Part shown: in pieces, positions 1-64,000 of the stretch
Layout: every line of letters begins with the position of its first letter
Numbering within the stretch: position 1 is the stretch's first letter
Assembly: GCA_949130485.1 (NCBI GenBank)
Contig: OX422202.1
Location: 3,880,292-3,944,291 of the forward strand
DNA: 64,000 bases
Source of the DNA: Agelas oroides
Lineage: Eukaryota; Porifera; Demospongiae; Agelasida; Agelasidae
Direction of reading: 5' to 3'
Translations under genes and position numbers: made by a program
Notes under the pieces: generated by a model
The model's input: the letters and a program-made list of their open reading frames with translations, nothing else
Databases searched by the model: none
Told to the model about the DNA's origin: nothing

Positions 1-190
1 CACACCCCAACTGGAAAGAAAAAGATGACTTGAATGCAGGTGGCTTGAATGCAGGTGGACAAATCAGCTTGTCCTGCCATACATGAGTCATTAAGCTAAC
101 CCACTAGGTACACATAGTGTGGAACCTTAGCTAAATTAGGGCAAAAGTGGAACAGGGAACAGGGAATTGGAGTTAGGTGCACAATCCAGA
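1..190 (+). repeat. Left arm of a long terminal inverted repeat
   Basis: About 190 bases match the reverse complement of 7753-7940 with scattered mismatches, including the shared words GTGCACAATCCAG, TTCCACTTTTGCCCTAA-type text and GACAAATCAGCTTGTCC-type text. The arm may begin before the window. Between the two arms lie a MULE and two host exons, so the pair is either one composite unit or two copies of one element in opposite orientation. Confidence 0.75.
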
Positions 191-819
191 TATAGACCCA
201 GCACTGCATGCTCATACACTCCACAGCTTCTGCATACAAGATAGACCCACTAAATTAAAACAGCACTTAACACTGCTCACTCCACAGCCTTCCATATAAA
301 AGACAATCCATATCTGCCATGTTCAGCAGCAATAAAAGTTCACAACATAACTACACTCTAACATGCCATGCAGACCCAGCACTGTTCATGCACTCCACAG
401 CTTCTGCATACAAGACAGACCACCTGCCATGCTCAGTAAATACATTGCAGCCACCCACAACATAACTCACTCTCCATGCACATCAACATGCATTACACAC
501 CTAGCACTACCCACCTAGCACTACCCACACAACTAACAAACACAAGGCAAGGCATAGTTGGCAAAATGGCACAAGATGTAGGGATGGTGTGAAAGTATTG
601 TGCATCTAGTTTGGTTGGTTTTTGAGGGTTCCATCCCTACATGCACTTGTTTTCATTCAGAAAACGTTCTTGTGACTTTGATTACATAGCACCTACATAG
701 ACTTGACATCACTAAGCTAGACATAACACTACTACTGCACACCCTGTTTTAGTAAATGGAAGATGCAGGAACAAACATTTGGATAAGAAATCTTTAAAGG
801 GAAAGTTGTTTTTGAGAGG
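191..819. other. Intron or upstream DNA with degenerate short repeats
   Basis: No gene is visible. Degenerate direct repeats built around 'cactccacagcttctgcata' lie at about 220-420. The text around 700-745 (gacatcactaagctagacat) recurs at 26130-26180, so part of this stretch belongs to a dispersed repeat. Confidence 0.6.
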
Positions 820-1020
820 GAAAAAACAGGTTGCAGGTTCGAGTCCCTCCCTGAGTCACTGTCATTTTTTCCCCCTGTTTCTTTCTCGTCTTTACACCTT
901 TCTCTCTCAATGACTTTGACCCTGACTGTCAGGTCTGGAGCATGTTAAAAAGTGAGCCTCTGCGCCTCGCGCTTCGTGCTCATCGCACCCCCCCTCCTTC
1001 CCCCCCCAAAACAAAATGAT
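820..1020 (+). repeat. SINE-like repeat, copy 1
   Basis: A GGTTCGAGTCC word at about 837-847 resembles the internal B box of tRNA-derived RNA polymerase III promoters. The following 170 bases (ctttctcgtcttta, ctctcaatgactt, aggtctggagcatgttaaaa, then C-runs) recur at 57970-58140. No A box is convincing here, so the SINE assignment is tentative; what is seen is a dispersed repeat. Confidence 0.45.
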
Positions 1021-1401
1021 AAATAAATAAAGAAGAAAGAAGTTTTGTTGTTCAGAAGTTAATTTGGTGACTCTGACACTCAATGCAGCTATACATGATG
1101 CATTATCCAGTTTACCCTGACAAAAACCTCATTGGATAAGAAATCTTTGGAGAGAAAATTTATGTTTTTGAAAGGGAAAAAAAACCTTCCCAAAAAGGCT
1201 ATGAAGAAAGGATACCAGGCCACTTCCCTCTTCCCACATGGGCTGAGTGCAAGACTAGTAGATGGGTAGTCTTTGTTGAGCCATTACATTTCTTTAACAC
1301 TGTTCTCCACTTAGCACATGTTATTATGTACACACAATTGTTGCCACAAACATATGATAATGTGTAGCAACAATAGTAACGGATTTTATCTTCAACTCCA
1401 G

Positions 1402-1880
1402 GCAAACACCTATCAGGCCATAGTGATTACGGATGGCACCCAGTCCTATGCAGTGTACACCTACAACTGTCAAATGATGGAGTGGTCTGGGCTCTTCACT
1501 CATGCAGTTGTGGGCTATAATGCTTTTGGTCGAGACTTTGAAAACCATCCTCTAAGTGGAAGTGCAGATATTACTGACATTGCCTGTGAGAATCAAGAAC
1601 ATAATACAGCCTGGAGCAATCAAATATTTAGAATTGGTGACAGCAGAGATCTGATTCAGCAACGAAGGGCTGAATGCACAAAGCGGTTATCCGAGGACAG
1701 AGCTAAATTCGGCAGTACTCCATTATTGGTTGCTCTGAATGGAGAACCATGTCCATGCTCTTTCTTTCAAGCCATCTTTGATCAACGTTTTACCTTCACT
1801 TTTGAAATCGGTTTATGTTTCATCCAGACATTTCCAAGCTTCCTATCAGGGGTTGCACCCACTCAGCTCTGTTGCTATGA
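1402..1880 (+). CDS. Exon: end of NIDO domain and start of AMOP
   Basis: The exon opens after the acceptor ttcaactccag and ends TGCTATGA|gtgagt. It encodes the C-terminal half of a NIDO domain (QAIVITDGTQSYAVYTYNC, then AVVGYNAFG and an SADIT...NTAWSNQIFRIG end). A charged linker follows, then the first cysteines of AMOP (GEPCPC, LCFIQTFPS, QLCCYE). In NIDO domains of nidogen, alpha-tectorin and MUC4 the 'Q-x-V/I-T-DG-x-S/T-x-A/V' strand is typical. The hydrophobic ATG-initiated stretch before 1402 is intronic read-through. No signal peptide is present, so the gene starts further left. Confidence 0.88.
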
Positions 1881-4800
1881 GTGAGTTTTTACCTTTCTAC
1901 TTATCCTTTATACCCAATGCATGTCTGTCCGTCACTCTCAACATTGCAAATGTATCTAAGCAGGATCTCAATCATGACAGAGTAAGGGAATCATCATGAA
2001 TATAATGTACCACAAGATACTAAGACTTAATATATTTTTTCTATTAATGCTTGCAATTAACCGTGTGAAATGTCTGCAATCCACCACAGAGCTCAGGAAA
2101 AGTTTATAATAGAATAGCCACTTGGAATAACTGCCATTGTTTGTATTCCGTAACCTGCAGTGTGACTTCTGAGTCTTTTGGAGCACTGCTGACATCTGGT
2201 GAAGGAGGCAGCTCATTGCTACTCTTCCACCCAGTGTTCTTTAGGGAGAGCTATGTGACATATGACAGGGAATTCAGGAGGGCCTGCTGTGGACTTGCTG
2301 GGATGTGTGGTCAATTCTATATGCGAAGACCTCCCAATGACTGCTCCTCGTATATGCCACCAACCTTTAGTAAGACATGAAGGGTGCATTCACTTTCCAT
2401 GCTTATCTGACATTAGCTACACCTCAAGTGGAAAGAAATATATATATATAACCTGCAGTGTGTATATATATATATATATATATATATGTACCGTATGGTT
2501 TGGTAATTTTCGCGAGGGATTTATTTTCACGTTTTTTGCTAGTCAAGAGCCATTTGCAAAATTAAAACTGCAAATTTTTGGTGTCCTCATGTACCTGCGA
2601 GCGAATTGCGTTTCAATCCCCTCTTCTAACGTTCACATGCACATAGCTCGATGAGGTTACATCATATTACATTCCAGATATTTCCAATGCCGCACAAGCA
2701 TCGGTGTGCGCCAAATAGGGATATACGGACTGCCAGCAACACATCAGCACAACCATGACAACTTTAATAATTTCAAGGACATGAACGTCAGCAGACAGAC
2801 TTGAACTATGGTAATATAAAGATTATGTTATCATAGTAAGGAGGTCTATATGGCGAATATACCACCCGAGACCGAGGTTTGCAGTAGATATACCCCGAGC
2901 CGAAGGAGAGGGATATATCTGGCTCGGGGTATATATCAAACTGCAAACTTCCAATGACCGAGGTCGAGGGTAGTATGATTCCGCTGTGTACGCCACCTTA
3001 CTATGGTTCATATAATGTATACTATAGTGCGCGGGCAGATATGTAAGCTCAATGTGATAATCCAGCTTTGCAAATCTTGCAGCAAGTGTTCTCAAAGCAG
3101 GATTGTGAAAGGACAGTTTCTGTAACCTGAATGGTTTGAACTGATGCCAAGAATATTTGCTGCAGGATCCAGATTTTGTGAATGTGAAGATGGGTGTTTG
3201 TAGCATAGAAGCAATTCTGTAGTTGTACCCCAAACTGGGTCGTTCTTCAGGTGCATGCATGTTTCCTTCCTGGAAGATGCTGGCTGTAATTGAAGGTTGC
3301 AGTATTCAAAGTCAGTCACAAGCTTCCTGAGGTCTAAGTGGTACTCCTCACTTTCAAATAACTCCTTTGGCAATGATCGAAACATACAATTTCCATCACC
3401 TTGTATTTTATCAATGGTGTGATTCTGTTGTTTGAGGCTGGTAAGAATTGCTTTGTGGTGGGAGGTGGAGTAATACACAAAGACGTACAAGATACAAAGT
3501 ACTTACCAAGAACATCAGTGGCAGGTATGGAGTGCACCTTCATTCGGAGTTCAGAGCCTATATGGGAAGAGGGTACATGCTAGTATGTTTCTATGTTTTA
3601 GTTTTCATAACAGAGAAAGCGATGTCTCCACTGCAATGGATGCTGAGCTGAGGATTGTGGTACATGCAAGTACTGCATTGATAATCCTTGCTTTGGAGGT
3701 CAGAGAAGCAATGCTGTGTGTACAAATATGAAGCAGTCATCACCTAACCAAGCCTCAGAAATGTACAAATGGAATGTACAGCTGCAAGAGCACTTGGCTC
3801 ACCTTCTTCTTCCTCCAGGTACAAACTGTAGCCTTTCATCTGTGACCAACTCTATTCCTATAGCTGCTGTCCTATCTCTTCCGTGTGTATTACCAAATCC
3901 CTCCTTTTCTACCACCTTCTGTAACTTCAGAGCGTTGAATTTTGCTGTGGCTTTACATGCTGCTTCTTTTCTGATTAATAATCCTTCGGTGTTAGGAAGA
4001 GCATGTTTGAAGGTTGCTAGGGTCTCATCAAGGGTTTTGTTCAGCTTCACCAGAGCTTGCACATCTTTGCAGCTGTAAGTGAGTGTCTCCAAGATTTTGA
4101 GGGTAATTGTTGCTGTCTTTGCTTCCCTTAGTGCATTCTTTCCCTGAAGAATAAATATTCAGAGTAAAAGTTTAGACGGATCACTAAAGACATGAACAGC
4201 TTACCCTCTTATTAGCAGTAGGAAGGGACAACTCCTGGTCATCAGTTGATGGCTCAGCGGGAAGATTGTGATTTGGGGGTAGCAGGTCAGACCCATTGGA
4301 ACTCTCTTATTGGCTGAAATGTGTGTTCAGTGCTTTAATATCAGCACTGATGTGGGGTTTACACGGGTACTCTTGGGGTCATTCCAAGACCATTCTCTTT
4401 GTCTTTGAACTGTTTGCAAGGAAGTTGATGTTTTGTCCAATCTAGGCAGGTGCATGATGGCATTCCAGTTGATGTTCCAAAGTCAACTGTGTTGGCTCTT
4501 TATTTTCCTTGTACTGTAAACTCCCCAGCTTTCCCACTCACAGTAACTATATCATCCTGTCTAGACAGTGTAAAATCACCTGCCTAGGTACAAGGGAACA
4601 AAAATCATTGTAGACCCTTTTGAAGGCTATTTGCTTTAAGTTCTGAAATAAGTATTTTTGGAATCCATCTGGAAGAAATTCTTCGATCAACAATGCTGCT
4701 ACCTGGGACAAGGAACAGCATCTGGGCAAATAGCTATATTTGAGAGTCTTATTCAAGGCTTCTGTGCGATTGTTGGTGTCTACAGCACGATGGAAGGCTG

Positions 4801-7800
4801 CATCCCTGTAAGCATGGGCCCATCGCTGTATAAAAAACAACTGTAAAGATATGTATACTAACCTCCTAAGTCTGGCAACATTCTAAACAAACACACAACA
4901 CATTTGCATACTTGTGGTTTGTTTAGCCACATACATGTTTAGGAGCCAGTGTAACGAATGTGTGGGTTTTCTTTGAATATCCTTTAGGGCTGATTCAGCT
5001 GCTTTCTAAAACTGGTTCACTGGTACACCTTCAGGTTTAGCATATGTGCAGGCACGGAGCAGGTCCAATAACTTCTCTCCATCCTCACGTGAGATTTAAT
5101 GTTTTTGATCCCTTACCCACTGTTCCCAACACTGCTCCCTATGAAAATCACACAAGTAAGGTTTGAATTCCAGGAAAAGCACTCTCTGTATAGCTGCAAT
5201 TTCAGCTTCAGGGTAGTCCAACATGAAAAACTTTGGCTTACATGAAGGATTCCAAGTTTTCAGCACTTCTAAAGCTTCCTGAATATCCTGCACAATTTCA
5301 TTTTGTGTGATGAACTGCGCTACATGAGAATAGCCAACATTTGCTCGCACAGGTATGAAAAAGAGTGGCAACTCATACCTAGTAGTTTTGTAAGTGGCAT
5401 CCATGAGGCTGATGTCATTTCCATATTTTGTCAGGAGTTCCTTTTGCCACTTCTCCTGATGTATCCACAGCAATGTGTCTTCAAAATTGTTTACATCTTC
5501 TGCCATCTCACTTTCACATGTAGTGCTGACACCAGTGTAACACCCTGGTTTGAGAGCATGTTTTTTCGCCTCATTGGTACACTCCTTTCGTTTGAATAGC
5601 CTGAAGATGATGCTCTGATTTTCATTTCAGTAGTTTCAGCTCCAATTTTTTTTTCTGATCAAGTTTGGAGAGCAGTAGTGCTTGTTTTGCTTGGTAGGTA
5701 AACATGATTTTTGATGTCATCTTTTGTTGGATAGTATGCCCTGTCACTGCATGAGTTCAGGCTTTTCTTCCTGATTGAGGTGGTGATTGACATAATGCCG
5801 AAGCATTCGACTGTCAGTGATGTCCTCAGAAACTAGCTCCCTAATTTCTTCTGCTACCTGAGGATGTACGTTTTGGGCCATGCCATGCATCCCACCTGTT
5901 GGGTGAGTCTGATGGTGTGCTTCTTCTGTGGGTAATGACACAAACTATTTCTTCTCAACTTTCACCTCCTTTCCAGTTTTGAGAGACATTCACAATTCTT
6001 CTAGTTTAGACTCACGCATTGTTCTTGCTTTCCAAGCAGACAATGTCTTTGTAACATTGACAGAGTATTCAGTGTACAAGATATACTCTCGTATTTCAAC
6101 ATGAGCTTGGCATCCAATTTTTCTTGTTCCCTGTATGCAGACCCTTGAGCTTTTCCGTTCTGAAATATAATGATCACCAAATTGACAGTGCATTATTGTT
6201 GTCTCTTCCAGGGCAAAAGGTGCATGTGTAGCTGAATTCAACAGCCTTGTGTTTCCAGAAAAGTTGCCGTTTTCCCATGTTGCTGCTGTTAGGCTGGGGG
6301 TGTGAGCAATTCATGAAGATTGATTATATTAATAATGTTGTGGAGTTAGTAATACAACACAAGAATGTATCTGAAATGACATTTTAGCATTATTCTGTTT
6401 TTGCAGACACTGGCCTGAATGCGGCCACTAATGCAAGTAGCATGCAGTATTTTACTTGATAGTATGCTTTAAATTATATCCAATCCTATTTATTTATCAT
6501 TGAGTTTCAAGTGGCCTGGGTGCCAGCTTGCTGTGCCATTGCTGCACAATTCCACATTTCCCGCCACCTGCTTGCGCAATGTGTGAAAGCCACTAAGGGG
6601 AATTCCGTGTATAATTTTGTTTGGCATACCTCATCGAGCTAAGACGATCCCCTCTTCAAACCATCTTAGACTAGCCGTCCTAACTCCAATAGAAGCCTGT
6701 CAGCGAGTGTGCCTTTGACGGCTATTGCTCGAAGTGCTACGTTAGCACAGAAGGACAGTAGTGCAGGGCGGAGAGCGGAAGCGATCACCTCTACTGGAAT
6801 GCCCTGGGTACGAGGCTACATTATACTAAATCTGGCTGTGCCAGTGTATCTTTTTTCTCCATACTGGAACAAAGAGCTCCGCAGACAATTTTAGACATGC
6901 GCTCAGCTTTTCATGGTACAGCTGACGAGCGGGTTCCAAACTCACTGGACGCGAAAATTAAAACTGTGAAAATTTCTGAAACCCGGATTTTTGGCCTGTT
7001 TCGCGAAAAATTACCAACCATACGGTAGCAGTGAATGAATGCAAAAGCCACAGATGTGCATGTGGCTGTCCAATGTTTTAACCTTTTCTTCCAAGCCTGA
7101 GAAGACTTACTAATGTTTGACACCACAGCTAGATACAGTTGTCATTGAAGTATCTTTGGTTAAAGCGCTAAGGCTGAGAGGTAATCCATGGAGACTATAC
7201 AGGGCCAAACATTACTACTTACATTTGCTAAAGATCAGAATATGTAACCACTGCTAACCTGAGTTACGATCAGAAATGTTGACACTTCACACACAAACTT
7301 CACCCCAACTTGCAGCTCTGGAGCCTTGAATAAAGGCTAAGGTAGATACATTGTTAACAAGCTATATCTATCATCTACAACTTTTTGGTAGCAGACTACC
7401 GATACAGCACAGCTACACTGAGCTACAAGTCACTTTGACACTTCAGTGAAGTGCGCACTTAGCTACTGGCTTGCTTCACTACAGTACATCCCATGCCTCC
7501 ACGTTCTTTACAACACTGAACGACGTCTCTCAAAAGCGGTGTTCTTAGCTCTTACACAACTCAGATACAGATACACAATAGTAGCATGGCCATCTTCTGC
7601 AAGTTAGCTGCCTTTGTATCATCTCGCCTATACATGGCTCCAATTGCCACCTACTAGCACCCATTGTAGGTCTTAGACATACAGTGTTCTTGCAATCGCA
7701 AGTAAGCTTCACTTCACTCTACATGTAATGTGTATGCTTATGTTAGAAGCTGGATTGTGCACCTAACTTTGATTCCCTGTTCCTTATTCCACTTTTGCCC

Positions 7801-10800
7801 TAATCTAGCCAGGCTTCCACACTATGTGTAGCTCGTGGGTTAGCTAATCACTTCTTTATGGCGGGACAAACTGATTTGTCCACCTGCATTTAAGCCACCT
7901 GCATTTAAGTCACCGTTTTCTTTCCACTTGGAATACGGTTAGCCTCGAATTAATATTTAAAAAAATTTAAATATGAATATTGAGTGTGGGGGCTTGGAGT
8001 TATGAACTATGTAGGTGAAAACCTTTCTTAAGTAAGCCATAGTCAAAAATAGAGTTTTCTGTCAAGTGGATGAATGTTACTCTCTAGATCTCTGTTTTGT
8101 CAACTGCACGTTCTATGAACCGCATTGAATTTATAAGAAGTTAACATTTTTCTGAATGTTTTACACTCAGCTGCAAAAAGCTTACTGTATAATAATATTG
8201 GGTGTTTACAGTTAATATTAAGGTGTTGTATTTGTACATATTTACTTCATTTTCATAACAGCATGGGGCTGGGGAGATCCTCACATCACGACCTTGGACG
8301 ATAGGGTCTATACCTTCAATGGTCTGGGAGAGTACACCCTCCTGCAGCTGACAGCAGCAAGTGGTAATGGTGACTTTACACTGCAAGGCCGCACTGAGCC
8401 TGTGGTAAACTCAACAGCAACACAGTTCTCTGCCTTTGCCTTTGGGCATCCGAGTGCTGATACCATTGAAGTAAGCCAGACCTAGTATACTAATAATTAT
8501 ACGGAATGACATACAACAAATACATACATATAAGAGAAAATCAACAATCCAACTTGCTAGTGTGGGGCTCACTCAGGCTCACCCCAATGACAGTGACATT
8601 CAAGAATTAACCTTATAGTCACTACTGATCCTGAGCTCCCACAGACTGAGATGTACTTTTTGGCATACAGTATTGAACTATTTTGTACATAGATGAGCAT
8701 TATTATAACTCAGTAGGCTTCTTTGCTGGATGATGTGTAAGAGAATTTTGCTCCACAATGTTAGGTGCGGTGTGAGAACAGCAGTTTTGTTGTGCTGCAC
8801 AATGGAAATGATATCTCCAGTAACCTCACAAATGTGAATGACACCTACACAACCCAAACTGTCCGGATCACCCGAACTGGCACTGACAATGTCACCTCAG
8901 CCTTCCCTTCTGGTGCTGGTGTGACAATCAGGGTGGCGGAGAACATCCCAAATTTTGTCCTCACCCTACCACAGTCATTCATGGGACAGACAAGAGGGCT
9001 GTTAGGAAACTATAATGGAGACAGCTCTGATGAGTTTGTTTACCCAAATGGAACAGCACTGATCAATAATGCTGGTGACAGCATGATTCATGATTTCGGA
9101 CAGGCCTGTAAGTAGCCATGTTCCACACTAAAAGCATCGGAGAAGGCTTGAATGAAAGTTGCAAGTCACAAGAATTAGAAAAAGAAACATCTAAATACTG
9201 AGCTATATTGTAGCATTGGATACAATATAGCTCAATAAAAAAATTTTTGTGGGTGTTTGTGTGTGTTGGTGCTTGTATGAGTGCATGTGTGCATATATGT
9301 ATTATATGCTATAAACTACCAAAATGCAGCCTCGAAACCATCAATTATCATTTTATTTGTCAACTTTGTTTTCATTATCCACGCCACCACACAGGGCAAA
9401 TAGCACAAAGTGAGAGTCTCTTTACATATGCTGATGGACAGAATGTAACAACATTTGCAAACCCAAACCATGTGCCAGTATTTCTAGATGAAGTGGTAGC
9501 CAGTGCTGCACCAGAGATAGTGCAATCCTGCAACAGTGATCCCATGTGTATCTTTGACTATGACCAAACTGGGGATGCCAACGTGGGCGCAGCTACTTTA
9601 AAGACCAACCAGAACAACAATGATGAACAGATGCAAGCATGTGAGTATATAGTTTATGGTTGGGGATACTGTATACCTAAACCTGGCCTAGGCTGGATGT
9701 GCAAAATTTAATGTAAAACGGGTGAAGGCATGCCTTGCTATTCATGACAGATAAACTCATTTCTGGCTCCTTCCTTATATAAATCCCTTTAACTACTGAA
9801 CTGTATTTTCTAGAGGTCTTGTTTAGACTAGTCACACCATGTTTTACCTGTATTTCCACTTCTGCTGTGAGTTAGCCCTGGAAACTTGAGCCACAGATTC
9901 TTCCACATGCCCTTTACAAGTTCACGACCTTGACCACACCGACTCATTAGCAAGCATTCAATAGTCAGGACCCTCCGACCAGAGAGCACTCCTCCGGACT
10001 GAAAGCTGTCTAAAATGTCAGAAATGGATCCCCTACAAGGTGAATGGAGCGTTTTCTAGGCCCGTTTGTGCAAGAAAGTGGAAGAATGGCCCACCTGGCA
10101 TTGACCAGGGCTTTTCTACAGCCAGCTGCAACAGCCACCATGCACTGTCACCCTCCGGGTGACACCCACCCACCTCCCCTCGTCCCACCCTTTCTGCTAG
10201 CACAGAACCTATCTTCAAAACGGATTGCGCCAACTGATAACATGCGGCCAAATTTTGATGACGCCTGTAGTCGTCATTCATAGTTAAAGGGTTAATGGGA
10301 GAGCAAAAGTGCCCAGAAAACAGCCATTTAATGCTATTCTTGAGCACCCTGCTGACAGATGCCGTCAGTGTGTGTCAAGTAAAGGCTTACCACACAGCGC
10401 TGGCTGCTACCTGTCTTTGCATGGCTCTTATGGAGACCCATGACCCCAAAACGCACTTGACGACAATCCTGGACACCTGCTAATGAGATTCATGATCGTA
10501 TGATGATATTCATGACCTACCTGACAAGGGTTGTGGCCCACAAAGGGTTAGACAAATGCTTAGGGCTGGAATGAATTTTAGCTTGCCTGAACTTCTGAAC
10601 ACCGGGCCTCAACCTGTATTTCCACTTCTGCTGTGAGTTAGCCCTGGAAACTTGAGCCACAGCTTCTTCCACATGTCCTTTACAAGTTCACGACACCCAC
10701 TCATTAGCGAGCATTCAATAGTCAGGGCCCTCCGACCAGAGAGCACTCCTCCAGACTGAAAGCTGCCTAAGATGTCAGAAAGGGAGCCCCTACAAGGTGA

Positions 10801-12917
10801 AACGAGCGTTTTCTAGGCACATTTGTGCAAGAAAGCAGAAGAATAGCCCACCTGGCATTGACCAGGGCTTTTCTACAGCCAACTGCAACAGCCACCATGC
10901 ACTGTCACCCTCCAGGTGACAACCCACCTTTCTGCTATAGCGCAGAACCTATCTTCAAAACGGATTACGCCAACTGATAACATGCGCCTGAATATCAATG
11001 ATGCCTATAGTCATCATTCATAGTTAAAGGGTTAAGGGTGAAGCTTGTTTTGATAAAATCTTGTGACATAGAGGTCAATCCATGTCAAATCAACACAACA
11101 AATTGGTGACCCACACGGATTTGGACGAAAACTTGGTTCTTACATAGTGTCTGTTCAGACAGTCACGAAAAGCAAGCTTTATATATGCTGTATGGCTTCA
11201 GAGTTAGAGGCAGAAAAAAACTTAGCACATATTTAATCATACCTTTATGTAGATACTTGTAGCTCATCACATTTCCTTTCATTTGGTATAATGAACAAGG
11301 TACAAGGTCATCTTTATCAAAAACAAATGTTTGATCAATAATGTTCCTTCAGTTCTTTTGTTTAAGTGACGTAAATTTGGGTTTGGGACTGCCATGAGAT
11401 TCAGAGATACTTAATCTAAGGTAATGACAGTACTGGAAATGTGCCACAAGTCAACTCTATACTTACCAGGTAGGGGGTGCATTTTGGATGGTATGACCAT
11501 GACATAACAAAATAGCCATGATGTGGGGCCAATGCAGGAATACAAAATGGTAGTTTCCATGGTTACCAGGTCATTTCTCACAGCAGCATACATATTAGAA
11601 TGGTAGGTGTGTGACTACACCAACAAAATGAATTCTTCCAGATTTGGCTGTGATGCTATCACAACTTTTTGAGCATAAGGTGGTATAGTCTTGTTCTCAG
11701 GCCTTTTGCTGCCTTCAGCTTCTAGTCACTTGCACTACATTAAACACAAAATGTGGTTGTGGGCTGTGACATCAGGAGGGCAGAGGGTAAACACATATAT
11801 ATGGGGTGGTGCCTGATAATAGCATGTTTGTGTTGATCTATTCCTATTAAGGCAGTATTGATATTGCCTTGTGAATGCTCTGGCCTCCCACCCCCGGATG
11901 GACATTAAAAGAAAGGGCCTTGAGATCCTTCATCGGGCACCACCCCACATATGTCTAGATTTCCCGGTCCTTCCCCCTCTGTATTTGCATACCGCATATA
12001 ATCAAAGACTGGAAGTGGCGAAGGTCTGGGAACATGCACACTTTCCTCACAAGAGCACTCTTCATGCTCAATTCAATGATTGGACATTCTATTAGCACTG
12101 GCACATGTAGTAGAGGTTTCTGGTTAGCCTTTCTCGCCAACATACAGCAAAGGAGAGCTCTGGAACATGGCTTTGTAGCGCTCAACAGCACAAGCTTGCA
12201 TTACCCCTAATGCCGAAATATGGCCACTTCCATATTCTGGACACACAGTGGTAGTCCCTACGGTGTTCGCATTAGAGGGGCTCCACTGTACCACTTTGTC
12301 GTCATGCATTGATCATGGCTATTTTGTCATGTCATGTTTGTGGAGGTCATACCAATTTTCAGTGTTGATTTGACATTAAATGACCCAACCCTTTTTAGCC
12401 AGGTAGCAATAAACTCAGGTAAGATAAATCTGCAGCACTAAGCTCTAGGTTTGAGCATCTTAGGGTGTTTGAAGGAACTAATGCAATTACTTAAAGGTAC
12501 AATTGAATAATTGTAGTTTTCTCTCCTCACACCCCACATGCTTTCAGTAAACTATCCCCCTGCAATCACTGGAGTACCCAGGTTTCGTGTCAACACAGGG
12601 GAGAAATCAATCTATACCTTCAATGTGACTGACAGTGACAACTTTACTGTCTCAGTGATGGGTGAGACACCATTCAATGCATCACTGGAGACCGATGGTA
12701 CAGTGTATACATTCAGATGGGTACTAGCATCACCAGACAACATCTCAGTGGCATTTTTTGCTGTAGACAGCTTGCAGGCTAGGTCTGTTCTCAATCCACA
12801 AGTGGAGATCTGTGCTTGTACAAATGGTGGTACTTGCACTTTCAATGGGATCTTAGACCTTGATGCCGACCCAGTAGTGATGAACTGCGCGTGTTCTGAA
12901 GGTAATCTCTTGGTTTG

Positions 12918-12951
<34 letters not shown>

Positions 12952-15900
12952 TGTATGTATGTATGAATGTATGTATGTATGTATGAATGCATGAATGTAC
13001 GTATGTGTGTACCGTAGTCTCGCGAAAGAGCACCCACTCACGAAAGAGTGCCCACCCCCTACTTTTGGCCCAATTTCCTGCATAGGGTCAAAGTTTACTC
13101 GATTGAGCATCCACCCTGGAGCGAGCTTCGTGTGGAGTTTGAGAAGCACAGCTTTAAGCGCTATGCGTATCTGAGGTATGAAACTTCGTGTAATACTTCA
13201 CCCAAAGTTACTACAAGGCATCTTTGCATAGACTGACGTATGTGCACCGCGAGCTACACCATGCTCACAGTGACATACTGCCGTTCAGATTGTTGTGTGC
13301 CATTAGGACTCGACTTCGAAGCCACTGGTGATTCCGTATGTACGTTATTGTTTGTCCAATTATTTGCTTCGAGTGCATCGAGTCACTGTAAACATGACAT
13401 GGGTGCTCTTTTGTGGTTAAATGCGGAAACACTCGAAAGGGCACCCACCTCCCTCTTTGGCAGGCTTGTAAGGTGCTCCGCACATGGGTGTATGTAAAAC
13501 ACATTTTAGCTTTTGTATGTATGTACGTATGTTTGTTGGATGTTGCTTAGCAACTAAATCTTTGAACATAACACGAAGTGGAATGGGTGGAGGTGGTAAT
13601 GGGTGTGGCAGTGGGTTTGTTTGGGATAATGTCCAACAAATAAGTTACATTCCCAAGACTGAACAGCATTCACCCTTCGGGCTCATGCTGCTCCGTCTGG
13701 TGAGTATAACTTATGTAAAATACATTTTAGCTTCTGTGGCTAAAGTTGTGACAGGTCTGTTAAAACTCTCAGCATAGTGACAGTTAATTTATGTTGACAG
13801 TGTATGTACACACACAACACACAAAACACACACACACACACACTCCATACAGCTTGGACTGGACAATTCTGTGAGGAGGACATTGATGGTTGCTCTATAG
13901 TCTCCTGCTTTGAAGGTGTCCAGTGTTTTGATGTTCAAGCACCGGGCACAGGTGCTATGTGTGGACCCTGCCCTACTGGGTATTATGGAGATGGTGTCAA
14001 ATGCTCAGGCAAGAGGCGCATTCTTAGTATACAGTTCAGCTGAAGTCAATGATCAGACTTGTGACACACCTAGCAACCCGTATAGAAAGGACCAGGTTGT
14101 GGCACCCTTGTTACAAGGTAGTACAGCCATCATGTGTTGACAACATTGTGGCCAGCTTGTATGAACCTTGCAACAACCTGACTACAAGGCAGTGGTAAGG
14201 TTGGAAGAACAAGGGTTGTGACATGGTTGGTACAAGGTTGTGACAACCTTTCCAGAAGGTGGTCCAAACCCTGGATTTGTCACGCCTTCTAGCCGGCTTC
14301 ATGATTGTAGCAAGGTGGTCACAAAGTTGTAACATGCATGTAAGGTTGTACCTTGGCTGTTACTAGGTGTTTACAACCTATATGGGAACATAATGCTGCT
14401 ATGTGATGCAGCCAAATAGTCACATCCATTGACACAAAACATGCAGCCTTCATGCGTCTCTTTTGTTATATCTCTCTCTCTGTCTCTCTAGATATTGATG
14501 AATGTAGCAGCACGAATCCCTGTCAGCAAGTCTGTGTCAACACAGATGGTAGTTTCCAGTGTGGTTGTTTTCCTGGATTCAGTCTGGTCAATGGAAGCTT
14601 TACTCAATGTGATGGTATGCAGGACTGAATATCTATCTAACATAGATGCAGTGCATTAAGGATCACACTTCAACTAACTGTGGCAGTTATACCCCAATTT
14701 AGAAAGAGGATCCATGTAATTAATGAATTGACTAATGTAATTGCCAGACGAAGCGACGGCCATTTAATCTGAGTGCCAAAAGATAAACTCATGTCTGGCT
14801 TCTCCTTTGAGGCTTAAACTTGCTTTGAAAAGCCTGTGATAAAGCTTCACCAATTTGTATAAGATCAGCCATTTCATACATACCTGTGTTTGCAGTTATT
14901 AAGCCTTGGTTTTCAAATTGTATAGTACCTTGTATCTTCCATCCTCAGATATCAATGAGTGTGATATGGTAAATGATTGCCACCAGGAGTGCATAAATAC
15001 GATTGGCTCCTTTACATGTGAATGCCTGGAAGGATTTGTACTGAATAGCGACAACAGAACATGTTCAGGTATACAATATCCACTAGCTTGTTAGTAACCT
15101 TTCTGGTGTCTCTTTAACTTGTAAGATGATTCATCATCGTGGGTTGAGCCTGAGCAAGCAGTGCACTGCTGATTTAATGTTTTGTCATGGCACACAACCC
15201 ATGCATGACAGTAGGATTTGTCTGCTGTTCCATGAGTGTGGTAAGCAAAACTTTATATAGCCAAGCAGTATAGTTCTCACCAGATGTAGGTGATCATACA
15301 TGCGGACAAATTGCAGCCATTTCTCCGGTCAAGGCAGCTTCTATACAGTTACACACACGCATGGACTAAACTTCACACTGAAGTCGTGAGCTGAATCTCT
15401 GGCGCTTATGAGTGTCGCGGATTATGCATGGCCCTTACCTGAAGCGACCTCAAACACTGTGTGTAGTTTTTACTGTTTGTTAGGAGCCTGCCCTTGTCTA
15501 TCATGGTCCACAGTTGCCATGAGTGCGTTAATTTGAGTCGTCTTCGCTCCGTGTTTCTTTCACACCAATGCTGCACTCTGGCAGTAGCCTTCACTGACAG
15601 TGGGCTGGGCATGAGACTACCCAAGGACATTCAGTCTTAAATTTGCTCATTTAAAATTTACAGTATATGGCTGCAAGCCAGCAAGCAAACAAGCAAGCAA
15701 ACATACACACGCACGTGCGCAATGGCATCACGCTAGTGTGGGGCTCGCTCAGGCTCACCCAATTACAGTTCAAATGAAAGGCACTGAAGTGCCAAACCCT
15801 CGGCGCAGCAGACTCTCTCATGCTTGCCATACGCATTCTGTTTTGTTCCTGCCTATGCACAGTTTGCTCAAAGGTTTCAGACTTTCTCATGCTTGCTTTG

Positions 15901-18900
15901 TGCATTCTGTTTTGTTCCTGCCTATACAAAGTTCGCTCACGAGTTTCTGACGCTCTTTCACAGACCTTGTGCAACTTATCTTTAGCTTTCCTAGCTATTT
16001 CACACTATCTGATTCTACTGATCTCATACGTTTCATAGCTTTCGTCTCGCAAATTACACTCTGCTTTTCGTTTGGATCGAAAGACATGATCACAGCGTTC
16101 ACATGTCTTCCGTCTTACAGGTACAGCAGCTTTACACTGCGGGCATACCTTTGTTGGAGGCATACTTACTGCCAATGGCCAATAATCGAACTCGCAAAGA
16201 ACGTCTCTCCCAAGAACAAAATCGCCGCTAGCCACGTGGTCCAGATTCATACGCATGCGCGGAGTAAAAAATGGCCGACTTATCATGTAGGACTAGTGGC
16301 TAGCGACAGGAACGTTGCCATCGTTATGCGCATGCGCAGTGTCTCGTTCCTGGCGCTAACCGCTACACGTATTGCGAGCTAGCGACAGGAACGTTGCCAC
16401 TCATGCTAAGTTTCGTTCCTGGCGCTAACCGCTACGTGTATTGCGGGCTAGCGACAGGAACGTTGCCACTCTGTATTATGCATGTCCAGTAACGGTATCT
16501 TTCCCGTGGTATTTTTTTCAGTATGGAGAAATTAAAATTAACAAAGAAGAGATTAAGTCTCATATTGCTACTTGAGAACCTAGGCAAAACATGTTTCGTA
16601 AGTTCAAGTGAAGTGATAAGCAACTATCAATGCAGCTGATAGTACACACTTTCTAGAAAGCTTTGATGTATACTGACCAGAAGTGCTTGCAACATATAAA
16701 GTCCCCATGATGTAGTCTCTCTCAAGGAAAAAGGCATTTCAAGTGACAACGTACAGTGACAGAGAGCAACAACAATAATCGAATTCAAGAATAATTTATA
16801 ATGGCCTCGGCAAGGGTGAGGGAAATGTGCAAGTGAAACTAAATTTGTCAATAAGTGTAAGGGAGTTAAAAGAAGTATCTAATTAAGTTGTCAAAAAGAT
16901 CTTAAAACAATACCAAAAAAATGAGGACATGGAACTGCAACATGTTGTAAAAGAGAATGAGTTTTATTGAGTTCCATGAGCCATCCATCCTCATGCTGCT
17001 TGCAGAGACCATGTGAAGTTACAACAACCTGAAGGGTAGACACACATAATTTGACAATATACTGGCTGATTAAGCAAGTGTTTCATCTATTGTGACTGTT
17101 TTACCTGCATGAGCAGTCTTGTTCAATACCGTCGAAAAAAGGGCCTGGGATATTGGGGTGATTTATGAAAAGCAACACAAGCAGTGTCTGTGTGGTTCAC
17201 AAGTAGTCTTGTGCCCAGCCTATTTTCAGTGCAGAATACTAGTCTGGGAACTAGACTAGTTCATAAGACTGCATTATAGGCTGGTAAGCTTTCTAGGTCA
17301 CTGTAAGTCTAACTCAATTTGGCAAGGTTTGTAAAGTACACAAATTTAGGACAGTGCTCTTCAATTAGAAAACAGTGCGCAACAATCATATGTTTCCGGC
17401 TACTCCCAGTTTCATATCTAACACTAAACTACTGCATAGCAAACTGATATTGAATATTGAGCCTACCTGCTGCTTTCTCCTTTGTTTCCCCTGGTTCCAG
17501 AGACTAGCTAAACTATGTCAGTGCCGAGGGCAGTGCTGTTCGAATTTCACTGTTTCACGTGAGCTAAATCTTGTATTACGTCATTTTTTGAGATGGCAAC
17601 GTTCCTGTCGCTAGCCGCTAGTTCATGTAGGCCTAGCCGTACCAACAGGAAACACTCTAGCTTCGCAACGAAGCATTTTCAGAGAAAATCGCTTAAAATT
17701 TTCGACCTTCATCCGCCGCTGAGAAGGTTAGTATCGTTTGTGGTACGAATAATCACGTATAAAGTGAGATGTTGAGTAACAGACACACAGACCAAGTACC
17801 GTAACCCTCGCTGCGCATACGCGCCGAGGGTTAATTAATTCCTTTGACTTTCACACAGAATTTCACTTACTCAACAAACTTACTCAAACTAAAGCATGAG
17901 GGTATTCAACCTGTACAGCAAAACCTTTGAAGTAGCTCAATTGGTAGCTTTAAGAAGCTTGTGAGTATTCCAGCAAGATTTTATTCTATAGCCACATGAT
18001 CTTGCTGCTGGAGATGAGCATTAATAAACCCAGTAGGACAACTCAAGGGTTGGGTTTTTTTACCACTATATGCTAAATGGTACTTCAAGAATTAGAAATG
18101 AATACCAAAATGGTACTCTAACCCAATTTTTTGAAGTAATATGACATAACCTAGCTTGCAAAGTTTAACTGCTTTCCAAGTTTAGTTTTAGCTACAAAAA
18201 GTTAAGATTACACATAACTGCATGATTGCCAGCAACATCAATGTGCATATGTTAACCATTGTTGCTAGTTAATCTTAACATTGTGAATACATATTAGACT
18301 TATTGTTTTTCATTTTCTTGAACACTCATAACTGTGGTCTATAGTGATGCCAGGGAATCAGTGCTCTCAGAGTAACAGCTGTTCTCAGATCTGCCTTCGG
18401 ATAAATGAAACTCTGATGGAGCAGTGCAGCTGCATGACTGGTTACCAGCTGTCCAGCGATAGTACAACCTGCAATGGTACCGATACAGTCATTTATACAT
18501 ATTCAATCAGAGTGTACATTGGGGTTTAGTCAAGACTTGTGTTGAAATAGTAGTCTGGTGGTCTATGAGCCTCCCTTCCCTCCCCCCAACAGATGTAGAT
18601 GAATGTATGCTGCAACCGCCCTGTGAACAGTCATGTACCAACACTGAGGGATCATTTGCGTGCACGTGCAGGAATGGATTCAGACTCAATGACAATAGGA
18701 TCACTTGTGGTGGTATATGTTACTTCAACATATTTTAACATTGTACTGTCATATGCAAGCAACTTCATTGGAAGCTGCTAGCTAGCATTTCTGGAATTAA
18801 TGGTGGCAGAGGTAGAGTTTGTGAACTCAGTTTACATGTATGGTAGCACTGTGCATATGTATGTCTTCTGCTGGTGGAACTCTTAGCCTCATTCCCAGGC

Positions 18901-21900
18901 TCTCCTGTGTGTCCCAAACGAGGCGAGGGAACCCTTTTTTCTAACTTGTATATTCTTTCTTCAGTTGCATTTTATTGCTGTCTCTGCACATATGCTCTTC
19001 TTAGTTGCTTACTACTTCCAGCTCTAATTATGCTTTCTTCAGGAGAACTGCAACAAACGCTTTTCTTGTTTCTTCTTTGTTAGAACATGTGACATTCATT
19101 GAATAACCAGGTGCACCTATGCATTTGCAAAGCAAAGATAATTGCATTCGTAAGACATGTTATATACATATATTACCTACACTCAACAATTATGCAGTCT
19201 TCTTTGGTCAACAAGAGCTTATCTCAGTATATACTGTAAAATCGGGATATTAAGCACCGGTGCCTATTAGCAGCCAGAATGGGTGCTTATTTTCATGGGG
19301 TGCTAATAAGCGCATGTAATTTTCTGGTAGCGTGCAGTTGTGTGGGAACAGATTAGCTGTGATATATTTTTAGGCATAGAATTTGTTTTTCTGCTAATTT
19401 CTGTCCAATGTTTACAGCTTTTCTACAACCAGAGATACAGTCAGTAATCAATCGATCGTTGCCAATTCCACCCACCAACGTAAAGCGCTTGGAACCAACA
19501 AATTTGTGAGAGGTTCTTTGCTAATTCCTGGATATGTTTTATCAAGGGGTCTTGCCTAAATTTTGGTTTGTATCCCATGTCAATAACTTGCTTACAATAT
19601 ATACACTGGCGAAAATTAGCCACTACATTGGAAAAAGCCGAATCAGCAAATTCACTTCCGTTTGCACGGTAACAGGTGCCTTTCATGTGGGGTGCCTATT
19701 TTTGTATGGTTGCTTATAAACTGGATGTGGTTGGACATGTGGAAAAGCAGGAAATGGAAATGAAACAGAAACTGGAAACAGAAACTGGAAATGGACATTG
19801 AAAACGGAAATGGAAGCAAAAAAATGCACCAATCACTGATGCAGTGTTTTCTTCATGGACTCATGAGTAGTGTGCTTCGTAACTGCTCTTGTATTCTAGC
19901 TACTTAGCAATGATTATCGGACTGGCTTTATGAGTCATGTGCTTTGCCTTTACTCTTGTTCTGTGCTTTGTGATTACTTATTCAGTGTGATTGACTAGCA
20001 CTCATGTGGCAAGCGATCTTGCAATCTAGTCTGGTTCACATGTGAGAGGGTCTGGGCATGAGACTAGTTGCAATCTGACCATGGGAGTAATTTCACTTGG
20101 TTTAGAACAAGGCCAGCGTTCCTACTCTCACAGCCTCATTCCTAGATGTTCCCCAACTTCCAGTTTTGATTGCTTGGAGTAGGTGAAGCAAATGACGGCT
20201 TCATACCCAGGCCCTACTTTACATAAGTGCCTGGGTATGATTCCTAAATATTGCCGCCCCTGGTATTTGTCAATACAGAATGGCCTGGAAACAAGGCTAG
20301 ACTAGCACAGCAAGTGATCAAAAACTGGTGTTGGGAAGAGCTCTGGGATGCCTAGGAATGAAAGCCAACAACACAATGTCTAAGAGGTTGCATTTCCATT
20401 TCTGTTTCCAGTTCCATTTCATTTCCATTTCCTGCTATTCCATATGCCCCACTTGAAGTGTACTTGCTAATTGATTGATTAAAGTGTCAAGTTGTGATTA
20501 TCCCCCTTGGCTATATGAACATAAACTACACTGTTGGCAATCTTTCTGTTGAACAGTTATTAAAGTACTAGGAAACATAGCCTTGAACCAAGGCATTTGT
20601 TTGACAGCTCTTATTTAAGACATTAATTCAGAGTATGTTCATGTGGCTAATATTAAATCTATACTCATAAACTTTTCTTGCTTGTTTTATCAGACATTGA
20701 TGAATGTCGGGAAGCTACTCTGGACAGGAGTACACTCTGTCCACAACCTCAGCTGTGTGAGAATACACCTGGAAGCTACCGGTGCCTGTGTCCACCTGGG
20801 ACTGAGATGATTAACACCACCTGCAGAGGTATTGCATGCGGTAATTTCTATAGGCTCTAGCAGGCTTAAGTTATAGTACTTGTATTCTGTGGCTTAGCAA
20901 CCAAAACTTTGTGGAATAAAAAGTGTTAGAATGGGTGGAGATGATATTGAGATGAGATAATGTGTTACTAGTGTAACAGACAGCAAATGAGTTGCATTTC
21001 CAGGATAGAGCTAGTGTTCACCGTTTGGACTTGTGCCCCTGACCATCTGAAGAATGCAGCTATTATTCTAATGTGGCAGTCCTAGTAGAAATCTAAAGTT
21101 TATTCCAAGTTTAAAAGGCACCCCAAGTACTCTTAGCGATCTGAGAGTTCAGTGTTCGTTTATCTTTACAAAATAGCTCATTGCTTCACCATCAAGGTTC
21201 AAGGCTAGCCTCGTCCCCAGGCTCTCTCCTCAAAAACGGGGGGAGGAGAGAGCCTGGTAACATTCGCGAGAAAAGCTGTCGACTTTCGGCGCGTCATCAT
21301 TCATGTGATCAACGTAGGACGCTCCCACTTTAGTAATAATTGTCATGTGATTTAATAAGCTGCCGTGCAATATCGGTACTATACCTGGTAGCAGCGCAAG
21401 CTATTTACAATTTCGCTCCTTGTCTTTGAGGCATCCGCAGCTCTGTTGAGTTCCGTGACGCACTTTGTACATGTAAACTCGGAGCTACGAAGTATGGTGA
21501 GCGAGTCGGTCCCGCAAACCAACTATAGCAAACTTCGATCTTGGACTCTCAGGACTTGCGCACCTTCCGCACATCCAAAAACTGTTTTTCACCAAACTTC
21601 GAGGTGTAGTCTACGCTAAGTTATAAGTTGAGTTGGCAATTTTTTGCTGAATGGACAAAATGTCACGTGTACACATGGTTTCATTCTGCAATCTGATTGG
21701 TACCGCCAGAGCAAGGCGCTGGAAGTCGACAACTTTTCCCGCGGATGTTACCAGGCTCTCTCCTCCCCCCATTTTTGAGGAGAGAGCCTGGGGACGAGGC
21801 TAGTTCAAGGCAGGCATAAGGTGACCACATAACCATTAGGCTTAATTACACCCCAAGTGATGGTACATCCAATCTAGCGGAAGAAATTCACTTCTTGGAA

Positions 21901-24900
21901 TTTTTGCTAATCCATTTATGTGGAAGGCTGCTGCACTAAATATTTTCGAGTGAATCCAACTTAGCAGAAAAGTAGGTACCATGAAGCATTCTTAGCAAAA
22001 CAAAACCATGAAGTCATGGGCAGAAAGTAGTGAACCAGGAAGCATTCTCATCAAAACAACACTTGTGAAGGCCCTGGAAAAGGCATTGTTGTGCACCCAA
22101 GCCAGTGTTCTTATCAAATGAGAACACACTGACAATCGCGGATGGTCAAAGTTCCCGCAATCTGCACGTCCATACTTCTGGGAAAGAGCCTTAGAACTGC
22201 AAGCAGTTGAAACAACGAACACTGAGGTAAGGAGGCCTCCAAAGTGGCAGGTGCTTTTCTGAAAATGTGTTTCTATTACAACGATGGATCTAATCTAGCG
22301 GAAGAAATTCTGTTCCTAGAATGTTTCGTGAATCTAATCTAGCGAAAGCCAGATTTGAAATTATTTAATTTTCTACCGTTCTATTAGGATAATGACGGTA
22401 GTAATGAATGAGTTACAAGTAATGGTGTAGGACCACTACTCTCCCAGCATGAGTAGAGGTACTCACATTTGACATCACAGCTGAAAGTAGTACTCATCGA
22501 AGCATCTATGGTTGAAGCACTAAGGCTGAGATCTAATCCACAGCAACAGCACTAGGCCAAACATTTCCCACTAATGCTATGGTAATGCAGGATTTTACAC
22601 TGACCAAGCTAGCTATCTTAACATGAAGGTACTTGTATTTGTAGAACCTGGGCATATGAGATTTTTAAACAATGCTAACTGAGTTATGTCCCAAAGTGTT
22701 GACACTTCAGTGACTCGACACACATCCTCCTGAGCTGCAGCTCTGGAGCCGTGTATAAAGGCTAAGGTAGGAACAAGCTACAAGTTTCTTGGGGCAAATT
22801 ATCAATCCATCACAGCCACACTGAGCTACAGGTCACTTTGACACTTCAGTGAAGGAAATACTCAGCTACTGGTTTGCTTCCCTGCTGCATATTCTGTGCA
22901 TCCACAAGGCTTTTTGTGGCTAAGGCACTTCTTTACAACACCAGCTGACATCACTGAAAAAGCTTAGCATAGCGTTCTTAGCTCCTACACAACTCAGAGA
23001 TAGCAATAGCATCACTGTCTTCTACAGTGCTATAGCCATATATAGAAGTTAGCTGGCTTTACATGGTTATATTATATGTATGCCCAGTGGCATTCAAGCA
23101 CGTGATTCTTTTCAGTAGCTTCTCAGTTGGCTTCTGCATAAAAGAGAAGGCTCTCTGATACCAACTTATGATCACAACTGAATGCTTCAGTTGTCATCAG
23201 GGCAAAAGTGTGATGACGACTGGAGCATTCGGTCAAAACGTCGGCAAACGTTTTCGACCTTGAGTTGGTGTTAGAGAACCTTTTTTATTCCCATGACCAA
23301 TTTTGACACACTGTTACTGATAAAACAGTTTTTTACTATATCCCAACCACACCCTAACCCACATAAATTCTAGCGTATAGCTTTTTGCTATGATGATAAG
23401 GTCAAGTCATTAATATATAGATGGTCCAATGTTGCAATAGAATGCCCCATCTTCATCTATCAAAATGGAACTAGTTCTCAACATTTAACTTGGTAGTCAA
23501 AATGTTTCTTTACAACCTGCATGATTAAAGTTCACCAATGTGATATCATTGAGCACATTGCATCTGAAAGCTATGAGGACTATACCATGATGTAGAGTGC
23601 ATTTGCTTATTAGGCCATACCATTTTTATATGGTTCATGTGAAGGGGCTTACACATGAAAGCAAGACTATCCAATCACTCAAAATATGGTGACATGCACA
23701 TACCCTTGCTATCAATGATTCTTTTTAGATACCTCATCAGTCTCCAGCCAGGAGTCAATCCTACTCTCACTGAGCAGAAAGAACCTGTGTACAGTCAAAT
23801 AAACTCAGCCTTTACTTTCTCCTATCTACTTTCACGTAGCCACTCGAGACTATCTCCCATCCGGTTGCCCATGCATTAGTCTCACGTGGCCACTCTTCAG
23901 TTAGTTAGCTAGCTTGCCAAAGGAGCAAACTGGTTGCTGCATGTAGTTAGCCTTGTTTTCCGACAGGGTGAGGCTGGGTGGGACCCCAGGTGGCTGGCTA
24001 CTAATTGTGATTCAGATGAATCAAGCTACGAATTGAGCTACAAATTGAGCTGATAAGTTTTGTATTCTGTATTCTTTCATTCACAGAGATAGTAATAGCA
24101 GAACCTACCAGAATAGCAGTACTGTTGTCCCCAACCTCAGCTACAGAGCCGTCTACATACACATCTACACTCACGGTCATAGCTACACACCAAGTGACAC
24201 CCACAGCCACATTGGCACCCATGACTACACCAACCACCATACCCACAGCCACAACCAGCTCAACATTCATACCAACACCCACAGCCACACCGACACACAT
24301 TTCAGAGATTGTTCTCAACAATGCACTGAAGGTCACCCTACCTCAATACACTGCCAAAAATGTAAGGCCAATCATAAGTACTGCCATTGTAAACTTATTG
24401 GTAATCTGAAACTGGTCTAGTTGTATTGAATATCAATTAGATCACGTGCACAGTCAAATTGAACTCAAGTTTATGGGAAGAGTTTGGGGGGGGGGGGGGA
24501 GGGGGGGGAGGGGTAAGTATGAAATTAATTGGCATTAGTTTGTACTACTTACTCACCAGAAACAAGATACGTTAGAGTGTGATATGTGGCTAGATACCAT
24601 CTAAGCCTCATCCTAGGATTGTTCATACTGAGTAGGGAATTTGCAGTTTAAATGGACATTGATCACTAAGAACGTCCATTTCATAAAGTTCTTGCCTGTA
24701 TTTTTGTTTTGACCACATTTATATAAAACGCCTTAAATGTGTGGTAACGTTTAACTTTAGAAAGCCATTTCTTGAGGTAAAATGAAGGTAGCCAGGCAAT
24801 ATGCATATTTTTCAGTTGCTCTAAGGCTTCTCTTTAATAAGCCAGTAATTCTAGCGTTTCTGTATTGCAATTTATTTTCCTTTTGATTCACTAATAAGTG

Positions 24901-27900
24901 GAAACTTGCATAACCCTTTTTGAGAATGCAAACTCCCACAACCACGGTCGAAATTTTGATCAATAGCCTTACAACACACATCAAATTAAAGCGCTTTGAT
25001 TCCCCTTTCCAGTTCTGCTGGTAAGAATGTCCATTTGAAATTTTCTTACCTCTAGTTTTAAGTTTAGTCATTTTTTATGTAAATGATACGTTGGCATTTA
25101 ACTTCGGAACACCATATCTTGAGGTAATCCAGGCAATATGCATATTTTTCAACTGCTCTAAGGCTGCTCTTAATGCCAGTAGTTCAAACTTTTCTTTGGA
25201 CACACTACTGCCATCATACTGCTTTGTTCAGTCAGAGCGCATGATGACGTCATTTTTTATTGCGGAGGGAGGAGGAAGAGCGTGTAACTGCCAAAAATTC
25301 GAAACAGGCAGAATCTCCCGCGTGTACTAAAAATAGAACACACCTTCGCACAAGTTCGCAGCTCCACGATCTACGACCTCACAATGCAGTGTTACCCTCG
25401 TAGTCAACAAGATGTGAACGCTCCAAGCTTACCTGGCATGTTCTAGCTACACAGGAACAGTTGTCGGCCCTTCCTGATGCGAGGAACTTTGTGTTACGAT
25501 GCTATCCACGCCTGATAGTCAAAGAGGGCCGCGTAACCTTTCAGTCAAACTCTTGAGCTTCTCCTTGGCTAACGCGTGGTCCTTATCCAACCGATAAGCC
25601 TCTAACTCGATTGTTTTGCAGCTACTTTTACTCACGCTTCACCCACACACTAGCTACAACTCGACCGGATGTGCTATTTATAGTACACACGAAAGATTCT
25701 GCTTTCACCATGGCCAGAATAGGAAGTTACATGCTCTTCCTCCTCCCTCCGCAATAAAAAATGACATCATCATGCACTCTTGGTTCAGTTCAGCATAACA
25801 AAGAAGTTACGCTGAACTTAATCCCACGACGTTCGGTTTGAGAGACCAATGACATTGAGTTGAATTCTGCAGTTTACCTTTACTCAATAGCACCCTCAGT
25901 TATTAAGAAAGGCATGAGTTGACCACGTAATCATTAGTACAGGCTGTAAAAGCGTTGCCACATATCTACTGTTGTCTACAAGGAAAGGGAGCATGTAAGT
26001 GACATGATAAGAAAGTGAAAAAAGTGCTACACACTGTTACCCACGATGTTCAGTTTGAGAGACTGGTGCTTAAGGGGAATAGACCACTGCATACCTTTGA
26101 AGTTTTACCCCATAGTACCTCTATTTGCATATGACCTACTTGACATCACTATGCTAGACATAACATTACTACTCTCCGACTAAACTAACATAGGAGCAAA
26201 CCTGAGATTGTTTATAGTTTTGCCATTTAGCACCACTTTCCCACACTTTTAGTGATCCAAAGTTGTATTGATGTGTTAGGTACATTTTTGGTTTGTGTGA
26301 GTTATGTTATGTTAAATTACATTAACCCTTTTCTTGCATCTTGGGGTATATTTACAAATCCAGATCAAGCCTGGTTCAGTACATTGAAGTTTCCTTTTCT
26401 GCAAACTGCAATGTAGTCATTTCATATCAAAAACTAAAGAACAAATTTACATTTTATATGCAGTTCACCAGAACAGTGCAGGAAACATTCAGAAGCACAA
26501 CTGCAATGGTTGTAAATAGATACTGTGAAGAGAATAATGGAATATGTCGTCAGACAGTGGCTGTAGCGAATGGAAGGTAAGTGTACCACTTGTCAAGTTC
26601 CTATGTGCATACTGTCTGATACATCTCTGTTACTCAATCTCTACCTCCCTCTTTCCCTGCCTCCTTCCTCCTCCTTCTCTATCTGCCTCTTCTCTCTCTC
26701 CCTGCCTTACTCCATCCTCTTCCCTCCTTTTCCCTTCCTTCCTCCCCCTCTACCCTTTCTCCCCCTTTCCCTCTCTCTCCCCTTTCTACCTTCCTCCCTC
26801 CCTTCTCCTGTATACCTCTTTCCTTCCATTCCTCTCCCTCCTTCCCTCTCTCCCCCACTTTTCTTCCCTCTCCCCTTTCTCCCTTCCTCCCTCCCTTCTC
26901 CTGTATACCTCTTTCCTTTCATTCCTCTCTCTGTTTCCCTCTCTCCCCCACTTTTCCTCCCACTCCCATCTCTTTCCCACACTCCCTCCCCCTCTCTTCT
27001 CCTGTCCTTTCTTCCTTCCCTCCTGCTACATGCATTTAGGAGGCAAGTTTTCCAGATCCAACCAAGTGATGTAATTATCAGTCAGATTAGGAACAATGTT
27101 CAAGAACAGTTGGAGTTTGTGATGTACATACAAGTGGCAGGAGGAGACCAAGTGTTAGCAGTTGGAGTGCTTGAAAGTGCAGTACAGGTAACCGTAACTG
27201 TAGTTCTTTCCCAGAATCCCTTGATATGTTGGATTAGTTTATTGAGCTGAAACACATACTTTAGGCTGTGAAGCATTACAATACAGTAAAACCTCTAATA
27301 ACAGACCCTCTGAAAAGCAGACTACCTCTGTACAGCGGACAGATCACTTGCCCCCGATTGATTTTACCGTAGAACTAATACATTTCGAACCTCCGAGAAG
27401 CGGACACCTCTCAACTCTGTACAGTGGACACTGATGAGCCCCAGACTTACCATAGCCAATACAAAATTACCTCCGAAAACAGACAGTGAAACTACACCCA
27501 CCAGTAGTTTTGTACATATTAAATGCAAACACAGTCAACTGCTTTCGTAAGATTGTGCGGCACTGTCGCTGGATTCAAAGACCGGGCATCATATTAGCAC
27601 TGTTGCTCATCATGCTAGCCTTTCTTGCCATGGTACAGCAACGGAGAGGTCCGAAATGCGACCTCATCATGTTCAACACATTATCACGCCTACCGGAAGT
27701 ATACCGAATGCCCATAACGCATACCTCCGTATTCCGGATATGCAGCGGCACTCGCAAAATGAAGAAAAATTTCGGTTACATACAAATAACAATCGAGTGT
27801 TTATTTACTTTGTTACTGCATAAATATGTCATAATTGCAAATCATTCTACATTTTTTATGTAAGCTAGTATTGCTCTTGCCATCTTGCAATTGAAAAAAC

Positions 27901-29270
27901 CATCAAAATGAAAATACAATGTATATGCACAGAATATGTTGTAATAATACATTCTATAGACTTTAAGTGTTAGTTTTTTGTCTTTAAGGATTTCCAACAG
28001 AAAGCCTCTGAAAAGAGGACAACCTCTCTACAAGGGACAAATGGCCTGTCCCCAATGTGTCCTTTGTTCGGAGGTTTTACTGTAGAGAAAAGGAGGCAAT
28101 ATGACATGTTTACTGCAATTTCTCTTCTTTCAGAGCGGCATTAATGACTACATGAATTCTGGATTTGGTACACTGTCATTTGTTCGAGTGATCCCTCCCA
28201 TTCCTACCACTGAGTCACCCACAGCCAATGAGGGCCTTTCCCCTGGACAGGCTGTAGTAGGGATTGTCATTGGCTCTGTCTTTGGAGCTCTGTTGCTCTT
28301 GTTACTCTTGCTACTGTTGATATTGATGTGGTGAGTTTGTGGAATACAACCAATATGTGTAGTATAGCTATCCGTTGATATACGATCTAATCTAAGAGCC
28401 TTTATGAGTCTGGCTGGGAATGAAACTACCGTCATTATTCTAATAGAACAGTAGGAAATCAAATCTGGCTTCTGTTAGATTAGATTTACAAAAACTTCCA
28501 GGAACCCAATTTCTTCTGCTGGATTAGATCTACCACTGTAATGGAACCACATTTTCCAAGAAAAACTCTAGCCACACACAGAGGCCTCTTCAGGTGTTGG
28601 TTGCAGGGCTAAATCACCTTAGCCTTTCCCAGAAGTGTATAGGCTCCTGGAATCATCTGAGCATATCTCTGTCTGCCAGCGACTATTGTCATACTTGTTT
28701 GGATAAGAACACAGTCTGATTGCACTACAAAACCTCTGCCAGTGACTTCACAAGTGTTGTTTTGATAAGAACGCTTCCTGGTGCACCAAACAGACTCGTT
28801 CTGCCGTAGTGACCTCGCTGTTTTGCTTTGCTAAGATTGCTTCGTGGTGTCTACTAGTATGGGCTCTTCCGCTAAATTGGATTCACTCAAAATAATTAGC
28901 ATAGCTGCCTTCCACATCATTAGATTAACAAGAATTGAATTTCTTCCGTTAGATTGGATCTACCGAATAATGATGGTAGCATGAACATTACATACAGGGA
29001 TGAAAACTCAAGTGTCATGCATAATTCCTATACACACATCACACACACATGCATGCACACACACACACACACACATTCACACATACATACACACATACAT
29101 GCACTAGCTACAAATGCCACCACTACCAACGTTATCTCAAGGGTGGCATTGACCTCTCCTATGGTGGTGTTGCATACACAAAGCAAAATGAGTATGTGAT
29201 GAGCGATAAACTTGCAGACACATCAATGCGGCAGACAATGGAACATTGTGATCAAGTCCAGGAGGTGTGA
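1402..29270 (+). CDS. MUC4-like NIDO-AMOP-VWD-EGF-transmembrane protein (3' part of gene)
   Basis: Seventeen exons join without a frame break: 1402-1880, 2161-2369, 8262-8470, 8765-9107, 9395-9640, 12548-12901, 13853-14008, 14492-14614, 14949-15068, 18345-18476, 18593-18712, 20694-20828, 24087-24361, 26464-26576, 27040-27187, 28134-28330, 29108-29270 (stop TGA). They total 3,522 nt. All introns are GT-AG except one GC-AG intron after 14008. Domain order: end of NIDO, AMOP, VWD, beta-sandwich-like module, about six EGF modules, Thr/Pro-rich stalk, SEA-like region, transmembrane helix and a roughly 55-residue tail. The protein should sit at the cell surface with its modules outside. The order matches the MUC4 family of adhesion or signalling mucins. 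The 5' exons and signal peptide lie before the window. Role beyond surface adhesion is inference. Confidence 0.9.
2161..2369 (+). CDS. Exon: C-terminal part of AMOP domain
   Basis: The acceptor is cctgcag and the donor CCTTTA|gtaaga. The encoded CCGLAGMCGQFYMRRPPNDC is a classic AMOP cysteine signature, in which two adjacent Cys are followed by Cys at +6 and by RPxxDC. AMOP is found in extracellular adhesion proteins (MUC4, ISM1, SUSD2), usually next to VWD as here. The phase (one base carried over) fits the VWD exon at 8262 exactly. Confidence 0.88.
2440..2488. repeat. (TA)n microsatellite
   Basis: An alternating TA run sits directly left of the MULE terminus. It carries the text aacctgcagtgtg, which also occurs at the AMOP exon acceptor (2152), suggesting a small local duplication. 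Confidence 0.8.
2823..4092 (-). pseudogene. OTU-like cysteine protease domain and linker of the MULE
   Basis: Minus-strand ORF 4092-3799 encodes an unrecognised helical linker. ORF 3490-3092 contains KIQGDGNCMFRSLPKELF, the OTU catalytic Asp and Cys block (DGNCxFR), then HLDLRKLVTDF. The reading continues in another frame (3260-2823) with LQTPIFTFTKSG, YSWHQFKPF and LPAHYSIHY, matching the OTU strand and catalytic-His region. The frame change lies around 3200-3240, so this copy looks inactive unless spliced. OTU proteins normally cleave ubiquitin or related tags; a role in a transposon is inference. Confidence 0.75.
4547..6241 (-). pseudogene. MULE transposase, fragmented
   Basis: Pieces read 5'-3' on the minus strand at 6241-5990, 5941-5744, 5506-5096 and 4840-4547. 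The first has Cys/His spacing (HCQFGDHY ... GCQAHVEIREY) like MULE zinc-binding N-termini. The third holds two catalytic aspartates in the usual settings (MDATYKTTRYELP and FMLDYPEAEI) followed by CDFHREQCWEQW, the conserved Cys/His/aromatic motif of MULE transposases. The fourth has TNNRTEALNKTLK, matching the family's third acidic residue (TNNxxExxxxxLK). The pieces are in different frames; introns or degradation are both possible. It would act in the nucleus, cutting and pasting its own element. Confidence 0.85.
7028..7940. repeat. Dispersed repeat ending in the right long inverted repeat
   Basis: 7120-7640 matches 22440-23060 in the same orientation, sharing words such as 'aaggctgaga', 'gctctggagcc', 'taaaggctaaggtag' and 'cactttgacacttcagtgaa'. 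7753-7940 is the inverted partner of bases 1-190. 7941-8261 holds nothing recognisable apart from A/T-rich text before the VWD acceptor. Confidence 0.75.
8262..9640 (+). CDS. Three exons of the von Willebrand factor D domain
   Basis: Exons 8262-8470, 8765-9107 and 9395-9640. The domain starts WGWGDPHITTLDDRVYTFNG, the standard VWD opening (GDPHxxTxDxxxYxFNGxGEY), and continues to GLLGNYNGDSSDEF, the conserved GLCGxxNGxxxDDF-type loop in which the usual Cys is Leu, as in MUC4-type VWDs. The last exon has FDYDQTGDANVGAATL, matching the conserved region after the VWD in MUC4 and SUSD2 (CxxDxxxTGDxxxG). Many Asn-X-Ser/Thr sites suggest heavy N-glycosylation. Phases 1/0/1 link smoothly to the neighbours. 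Confidence 0.92.
8557..8588 (-). mobile_element. Helitron-type 3' terminus, copy 1
   Basis: Read on the minus strand, this is GGGGTGAGCC..GAGCCCC then ACACTAG. It is one of four copies in the window of a G/C hairpin followed by CTAG, which fits the hairpin-plus-CTRR end of Helitrons. It lies in the intron between VWD exons 1 and 2. The matching 5' end is not recognised. Confidence 0.5.
9719..9790. repeat. Relic of the TTACACCCCAAGATGC-type element
   Basis: The text 'ggtgaaggcatgccttgct' followed by 'ataaactcatttctggctcc' closely matches the interior of the array copies at 41575-41635. Only this internal segment is present. Confidence 0.6.
9845..11034 (+). repeat. Direct duplication of a roughly 430-base unit
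   Basis: 9845-10293 and 10609-11034 are near-identical in the same direction; both open with text like 'cctgtatttccacttctgct' and end with 'cattcatagttaaagggtta'. The period is about 765 bases. The second copy lacks a few short blocks, for example in the C-rich part near 10920. The AAGGGTTA words at the unit ends resemble transposon termini. All of it is intronic; no coding content was recognised. Confidence 0.85.
11075..12385. mobile_element. Non-autonomous DNA element with about 30-40 base inverted repeats
   Basis: Left text ATGTCAAATCAACACAACAA (about 11090) is the reverse complement, with a few changes, of the text at about 12355-12378 (accaattttcagtgttgatt, then tgacat). Inside, 12124-12310 is related to the core of the pogo-like element at 27590-27740, sharing words such as 'tagcctttct' and 'cagcaa.ggagag'. 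It therefore looks like a mosaic. No intact ORF was found. Confidence 0.6.
12548..12901 (+). CDS. Exon: beta-sandwich-like module and first EGF cysteines
   Basis: The acceptor is gctttcag. The encoded text (NYPPAITGVPRFRVNTGEKS, then IYTFNVTDSDNFTVSVMGE) has the alternating hydrophobic pattern of an immunoglobulin- or cadherin-like sandwich. MUC4 and related proteins carry a comparable module between VWD and EGF. The exon ends with CACTNGGTCTFNG and NCACSEG, an EGF-like disulphide pattern that continues into 13853. It has several N-glycosylation sites. The fold is inferred from pattern only. Confidence 0.85.
12917..12992 (+). repeat. (ATGT)n microsatellite
   Basis: A perfect to near-perfect tetranucleotide run lies just inside the intron. 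Long ORFs reading it in either strand (Ile-His-Thr-Tyr repeats) are artefacts. Confidence 0.95.
13010..13852. other. Intron with a short repeated GAAAGnGCACCCAC motif and CA repeat
   Basis: Variants of 'gcgaaagagcacccactc' occur at 13021, 13040 and 13433 in the same direction, suggesting an old repeat of about 450 bases. A (CA)n run sits at 13808-13845 just before the next exon. No gene is seen. Confidence 0.5.
13853..15068 (+). CDS. EGF exon block 1 (three exons)
   Basis: Exons 13853-14008, 14492-14614 and 14949-15068, all phase 1-1, which permits exon shuffling. The first completes an EGF-like module (TGQFCEEDIDGCS ... PCPTGYYGDGVKC). The second and third are calcium-binding EGF modules (DIDECSSTNPC ... 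CGCFPGFSL; DINECDMVNDC ... CECLEGFVL) with the D-I-D/N-E-C start and the Cys-x-Asn-x4-Phe/Tyr hydroxylation-type pattern. The donor after 14008 is GC (TCAG|GCAAGA), with no in-frame GT donor nearby that fits. Confidence 0.9.
14720..14850. repeat. Relic of the TTACACCCCAAGATGC-type element
   Basis: Text such as 'gataaactcatgtctggctt' and 'cctttgaggcttaaacttg' matches the right half of the array copies (41605-41650). Confidence 0.5.
15069..15732. other. Intron without recognised content
   Basis: No gene, clear repeat or splice-bounded exon is visible. A short run of 'caagcaagcaaac' lies at 15675-15700. Confidence 0.6.
15765..16163 (-). pseudogene. Zinc-ribbon/KASMR-repeat protein fragment, Helitron-associated
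   Basis: The minus-strand ATG at 16163 opens MPPTKVCPQCKAAVPVRRK, then CERCDHVFRSKRKAE: a two-CxxC zinc ribbon followed by a basic stretch. After a frame change near 15975-16005 come imperfect repeats of about 22 residues (RQEQNRMHKASMRKSE, RQEQNRMRMASMRESA). I recall such ribbon-plus-repeat N-termini from Helitron-like helicase proteins in sponges, but this is memory rather than a search. The helicase part is absent. Confidence 0.5.
16292..17622. mobile_element. 1.33 kb inverted-repeat element with 9-bp target duplication
   Basis: TIRs start ACTAGTGGCTAGCGACAGG and end with the inverted CCTGTCGCTAGCCGCTAGT. The flanks carry a perfect 9-base duplication, TCATGTAGG, at 16283-16291 and 17623-17631. 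The left end has three tandem copies (16299, 16378, 16447) of a unit of about 70-80 bases starting GCTAGCGACAGGAACGTTGC. The target size fits Mutator-type insertion. No transposase is inside, so it is non-autonomous. It is inserted in the Helitron fragment just upstream of its ORF. Confidence 0.9.
17836..18344. other. Intron without recognised content
   Basis: A/T-rich DNA. The text 'agtagctcaattggtagct' at 17932 resembles a tRNA A box but has no B box or cloverleaf around it. Confidence 0.6.
18345..20828 (+). CDS. EGF exon block 2 (three exons)
   Basis: Exons 18345-18476, 18593-18712 and 20694-20828, all phase 1-1. The first encodes an EGF-like module without the calcium-binding start (NQCSQSNSC ... 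CSCMTGYQLSSD). The second and third have DVDECMLQPPC and DIDECREATLD starts and CTCRNGFRL / CLCPPGTEM ends, typical calcium-binding EGF modules. The tandem array would form a rod holding the N-terminal domains away from the membrane. Confidence 0.9.
19245..19730. repeat. Possible MITE with 'tgcctatt/gcttat' ends
   Basis: Left text 'agcaccggtgcctattagca' and right text 'gggtgcctatttttgtatgg' are imperfect inverted partners. A minus-strand ORF at 19686-19441 (FRQDPLIKHIQELAKNLSQ) looks protein-like but I do not recognise it. Confidence 0.4.
19735..20455. repeat. Foldback element with GGAAATGGAAATGAAA arms
   Basis: Left arm 19740-19810 (agcaggaaatggaaatgaaa) and right arm 20390-20447 (tttcatttccatttcctgct) are inverted repeats built from short purine units. 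The interior has no ORF; 20260-20300 holds a 'cctggaaacaaggcta' end of the TAGCCTCGTTCCCAGGC family. Confidence 0.7.
21206..21802. mobile_element. 597-bp TAGCCTCG-type element with 9-bp target duplication
   Basis: Near-perfect inverted ends of over 40 bases begin TAGCCTCGTCCCCAGGCTCT. A perfect 9-base duplication GTTCAAGGC flanks it at 21197-21205 and 21803-21811. There is no coding capacity. A second member with its own 9-base duplication is at 38771. Confidence 0.93.
21865..22400 (+). repeat. MITE family A, copy 1
   Basis: About 540 bases with repeated 'aatctagcggaagaaattc' and 'aatctaatctagcgaaagcc' text and an end 'ggataatgacggtag'. A second, reverse-oriented copy is at 28425-28985. Confidence 0.7.
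22440..23065 (+). repeat. Second copy of the 7120-7640 repeat
   Basis: Co-linear with 7120-7640 at roughly 75-80% by eye. The terminal inverted repeat seen at 7753-7940 is not present here, so this is a truncated copy. Confidence 0.7.
23130..23300 (+). repeat. Foldback element with a weak hammerhead-like core
   Basis: Arms ATAAAAGAGAAGGCTCTCTG (about 23138) and the inverted AGAGAACCTTTTTTATT (about 23272) bracket about 110 bases. 23210-23245 holds GTGATGA, a 5-bp stem GACTG/CGGTC, then AAAACGTC, reminiscent of the hammerhead core CUGANGA-stem-GAAAC-GUC but deviating at two core positions and lacking a clear stem I. Confidence 0.4.
23301..24086. other. Intron without recognised content
   Basis: No ORF, repeat boundary or RNA motif that I can support. 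The Thr-rich exon follows. Confidence 0.6.
24087..24361 (+). CDS. Exon: Thr/Pro-rich mucin-like stalk and start of SEA-like region
   Basis: Acceptor ttcattcacag, donor AAAAAT|gtaagg, phases 1 to 0. About 60 residues are dominated by Thr, Ser, Pro and Ala (for example TPTATLAPMTTPTTIPTATT), a likely dense O-glycosylation site. The end, ISEIVLNNALKVTLPQYTA, begins the next structured region. It is short for a mucin stalk: MUC4 itself has a giant tandem-repeat exon, but on the other side of NIDO. Confidence 0.88.
24484..24517 (+). repeat. Poly-G tract
   Basis: Long uninterrupted G runs separated by single A bases lie in an intron. They could form G-quadruplexes, and are also prone to assembly error. 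Confidence 0.9.
24740..25195. repeat. Direct repeat of about 110 bases
   Basis: 24745-24850 and 25092-25190 share 'ccaggcaatatgcatatttt', 'gctctaaggc' and 'cttgaggtaa' text in the same orientation. A minus-strand ORF across them (25071-24757) is not recognised. Confidence 0.65.
25215..25800. repeat. Foldback element with about 70-base inverted arms
   Basis: Left arm 25225-25300 (tcattttttattgcggaggg, then aggaggaagagcgtgtaac) and right arm 25718-25790 are near-perfect inverted repeats. The interior of about 420 bases is less A/T-rich than its surroundings and has no convincing ORF. The flank text 'gtactaaaaatagaacac' at 25327 recurs at 62135. Confidence 0.8.
25801..26463. other. Intron with a fragment of the left-end repeat
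   Basis: 26130-26180 matches 690-745. Apart from this I see nothing in the stretch. Confidence 0.6.
26464..27187 (+). CDS. Two exons of a SEA-like juxtamembrane region
   Basis: Exons 26464-26576 and 27040-27187. The text FTRTVQETFRSTTAMVVNRY, with a Cys pair in YCEENNGICRQ, then QPSDVIISQIRNN and LEFVMYIQVAGGDQVLAVGV, has the helix-strand alternation and the juxtamembrane position of SEA-type domains. I cannot see a GSVVV-type autoproteolysis site, so cleavage is not supported. Identification rests on pattern and position; another small alpha/beta ectodomain is possible. Confidence 0.8.
26640..27030 (+). repeat. 390-base homopyrimidine tract
   Basis: Almost pure C/T on the + strand, with two near-identical units of about 110 bases containing 'cctgtatacctctttcctt'. 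It fills most of the intron between the two SEA-like exons and could act as an oversized polypyrimidine tract or form triplex DNA. The ORFs predicted in it (Leu/Pro/Ser- or Glu/Arg/Gly-rich) are compositional artefacts. Confidence 0.92.
27284..28082. mobile_element. pogo/Tigger-like non-autonomous element
   Basis: TIRs CAGTAAAACCTC...GAGGTTTTACTG are flanked by TA on both sides (27282-27283, 28083-28084). Subterminal text with CTCTGTACAGCGGACA units resembles Tigger/pogo elements. The core 27590-27740 is related to 12124-12310. No transposase domain is recognisable. Confidence 0.8.
28134..29270 (+). CDS. Last two exons: transmembrane helix and cytoplasmic tail
   Basis: Exons 28134-28330 and 29108-29270. 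After a short Pro/Thr linker comes a membrane anchor of about 23 residues (AVVGIVIGSVFGALLLLLL...ILMW) followed by CYKCHHYQRYLKGG, a Cys/Lys/Arg-rich stop-transfer segment. The tail is about 50 residues, contains LSYGGVAYTKQNEYVMSD with three Tyr residues that could be phosphorylated, and ends QVQEV then TGA. Confidence 0.9.
28425..28985 (-). repeat. MITE family A, copy 2
   Basis: Reverse complement of 21865-22400 with scattered differences; it begins 'ctaccgtcattattctaata' and ends near 'gaataatgatggtag'. Confidence 0.7.
29040..29100 (+). repeat. (CA)n microsatellite
   Basis: A CA/CATA run immediately before the acceptor of the final exon of the MUC4-like gene. Confidence 0.9.
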
Positions 29271-29473
29271 ATTACCAACAGGAAATTGATACTACAATGT
29301 TTTTGTTAAGCTAGCAGTCTAGTGTGATTTAAGGACATGGTTTAACTTTTATCAGCATTGTATGTAGTGGTAAGTTTCCCCCTTTTGACTAGTTGCATAT
29401 TTGTGCATACACATGTGTAATAGTGCATTTCAGATGTTAGTAACTGTAGTTAGAAGCAATTTAGTCAAAAATG

Positions 29474-29479
29474 AATAAA
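29474..29479 (+). terminator. Polyadenylation signal AATAAA of the MUC4-like gene
   Basis: A canonical hexamer about 204 bases after the stop codon, the first in the 3' flank. Confidence 0.5.
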
Positions 29480-29777
29480 CAAATGGCTACTTTATGTTCA
29501 AGTATTATACCGTGAGGAATACAAACTGTCTACCAAATTAACTTCTCCCCTCTCTCCAGTTCCACTTAGCATTCAATCAAGTATCCTAATTTAAGTTCTT
29601 ATCTCTCTCTATAATATGAGGTGTTGATAATAATTTTTCACAATCAGTAACTACTCAGAGTTTCTGCTTGATGTCTTACCATGGTTCTAAACATAATTCT
29701 AAGGATAATTGCAGTGTTATGATTCTCTTTCAGATATTAATATGCAGTGATGTAGATCTTCCCATTGTGATTCTTCA

Positions 29778-30090
29778 TTACACCCCAGATGCAATTAAAG
29801 GACCCGCGTAAATATTACACCCCAAGAAGTAAAGGACCCGCAATATAATGCAATATAATACACAGGCCAGAGGAAGCGTTGGACATCCAATCTGAGTTGA
29901 TATTCGTTAATGGCATGGTGCACTTACCCAGGAATGAAACTTTGGTACACCAACAACTCTCCCTTCACCAGCTACACCACTGTCACCCCTCACAGCGACT
30001 CCCGAAGCGATTTTTCCGCTTACGTGACGTCACACGTTCAATATACCTACGTATAAAATCATTGCGTGTATTGAGCGCGCTACCACGATT
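29778..30090 (+). repeat. TTACACCCCAAGATGC-type element, solitary copy
   Basis: Matches the left two thirds of the array units at 41166 and 41819, including 'gaggaagcgttg', 'gagttgatattcgttaatgg' and 'cttacgtgacgtcacacg'. It lies between the two convergent genes, close to the 3' end of the minus-strand gene. Confidence 0.85.
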
Positions 30091-30109
30091 TTTTGGTACT
30101 AGTTATATT

Positions 30110-30115
30110 TTTATT
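30110..30115 (-). terminator. Candidate polyadenylation signal of the minus-strand gene
   Basis: AATAAA on the minus strand, 78 bases after the stop codon at 30193. Confidence 0.5.
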
Positions 30116-30192
30116 GTCAACTTGTACACGCATATACATCACACATTACAGTTTCACAACAGTAGAATGTACTGTACTACTGTTGTTAGGGT

Positions 30193-32783
30193 TTAGTTTC
30201 TCTCCAGTGCTTCTAGGTCTATGTGTGTAATGGTTGGTGCTCGCTGGATCCTTCCAAGATCCTCTCCTTGCTGGAGTACTGGGATTGTGCTGCTATGATG
30301 TCTCTGGATGTAGTCCCTGTTGGTATGATTGTACAGATACTGAAGTGATAATGATAAATCTCTGATACCCAGGATTCTAACAATGAAGTGTAATGACAAT
30401 AGTCAGGTGCTACTACACATATACACAAACAGTCTCCAACTTAGTTACTATTTAGAACACTTAACTTGTGGAGAATTTGATCCTGAGCTAAGACTGGGCC
30501 ACATGGGTATCACAAATTTAGGTATTGTGCTCACATACCTGATGTTAAATGTCACCCAAGTGGCCCCTGCTACCAGAAACACAACTGGTGGGAAGTAGTA
30601 CAATGGGAAGAGCAGCCAACTGAATCCTGTGATTCCTTCCACTGCTCTCCTGCATGTGCCCACTGTGGTCATGTTTGAGGTTTGTTGTGGCAGGACTTGT
30701 AGCTCTTCTGAGATCTGCGCTGTGTTTCTCATCAACAGAAGCACAAGAACATCCAGGGAGAGGAGAGACTCCAGAATATTACAATACATGTTTTCATAGG
30801 GTTGCAGATACCCAAACACAGTTATTATCACCAAGATAACAACGATTGCTGGATACTGCATGGAGGGGAAAAATCACAATCGTTGTTCACCAAGCCTTTA
30901 CTGATTCTGATAGAACAGGATGGCTGCCAGAACTCAGTACACACAGCAACAGAAGTCAGCTTTTGAGGAGCTGCACTTACTGTCCAAGCTACATGTATGC
31001 TTGATGTTGCCTATGCTCATGGATATATGTTCACATAGCTTCTATTAAGTACATTTATGAGTCTTTATGACCACAATTTAAACAGCCCATGTTCTAGTTG
31101 TGTGTTTACATCCTACTTTAGCAGCTCATTGGAAAGGCTGCTGTACTATGTATCGCAAGATGTATGACACTGTCTACCATACAGGCAGTTGATCATCACT
31201 GTATATGATATAAAATGCTACACAGTACCGGTACAATAACAGTTAATTACTCACATCATTTCCAGGAAAAGGCACAATAAACAACAGCAGTAGCATTCTC
31301 CTCCCTAGCTCGACTGTGGCCCACCACTTGTACCTTTCCTTAAACCCTTTCTGCACAATCTCTGCAGTGTTCCTCAGCAAGTCAGGACGCTGCATAGAGT
31401 TCATGCAGATAGAGTGGGTTAGTGGTGATAACCCACAAATTAAGTGACATGATATTAATCAGTCACTGAGCCCACCTGCAACCACTTCACTGAGTAGATG
31501 AGGGTGATGGGAATGATGGACAGGCAGAAGGTTAGTACAATGATGGCAAGGAGCCCAAGAGGAGCATGGCCTCCAGTGAAGCAGCTAATATTGCCATTGA
31601 TGTACCAGCGCTACAGAGTACAAGGCAGAGAAATAAGAAGGAAGAAAACGAATGGTTTTGTTGTGCACAGAGAGAAAAATGCATAACTAGCCAGTAACTG
31701 ACTAATAGATATGTTATTAGAAGTACCTACACCTAATTATAAAAATTGCAGCAAAATTTTTTAGTGTACAAGACATGCCTCATGGTAGGTATGATCCCAA
31801 AACTGTATGTATGACTGTATCACTACATAATTTTGACTCACTGGCACATAGTTCCCCGTTCTTCCAGGTAGGATTGGGCAGTTGAGTATGGACATGGATG
31901 TGTACACCACATGAGTGTACATGAGCACCACTATCCACCACAAACCATACCATGGATCACGAGGCTTCTTGTAGATATACCTGTAAACATCATTCATTCT
32001 GTATGCCAAATGTTACCTGTGTTGCCTCATGCAGAACCGACTATCTAGAACATATTTATAGTTGAAGCAAGATGTCCTAAACTTTGAAACAACTAAATGT
32101 TCTTTGCTTGCAATAAAATTTTTGCAGTAACTACACACTTTTGTTAAAACTAGATGCTACTTGCACTATAGTTTGTAAAAAATAACTATTGTAGTATAAA
32201 ATAATTACATACCTTAATACCAGCACAGTGGAGCAGGTGACCAGTGCCACACTGAGGGGCAGGTACCTCAGGAGGTAGGAGACGGAGGCACTCATTCCGT
32301 GGTAGAGACAAAAGTCATAGATGTAATAGAAACTAAGACCACTGCTCATGTAGTACACCTGTGAGTTTATAATACATACACACACATAAAAAAATTATGT
32401 AATGTGGCATTCATGTACGCTATGAGTGAAGCTGAAACAATAATGCACGAACCAAACAAACAGTACGTTATGATGGTTGGCATAAGTGTAGTCTTAACTG
32501 GCATGAGCTATAATGATAAAGATACAACTCACATAGGGGTGGAGTTTCTCAAAGGTAAGTGGAAAATGTTCTGTAAGATATGGCAGAACCTACAGAATGA
32601 CAGTATTGGATGGACTTGTCACTTCATCACACACTGAAAACAAATAGTTATAAAGCTGTGTTGCGGTTGGCTCACCATGCAGTGCACAGCTCACCTGTAA
32701 GTAAAACAAACACGGGTATAGCCAAGCAGGAAACACATTCGCCAGCAACATCAAGCCAATCAGTACCAAAGCATCTAAAAAAG
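30193..32783 (-). CDS. Exons 14-21: eight- or nine-pass membrane domain and tail
   Basis: Hydrophobic segments in order: DALVLIGLMLLANVFPAWLY; VYYMSSGLSFYYIYDF (short); YLPLSVALVTCSTVLVL; WYGLWWIVVLMYTHVVYTSM; LGLLAIIVLTFCLSIIPITL; MLLLLFIVPF; YPAIVVILVIITVFGYL; LESLLSLDVLVLLLM; WLLFPLYYFPPVVFLVAGAT. A 38-base micro-exon (32533-32570) is needed to keep the frame. The segment QPYENMYCNILESLLSLDVL recalls the 'PYxNxxxNxLE' turn of polytopic receptors, but I cannot name a known family. The tail is about 55 residues and hydrophilic. Confidence 0.87.
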
Positions 32784-35700
32784 CTGTAAAACCAAAGTTA
32801 CATTCAGCCATAAAACACCTACATGTACATAAGGCCAGCCATCTGACTGCATTCTATGCATGAAATAGCAGTCCCCATCTCCCGGTCACCCCAGTGCAGC
32901 TGATGAGGCCTGGTATTGGCCAAAACGCGTCCTGCGCAGTGGGTGACTTTGTATAACATCTAGGCCTGTTTTTTTTAAGGGAGATGTAGTTCGTTGATTG
33001 TTCATACACTGTAATATGCTATCTTCTGTGACTCACTTAGCACAGCAATAAGTATTCCTGAGGCATCATGACATGTGACACACGTGTTCAGCAACACACT
33101 CACTCCATAACCATTCCTACAGTTTCCACACAGTACACCTGCACAATCATATTATAGTGATGGTGTAACAGTCAGCAATCAAGAACAGATGTTTGTTCAG
33201 TTCTTAGGTTGTGTGAAGACTGGCCACACACATACACATGCAGCCAGCTACTCAATTGTGAGCATAAATGAAAGACTGCACTGATGTGCATGTGCATGTA
33301 ATTAGCAACCACTGCAACATTAACTTTATGCATGGCTCACCTTCTCTGTCACAGCTACACTGGCTGTCACTGTCCAGGCTATCAAAGGTGAACTTGCAAG
33401 TTGCAGTCCTTCCCTGGACCCCAAGTGCACACTGACAGTACTGGGGTGGACACGGGTAAAACACAAGCTCTTGGGAGCTGTAGTCCTGTGTAGCCCATAA
33501 TCCTTCCTGATAAACAAAAAATCATAGTACACTCCAATTCAGAATCAGAATATGAATATGACAATATGCATTCTCATTCCCAGGCCATTCCCAGATTTTA
33601 TTTTGCAATCTGGGAGTGGCCTGGAACAAGGCTAACGTGTGAATGCATGCCTTGGACAACCATCTAAGTGATACACAACATACTTTTATTGTATCAACCA
33701 TTTGCTCACATTTCTTGTTTTTATTCTCCCCCACAAACAACATGCAGGCAATCTCACACAAAGCTTGTTGCTTGTTGTTCACCACTCTGACTCCACTGTA
33801 GTTATAGTATTCTCCTAGATAAACTGCAATGCTATTAGTGGCCAGGCAAAGTGGAGCCTTCTGAGCTGAGAGTTTAACCTGTGGTTATCTACACTAAAAT
33901 GGTTGTTATATATGCCATAATTGGAAGTTCTCACTATAATATTTTACTCTACACTGTGTAGCGCCTTCCATTTACCCATAAAATGTAGGTATAGTGTGTT
34001 CTTGTTACATGTTATATATTATATATAGTAACTTGTCATCTTGTTCTGTTTTGTTCTGCTGATGGCTGAGTTGCATCAGCAATAAGTGCTACCCACATAG
34101 CTAATACTGGTTTGGGGTGTGTAGTCTACTCACCTTGAGGGTTATACTGTGTCCATTGCAGTCCAGGATGTTTGAGTTCTGGTAGTCACACTCACAGGTG
34201 GTGTACATGTTGCCTTGCAGTGGTGCAGCAGACAGCACATAACCAGGAGGACAGCTAGTGGACACCACAGTGAAGGAGTCCCAACTTGACTATAAGTATA
34301 GTGAAAGTGTACAACTGAAATTATGGCACGTGCAGTGAGCATGGAAGTATGCCCCACATTGACCAGTCATGGCCTCATATGACAAGTGTGCACTAATACA
34401 TACTGGGGGGTCTGATATGACAAAACAACATGATCATACAGAAGGTGTCTGAACTCATCATTAAACTACACTGCACAGACAGTAATATAAATAATGACAC
34501 ACCTGTAAAAGTATTGATTCCACAAACACGTCTTCTTCAAAGTTGGCCCCAGCAAGGCTATAGAATGATGTATTGATGCTGGAGTCTTCAATTTGTCTAT
34601 GTGTTGCCACTGCTGGATTAAATAGGTAGTGTGCCATACCCTGCATGAATGTGCAAATGGTGAAAAATATCATCCTCAAGTATGCTATATGAAATGTATC
34701 TACATACATGCGCAGCTGATTGATAGATTGTGCAATGCTTCATACACAATTGTAATGTCCTTGTGAGGATGCTGATTGTAGGTGTACTACAAAGAGCTTA
34801 GCTTTCATTTTTATCTTTAAACTTACCACAGTGGTAGGACAAAAACTTGCAATACACATACAATCAGCTGTTATATACATACATCTGCTCCCAATCCTCT
34901 CACTCCTTCTTCCTTTTTCACACACCACACTTACATCCGTTTCAGAGAGTCTGAGTATTGTTGCAGTGGGTCTGCCCAGTTCATCAAATGCCTGTACTCC
35001 TAGTTGAAACTGTTCCCCAGGGTAGGCCGATAGCTGAGAAACATATTTAAAACCCACATTGTAGCTATACTTAGGTGTAGGTCATGGAATACAATGTCAA
35101 GTAATTGTGATCATGCGTAAAAATGTGCTTAGTCTTGTTCCCTGGGCTTCGGTTATTTGGTTACTTGCGTACTGTAAGTAATCAACAACTGGAGGTGAGA
35201 AGGCCTGGGAATGACGCAATGTGCACTGGTCAACTTACAGTGTTGGTAGTAACATTGATCTTCTTTGCAGGGGTCTGTATGTACCACTCTGGGTTGAAAG
35301 CATCTGGTTCGTGGGCTGTGTTCTCATTGTCATCACTATACCATAACAATACTTAGGATCATTACAATGTCTACTTTGTGCAGTGATAACAGCTATTATT
35401 ATCTAATTGCTTATGGTACTAGCTATGTGATTGACATCCTTTTGTTCCCATTAGCCCCCACCTCTAGGTTCTGATCCCATACTGAACAAGAGTTAGTGCC
35501 AACCTGAAGTGGACAAAGTTCCACCGGAACACTGCTTCTGGGATAAAGTGATGGTTCTCAAACTTTGTCCAGGAACAGACGTCCAAGTTTGCTACAAATA
35601 CTGCTGACGCAATAACAGCCTTGTTCTCAGAGAATGCGAAGGATACCTGAGGTATAGTAAAAAAAACTATGTATACTTAGTTAGCAAAAGTATATACACA

Positions 35701-38614
35701 TTTTTTTTGCCTTGTAGCCCTAATTGAATAAAATCAACTTATGACAAAGTGACTTTCTTGCAGCAAAGAGGTGTTTTGCAATCACCGACAGTTTCAACTG
35801 CCAGAAACATGACAATACAGAGGTATCTCAAAATTATACTACTAGTGTGTAAACATACACCTCATTCGTGCATGATGTTCATATTTACATTCTCCCACTG
35901 TTCAGGAGACTGTGATGGATCCTCATAGAGGAGGAAGCATAGTGGATTGAACTGTAGCCTAGAGTACACATCTGGCACATAACGACTGTCCACAACAATT
36001 GCAGCTCCCATACTGTTGACAAAGAGGGGAGGTTAGCAAATGTTAAACAGCCAGAGAATGATATCAATGCATGAAGGTATACAAACTAGAACTGTCGATA
36101 TCTTAGGCTCCTAGCTCCACTACAGAAAATTGTCAGACGCTGCATTTGACAGAACATTGTTTGGCCTTAGCTTGGATGTGAGTTCCTTATGCATAAAACT
36201 TTAAGGGGGCACAGATAAGTTGGTGTAGCTTGGTACTACAAAGCTATTTAAAAGAAGGTGGTAGCTACTGTGTGTAGTTTTTCACTCACACTCCTGTGTT
36301 CCCCACAAAGGTCAGGTTAGCTCCTTGAAAGAGTTTCAGGTGTGCCATGGATACAAGATACAATGCTCCTCCTCCTACTCCTGCTCCATCATTGTCGATG
36401 AACTCTATAGTTCCATGCACCTCAATACGAGAGGCCAGTGCCTATCATAAAAAAAGTAAGACAAGTTTCATATAGATAAATATGTGTCAATATCACTTAC
36501 CAGAAAAGCACGTCCTTTGTTTGCCTTAAATGCATTGATTCCACTGAAGTTCAGGGGCACATATGCTGTACTCACTGCTCCACCCAACCCTCCATTGTTG
36601 CTGACAAAGTTGCTGAAAACAAAAACATGCAATGAGACTCTGTACATTGGGTAATTAAGTTCAATACACCAGTTTTTGTGTAGTTTATTGCCTGTGCTGA
36701 ATCCCACACTTATCCTATTAAAGCAAAAATTTTACAATGATCAAGGTAGTTACTGTTGTGTTTTCACTAATAGGGGACCAGTAATGGTACAATGGCTCAT
36801 AGAGACTCAACATTCAATGTGTTAGGAGGTTGCTTACCAGCTTTCTACCTCAAAGGCTTTCGTGTTTTCTACATTTTGAAACACATGTATGAGGTCAGAT
36901 GTGAACCCCATGGCAGCACCTAATACTTCTGCAGTATTTCCAGTAAAGGTGCAGTTCTCAACATGGGCAAAGTTGCTCAGATGACCATCTGGTGCCATTT
37001 CTATAAAACAAAAAGCAATTAGCCAATCAGTTTTGTAAATAAATTTATTTTTATGTCAGTGCTTACCAGCTGGAAACAATCCTGTCCCACCTCCCAACTC
37101 TGCTTGATTCTCAATGAACTCTGAGTTGTAAGCAAACAGTGAGCTAACATTCTCTACATTGGACCCAAAAGCAAAACCAACTGCCAGTCCACCACCCAAC
37201 CGACATTTGTTTCCCACAAATTTAATCCTGTTCAAAACAACTATGTGATCCAAGTGTCCATCAAATGCAACGTACAGTCCCCCTCCAAATGTCCGAGCAA
37301 AATTTTCTTCAAACAAACAATCCTCTAGTGTCACGTTTGAGGGCAAGGATGAAAACATGGGTAGAGCGCATCCTCCGCCTCTTCCTGTAAAAACCCATTT
37401 TAGCAGTATCTGCGTTGAAGTTTGTTGAATACTTGCCAGGGGATCATTAGTGTTGTTGCGAAAGGTACATTTTTCCACTCTGAGTTGTGGCCTCATTGAG
37501 AACATTTTATTCTGGTGATAACTAACAGAGAGGCCTCCTGCGTGTCCTCTGAATGGGTCCTTGATCACTGACACTGGACCATTGTGTTCAAAAGTACAGC
37601 TGGTAACTAGGACCACTGAACAATTAAATATGTCAACAGCACCTTGGATGAAGTATCTGAAAATGGGGCAAAAGTTTGTGAAATGAACATTGTCTTAACA
37701 AAGAGTAGGACTACATATCCAATCCCTATATCTACACTTGGGTTTGCATTCAGCCTAATACACAGAAGCAGAAGAACGGCTGCTCTTACACTTCTGTGTA
37801 TTAGGCTGAATGCAAACCGAGGAACAAAAATGGGGGAGGCCTGGGAACAAGGCTATTTATACTGCACAAATAGCAATAAATCACACCCTTCATATACATA
37901 CTGTTTGAGTGCAGCATCTCTTTCTGCTCTTTAGATACACATATACTGATGATGTAATTTAGGTTGCCATTGATGTTTATTTTGATGCATAGCCCTTGCA
38001 CATTTGCAATAACTGCAGTAGCTAACTAGACCACTGTGGATATGACATAAAGTACAGTGTCTATTTCTACTTTGTAGATGCACAAACCTGAACGAGCAGT
38101 TTTCTACAGTGACATTGGTAACATCCTGGAAGGTAATGATGCCTGGGCTTGTGTGAAAGTCTATTCCACTGATCTCACTGTAATCACTGTCAGCAAATGT
38201 GAGCACATAGTATGGCTTCAGGGTGTTTGCAGGATACAATGTCTCATTCAGACTGAATGTCACTGTAACATTCTGTGTTCCATGAAGCACCACACTGTGA
38301 TGGATAGTAATTACTTCAGTAATCCAATATTTTCCTGAATGCACAACAATTTCAATGCACTCTCCAAGTGAAAGGGGTACTTGGTCTCCTGAAAAACGTA
38401 TTAGTACATCTTGCAGGTCATTGCATGTTTTGTTCACCAAACTGTGAGCGGTGATGGTACTGCAATCCCGTCCTGTTTCCCTGCTCACACCAATCACATC
38501 ATTGCAGTGTTTGCCTAAGGCTACCACAATTACTCCATTAAGGCAGCACAAGATGAATAAGGTACTCCACCAAAACAGTGGATGCGGAGATACTCCTTTC
38601 TTGTAGTTCATCAT
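30193..38614 (-). CDS. Beta-helix, multi-pass membrane protein (Pmp-like repeats), complete gene
   Basis: Twenty-one exons join in one frame (3,756 nt, 1,251 residues): 38614-38088, 37656-37067, 37000-36838, 36612-36501, 36441-36290, 36012-35889, 35646-35504, 35335-35239, 35033-34935, 34640-34503, 34289-34134, 33506-33341, 33138-33037, 32783-32676, 32570-32533, 32358-32213, 31980-31842, 31610-31476, 31389-31255, 30855-30539, 30361-30193. All splice sites are GT-AG. The start is the first of two ATGs, shared with the paralogue at 59539. It has a signal peptide, about 690 residues of beta-helix ectodomain, a Cys-rich linker and eight or nine membrane segments. It should be a surface receptor or channel-like protein; ligand and signalling are unknown. 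The acceptor of the last exon is the least certain; an alternative 12-15 bases downstream changes the tail. Confidence 0.9.
32885..32947 (+). ncRNA. Hammerhead-ribozyme-like motif
   Basis: CTGATGA at 32900-32906 is followed by stem II GGCC/GGCC (32907-32910 and 32918-32921, loop TGGTATT), then AAAAC, a minimal stem III ACGCGT, and the GTC cleavage triplet at 32929-32931. Stem I is GTGCAG (32894-32899) with CTGCGC (32932-32937), a two-base internal loop, and an outer helix GTCACCCCA/TGGGTGAC. CATCTCCC/GGGAGATG (32876, 32979) encloses it. This matches minimal type-I hammerheads known from Penelope-like elements. The core GAAA reads AAAA, which should weaken or abolish cleavage. It lies in an intron of the minus-strand gene, on the opposite strand. 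Confidence 0.6.
33037..34289 (-). CDS. Exons 11-13: cysteine-rich linker before the membrane domain
   Basis: The text TSCPPGYVLSAAPLQGN, CECDYQNSNILDCNG, EGLWATQDYSSQELVFYPCP, then CSCDREGGVLCGNCRNGYGV gives a dense Cys pattern like EGF or TNFR-type modules. The GVLCGNCRxGYGVS motif directly before the first membrane segment looks like a family hallmark; I base this on its position and Cys spacing. Confidence 0.9.
33575..33625. repeat. Very short TAGCCTCGTTCCCAGGC-type palindrome
   Basis: The text 'ctcattcccaggccattccc' and its inverted partner 'gggagtggcctgg(a)aca' form a miniature of the 38771 family inside an intron. No target duplication was confirmed. Confidence 0.6.
34503..36612 (-). 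CDS. Exons 4-10: remaining beta-helix and a membrane-distal sandwich-like segment
   Basis: Exon 4 (NFVSNNGGLGGAVSTAYVP) and exon 5 (IEFIDNDGAGVGGGALYLVS) are further Pmp-like turns. Exon 6 (MGAAIVVDSRYVPDVYSRLQ) and exon 7 (VSFAFSENKAVIASAVFV) end the helix with a Cys pair. Exons 8-9 (INVTTNTLSAYPGEQFQLGV, then DELGRPTATILRL) resemble a beta-sandwich strand pattern. Exon 10 links to the Cys-rich part. Intron phases are mostly 0. Confidence 0.88.
36838..38614 (-). CDS. Exons 1-3: signal peptide and first beta-helix repeats
   Basis: Residues about 13-33 are a strong hydrophobic signal (LFWWSTLFILCCLNGVIVVA). The next region has conserved Cys residues (KHCNDVIG, DCSTIT, NKTCNDLQDV) and then strands typical of a right-handed beta helix (HSVVLHGTQNVTVTFSLNE; ISGIDFHTSPGIITF). 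Exon 2 has repeats of the form FxxNxAxxxGGGLxVxF (CLFEENFARTFGGGLYVAFD; FVGNKCRLGGGLAVGFAFG; EFIENQAELGGGTG), the GGA/I plus FxxN pattern of chlamydial polymorphic membrane proteins. Exon 3 continues the pattern (FTGNTAEVLGAAMGF). Exon lengths 527, 590 and 163 match the paralogue's 527, 596 and 163. Confidence 0.92.
37741..37818. repeat. Perfect 28-bp hairpin in intron 1
   Basis: Arms 37741-37768 and 37791-37818 are exact reverse complements (GGTTTGCATTCAGCCTAATA ...) around a 22-base spacer. It is followed at 37836 by a TAGCCTCGTTCCCAGGC-family end (ggcctgggaacaaggcta), so it may be the core of such an element. Confidence 0.9.
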
Positions 38615-38770
38615 GAGTAGCTATCCTATCATAGAGAAATGGAAATGGAACAAGTGTATATGGTCATCTGCAATTTTCTAAACAGCAATAAGTACGTATC
38701 TTATATTTATGTCAGGAGACTAGATATATCCAGCATCATATATATTATACCCATGCATGCATAAATGTTC

Positions 38771-38994
38771 TAGCCTCGTTCCCAGGCCCCGCCCAGCTTT
38801 CCGTCGCTTATTAGTATGGTTACCGTAATATGTAGGTATCACCTGGTTTACTTCCGCTGTAATTATATAGGATGTTTATTATTATATGTACTGCAGGTAA
38901 ACCTGCAAGAAAATACTAGCTTTCCGTCGCTTATTAGTACGGTTACCGTACTAATAAGCGACGGAAAGCTGGGCGGGGCCTGGGAACGAGGCTA
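38771..38994. mobile_element. Palindromic TAGCCTCGTTCCCAGGC MITE with internal capture
   Basis: Ends TAGCCTCGTTCCCAGGCC / GGCCTGGGAACGAGGCTA; perfect 9-base target duplication TAAATGTTC at 38762-38770 and 38995-39003. The arm AGCTTTCCGTCGCTTATTAG occurs twice in the left orientation. Between the two copies lie about 95 bases (38830-38925) that are an inverted copy of neighbouring DNA at 39055-39150. The last 53-base part is a perfect 26-bp hairpin with a one-base loop. Confidence 0.92.
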
Positions 38995-40717
38995 TAAATG
39001 TTCTGTATAACATACTTAGAAAATGTCCAGGCATCAAACTTCAAACAATGCCAGTAGTATTTTCTTGCAGGTTTACCTGCAGTACATATATAATTACAGT
39101 GGAAGTAAACCAGAAGATGTCACTGGAAGTTTGCTGATACCTACATATCCAAGCATGTGTTAGCATGAAAAGCCACAAGCAACTGAAAGCATACTTTCAG
39201 TAAGCACTTGATGCACTAAAACTAAAACGTGAGAGGAAGATGACAAGCACAATATTTGGTGCCTTTTTCACTTCATTCCTGCAGACTTGCATGGACACTT
39301 GCTTGCAGTTACAAGATACACACGTGTGAGTCTATACAAAACTAAATGAGGTACATATCTATACATGAACCAGCAAACAAGCAATGTTTTTGTATGATTG
39401 CTGCTTGCCATCATTCCCAAAGTGCCTTGGGCCCCTGGACTGGTACACAAGCAGCATGAATAAGTATACAGGCTACAGCAAACACAAGAGTACACAATGT
39501 TGTTGTAGATCCTGGCAGTCAATATTCACCATTAGTGACCTCTCTTCCGTTACCTACTACAGCCTTTACTGTGTCAGTTTCGGAAAAGGGTACAGTTGTG
39601 ACAGCTCACTTTGCCTTAGTACATGATATGGGAGACTCTTAATACTATTGATGTGAAATCAGTATACTATAGTATGCAATTGGAATACTTAGAGTAAGTT
39701 AGTTAACCATGGTGGGTGGTCTGCTATTCAATCTGGGTAAGCATCTGGCACAGTGGTACATTAGTACACCCATGGAGTATATACCAATTCTAGATCTGAG
39801 ACTTTAACTATGTGGTCCCCTCTGTAAATCCATTACACCTAACTGTACACCTGCAGGCACTGTTCAGTTCCAGACTGTGTTTAGTGCATGCTGAAGTAAC
39901 TGCTCAAGCATACCATAATATATAGTTTTGTAACTGACCTGATTCATCACATAGCTAGCCCCGACTAGATCATCAAACATACAATTTATCTGCAGCTCAT
40001 CAGTTATAAATACCTTGGTCCAAACATGTTATGCTACAGCTGCAATAACATTAAAGAGTGCATGTGGGTGGTTGATACACATAGTTCCAGAAGTCAACAA
40101 TTTACATTAGTATATTGGTAGTGGGCAACAACAGTATATACAAGACAGTAAAATCATCCTGACGTCATAATCATTAAAGAACTGCAGACAGCTGGAACCC
40201 AGCTAACCCCCATGCTCAACCGGTTTACTGATGAAATGTAGGATACACTGCCCCTTTCGCATGAGATAGCCATCCTTGTCTCCCAGTGAGGTCATGTTGG
40301 CATGTTACAATCCAAGAGATGGCTATCTTGCCATGCATAGCTTGCCATAATGTCTTGCACTGCTGTCACAACAGATCAGCAGCTCAGAGGTGTGAGGTGC
40401 ATGGAAGCACTAAAGAGAAACTGTGCAGCAACAACATCAGCAGTCTACGTGGTAACCACACCACATCTGGCATCAATGACAGAAGATTGAGGTAGAGAAT
40501 GGACCGCAATCTGGTAAGTAAACCTACTCACAAAACCACAGGTAAAAAGGTGGTAAATCCTGATTATAAACAGTATTAACATAGATGTCTTAGACTCATG
40601 CAGTGTGCGCAAACCCATGCACACTTATTAATCTAATAGGGGGAAACTGTGGGAAACAACATGTACAAATTACACATAGTTAGCTTCATTCACTGACTTC
40701 CCAAGTGAGGCCTACAT
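38995..40717. other. Gene-free stretch upstream of the beta-helix gene
   Basis: 39055-39150 is the source or sister of the segment inside the neighbouring MITE. 40263-40326 has a weak hairpin (agatagccatc/gatggctatct). I see no gene. Confidence 0.6.
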
Positions 40718-42363
40718 TACACCCCAAGATGCAACTTAAAAGGACCCGCCTAATACAATACAATATAATTACACCCCAAGATGCAACTTAAAGGACCCGC
40801 GTAAATAATATAACTAACCCAATATAATACACAGGCCGGAGGAAGCGTGAACATCCAATCTGAGTTGATATTCGTTAATGGCATGGTGCACCCCATGAAT
40901 GAAACTTTGGTGCACCAACATCTCTCCCTTCACCAGCTACACCACTGTCACCCCTCACAGCAATTCCTGAAGCGATTTTTCCGCTTACGTGACGTCACAC
41001 CAAAGAAACCACAAAACTCTGAACTCTAAGGCTTTCCACTTCAGGAAAATTTGCAGCACAAAATCCTGATCTCTATAACCTACTTCAGGTCTTGTAGCTA
41101 AGTAGCAGTGGCCTACCAGCAAACATTACCTCTTATAAGCATCTTGGGGTGCGGTTACTTTGCTCGTTACACCCCAAGATGCAACTTAAAGGACCCGCGT
41201 AATATAATTACACCCCAAGATGCAACTTAAAGGACCCGCGTAAATTACACCCCAAGATGCAACTTAAAGGACCCGCGTAAATAATATAATATAACCCAAT
41301 ATAATACACAGGCCGGAGGAAGCGTTGAACATCCAATCTGAGTTGATATTCGTTAATGGCATGGTGCACTTACCCCATGAATGAAACTTTGGTACACCAA
41401 CAACTCTCTCTTCACCAGCTACACCACTGTCACCCCTCACAGCGACTCCCGAAGCGATTTTTCCGCTTACGTGACGTCACACGTTCAATATACTACGTAT
41501 AAAATCATTGCGTGTATTGAGCGCGCTAACGCGCTTCGGGCAGATATTACGCGCGTAATGCGCGAGTATAAAGGAGGTGAAGGCGTGCCTTGCAATACAC
41601 AATTGATAAACTGATGTCTGGCTCCTCCCTTGAGGGTAAAGCTTTTTTAAGAAACCACAAACTCAGGCTTTCTACTTCAGGTAAATTTGCAGCACAAAAT
41701 CCTGATCTCTAAAATCTACTTCAGGTCTTGTAGCTAAGTAGCAGTGGCCTACCAGTAAACATTACCTCTTATAAGCATTAAGCATTAAGCATCTTGGGGT
41801 GCGGTTACTTTGCTCGTAATATAATATAATATAACCCAATATAATACATAGGCCGGAGGAAGCGTGAACATCCAATCTGAGTTGATATTCGTTAATGGCA
41901 TGGTGCACTTACCCCATGAATGAAACTTTGGTACACCAACAACTCTCCCTTCACCAGCTACACCACTGTCACCCCTCACAGCGACTCCCGAAGCGGTTTT
42001 TCCGCTTACGTGACGTCACACGTTCAATATACTACGTATAAAATCATTGCGTGTATTGATCGCGCTACCGCGCTTCGGACTGGTATTACGCGCGTAAGTC
42101 ACGAGTATAAAGGAGGTGAAGGCGTGCTTGCTATTCACAATTGATAAACTGATGTCTGGCTCCTCCCTTGAGGGTAAAGCTTTTTTAAGAAACCACAAAA
42201 CTCTGAACTCTAAGGCTTTCCACTTCAGGAAAATTTGCAGCACAAAATCCTGATCTCTAAAACCTACTTCAGGTCTTGTAGCTAAGTAGCAGTGGCCTAC
42301 CAGCAAACATTACCTCTTATAAGCATTAAGTATCTTGGGGTGCGGTTACTTTGCTCGTAATTA
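40718..42363 (+). repeat. Head-to-tail array of a TTACACCCCAAGATGC-ended element
   Basis: Units at about 40718-41165, 41166-41818 and 41819-42363 each start with one to three copies of 'ttacaccccaagatgcaact' plus 'aaaggacccgcgtaa', share about 450 bases, and end 'gcatcttggggtgcggttac', the inverted form of the start. Related copies are at 29778, 43848 and fragments at 9719 and 14720. The unit carries CGTGACGTCACAC, a CRE-like palindrome, and an alternating GCGC/ACGCGCGTAA block. No coding capacity; short ORFs are shared by copies but carry no known domain. Confidence 0.9.
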
Positions 42364-42373
42364 TTATAATATT

Positions 42374-43288
42374 AAGGTAAGGCGGGGCTATTTCGACGGT
42401 GGGGCAATTCCGACAAAATGGAATTAAACTCGTTGCTCTCTGTACAAGGAAAAGGGTAATCAGTTTTCTTTAGTATCACACTGTAGGCTGACCTTTACTA
42501 TGCGCAGCATCTACTTTTAGTTCACGTCCTCATAGTAATTTAGCCGCGAGCAGCGCTTTTATCAAGTCAATATCGCAAAATTTAACCATAAAAACTTATC
42601 AATAAAACGGTATAGGCTCAGTAATCAAAATACGTACACAAATCAAACCTGTAAGCTACCCTGAACCATTAACAAACATCTGAAAGGCTTGCTGAAGGCT
42701 GTTGCCATTGCTGCGTCGCACGCCGAGTGGACAGACCAGCCCCACCCCTTTCCGTGTTCTTTGCCATTCTTGACAAACACTTGGATCAGTTGTGACAACT
42801 GTTGGAGATAATACCACTTCAGATGTGTGAGTTTAAAGTAAATATAACAGCAGAAAAAGAGTATACTAGTGTTGTATCGATGCAAATAGTATCTGCACTG
42901 TCCTTTTTCTATTAGCCATGCAGAGGTCTACTAAATGCATGTGAACGGTTCAAGTAACTATGATAATAACATAGTTTTCCTTCTTTTGCACCTGGTATCG
43001 TTTAACGTTCGTCCTGGTAATCTTTTCAGGATGTTTGCACCGAAAGTATGGCGTCCATGTCGGTCTCGTGTAACTTGTCGGAATTGCCCCATCAGCAATT
43101 TTGTGGGTAGGATAACGAATACCTGCGGTGTAGCAAAGGCAAGGTGCTAGTTCTGCGGTACTGGTGATTCGTGCGAAGGTCGAAGGTTCCTCTAAACGTT
43201 GGTGGGGAGAGCAAGCGGGTTTGTTGCAAAGCAGAGCTAGTACGGGTAACTTCGCAAATTTCTGTCGAAATAGCCCCGACTTACCTTA
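42374..43288. mobile_element. 0.9 kb element with AAGGTAAGGCGGGGCTATTT ends
   Basis: Inverted ends: AAGGTAAGGCGGGGCTATTT at 42374 and its partner GTCGAAATAGCCCCGACTTA then CCTTACC ending near 43288. The interior has no recognisable ORF. It separates the array from its last unit. Confidence 0.8.
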
Positions 43289-43845
43289 CCGTAGTGTCCC
43301 GCAAATACGCCCCCCCTCGCGCATAAGCCCCCCCTGCATTTTTAGCGCAAAGTCTTGCAGAGGTATTTTTATCCCGCGCATAAGCCCCCCCCCCTCAAAC
43401 AATATTACTGACAGCTACATGTATGTGTGGCAGTCCCGTGTAGCAACTGAAGGTTATTCCGTCGCGTATTTCGATCGCATCGCTGTGTTTGAAACGCCGT
43501 ATCGCTGAACTTCCGGGGCTCATATGCAGTTCGTAGATATTCATACCTCAACGAAGCATGTATGAGCCCCGCCCTTAACAGAAGTTCAGCGATATGGCGC
43601 TTCAAACACAGCAATGCGATCGAAATGCACGACGGAATAACCTTCGATAACATCCTTCCAGATGGCAACTGCAAAGTCGTCAAATGTGTTGTCTTCTTCT
43701 ATCTGGACACGAAGTTGTGGGCGGGGCACCGGAAGGGAGGGCGTAATCGCGAGAGAAAATGTCGCATCCCGCGTATAAGCCCCCCCTGCGCTTTATACTA
43801 AGGCTAAGGTTGCAAAAGGGGGGGTGTACTTGCGGGACACTACGG
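43289..43845. mobile_element. TA-inserting palindromic MITE (CCGTAGTGTCCCGC ends)
   Basis: TIRs CCGTAGTGTCCCGCAAATAC / GTACTTGCGGGACACTACGG flanked by TA (43287-43288 and 43846-43847), as in Tc1/mariner-type elements. A large inner inverted repeat (43440-43530 with 43560-43660) makes most of it self-complementary. It abuts the previous element directly. Confidence 0.85.
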
Positions 43846-43847
43846 TA

Positions 43848-44240
43848 ATATAATACAATACGCAGGCCAGAGGAAGCGTTGGACATCCAATCTGAGTTGA
43901 TATTCGTTAATGGCATGGTGCACTTATCCCATGAATGAAATTTTGGTACACCAACAACTCTCCCTTCACCAGCTACACCACCTTCACCCCTCACAGCGAC
44001 TTCCGAAGCGCGTACGTGACGTCCACGTTCAATATAAATACGTATAAAATCATTGCTACGTGCATTGAGCGCGCTACCGTGCTTCGGGGTAATATTACGC
44101 CGCGTAATGCGTGAGTATAAAGCTGGTGAAGGCGTGCCTTGCTGTTCACGATTGATAAACTGATGTCTGGCTCCTCCCTTGAGGGTAAAGCTTTTTTAAG
44201 AAGCCACAAAACTCTGAACTCTAAGGGTTTCTACAGATAA
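43848..44240 (+). repeat. Further copy of the array element, truncated
   Basis: Co-linear with the array units from the 'ggccagaggaagcgttggac' text on, without the right terminus. The tail at 44260-44500 has a small hairpin around 'gcggctttggccgc'. Confidence 0.85.
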
Positions 44241-44528
44241 ACTAGAGCTCTGTAGAGCACATACCCCGCGCACCAGTTGGCCCCCAAGATACAACGATTA
44301 GCACATTGTATCATCATTGTGTTGATATTGATGCAAGTACACAATAAGTAAGGGTATAGTGTGTCAAATTTGAGTTTCAATCGTTGCTAGCTCAGTGGCA
44401 TAGGAACCGTAGCGGCCGTAGCGGCTTTGGCCGCTACACTTTTTAGGCCGTAAATTAATATTCATAACCTGCATGCTATAAGTTAGCTCAAGCTAGCCTC
44501 ATTGACATAGTATGGGTCCAGGGTGTTT

Positions 44529-44822
44529 TTAGGTTACAATGTCATTATTCTGTGTTCCACAAAGCACTAGAATTATTAGTTCTGTCACTATGTAGTTGCC
44601 AGGTTGCACTATAACTTCAAAACACTCTCTAAGTGAATGTGACATCTGTTCTATTACAACTCTCTTCAGGACATCTTCCAAACTGCTGCAAGTTGTGTTC
44701 ACCAAACTGTGGGCGGTACCACTGCAGTCCACTCCTGTTTCACTATTGACTGAACACGGTTCACACATGGCTGCCAAAAGGATGTAGCACAAGATGAAGA
44801 GGATACACCTTGGCAATGACAA
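44529..44822 (-). pseudogene. Broken relative of the beta-helix gene (exon 1 only)
   Basis: The encoded CILFILCYILLAAMCEPCSV, TGVDCSGTAHSLVNTTCSSL and CFEVIVQPGNYIVTELIIL align to residues about 19-110 of the gene at 38614, at about half identity, and to the paralogue at 59539. The match ends after CGTQN with a short deletion and a stop; a trace of the following LKPYYV-type text remains out of frame near 44510. No further exons are nearby, so it is a degraded partial copy. Confidence 0.8.
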
Positions 44823-44867
44823 CGGTGGAGATATTTCCTTCTTGTAGCAGCAATTATCTAGCTAAGG

Positions 44868-45063
44868 CAGGGGCGGAGATATAGGGGGGGCAGGGGGGGC
44901 TTAGGCCCTCCCACTTTCCAGATTGGGGGGGCTCAGCCCCCCCAATTTTTGTACTAGTTGTACAGAGAAATACAATATCATCTTGTTTCCAGGATTAGGG
45001 CACACCCCCACAGCTTAACATTTAGAACATGAGCCCCTTCTTGGTAGCTGTCTCCGCCTCTGT
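44868..45063. mobile_element. hAT-like MITE
   Basis: Ends CAGGGGCGGAGATA and GTCTCCGCCTCTG with TAAGG on both outer flanks. The interior has a G-run/C-run hairpin. CAGGGGCGGA-type ends are common in hAT elements; the expected 8-base duplication is not clear. Confidence 0.6.
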
Positions 45064-46738
45064 AAGGTGTATGCTTGATGTAAAGGAAGAGACTTTGCAA
45101 GTGCTCATGCCAGCCGATTGGTTTGCAGTTGTCACATTCAAGAGAGTGCTGTCGACTCCCTAGCTCTGTTTAGGATATGAATGCAGTCACTATCTCATGG
45201 CTGCCTCACTTTCATTAGATGCATTTGCTTTCAGAACTACCTAGCTAAGTTATAATGTGATGATTACATGCAAATTTGTTGGATAGACCAGGCTCACAAG
45301 ACTATAGCTACAGCTTCACTATAAGAATGTTTGTATCTTGCATGCCATTTTCCAATACACTGGTTTTGCATGTTTAGTTGACGGATAGTGGTGTCACTGC
45401 ATGCCCTCAGATTCACAAAGCAAGGCATGAATCTGCATGCAAACACTGTACTAAGCTATCCGGATCACGTGAAGAGATGCGATTTGATCTTTGTCAATAT
45501 CAGACATACATGCACTGAAGACAGAAACAGGTATTACTAACATTCTCACAAGGGAAACTCCTGAATCAAGTGAAATACGCATGGGGAGCCAACATATCAC
45601 TAGGGGGCACATGTTCCCTGTTTTATTACTGTATCACTGGTGTACACAAGCTACATGTATCGAGATTCAAGTAGTCAGTAATAACTGAACTTAGCTAACA
45701 ACATTTCCGGCCAGCTGATCAGCACTGCAGCGTGGAAAAGAGACATACAGGGTGATAGCTATGAGAAGTGGGCAAGGCTCTGCACATATGCACAAGATCA
45801 GGAAACAAGGCAGCGCAGATGCACATCCCAAGAATAGATCCCTCATTCAGAGCCTCACACTAATATGTCTTTGTCTATGATTGCTTCTGAGGCCGTTTAC
45901 AACCACAAATACCATTCTTTCAGTCTTACCTCTATGCTCGCTTCACGTCCACATGAAAATTGCAATCGTACATGCTAAAAACTGATCATTGACCATAGGT
46001 TTCCACATTAATGCAGACAAACATCAAGTCTACATAACCATCCCCCTCTCCCCTCCCACCAACTCCCACTAGCTAGTGTTCATGGCTTCATGCACATACC
46101 TTTTGTATATTTTACAGTGAGGCCATGCTTGTACGTTCCAAATGCTTGTTTATATGTGTAAAAACATTTGGGTTTACTGCAACCAGTTTGTTGCATGTGC
46201 ATGACACATCATAAAGTCCAAGGGAAATTGGTCTTCTGAACATCTTGAATTCAAAGCGTGTCTATAGTTAAGAAGTATCTCCTTTAGTCAAATTAGTCTC
46301 TCCTTTCAGAAGACCTATATACCAACATTTCTGGAAGATGTTTGTGTTACTTTGGTTTTGCAGGTCTGGCCCTGGAAGGTTGTCCTGGTTGCATGATAAG
46401 ATGCCAAGAACACATCAAAACAGGTCTTCTAAATGAAGAAACTTGGTTGCTAATTCGTCTGCGAAACTCTGCATGGTTCTTTGGTGACGTGATTTTACTG
46501 TCTTTTAAGCACCATATAAAGACTAATTGTCTTAAGTTTTGGTTTCCTTGTTGTCATTCATATGTCATCTTAAACTATGCAGATCAACCACCCACATGCA
46601 TATTTGAGAGTTATTGCAGTTGCAGTGCTACATGTTTGGTACTTTGCAAGTTGCGTGTTTGATGATCTGATTGGAGCTATAGCTACTGCATGGGACTTGA
46701 TGAACCAGGTTGGTTGCATGAATGGGTCATGATGGATT
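45064..46738. other. Gene-free stretch
   Basis: No supported gene. 46300-46440 has weak internal complementarity around 'agaagacct'/'aggtcttct'. Confidence 0.55.
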
Positions 46739-47110
46739 GTACACAGAAAAAAACTGGTGTGCTATTTGGGTAAAACTGGTGTGCCAAATAAGCACAGAGT
46801 GTGCTATTGTATATCTGTAACACACTAAACGGTCAAATCCAGCACTGGAGTGTGCTAAAATGGCATGTTCTGCTGTGCTACATAACATATTAGCACATGC
46901 AAGCACTAATTTCCCTATTAGCACCCTCGGTTTGACACACCACATGTGCTAGTTCCTCATCACCAAAACTGTATGACACACTACATGTGCTAGTTCCTCA
47001 TCACCAAAACTGTATGACACACCACGTGTGCTAGTTTCTCATCGTGATCAGCACACTAACACAACAACTGCATGGGACACACTTGTGATAGTTTGTGTAT
47101 ATGATCATAC
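46739..47110 (+). repeat. GTGTGCTA-rich foldback repeat, left of the satellite
   Basis: Starts ACACAGAAAAAAACTGGTGT. The first half is rich in GTGTGCTA/GTGTGCC words and the second half in the inverted TAGCACAC/GACACACC. It includes a 42-base direct repeat around 'gctagttcctcatcaccaaa' at about 46950-47040. The opposite orientation of the same family is at 55415-55672. Confidence 0.65.
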
Positions 47111-47159
47111 TCAGATGCTTGTCATGCAATGGAAATATTGGTATAATATGTGACTGATT

Positions 47160-50100
47160 GTGATTGTACACACCAAATGGAACTGTTTGATACCCATTTT
47201 GTATAGTTTGGTCAAGTATTAGCTGTTTCGGGCCTGAAATTGTTAGTTACAAGTAACCGATATGTACAAGTGGTAAAATCACAACCGTACATAGACTATT
47301 TTTGAACCATTCATACCAAAATGAAAACAAACATCAAATGTACACATCAAATGGAACTGTTTGATACCCATTTTGTATAGTTTGGTCAAGTATTAGCTCT
47401 TCCAGGCCTAAAATTGTTAGTTACAAGTACCCGATATGTACAAGTGGTAAAATCACAACCGTACCTAGACTCTTTTTGAACCACTCATACCAAAATGAAA
47501 ACAAACATCAGATTATGAATGTACACATCAAATGGAACTGTTTGATACCCATTTTGTATAGTTTGGTCAAGTATTGTCTGTTTCGGACCTGAAATCCTTA
47601 GTTACAACTAACCGATACGTTGGTAAAACCACAATCGTACCCAGACAATTTTCAGAACATTTACTCCAAAATGAAAACAAACATCAGATTATGAATGTAC
47701 GCATCAAATGGAACTGTTTGATACCCATTTTGTATAGTTTGGTCAAGTATTGTCTGTTTCAGGCCTGAAATTCTTAGTTACAAGTAACCGATATGTACAA
47801 GTGGTAAAACCACAACCGTACCCAGACAATTTTCAGAACACTTACTCCAAAATGAAAACAAACATCAGATTTTGAATGTACATCAAATGGAACTGTTTGA
47901 TACCCATTTTGTATAGTTTGGTCAAGTATTGTCTGTTTCGGGCCTGAAATTGTTAGTTACAAGTAACCGATATGGACAAGTGGTAAAACCACAACCGTAC
48001 CCAGACAATTTTCAGAACACTTACTCCAAAATGAAAACAAACATCAGATTATGAATGTACACATCAAATGGAACTGTTTGATACCAATTTTGTATAGTTT
48101 GGTCAAGTATTGTCTGTTTCAGGCCTGAAATTGTTAGTTACAACTAACCGATACGTTGGTAAAACCACAACCGCACCTAGACTATTTTCAGAACATTTAC
48201 TCCAAAATGAAAAAAAAAATCAGATTATGAATGTACACATCAAATGGAACTGTTTGATACCCATTTTGTATAGTTTGGTCAAGTATTAGCTGTTTCAGGC
48301 CTGAAATTGTTAGTTACAACTAACCGATACGTTGGTAAACCACAATCGTACCCAGACAATTTTCAGAACATTTACTCCAAAATGAAAACAAACATCAGAT
48401 TATGAATGTACACATCAAATGGAACTGTTTGATACCCATTTTGTATAGTTTGGTCAAGTATTGTCTGTTTCAGGCCTGAAATTGTTAGCTACAAGTAACC
48501 GATATGTACAAGTGGTAAAACCACAACCGTACCCAGACAATTTTCAGAACACTTACTCCAAAATGAAAACAAACATCAGATTTTGAATGTACACATCAAA
48601 TGGAACTGTTTGATACCCATTTGGTATAGTTTGGTCAAGTATTAGCTGTTTCGGGCCTGAAATTGTTAGTTACAAGTAACCGATACGTACAAGTGGTAAA
48701 ATCACAACCGCACCTAGACTCTTTTTGAATCACTCATACCAAAATGAAAACAAACATCAGATTATGAATGTATACATCAATGGAACTGTTTTATACCCAT
48801 TTTGTATAGTTTGGTCAAGTATTGTCTGTTTCAGGCCTGAAATTGTTAGTTACAAGTAACCGATATGTTAAGTGGTAAAACCACATCCGTACCCAGACAA
48901 TTTTCAGAACACTTACTCCAAAATGAAAACAAACATGAGATTATGAATGTACATATCAAATGGAACTGTTTGATACCCATTTTGTATAGTTTGGTCAAGT
49001 ATTGTCTGTTTCAGGCCTGAAATTGTTAGTTACAAGTAACCGATATGTACAAGTGGTAAAACCACAACCGTACCCAGACAATTTTCAGAACACTTACTCC
49101 AAAATGAAAACAAACATCAGATTATGAATGTACACATCAAATGGAACTGTTTGATACCAATTTTGTATAGTTTGGTCAAGTATTGTCTGTTTCAGGCCTG
49201 AAATTGTTAGTTACAACTAACCGATACGTTGGTAAAACCACAACCGCACCTAGACTATTTTCAGAACATTTACTCCAAAATGAAAAAAAAAAATCAGATT
49301 ATGAATGTACACATCAAATGGAACTGTTTGATACCCATTTTGTATAGTTTGGTCAAGTATTGTCTGTTTCAGGCCTGAAATTGTTAGCTACAAGTAACCG
49401 ATATGGACAAGTGGTAAAACCACAACCGTACCCAGACAATTTTCAGAACACTTACTCCAAAATGAAAACAAACATCAGATTTTGAATGTACATCAAATGG
49501 AACTGTTTGATACCCATTTGGTATAGTTTGGTCAAGTATTAGCTGTTTCGGGCCTGAAATTGTTAGTTACAAGTAACCGATATGTACAAGTGGTAAAATC
49601 ACAACCGCACCTAGACTCTTTTTGAACCACTCATACCAAAATGAAAACAAACATCAGATTATGAATGTGCACATGAAATGGAACTGTTTGATACCCATTT
49701 TGTATAGTTTGGTCAAGCATTAGCTGTTTCAGGCCTGAAATTGTTAGTTACAACTAACCGATACGTTGGTAAAACCACAATCGTACCCAGACAATTTTCA
49801 GAACGCTTACTCCAAAATGAAAACAAACATCAGATTATGAATGTACACATCAAATGGAACTGTTTGATACCCATTTTGTATAGTTTGGTCAAGTATTAGC
49901 TGTTTCAGGCCTGAAATTGTTAGTTACAACTAACCGATACGTTGGTAAACCACAATCGTACCCAGACAATTTTCAGAACATTTACTCCAAAATGAAAACA
50001 AACATCAGATTATGAATGTACACATCAAATGGAACTGTTTGATACCCATTTTGTATAGTTTGGTCAAGTATTGTCTGTTTCAGGCCTGAAATTGTTAGCT

Positions 50101-53100
50101 ACAAGTAACCGATATGTACAAGTGGTAAAACCACAACCGTACCCAGACAATTTTCAGAACACTTACTCCAAAATGAAAACAAACATCAGATTTTGAATGT
50201 ACACATCAAATGGAACTGTTTGATACCCATTTGGTATAGTTTGGTCAAGTATTAGCTGTTTCGGGCCTGAAATTGTTAGTTACAAGTAACCGATACGTAC
50301 AAGTGGTAAAATCACAACCGCACCTAGACTCTTTTTGAATCACTCATACCAAAATGAAAACAAACATCAGATTATGAATGTATACATCAATGGAACTGTT
50401 TTATACCCATTTTGTATAGTTTGGTCAAGTATTGTCTGTTTCAGGCCTGAAATTGTTAGTTACAAGTAACCGATATGTTAAGTGGTAAAACCACATCCGT
50501 ACCCAGACAATTTTCAGAACACTTACTCCAAAATGAAAACAAACATCAGATTTTGAATGTACACATCAAATGGAACTGTTTGATACCCATTTTGTATAGT
50601 TTGGTCAAGTATTGTCTGTTTCGGGCCTGAAATTCTTAGTTACAAGTAACCGATATGGACAAGTGGTAAAACCACAACCGTACCCAGACAATTTTCAGAA
50701 CACTTACTCCAAAATGAAAACAAACTGCAGATTTTGAATGTAGACATGAAATGGAACTGTTTGATACCCATTTTGTATAGTTTGATCAAGTATTAGCTGT
50801 TTCAGGCCTGAAATTGTTAGTTACAACTAACCGATACGTTGGTAAAACCACAATCGTACCCAGACAATTTTCAGAACACTTACTCCAAAATGAAAACAAA
50901 CATCAGATTATGAATGTACATATCAAATGGAACTGTTTGATACCCATTTTGTATAGTTTGGTCAAGTATTGTCTGTTTCAGGCCTGAAATTGTTAGTTAC
51001 AAGTAACCGATATGTACAAGTGGTAAAACCACAACCGTACCCAGACAATTTTCAGAACACTTACTCCAAAATGAAAACAAACATCAGATTATGAATGTAC
51101 ACATCAAATGGAACTGTTTGATACCAATTTTGTATAGTTTGGTCAAGTATTGTCTGTTTCAGGCCTGAAATTGTTAGTTACAACTAACCGATACGTTGGT
51201 AAAACCACAACCGCACCTAGACTATTTTCAGAACATTTACTCCAAAATGAAAAAAAAAAATCAGATTATGAATGTACACATCAAATGGAACTGTTTGATA
51301 CCCATTTTGTATAGTTTGGTCAAGTATTGTCTGTTTCAGGCCTGAAATTGTTAGCTACAAGTAACCGATATGGACAAGTGGTAAAACCACAACCGTACCC
51401 AGACAATTTTCAGAACACTTACTCCAAAATGAAAACAAACATCAGATTTTGAATGTACATCAAATGGAACTGTTTGATACCCATTTGGTATAGTTTGGTC
51501 AAGTATTAGCTGTTTCGGGCCTGAAATTGTTAGTTACAAGTAACCGATATGTACAAGTGGTAAAATCACAACCGCACCTAGACTCTTTTTGAACCACTCA
51601 TACCAAAATGAAAACAAACATCAGATTATGAATGTGCACATGAAATGGAACTGTTTGATACCCATTTTGTATAGTTTGGTCAAGCATTAGCTGTTTCAGG
51701 CCTGAAATTGTTAGTTACAACTAACCGATACGTTGGTAAAACCACAATCGTACCCAGACAATTTTCAGAACGCTTACTCCAAAATGAAAACAAACATCAG
51801 ATTATGAATGTACACATCAAATGGAACTGTTTGATACCCATTTTGTATAGTTTGGTCAAGTATTAGCTGTTTCAGGCCTGAAATTGTTAGTTACAACTAA
51901 CCGATACGTTGGTAAACCACAATCGTACCCAGACAATTTTCAGAACATTTACTCCAAAATGAAAACAAACATCAGATTATGAATGTACACATCAAATGGA
52001 ACTGTTTGATACCCATTTTGTATAGTTTGGTCAAGTATTGTCTGTTTCAGGCCTGAAATTGTTAGCTACAAGTAACCGATATGTACAAGTGGTAAAACCA
52101 CAACTGTACCCAGACAATTTTCAGAACACTTACTCCAAAATGAAAACAAACATCAGATTTTGAATGTACACATCAAATGGAACTGTTTGATACCCATTTG
52201 GTATAGTTTGGTCAAGTATTAGCTGTTTCGGGCCTGAAATTGTTAGTTACAAGTAACCGATACGTACAAGTGGTAAAATCACAACCGCACCTAGACTCTT
52301 TTTGAATCACTCATACCAAAATGAAAACAAACATCAGATTATGAATGTATACATCAATGGAACTGTTTTATACCCATTTTGTATAGTTTGGTCAAGTATT
52401 GTCTGTTTCAGGCCTGAAATTGTTAGTTACAAGTAACCGATATGTTAAGTGGTAAAACCACATCCGTACCCAGACAATTTTCAGAACACTTACTCCAAAA
52501 TGAAAACAAACATCAGATTTTGAATGTACACATCAAATGGAACTGTTTGATACCCATTTTGTATAGTTTGGTCAAGTATTGTCTGTTTCGGGCCTGAAAT
52601 TCTTAGTTACAAGTAACCGATATGGACAAGTGGTAAAACCACAACCGTACCCAGACAATTTTCAGAACACTTACTCCAAAATGAAAACAAACAGCAAATT
52701 TTGAATGTACACATCAAATGGAACTGTTTGATACCCATTTTATACAGTTTGGTCAAGTATTAGCTGTTTCGGGCCTGAAATTGTTAGTTACAACTAACTG
52801 ATACGTTGGTAAAACCACAATCGTACCAAGACAATTTTCAGAACACTTACTCCAAAATGAAAACAAACATCAGATTATGAATGTACACACCAATTGGAAC
52901 TGTTTTATACCCATTTGGTATAGTTTGGTCAAGTATTAGCTGTTTCGGGCCTGAAATTGTTAGTTACAACTAACTGATACGTTGGTAAAACCACAGACTA
53001 TTTTCAGAACACTTACTCCAAAATGAAAACAAACATCAGATTATGAATGTACACACCAAATGGAACTGTTTGATACCCATTTGGTATAGTTTGGTCAAGT

Positions 53101-53299
53101 ATTAGCTGTTTCTGGCCTGAAATTGTTAGTTACAAGTACCCGATATGTACAAGTGGTAAAATCACAACCGTACCTAGACTCTTTTTGAACCACTCATACC
53201 AAAGTGAAAACAAACATCAGATTATGAAGGTATACATCGAATGGAACTGTTTGATACCTGTTTTGTATAGTTTGGTCAAGTATTAGCTGTTTCAGGCCT
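47160..53299 (+). repeat. About 180-bp satellite array with higher-order structure
   Basis: About 34 head-to-tail monomers (176-181 bp measured between GAATGTAC landmarks at 47517, 47693, 47874 and 48053). Each holds 'caaatggaactgtttgatac', 'tatagtttggtcaagtatt', 'ggcctgaaattgttagttac' and 'tactccaaaatgaaaacaaa'. Subtypes differ in GTTACAAGTAAC versus GTTACAACTAAC and in a deletion of ACAAG. Marker variants recur at a period of about 1,967 bp (11 monomers), for example 'acatatcaaa' at 48951 and 50918, and 'gtgcacatgaaatgg' at about 49668 and 51634. No ORF. Confidence 0.97.
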
Positions 53300-53642
53300 G
53301 ATTCATATTACATATATGATCATGCAATAACTTTTCCAACTCCTGTAGCTTTAGTCTGGAGAGAACAACCATCATGACAGGTAGTAGCGTGTATGTAGAG
53401 TCTGTTTTGTTACAGAAACTTATACTTAGAAGTACAGGAGCCAGCCTCGCAAACAGGGTGGGGCTAATAATGACAGGGGCGTGGCTCAGTCCTTGTACGC
53501 GTGCGCAACATGGCACGCGCGCCATTTCGCATTTTCTCACTTCGATCGTACACTTCAAGTTCGTCTTCTTTGATATGATCCGTTCGTGAAAATTCCGCCA
53601 GCAACAAAATGGTACCTGAGCTTAGTGGAGGAGAAGGCTTAC

Positions 53643-54609
53643 ATGTTCGATGTCCCACGGGAGCGAATGTCTTTCGGTGACAAGGAATGCGGAGCGGTTA
53701 CATCGCTGAGACTTCACACCACCGTGGTAAGAAGTGGCTGAAAGTCAATGAATTTATAAATGTACTTTTTTTTTTACTACATATAAAATAGCTAAAGTAG
53801 CTATTTCCGCGTAAGGAAACATAGCTAGCTATAGAGTTGTACTGCAGTAGTAAAGTCGCTAAAGAAATATTGTTGAATGTGTCATTTCTTTCTTTCTACC
53901 TTATACCTCCCTGCTTGTTCCCTTTTCATCCTTCCACCAACTACCAGACTAGCTAGACCAGTTAGTCTTCCTCTATACTGATCTTGTCTGAGAGATCATG
54001 GTGGTGATAGGTACACAGAGTGAGTCTGCGGCCTTCCCAAAGACATGTTCTGAATGGAGGTTCTGGAGGCTGTATATGCACAGAGAGGAAAGGTATGAGA
54101 TAGGGAGAACAAAAGCTTTTATTTAAAAGCCCCAGATGATTAATTCACGTCACTTGTATATCCATACACAGGACCTTTGTCTCCAGGCTATCATTGTTCA
54201 GAAGTACCCAGGCCACAAGGTTCAATCTCCACGCTGGTTTAAACTGCTGGTAAGTAAGCTTGTACTATATACTTATTACAACTGCAGTTGTCTGAATTTG
54301 CATTTAGGTCTTCCTCCTTAATTTGTTCTGCACTGGATTGGGGGTGGGGGGAGCCATAGTACATTTCTTAATGAGGTGCGGAGAACATAAGTTGTACACA
54401 AGGCCTTGTATTTTCTGAAATGTACCTGCTGAGTGGATGACTCTTCTGGTTGGGAATTGTCCAGTGCTTGCGTTTTTGTACTCTTAAATTTGTAAACCTA
54501 GTTTGTATCATGACCATCTTCCACTATACCTTCCAGGCCTGTTTACTTCTCCTCACTACACCAACTGACTATGGAGGCCCAAGCTGCTTGAAGAGGCTCA
54601 TAGCCAAGT
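53643..54609 (+). CDS. Possible multi-exon gene start, unrecognised
   Basis: Candidate exons with good splice sites: 53643-53726 (ATG; MFDVPRERMSFGDKECGAVT), 53995-54092 (IMVVIGTQSESAAFPKTCSE, then WRFWRLYMHREER), about 54172-54249 (DLCLQAIIVQKYPGHKVQSP) and 54539-54609 (LLLLTTPTDYGGPSCLKRL). Exons 1 and 2 join in frame. Exon 3 in the phase left by exon 2 gives a different, less natural reading that stops in exon 4, so the model is incomplete or wrong. The 200 bases before the ATG are relatively CpG-rich (gcgtggctcag, tacgcgtgcgcaac), as for a promoter. I do not recognise the protein. Confidence 0.3.
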
Positions 54610-55414
54610 GAGTGGTTACAACTAGCCTTATCCCTGGTGATTACGTTCAGGGATTTCCATGTATGCATGAATAACAACAAACAAGATGAGCCTTTCTGAG
54701 ATGCTGACTGTGTGATTTCTTCACATACCCCGGTAGAGGAATTGCATTTGAAATGATAGCTGCCACACTTTCGAAATATTTTCAGTACACATGCTGCCAT
54801 GTTGGAAGGCAATTGAAGGAAAGCAATTATACAAAAATTACATTTCTACAGACCTGTTTCGGGCGTTTAACTTCAACTTTAGACTATGCAAAGGGTTAAT
54901 GAAGACATTTAACACACCTCTGTGAGAAATGAATGCTACTGGTAGCAGCATTGCTAGGGCGGGAAGTTCAATGCGCTAGTATGATAATCACTACTGTTTT
55001 GTCCTCCAAGATGCCCCACATGACTTGTATAATGGAATAATAGAATGATTGCAGTTCCTCTATCGCATGACCTGACTAGTATATGAATAATTACTGCATG
55101 TGCTATTCTTTCACAGATGGATGTTAACAATTGAACACAACTAACTGATTGATAGGTACATAAAATGTATATTATATGCATAGTTGAATGCCATTTTTGT
55201 ATGTATAGAGTACATTGACACATTTTTGTACAGTGTAGTACTTCAATCACATACGTATTTGTATAAAATGCTGTAACGTAAGTTATAGCATAACTATTGT
55301 TTGCTTGTTTTAGTATATTCATGTTTTCAACTCAGTGTATGTCACAATTATATTTTGCTTACAGTCAAGTGTGTTTCATTGGAAATTCCATGTAAAAGCT
55401 CCACCCACTAAGTG
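54610..55414. other. Stretch without recognised content
   Basis: No supported exon or repeat boundary. Confidence 0.5.
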
Positions 55415-55672
55415 AGGGGTCAGCTGCATGTCAGTTGACACACTGCTAATTTTGCACACCAATTTTGACACATTGGTAGAATAACACACTTGTTATTTAG
55501 CACACTTGCTGAATAGCACACTACTAATTTGGCACACTGTCCAGTTAGCACATGTGTAGTTTTGACACACCTAACAATTTGACATGCGTGTAGGTGTGTC
55601 AAAACTGGAGACATCACTTTTGACACACTTTTTGTGTCAGATTAGCACACTTTTTTTTTTCTGTGTAATAAT
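55415..55672 (-). repeat. GTGTGCTA-rich repeat, right of the satellite
   Basis: Ends 'agcacac' + T-run + CTGTGTAA, the inverse of the start of 46739. The body consists of degenerate 'tagcacactt' and 'tgacacac' words. Confidence 0.65.
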
Positions 55673-55883
55673 GTGTCTGTCTATATAGCATCCATTGTAG
55701 ACGGTTATAAGGGCATGTATTGCTTGCAGTTCAAGCAAACTAACCATTCTATGCAAAGTTTGATTATTGTTGTTGTTTTTGTTTGTTTGCTTGTTTTTAA
55801 CTGAGTAGCTAAGTTTTTTTAGTGGGATGTGCAAAATATTGTATACCATGCAGCACATAGTTTGCAAGCTCCAGTACGATGGT

Positions 55884-56239
55884 GATTTCCAACCGCTTAC
55901 TAGGACGCAAGTTTTGGACCACTCAAAAGCTGATGGATTGTAGGGTACTTACTACTGTCCTTTTTCCTGAGCAGTTCGATAGTAAACAAGGATAGCCACT
56001 TTGCAAGCCTTTTGGCGTCTTCCGTCTCGAGAAATAACCCTAGGACATTTCTCGCTGCAACTTTTGTTGCATAATTTCAGTGATTCACTCACTGGCACTC
56101 AGAGTCAGAGCCCGCAAAGCCCACTGCTCGCTCTTTTGTGTATTCTTTGGAACGACACCCTTCAACATCCTCTCCAGGGCTTCAGAATAATTTGTTTGGC
56201 TCAGCAAACCGCTTTCGTCCTAGTAAGCGGTTGGAAATC
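55884..56239. mobile_element. MITE with perfect 24-bp inverted ends
   Basis: GATTTCCAACCGCTTACTAG (GACG) at 55884-55907 and its exact reverse complement at 56216-56239. No ORF of substance inside. The terminus may extend a few bases further, since CGATGGT/GGCACTATTG flanks are partly complementary. Confidence 0.85.
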
Positions 56240-56314
56240 GGCACTATTGTCCGAGTTCCAATCTTTCTTTTCTAGGGAAAATTTTGTTCTCTTTCTGGTG
56301 CCAGCAGATGGCTG

Positions 56315-56346
56315 ATTGGGGCGAGCCTGAGTGAGCCCCACACTAG
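56315..56346 (+). mobile_element. Helitron-type 3' terminus, copy 3
   Basis: ATTGGGGCGAGCCTGAGTGA followed by GCCCCACACTAG: hairpin plus CTAG, on the + strand. The 5' part is obscured by the MITE just upstream. Confidence 0.5.
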
Positions 56347-56361
56347 CGGTGGATTTTTCAT

Positions 56362-57780
56362 GTTACTAGGGATGCTTACACATTGTGCAAATGACCTCGC
56401 TTCGCGAACGTCCGCGTATCGTATTTCCCAAGTATAAATTCTACGTTCCCAATCCATGTATCCTGGGAACCAGTCCAGTCTCACCATGTAAAAAATGGCT
56501 CCTGTTGTATGCTTGAGTTGGTAGGAACAAAGAGCGTGTTAGTCTTACGGTACCGTTGCTATTTGTCTGCCGTTGGTTCCTCAGAGGTGGAACTGTCATG
56601 CCAGTAAGTTTGATAGCTGTTGTGCCTACCGTTCTGGAGAAATCTGTGTTTTACGGATATCTCAGTGCTGCATCTGTTTCCCTTGGGCTACCAACACAGT
56701 TTGCTCACTGTTGTTTAGTAACAGCTAGAGCTTTCATGCCTGCCAGTCTGATAGTGATCCCGTACACGATTCGTGAGATATCGAAGTTTTTAGGCCAACT
56801 TCCGGTTGACGAAGACGACGACGACGTCGAAAAATCTCAATTGAACGCGGGTATATAGCCTCGCTTCGCTTGGAATTATTACTAGGGATACTTACACATT
56901 ATGCAAATTACCTCGCTTCGCGCGAACGTCCGTGTTTGCCCTCGAGTATAGTTTTCTACGTTCCCAATCCATGGATCCTGGGAACCAGACCAGTCTTACC
57001 GTGTAAAAATGGCTCCTGTTGTATGCTTGAGTAGCGATGTCGGGGTGAAAATCAAAATTTGTTTATCACAACAACAACCTTTATTTTCGAAAAGAGCATA
57101 AAATGGCGATTCCAACGGTACCCATATCAATGAGATTGGGTGAATACAGCAACCGGTACGGTCTTCGAAATGTAACCGGTTTGCCAAATTTTTTCTACGT
57201 CATTTTAGCGCAATATTCCGGTCACTACCTTTCCGGAAGCCGCTGTAAGCCTGATCAGAACGAAACTCGCTGTGAAGGATAGTCTGTACCTATTCAGTCC
57301 AATGAAGGTTGTGGCTTTTAGATATCTAGTATAATGCTTGCACTAGGCTTGATAAATGCTTAAAAAACGGCATTTTGTGGCCATAAATAGTTGCATTTCC
57401 GGGGAAGTTGGAGCAAGGTTCCAATCAAAAACCTGTACCATCCCATTGGACAACTACTCTAGTATACAGAACTGGTTGTGCTTTGTTGAATATTGAAGTA
57501 ACTGTGAGCAGCATCACAAAATGTCTTAATACTTCAACAATTTGCAGAAAAGTAGCGAGATGTGACAAAAAATTGTGTGTAGTTTTGATCGAGGCAGATA
57601 TTTAACAAAGCTGTGCAAGGAAATATACCCAAGCCTGTAAAGAACTTCTATATCAAATTTGATGTGAATACATTAAGACATTGTGGAGAAATGGCCTGTG
57701 TAGAAGAATATTTACATACTTTTGGAAACTCTGGCATCACTAGCTTGAGTTGGTAGGGACAGAGAGCGTGTTTGTCTTAC
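56362..57780 (+). repeat. Direct repeat pair with an insertion in the second copy
   Basis: 56362-56530 and 56878-57035 are near-identical (ttactagggatgcttacaca, 'cctcgcttcgcg', 'cgttcccaatccat'). The second copy is interrupted after 'gcttgag' by about 705 bases (57036-57740) and resumes at 'gcttgagttggtagg', giving a possible 7-base duplication GCTTGAG. The intervening text has no recognised domain. Confidence 0.65.
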
Positions 57781-57839
57781 TTCAGCGGGGTGTATGGTTT
57801 GTACCCTTCGTGCAGTTTTATGTATCCATGCACGACCTG

Positions 57840-58145
57840 GCAAATGGCCTGGCATGCTCTAAAAGTTACCAACTGAGCTACCGAGTCACACGGCAACGCA
57901 GTGGCTGAGTTCGAGTGACTTAAAGGCTGAGTTCGAGTGACTTAAAGGGTGATTTCATCCCGAGGGGCGAAGTCACTGTCTTTCCCCCCCCCCCCCCCCC
58001 TCTTTCTTTCTCGTCTTTATTTCTCACCTTTCTCTCTCAATGACTTCGACCAGGTTTAAGGTCTGACTATCAGGTCTGGAGCATGTTAAAAATCTGAGCC
58101 TTCATGCGCCTCGCACTTCGCGCTCGCCGCACCCCCCCCAGAGAA
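57840..58145. repeat. SINE-like repeat, copy 2
   Basis: 57970-58140 matches 850-1015, including 'caggtctggagcatgttaaa' and 'gcctcgcacttcgcgctcg'. Just upstream, 57868-57882 reads as an inverted tRNA A box (minus strand TAGCTCAGTTGGTAA), next to a duplicated 'gctgagttcgagtgacttaa'. A composite or rearranged SINE is possible. Confidence 0.45.
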
Positions 58146-58244
58146 CTTGACTTAATTAATTCTGCACTTACTCACCCTGGCTGTTCGCTTGTCTCGCTAG
58201 CCAGACCCACCAATTAACCACAGCTTGGATCACTTCCAGAATGT

Positions 58245-59065
58245 GGCGCAAAAACCGGAAAAAATAAAAAGGTCCCACAATTCGATCGATATGTCGTTCG
58301 TTTGCAGCAATACCGATTCAGTAAAGTTTTCATGTTTTCGGTCGATTTACCTTGTCCACTAGTTTAAGCGATCGACTTATGCTATCGATCGATTTTTCCG
58401 TCGATCCATTTTTGACATCGGTCGATTTTTGCCGTCGATCCATTTTTGTTTTTGGTCATCGATGGCTTCTTGCTATTGACCAGTTTTATATTTTCCATCG
58501 ATTATCGTTTGGCACAACATCCTGAACTTCAAACTCCTCAAAAGCATGCTTGGCCACTCTTGCTTTATGTATTCCCTCCTCAGTCCTTGACCACGCCACA
58601 GATAGTACAGTACTGTAAAAGGATCTCTGACCACGCCTTTATGCCTTGCGTACGCGAAGCTTTTTCTGGTACTTCTTGGACTCCAGTTTTTCCTTTTCGC
58701 TCCACTCTGTCTAGCTCTCTGCCTTCACTTTGTTGCCTTCACTTTGTTGGTGCTGTCTGCTGATATGAAATGAGACAGCTAGCGCCGCTGCAGCGCTCGG
58801 AACTATAAGCTTACGTGAGTTCAGTTCGATGCTGTGCCAAAACGATAATCGAAGCCATCGATAACAAAAAACCAAAGATCGATCGATGGCAGAAATCGAT
58901 CGATGGCGAAAATCGATCAATAAAAAAAATCGATAGATAGCTAAATCAATCGATAGCATAAGTCGATCGATCGATCGCTTGAACTAGTGGACAAGGTAAA
59001 TCGATCGAAAATTTTATTCGGTATTGCTGCAAACGAACGACAGTTTTTTTCCGTTTTTTTGCGCC
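58245..59065. mobile_element. Long-armed foldback element with CGATCGAT-rich arms
   Basis: Arms 58245-58516 and 58833-59065 are inverted repeats of about 230-270 bases with some gaps, starting GGCGCAAAAA and ending at GATTATCGTTTGGCACA-type text. Both are studded with ATCGATCGAT units spaced about 20 bases apart. The unique centre (58517-58832) has an ORF fragment without recognised domain. No transposase. Confidence 0.88.
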
Positions 59066-59538
59066 ATACCAGTATGCGTGCTCCGTGCGCAATACTGAAA
59101 GTAATCCGCGCTGTGATTGGGTCTAAGCTTGCTGGACTGTTGACTGCCAAGTGCTGACTAGGCAGTGGCTTTCAAATCTTAATATCGCGCACTATCACAC
59201 GACCAGTCAGCTGTGCGTGCATGCGTTGTGCATACGCTCGGTATAGGCATGGATAATAGACCTGTGGTATTAAGCCCTAGCCGATGGAGATAGTTTCCAG
59301 TTTTCCAGTAGCTCAGCAAGCAATGATTGTGATGATGAGCCTCTTCTCAAGAAGCTCTGTGTGCTTCTCTGTATATGCCTCAGAATGCACCAGAATGCGC
59401 CACAGAACACTTAAAATTATATACCAACATTTCCTGGGGGAGCATGCCCCCCAGTTTCTGAGGGTGACCTTAGCCCTGCCTTGACAATGGACACTTCATT
59501 TGTGTCATTTCTCTGTCTATATTATAGGATAACTACTC
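59066..59538 (+). promoter_or_regulatory. 5' flank of the three-exon beta-helix paralogue
   Basis: The last 40 bases before the ATG (tttctctg..ttataggataactactc) resemble the same region of the minus-strand gene (tttctc..tgataggatagctactc). The shared homology therefore extends upstream of the coding start; 'ttatag' could be a 3' splice site of a 5'-UTR intron. Further out I see no promoter element I can support. Confidence 0.35.
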
Positions 59539-61151
59539 ATGATGAAGTTTAAGGAAGGGGTATCTCCACATCCACTGTTTTGGTGGAGTATCTTATTCAT
59601 CTTGTGCTGCCTTAATGGAGTAATCGTGGTAGCCTTAGGCAAACACTGCAAAGATGTGATTGGCGTGAGCAGGGAAACAGGACTGGATTGCAGTACCATC
59701 ACCACTCACAGTTTGGTGAACAAAACATGCAATGACCTGCAAGATGTACTACTACGTTTTTCAGGAGACCAAGTACCCCTTTCACTTGGAGAGTGCATTG
59801 AAATTGTTGTGCAATCAGGCAAGTATCCGATTACAGAAACAATTACTATCCATCACAATGTGGTGCTTCATGGAACACAGAATGTTACAGTGACATTCAG
59901 TCTGAATGAGACATTGTATCCCATTAATGCCCTGAAGCCATACTATGTGCTCACGTTTGCGGACAGTGATTACAGTGAGATCAGTGGAATAGACTTTCAC
60001 ACAAGCCCAGGCATCATTACCTTCCAGGATATCACCAACGTCACTGTAAAGAACTGCTCTTTCAGGTATGTGTAACTACTAATACTTAGAAATAGGTGCA
60101 GTGCATGTACAATGTACATAATGTACATGCAATATAATACATGCATCAAGAGCTTATTGAGTCACCCATGCACGGCACTCTTGACTACATTTACTGGTGT
60201 AGTGTGGATATTGCAAATTATCTGCGTACATAATTTGTAATATCAACTGGGTTGAACATATAGATCTTTAAAGCCAGGCAATCAAGATGATGATAACAAT
60301 GTTTATCTTTTGCACCATTTGCAGATATTTCATCCAAGGTGCTGTTGACATATTTAATTGTTCAGTGGTCCTAGTTACCAGCTGTACCTTTGAACACAAT
60401 GGTCCAGTGTCAGTAACCAAGAAGCAGTACAGGGGCCATGCAGGAGGTCTGTCTCTTAGTTATCACAAACACAAGATATTTTCAATGAGACCACAATTTA
60501 GAGTGAAAAAATGCACCTTTCGCAACAATACCAGTGACCCCTTGGCAAGTATTCAACAGAGCTCAACTCAAATATTGCAGCAATATATTTTTACAGGAAG
60601 AGGAGGAGGATGTGCTATACCCATGTTTTCATCTTCAGTGCCCTCAAATGTGACTCTAGAGGACTGTTTGTTTGAAGCAAATTTTGCTCGGACACTTGGA
60701 GGGGGACTGTATGTTGCATTTGATGGACACTTAGATCACGGAGTAGTTTTGAACAGGATTAAATTTGTGGGAAACAAATGTCATTCGGCTGGTGGACTGG
60801 CAGTTGGCTTTGCTTTTGGGTCAAGTCAGATGGATAAAGTCAGCTCACTGTTTGCCTACAACTCAGAATTTATTGAGAATCAAGCAGTGTTAGGAGGTGG
60901 AGCAGCAGTGTATCCAGCACGTAAGTATATGGTATCAACACCATCTTACAAAGCTGATTAAGTTAATTTTGTTTTCCTGTGTATGTAGAAATGGGACCAG
61001 ATGGTCGTCTAAGCAACTTTGCTCACTTTGAAAACTGTACCTTCACTGGAAACACTGCAGAAATACTAGGCGCTGCCATGGAATTTACATCTGACCTCAT
61101 ACATGTCTTTCAAAATGTAGAAAGTACCAAAGCCTTTGAGGTAGAAAGCTG
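59539..61151 (+). CDS. Truncated paralogue of the beta-helix membrane gene (exons 1-3)
   Basis: Exons 59539-60065, 60325-60920 and 60989-61151 are intact, with the same phases and nearly the same lengths as exons 1-3 of the minus-strand gene. Exon 1 has about 16 differences in 176 residues (MMKFKEGVSPHPLFWW...). Exon 2 keeps the FxxN/GGG repeats (CLFEANFARTLGGGLYVAFD). A GTAAGC donor follows exon 3, but no exon 4 (SNNGGLGG-type) or membrane exons are found before the LINE at the window edge. It is either a partial duplicate or continues beyond the window through a very long intron. If transcribed as is, it would encode a secreted beta-helix ectodomain. Confidence 0.85.
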
Positions 61152-61249
61152 GTAAGCAACACCATAACTACACTGTAAAACACCTATTGTGTGTCATGTC
61201 AGGTACACCAATGAAACTTTAGTACATTATTAGAAATCCAAGAAATGCC

Positions 61250-61440
61250 TCTTTGAAAGTCCATTGAGGAGCTTCTAATCCGTCTCTTCTTTAAGAAGAC
61301 CTCTTGGGTTGCATTCCTGGCATCTCTACCATAACCATGCAATCCTCCTGTGCAGGGTCGAAACAACACAAAGCTGATTAGCTAATAAATTTTATGGAAG
61401 GAGAGGTGAAGATGAAGATTCTCAATGGACTTTCAAGGTG
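61250..61440. repeat. MITE with CTTTGAAAGTCCATTGAG ends
   Basis: Left 'cctctttgaaagtccattga' and right 'ctcaatggactttcaaggtg' are inverted partners about 190 bases apart. It sits where the paralogue's intron 3 would be. Confidence 0.75.
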
Positions 61441-62762
61441 TTTATTTGGAGGGCTTCATCTGTGTCACACACATACAGCTGCATAAGATGAGAAAATTAC
61501 TATGGTCAAAGTAACTCAAATATTGTACCGAGGTGACATTATCTTTGATTATTAGAAACTCAAATCAGAACTAGAGAAAATGTACTTACCCCATGTGCTT
61601 CTTTAGTGTACCCTAGTCTTGTGTGGCCAGACCCAATTCACCCTGGGTCAAGTTTGCCCATGCATGCAAGACTAACAAAACAGCTTACTAGTTTACCTAC
61701 ATCTAGTCAACCCTAACTACATCCTGTAATGTGACAATCTGATATAATACTTCTGCGTAGCTAACTCCAGGTATGGCTGTAGCTTTCACAATAGCTTCCG
61801 AACACTGAGCTGCCAGCTGCAGTGAAAGAAATTTACACTACTTGATAGTTTCAGGCAATCTGACCTGTTCCCAGGCTTTGCCCACTTTTCTCATTTGCAG
61901 TGCTGTTTATACTATAAAGGCTGGGAGTAGTACTACAAGCCTGGGAATGAGGTTAGGTCTTATCTATTCATGCATGCATTTAATTATCACTAGAAAAAAA
62001 GGAGTTGAAAAGACGTGGAAATTAAGCTGTTGAGAGCTCCTCTCTGTGCTGCAAGAGTGCATAAGAATTGGTGGCTATAGTAGGAGCATGTAACTCCAAC
62101 AAAAAAAGCCCATAGTCCGGGCACAATTATTGAACCGTACTAAAAATAGAACACCCAGTCATGTGTTGTAGCAACAATGGCTTCAGTTATGCAGCACACA
62201 CAGTATGCAGGGCCGGCAGCACTGGTATGGCCGTACCAGTTTTTGAAGGGAAAAAATGGTGTCGCTCGGATTTTACGCGTGAGTCAGAGGAGGTACGACA
62301 GCATCATGCGACACTAGAATGGCCCTCGCTCTTCAAATACAAACTGCAATAGTAAAAACATCAATCTGTTTGAGCATGTTAAAGCGGACTATCATTTTGA
62401 TATTTTGAGCAATGAAAGTGCATCATCCGACAAGTCAAGCGAACACCATGGCACCTTGGTCGGCCCCTCACTTAGTGAGTGTACTTGTCCTCTGCTTACT
62501 TTTGTATTTGAGTTTGAACTTGCACTTCAAGAGCATCCAGGGATGGTAGTTCACAACTTGAGTTAAAATTGAAAAATATACCACGTGTACACGTGGGGCA
62601 AGTATAAGTACCCTATACCACGTGTTACACATGGGACGTATATAAGTCAAACTTATATCTGCCAGTGTATATCCCTTTGGGAGGGTAAAGTATAAGTCCC
62701 ACTTATATCGGCCAGTATTATTCCATCCTTTATGAGGGAAAAGTACAAGTCAAGGGGTAATA
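61441..62762. other. Gene-free stretch with small repeats
   Basis: 61863-61955 holds a decayed TAGCCTCGTTCCCAGGC-type pair (gttcccaggctttgcccac / gcctgggaatgaggtta). 62575-62650 has two CACGTG-centred near-palindromes and repeated 'agtataagt' words before the ORF at 62763. Nothing else was recognised. Confidence 0.55.
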
Positions 62763-63017
62763 ATGGGAGACCCTGTATTTAAATTATTAAATATGTATAA
62801 GACAACATGTGTCTTGGAAGAAATTCATGCAAGAAAGGTGAGGATCTTGTTCGATGATGGAAACACTTACCTCGGCATTATTGTCCGCAAAGATCCAGAG
62901 ACTGACATGTGGGTTACTGTGTTTGAAGATGGTGAGGAAGATCAGACAGCAGATCCAGCAACTGACAGTGACTACACTCTTTTGGCTCAGGTTATTGGGG
63001 CGCGAGCCCCACACTAG
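62763..63017 (+). CDS. Small ORF with Tudor-like barrel sequence
   Basis: 84 codons. ARKVRILFDDGNTYLGIIVR, then DMWVTVFEDGEED and DSDYTLL fit the strand pattern of Tudor/Agenet-type barrels (F-DG-xx-Y-G-x-V ... W-x-V-x-F-EDGDxE), which bind methylated lysine or arginine. The core may be a single exon: 'gaaag|gtgagg' and 'ctcag|gttatt' flank it, so coding in the native setting is unclear. The last codons and the TAG stop coincide with a Helitron-type 3' end, so this could be a gene fragment carried in a Helitron. Function beyond the fold is not supported. Confidence 0.4.
   Translation: MGDPVFKLLNMYKTTCVLEEIHARKVRILFDDGNTYLGIIVRKDPETDMWVTVFEDGEEDQTADPATDSDYTLLAQVIGARAPH
62994..63017 (+). mobile_element. 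Helitron-type 3' terminus, copy 4
   Basis: ATTGGGGCGCGAGCCCCACA then CTAG, a tight GGGGC-GCGA-GCCCC hairpin seven bases upstream of the CTAG end, and the strongest hairpin of the four copies. Confidence 0.55.
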
Positions 63018-63234
63018 TGGTGAAAATGGAAAATTGTCTATAGATATGTTTATGGGGGGGAAACCAACTTCATTTCGAGTGAAATATATACATGTACATA
63101 CAGAAGACGGACCCCAGAACTCAAGATAAACAAGTATAAAACTTGGGCTTGGCAAGGGCAAAAACTGCACAATATGAACTAGACAAAACATAAAAACAAT
63201 GACCGGAGAAAAGCAATAATGTTATGTATGAACA
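63018..63234. other. Short stretch between Helitron end and LINE
   Basis: Contains a small G-run and A-rich text; on the minus strand it would be the 3' untranslated region of the LINE. No poly-A tail or target duplication was identified. Confidence 0.5.
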
Positions 63235-64000
63235 TTAACAGAATGGTTGAGTTGAGTTCCATAGTGGGTTGAGGCGAGCACAGAATATTCTGTGTGAAGC
63301 AGTTACTGCAGCTTTAGCTGCTGAATCAAGAAGGTGTGTGGCAGCTGACTTGGAGAGTGAAGAGACCTGCTGCCGTAGTGAGGAGCGAGTGTATGGCAGC
63401 CAGTGGCCTAATGCACCAATTTCAACAGTCACTAGTTCAGATATCATTCCTTTTGTTTCTAGATCGCTCAAAGCATGCTGGTATATTTCCTTGCTCTCTT
63501 TTCTCGATCTTGCATTTTGGAGGCAGTCAGGTGAGTTATACGGAACAGTTAGTTCAATAAGGATGATTTCGCTAGCACTGACTATGACAATGTCCGGGCG
63601 GGCTGAGGTGTCCAGGGTTTCAGCTGGGATGGTAGATGGGGGGTTATCAGTAACTCTCAATCCCGGTAGATCTGCGTATAGCCTTTCTCCTGGTTGGAGA
63701 TACTCCCTTAGACCATTAGCCAAGATCTTCAAGGCACTGTCATGTCGCCAGGTATACCTTCCTTGTGTGAGAGATACAGGGCAACCATTTAATATGTGCT
63801 GGACAGTAGGCCATGGGTTGTTGCAGAGAGGGCACTTGGCATCTGGCCTTAATCTCCATCGTCGCAAGTTTAGAGGAGTGGGGAGCGTGTCTGACCCAGC
63901 CCTCAGCAGAAATGACAGCTGTCCAGCAGGCATTCCTTTCTGGATACGCTTCCAAACATTGTTCTGGGATTCTAGTTCTGTGATGTCGGTGAATTTGCTC
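63235..64000 (-). mobile_element. LINE, C-terminal part of ORF with restriction-like endonuclease
   Basis: The minus-strand frame is open from the window edge to a stop at 63235 (about 255 codons, no interruption). It has CPLCNNPWPTVQHILNGC, the CCHC-type zinc finger after the reverse transcriptase in R2-like LINEs, then GRYTWRHDSALKIL. PDIVIVSASEIILIELTVPY matches the PD...(D/E)xT core of the restriction-like endonuclease and is followed by RSRKESKEIYQHALSDL. Reverse transcriptase and the 5' end lie beyond the window. Clade R2/NeSL-like is inferred. The intact frame suggests a fairly young copy. Confidence 0.88.

Follow-up and report, generated by a model that had tools for sequence, protein, structure and literature searches.

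Conserved intronic hammerhead ribozymes are present in amniote genomes. Cervera and De la Pena reportedly described minimal type I hammerheads in Penelope-like elements in 2014, and permuted Penelope-like elements having an N-terminal GIY-YIG domain are said to have been reported by Craig et al. in 2021 under the names Naiad and Chlamys.

In the available sections of the account of Penelope-like hammerheads, G12 of the core is given as the general base (PMC6155905). The family analyzed here agrees with it in an open stem I, in a minimal stem III and in lying in the pseudo-LTR of a tandem RT/GIY-YIG element, whereas the window copy carries A at position 12 and an enclosing 8-bp helix which is not among the features described in those sections (PMC6155905). 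In the sections available on the Anolis element Poseidon_Ac (PAc; Frangieh et al. 2024), ribozyme mutants are stated to equal the wild type in their insertion in vitro (PMC11167929). By the same sections PAc and the present element are alike in tandem pseudo-LTRs, in the hammerhead and in insertions that end past the ribozyme cut; the transcript-internal start of reverse transcription and the unprocessed main template of PAc (in vitro) are resembled by the ends found here. They differ in that GIY-YIG is C-terminal in PAc but N-terminal here, that the PAc ORF starts inside the ribozyme whereas here the expected cut lies ~208 nt ahead of the first Met, and that PAc prefers AT-rich DNA whereas the present junctions are TRCA-rich (PMC11167929). 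Metazoan retrozymes are described, in the part of the source available, as 150-450 bp repeats giving circles of ~170-400 nt (circles generally "from 150 to >1000 nt"), and as co-occurring with Penelope-like elements (PMC7229834).

Here we analyzed a hammerhead in the window, that is, the whole 64,000-nucleotide stretch from the genome of the sponge Agelas oroides. With a probability of roughly 0.93, the window copy is the 3′-terminal 175 bp of a Penelope-like element, 5′-truncated, inserted antisense into an existing short intron by the mechanism proposed below and since decayed. By itself the copy is an ordinary decayed repeat, a dead solo ribozyme of a known retroelement kind. The added interest lies in its family, which combines a permuted domain order with a hammerhead and a nested 3′ structure. 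It is a multi-copy, hammerhead-bearing Penelope-like family in one genome, with GIY-YIG before RT, intact ORFs and copies of mixed ages, and the role of the ribozyme could therefore be tested by comparing insertion ends.

Hammerhead parts in the window

Read from the letters of the window, a type I hammerhead layout with minimal stem III occupies 32876-32986 of the forward strand, on which all its parts lie; the CTGANGA core, the three ordered stems and the GUH triplet are all present. The 5′ strand (32885-32899) and 3′ strand (32932-32947) of stem I form 7 outer pairs (32885-32891 with 32941-32947), a 2-nt internal loop and 6 inner pairs including one G-U (32894-32899 with 32932-32937). The catalytic core CTGATGA follows at 32900-32906, its invariance in the 20-row alignment being a product of row selection, and then stem II, in which GGCC pairs with GGCC across a 7-nt loop (32907-32910 with 32918-32921, span 32907-32921). 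The next four bases are AAAA (32922-32925), so that core position 12 is A32922 and the copy lacks GAAA with the catalytic G12. The minimal stem III ACGCGT (32925-32930) has one A-U and one C-G pair closing a 2-nt loop and is followed by the end of the GTC triplet (32929-32931), and by analogy with known hammerheads an active copy would be cut between 32931 and 32932. All of this is enclosed by the 8-bp outer helix of CATCTCCC (32876-32883) and GGGAGATG (32979-32986), recognized from both sequence and fold. The preliminary description, made from the letters alone, had named these parts, their order and extent, the enclosing pair and the AAAA where GAAA is expected, and all were found where it placed them; it had also given the outer helix of stem I 8 bp, and the helix stands but counts 7 bp.

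In RNAfold the 111-base stretch is more stable than its shuffles (z -3.25; 1/200 shuffles equally stable), and its minimum-energy structure includes the outer helix and stem I, without stem II in the hammerhead register. For the intact sister L005 stem II is predicted, while the core bases GATG are paired to CGTC instead of stem III forming. The complete catalytic core is absent from the minimum-energy fold of both, which counts against the reading.

Across the entire window no Rfam match above the gathering score was obtained. The best weak match in 501 bases was Hammerhead_HH9, which reached 18.7 bits (gathering score 52, E 0.058). The preliminary description had counted the lack of a covariance hit above threshold against a hammerhead, and that lack is literally what was found; but L005, the only intact sister scored and one with the exact majority ribozyme, also stays at 23.2 bits against 52, so the miss says little about this subtype. 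As seen in this one intact copy, Rfam hammerhead models can overlook the subtype with minimal stem III.

The sister family and its Penelope-like element

The genome was scanned for sisters over 259 Mb in 141 contigs. At least 40 places are 93-100% identical to the 161-base query (the best 40 of 2857 candidates were scored), and the window copy is ~94% identical to its sisters. The 27-base core with N at position 12 occurs at 319 places and, when up to 3 mismatches are allowed, the 68-base ribozyme at 240, with 0 for either pattern when reversed; the window hammerhead is thus not a product of chance. The presence of hammerhead-bearing elements in this genome, surmised beforehand, is hence borne out by a whole family, and so is the expectation that most sisters carry GAAA: among 100 listed of the 319 core places, position 12 is G in 84, A in 14, C in 1 and T in 1. 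Among the places listed for the 68-base ribozyme 99 match it exactly; since the pattern itself contains GAAA, these prove nothing about an AAAA variant.

Some further ribozymes were observed beside these. L113 (G000:C2:1934519-1934699) is a diverged relative, ~80% identical, having a longer loop II, an intact core and GGGAGATGTGG on its 3′ side; no second close copy of it was found among the rows scored (best 40 of 802 candidates). Additional ribozyme-like sequences lie near other family copies, at position 596 of L036 and at 2354-2409 (minus strand) of L009. A search for hammerheads with a longer stem III gave 36 places against 12 for the reversed control, and its listing holds mainly the retrozyme-like family treated below; two of its places, C7:3165994 and C1:20090887, look like altered members of the window family.

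Three loci hold two ribozymes each, at spacings of 3558, 3558 and 3553 bp, which gives a Penelope-like unit of ~3.56 kb occurring in partial tandems, whose upstream units are 5′-truncated at differing points. In L031 and L032 an open frame 1012 codons long runs between the paired ribozymes; in L033 this frame is interrupted by one TAG. In Pfam, GIY-YIG matches at residues 148-237 with 24.7 bits (above the cut-off of 22.6) and RVT_1 at residues 652-862 with 24.4 bits (E 2.7e-5, below the curated cut-off of 29.6). GIY-YIG thus stands N-terminal to RT in one ORF, the domain order of the permuted clade. The hammerhead of the better-kept element sits in the pseudo-LTR, past the stop codon of one unit and ahead of the ORF that follows. 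The sister element is therefore Penelope-like by its layout, with permuted domain order, and the two suggestions of the preliminary description, that the hammerhead is of the minimal type I known from Penelope-like elements and that copies stand in tandem near a Penelope-like reverse transcriptase, are both supported by the three tandems around the GIY-YIG/RT ORF. In its domain order the element resembles the permuted elements named Naiad and Chlamys, which share GIY-YIG followed by RT in a single ORF.

A protein search in which the best 45 of 520 candidates were scored gave, among 48 match rows, at least seven full-length stop-free ORFs (one of them from residue 2) and two more with one stop. 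A sequence search of PDB gave four matches, all at chance level. In a limited literature search, from which priority is not claimed, no report was found joining Naiad-type Penelope-like elements with hammerheads, and none on hammerhead ribozymes in a sponge genome. One element at G000:C4:5757706-5760810, together with L109, has ORF pieces 56-87% identical to the young family and a ribozyme end 94.7% identical; decay of the frame, a mosaic origin or a more strongly conserved 3′ RNA may account for this mismatch.

The copies end on the 3′ side at a common point ~71 nt past the expected cut, and their 5′ ends vary. With an anchor placed upstream of the cut, 34 copies in which G12 has become A (G12A) were sampled, and in 31 of them at least 9/16 bases just past the cut match. 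Parts are missing inside L077 and L107, which nevertheless match at the 3′ end, and L080 seems to stop shortly ahead of the cut. No copy ending exactly at the cut was found among these 34, some of the stretches compared being cut short. Six 5′ ends of ORF-complete copies were available, one from a tandem and five from single copies. The five single full-length copies start at varied points downstream of the cut, the nearest ~18 nt away, and since none of these 5′ ends lies at the cut, no sign that cleavage takes part in the life cycle was found in the genome. Seven places were listed for the unit-to-unit junction (up to 3 mismatches), of which those on C10 and C3 fall outside this comparison of 5′ ends. 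Divergence within tandems against that between loci was meant to separate rolling-circle copying from read-through; copies differ at 0-10 positions in those comparisons that indels leave in register, and the ungapped comparison breaks down for L033 and L034, so that the two modes are not told apart.

In the 12-nt 5′ flank TRCA is present at 17/29 loci, compared with 14% in nearby sequence (flanks only), and the 3′ tetramer is repeated in this flank at 9/29 loci compared with 6.5%. That tetramer is TGCA in 12/29 and TACA in 10/29, TGCA being also the reading of the next unit. The TRCA-rich 5′ flanks suggest a target preference of the GIY-YIG endonuclease of the element.

A mechanism can be proposed from these ends. 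The endonuclease would nick TRCA-like targets, the RT would start near ...TTGTTCA and copy back through the uncleaved ribozyme until falling off, and the fall-off would leave solo ribozyme-bearing stubs such as the window copy. In active copies the ribozyme may cut tandem transcripts into units, a function of cleavage that we infer for this element. It is possible, though on balance doubtful, that the ribozyme forms part of a larger nested 3′-terminal RNA (outer helix and hammerhead) which the RT would recognize, starting ~71 nt past the cut, with cleavage kept for a separate step, e.g. freeing single coding units or circles from tandem transcripts. It would then not serve to make the template 3′ end.

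The genome also has a second hammerhead family. Rfam Hammerhead_1 (RF00163) matches at least 29 places above threshold and one below (best 73 of 27511 candidates scored), as against one match, below the cut-off, in 14 control genomes. These places are of type I (L039-L067, e.g. G000:C5:11180944-11185040); 16/29 stand at a spacing of 606 bp (C3, C5, C9), and some units lie close together in opposite orientation. From overlapping loci, some counted repeatedly, 20 unit readings were taken and represent 3 distinct sequences. We consider this family of 606-bp units retrozyme-like. Judged by the available part of the source, it shares with animal non-LTR retrozymes the type I hammerhead in tandem units and a genome that also holds Penelope-like elements, and differs in its 606-bp unit and in the opposite orientation of some neighbours (PMC7229834).

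The model of the window family recognizes the ribozyme of the 606-bp unit at 26.2 bits, and in several pairs of stem I both bases are different between the two families. In a two-family alignment which was fitted to the model and retains 2/16 rows that are antisense, the cells with two-sided change number 37 against 17.5 in shuffles and the score is 0.320 against 0.137, whereas the pairs that show two-sided change (8 against 7.3) and further pair types (16 against 16.5) do not rise above shuffles; in all, 3/5 measures exceed all 500 shuffles and 2/5 do not. Within the window family no compensatory stem changes exceeding shuffles were detected, and two-sided changes are seen only between it and this second family. 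The preliminary description had held it against the hammerhead if sisters preserving the stems by compensatory changes were missing: sisters that keep the stems do exist, and compensatory change inside the family does not go beyond shuffles.

The presence of the 606-bp family, and of several window-family copies shorter than 200 bp, might suggest that the window copy is a non-autonomous, retrozyme- or SINE-like element carrying only a ribozyme and moved in trans by the Penelope-like element. This is improbable, as the 606-bp unit matches the coding unit over no more than 10 bases and the copies have varied 5′ starts grading into ones with up to ~3 kb of the coding unit, which is expected from 5′ truncation.

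The altered core position

Two accounts of the A at position 12 were compared, namely decay and a functional AAAA core that would define a separate active subfamily. For the latter it may be said that CCAAAA is found at 49 places, the window included, and that where stem III is intact the A is kept at some sites: the pattern CTGATGAGGCC..GGCCNAAACGCGTC occurs at 207 places (0 for the reversed pattern), and among 100 of these listed position 12 is G in 95 and A in 5. But G12 is preceded by C and so belongs to a CpG site, and the complementary C-to-T change of this CpG is about equally common, at 62 places.

The G12A copies are also old. Of the other 48 CCAAAA places, 34 were aligned with the window copy over positions 98-138; in these and the window copy, 69/171 CpG cells (40%) differ from the young-copy majority against 109/1205 other cells (9%; Fisher p 6e-23), some of the non-CpG differences stemming from flanks aligned past the end of a copy. 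In 30 mostly young loci the CpG excess is small (10/420 against 54/4760 other cells). Because the site is a CpG, the changes of both strands are similarly frequent and the G12A copies have decayed at other CpGs as well, AAAA is best explained as decay, and an active AAAA variant is very improbable; this reading, which the preliminary description had left open, is rejected on the CpG site, the matching complementary change and the age of the copies. Its other suggestion, that the window copy may be dead, probably holds: with the general base G12 turned into A by CpG decay, the window ribozyme is predicted from its sequence to be inactive.

The insertion in its host intron

By BLAST to the L031 unit, the solo 5′-truncated 3′ end of the Penelope-like element covers 175 bp at 32830-33004 on the forward strand and starts inside the 3′ non-coding region of the unit; the base preceding 32830 also matches the unit and was assigned to the flank. 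TACA stands on both sides (32826-32829 and 33005-33008), a putative 4-bp target-site duplication. The insertion is held by an intron of 253 nt at 32784-33036 of a gene on the minus strand, placed by splice sites aligned with six paralogs. Alignment with the paralogs also gives the upstream exon (33037-33139, minus strand) and the downstream exon (32695-32783, minus strand), which is hydrophobic and transmembrane-like by eye; exons further upstream match Pfam Beta_helix and probably belong to the same gene. This agrees with the intron position and antisense orientation given in the preliminary description.

The equivalent intron without insertion is 64-113 nt long in five of the six paralogous stretches and 38 or 56 nt in the sixth (two candidate acceptors), and the host intron minus the insertion measures 253 - 179 = 74 nt. 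As the intron has 253 nt here and at most 113 nt in the six paralogs, the insertion entered a pre-existing intron. The ribozyme is antisense to the gene, so the pre-mRNA holds its complement and not the ribozyme, and the copy looks to point the wrong way to affect the host gene. That the host had domesticated it for RNA processing of this gene, like the conserved amniote intronic hammerheads, can be dismissed as scarcely credible and was rejected, since it is antisense, lacks G12, is absent from the six paralogous introns examined and has its core dispersed at hundreds of places, for all that it lies near both splice sites with outer helix and stem I still intact.

Three minor observations were made elsewhere in the window. 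Two inverted paralogous stretches of beta-helix-type genes, 84% and 91% identical, lie at 59497-61168 (forward strand) and 36821-38656 (minus strand). A satellite array with a period of ~181 bp and 34.5 copies, to which 360 bp also fits, extends over 47156-53301, and a fragment resembling a MULE/ZSWIM transposase is located at 5096-5626 on the minus strand.
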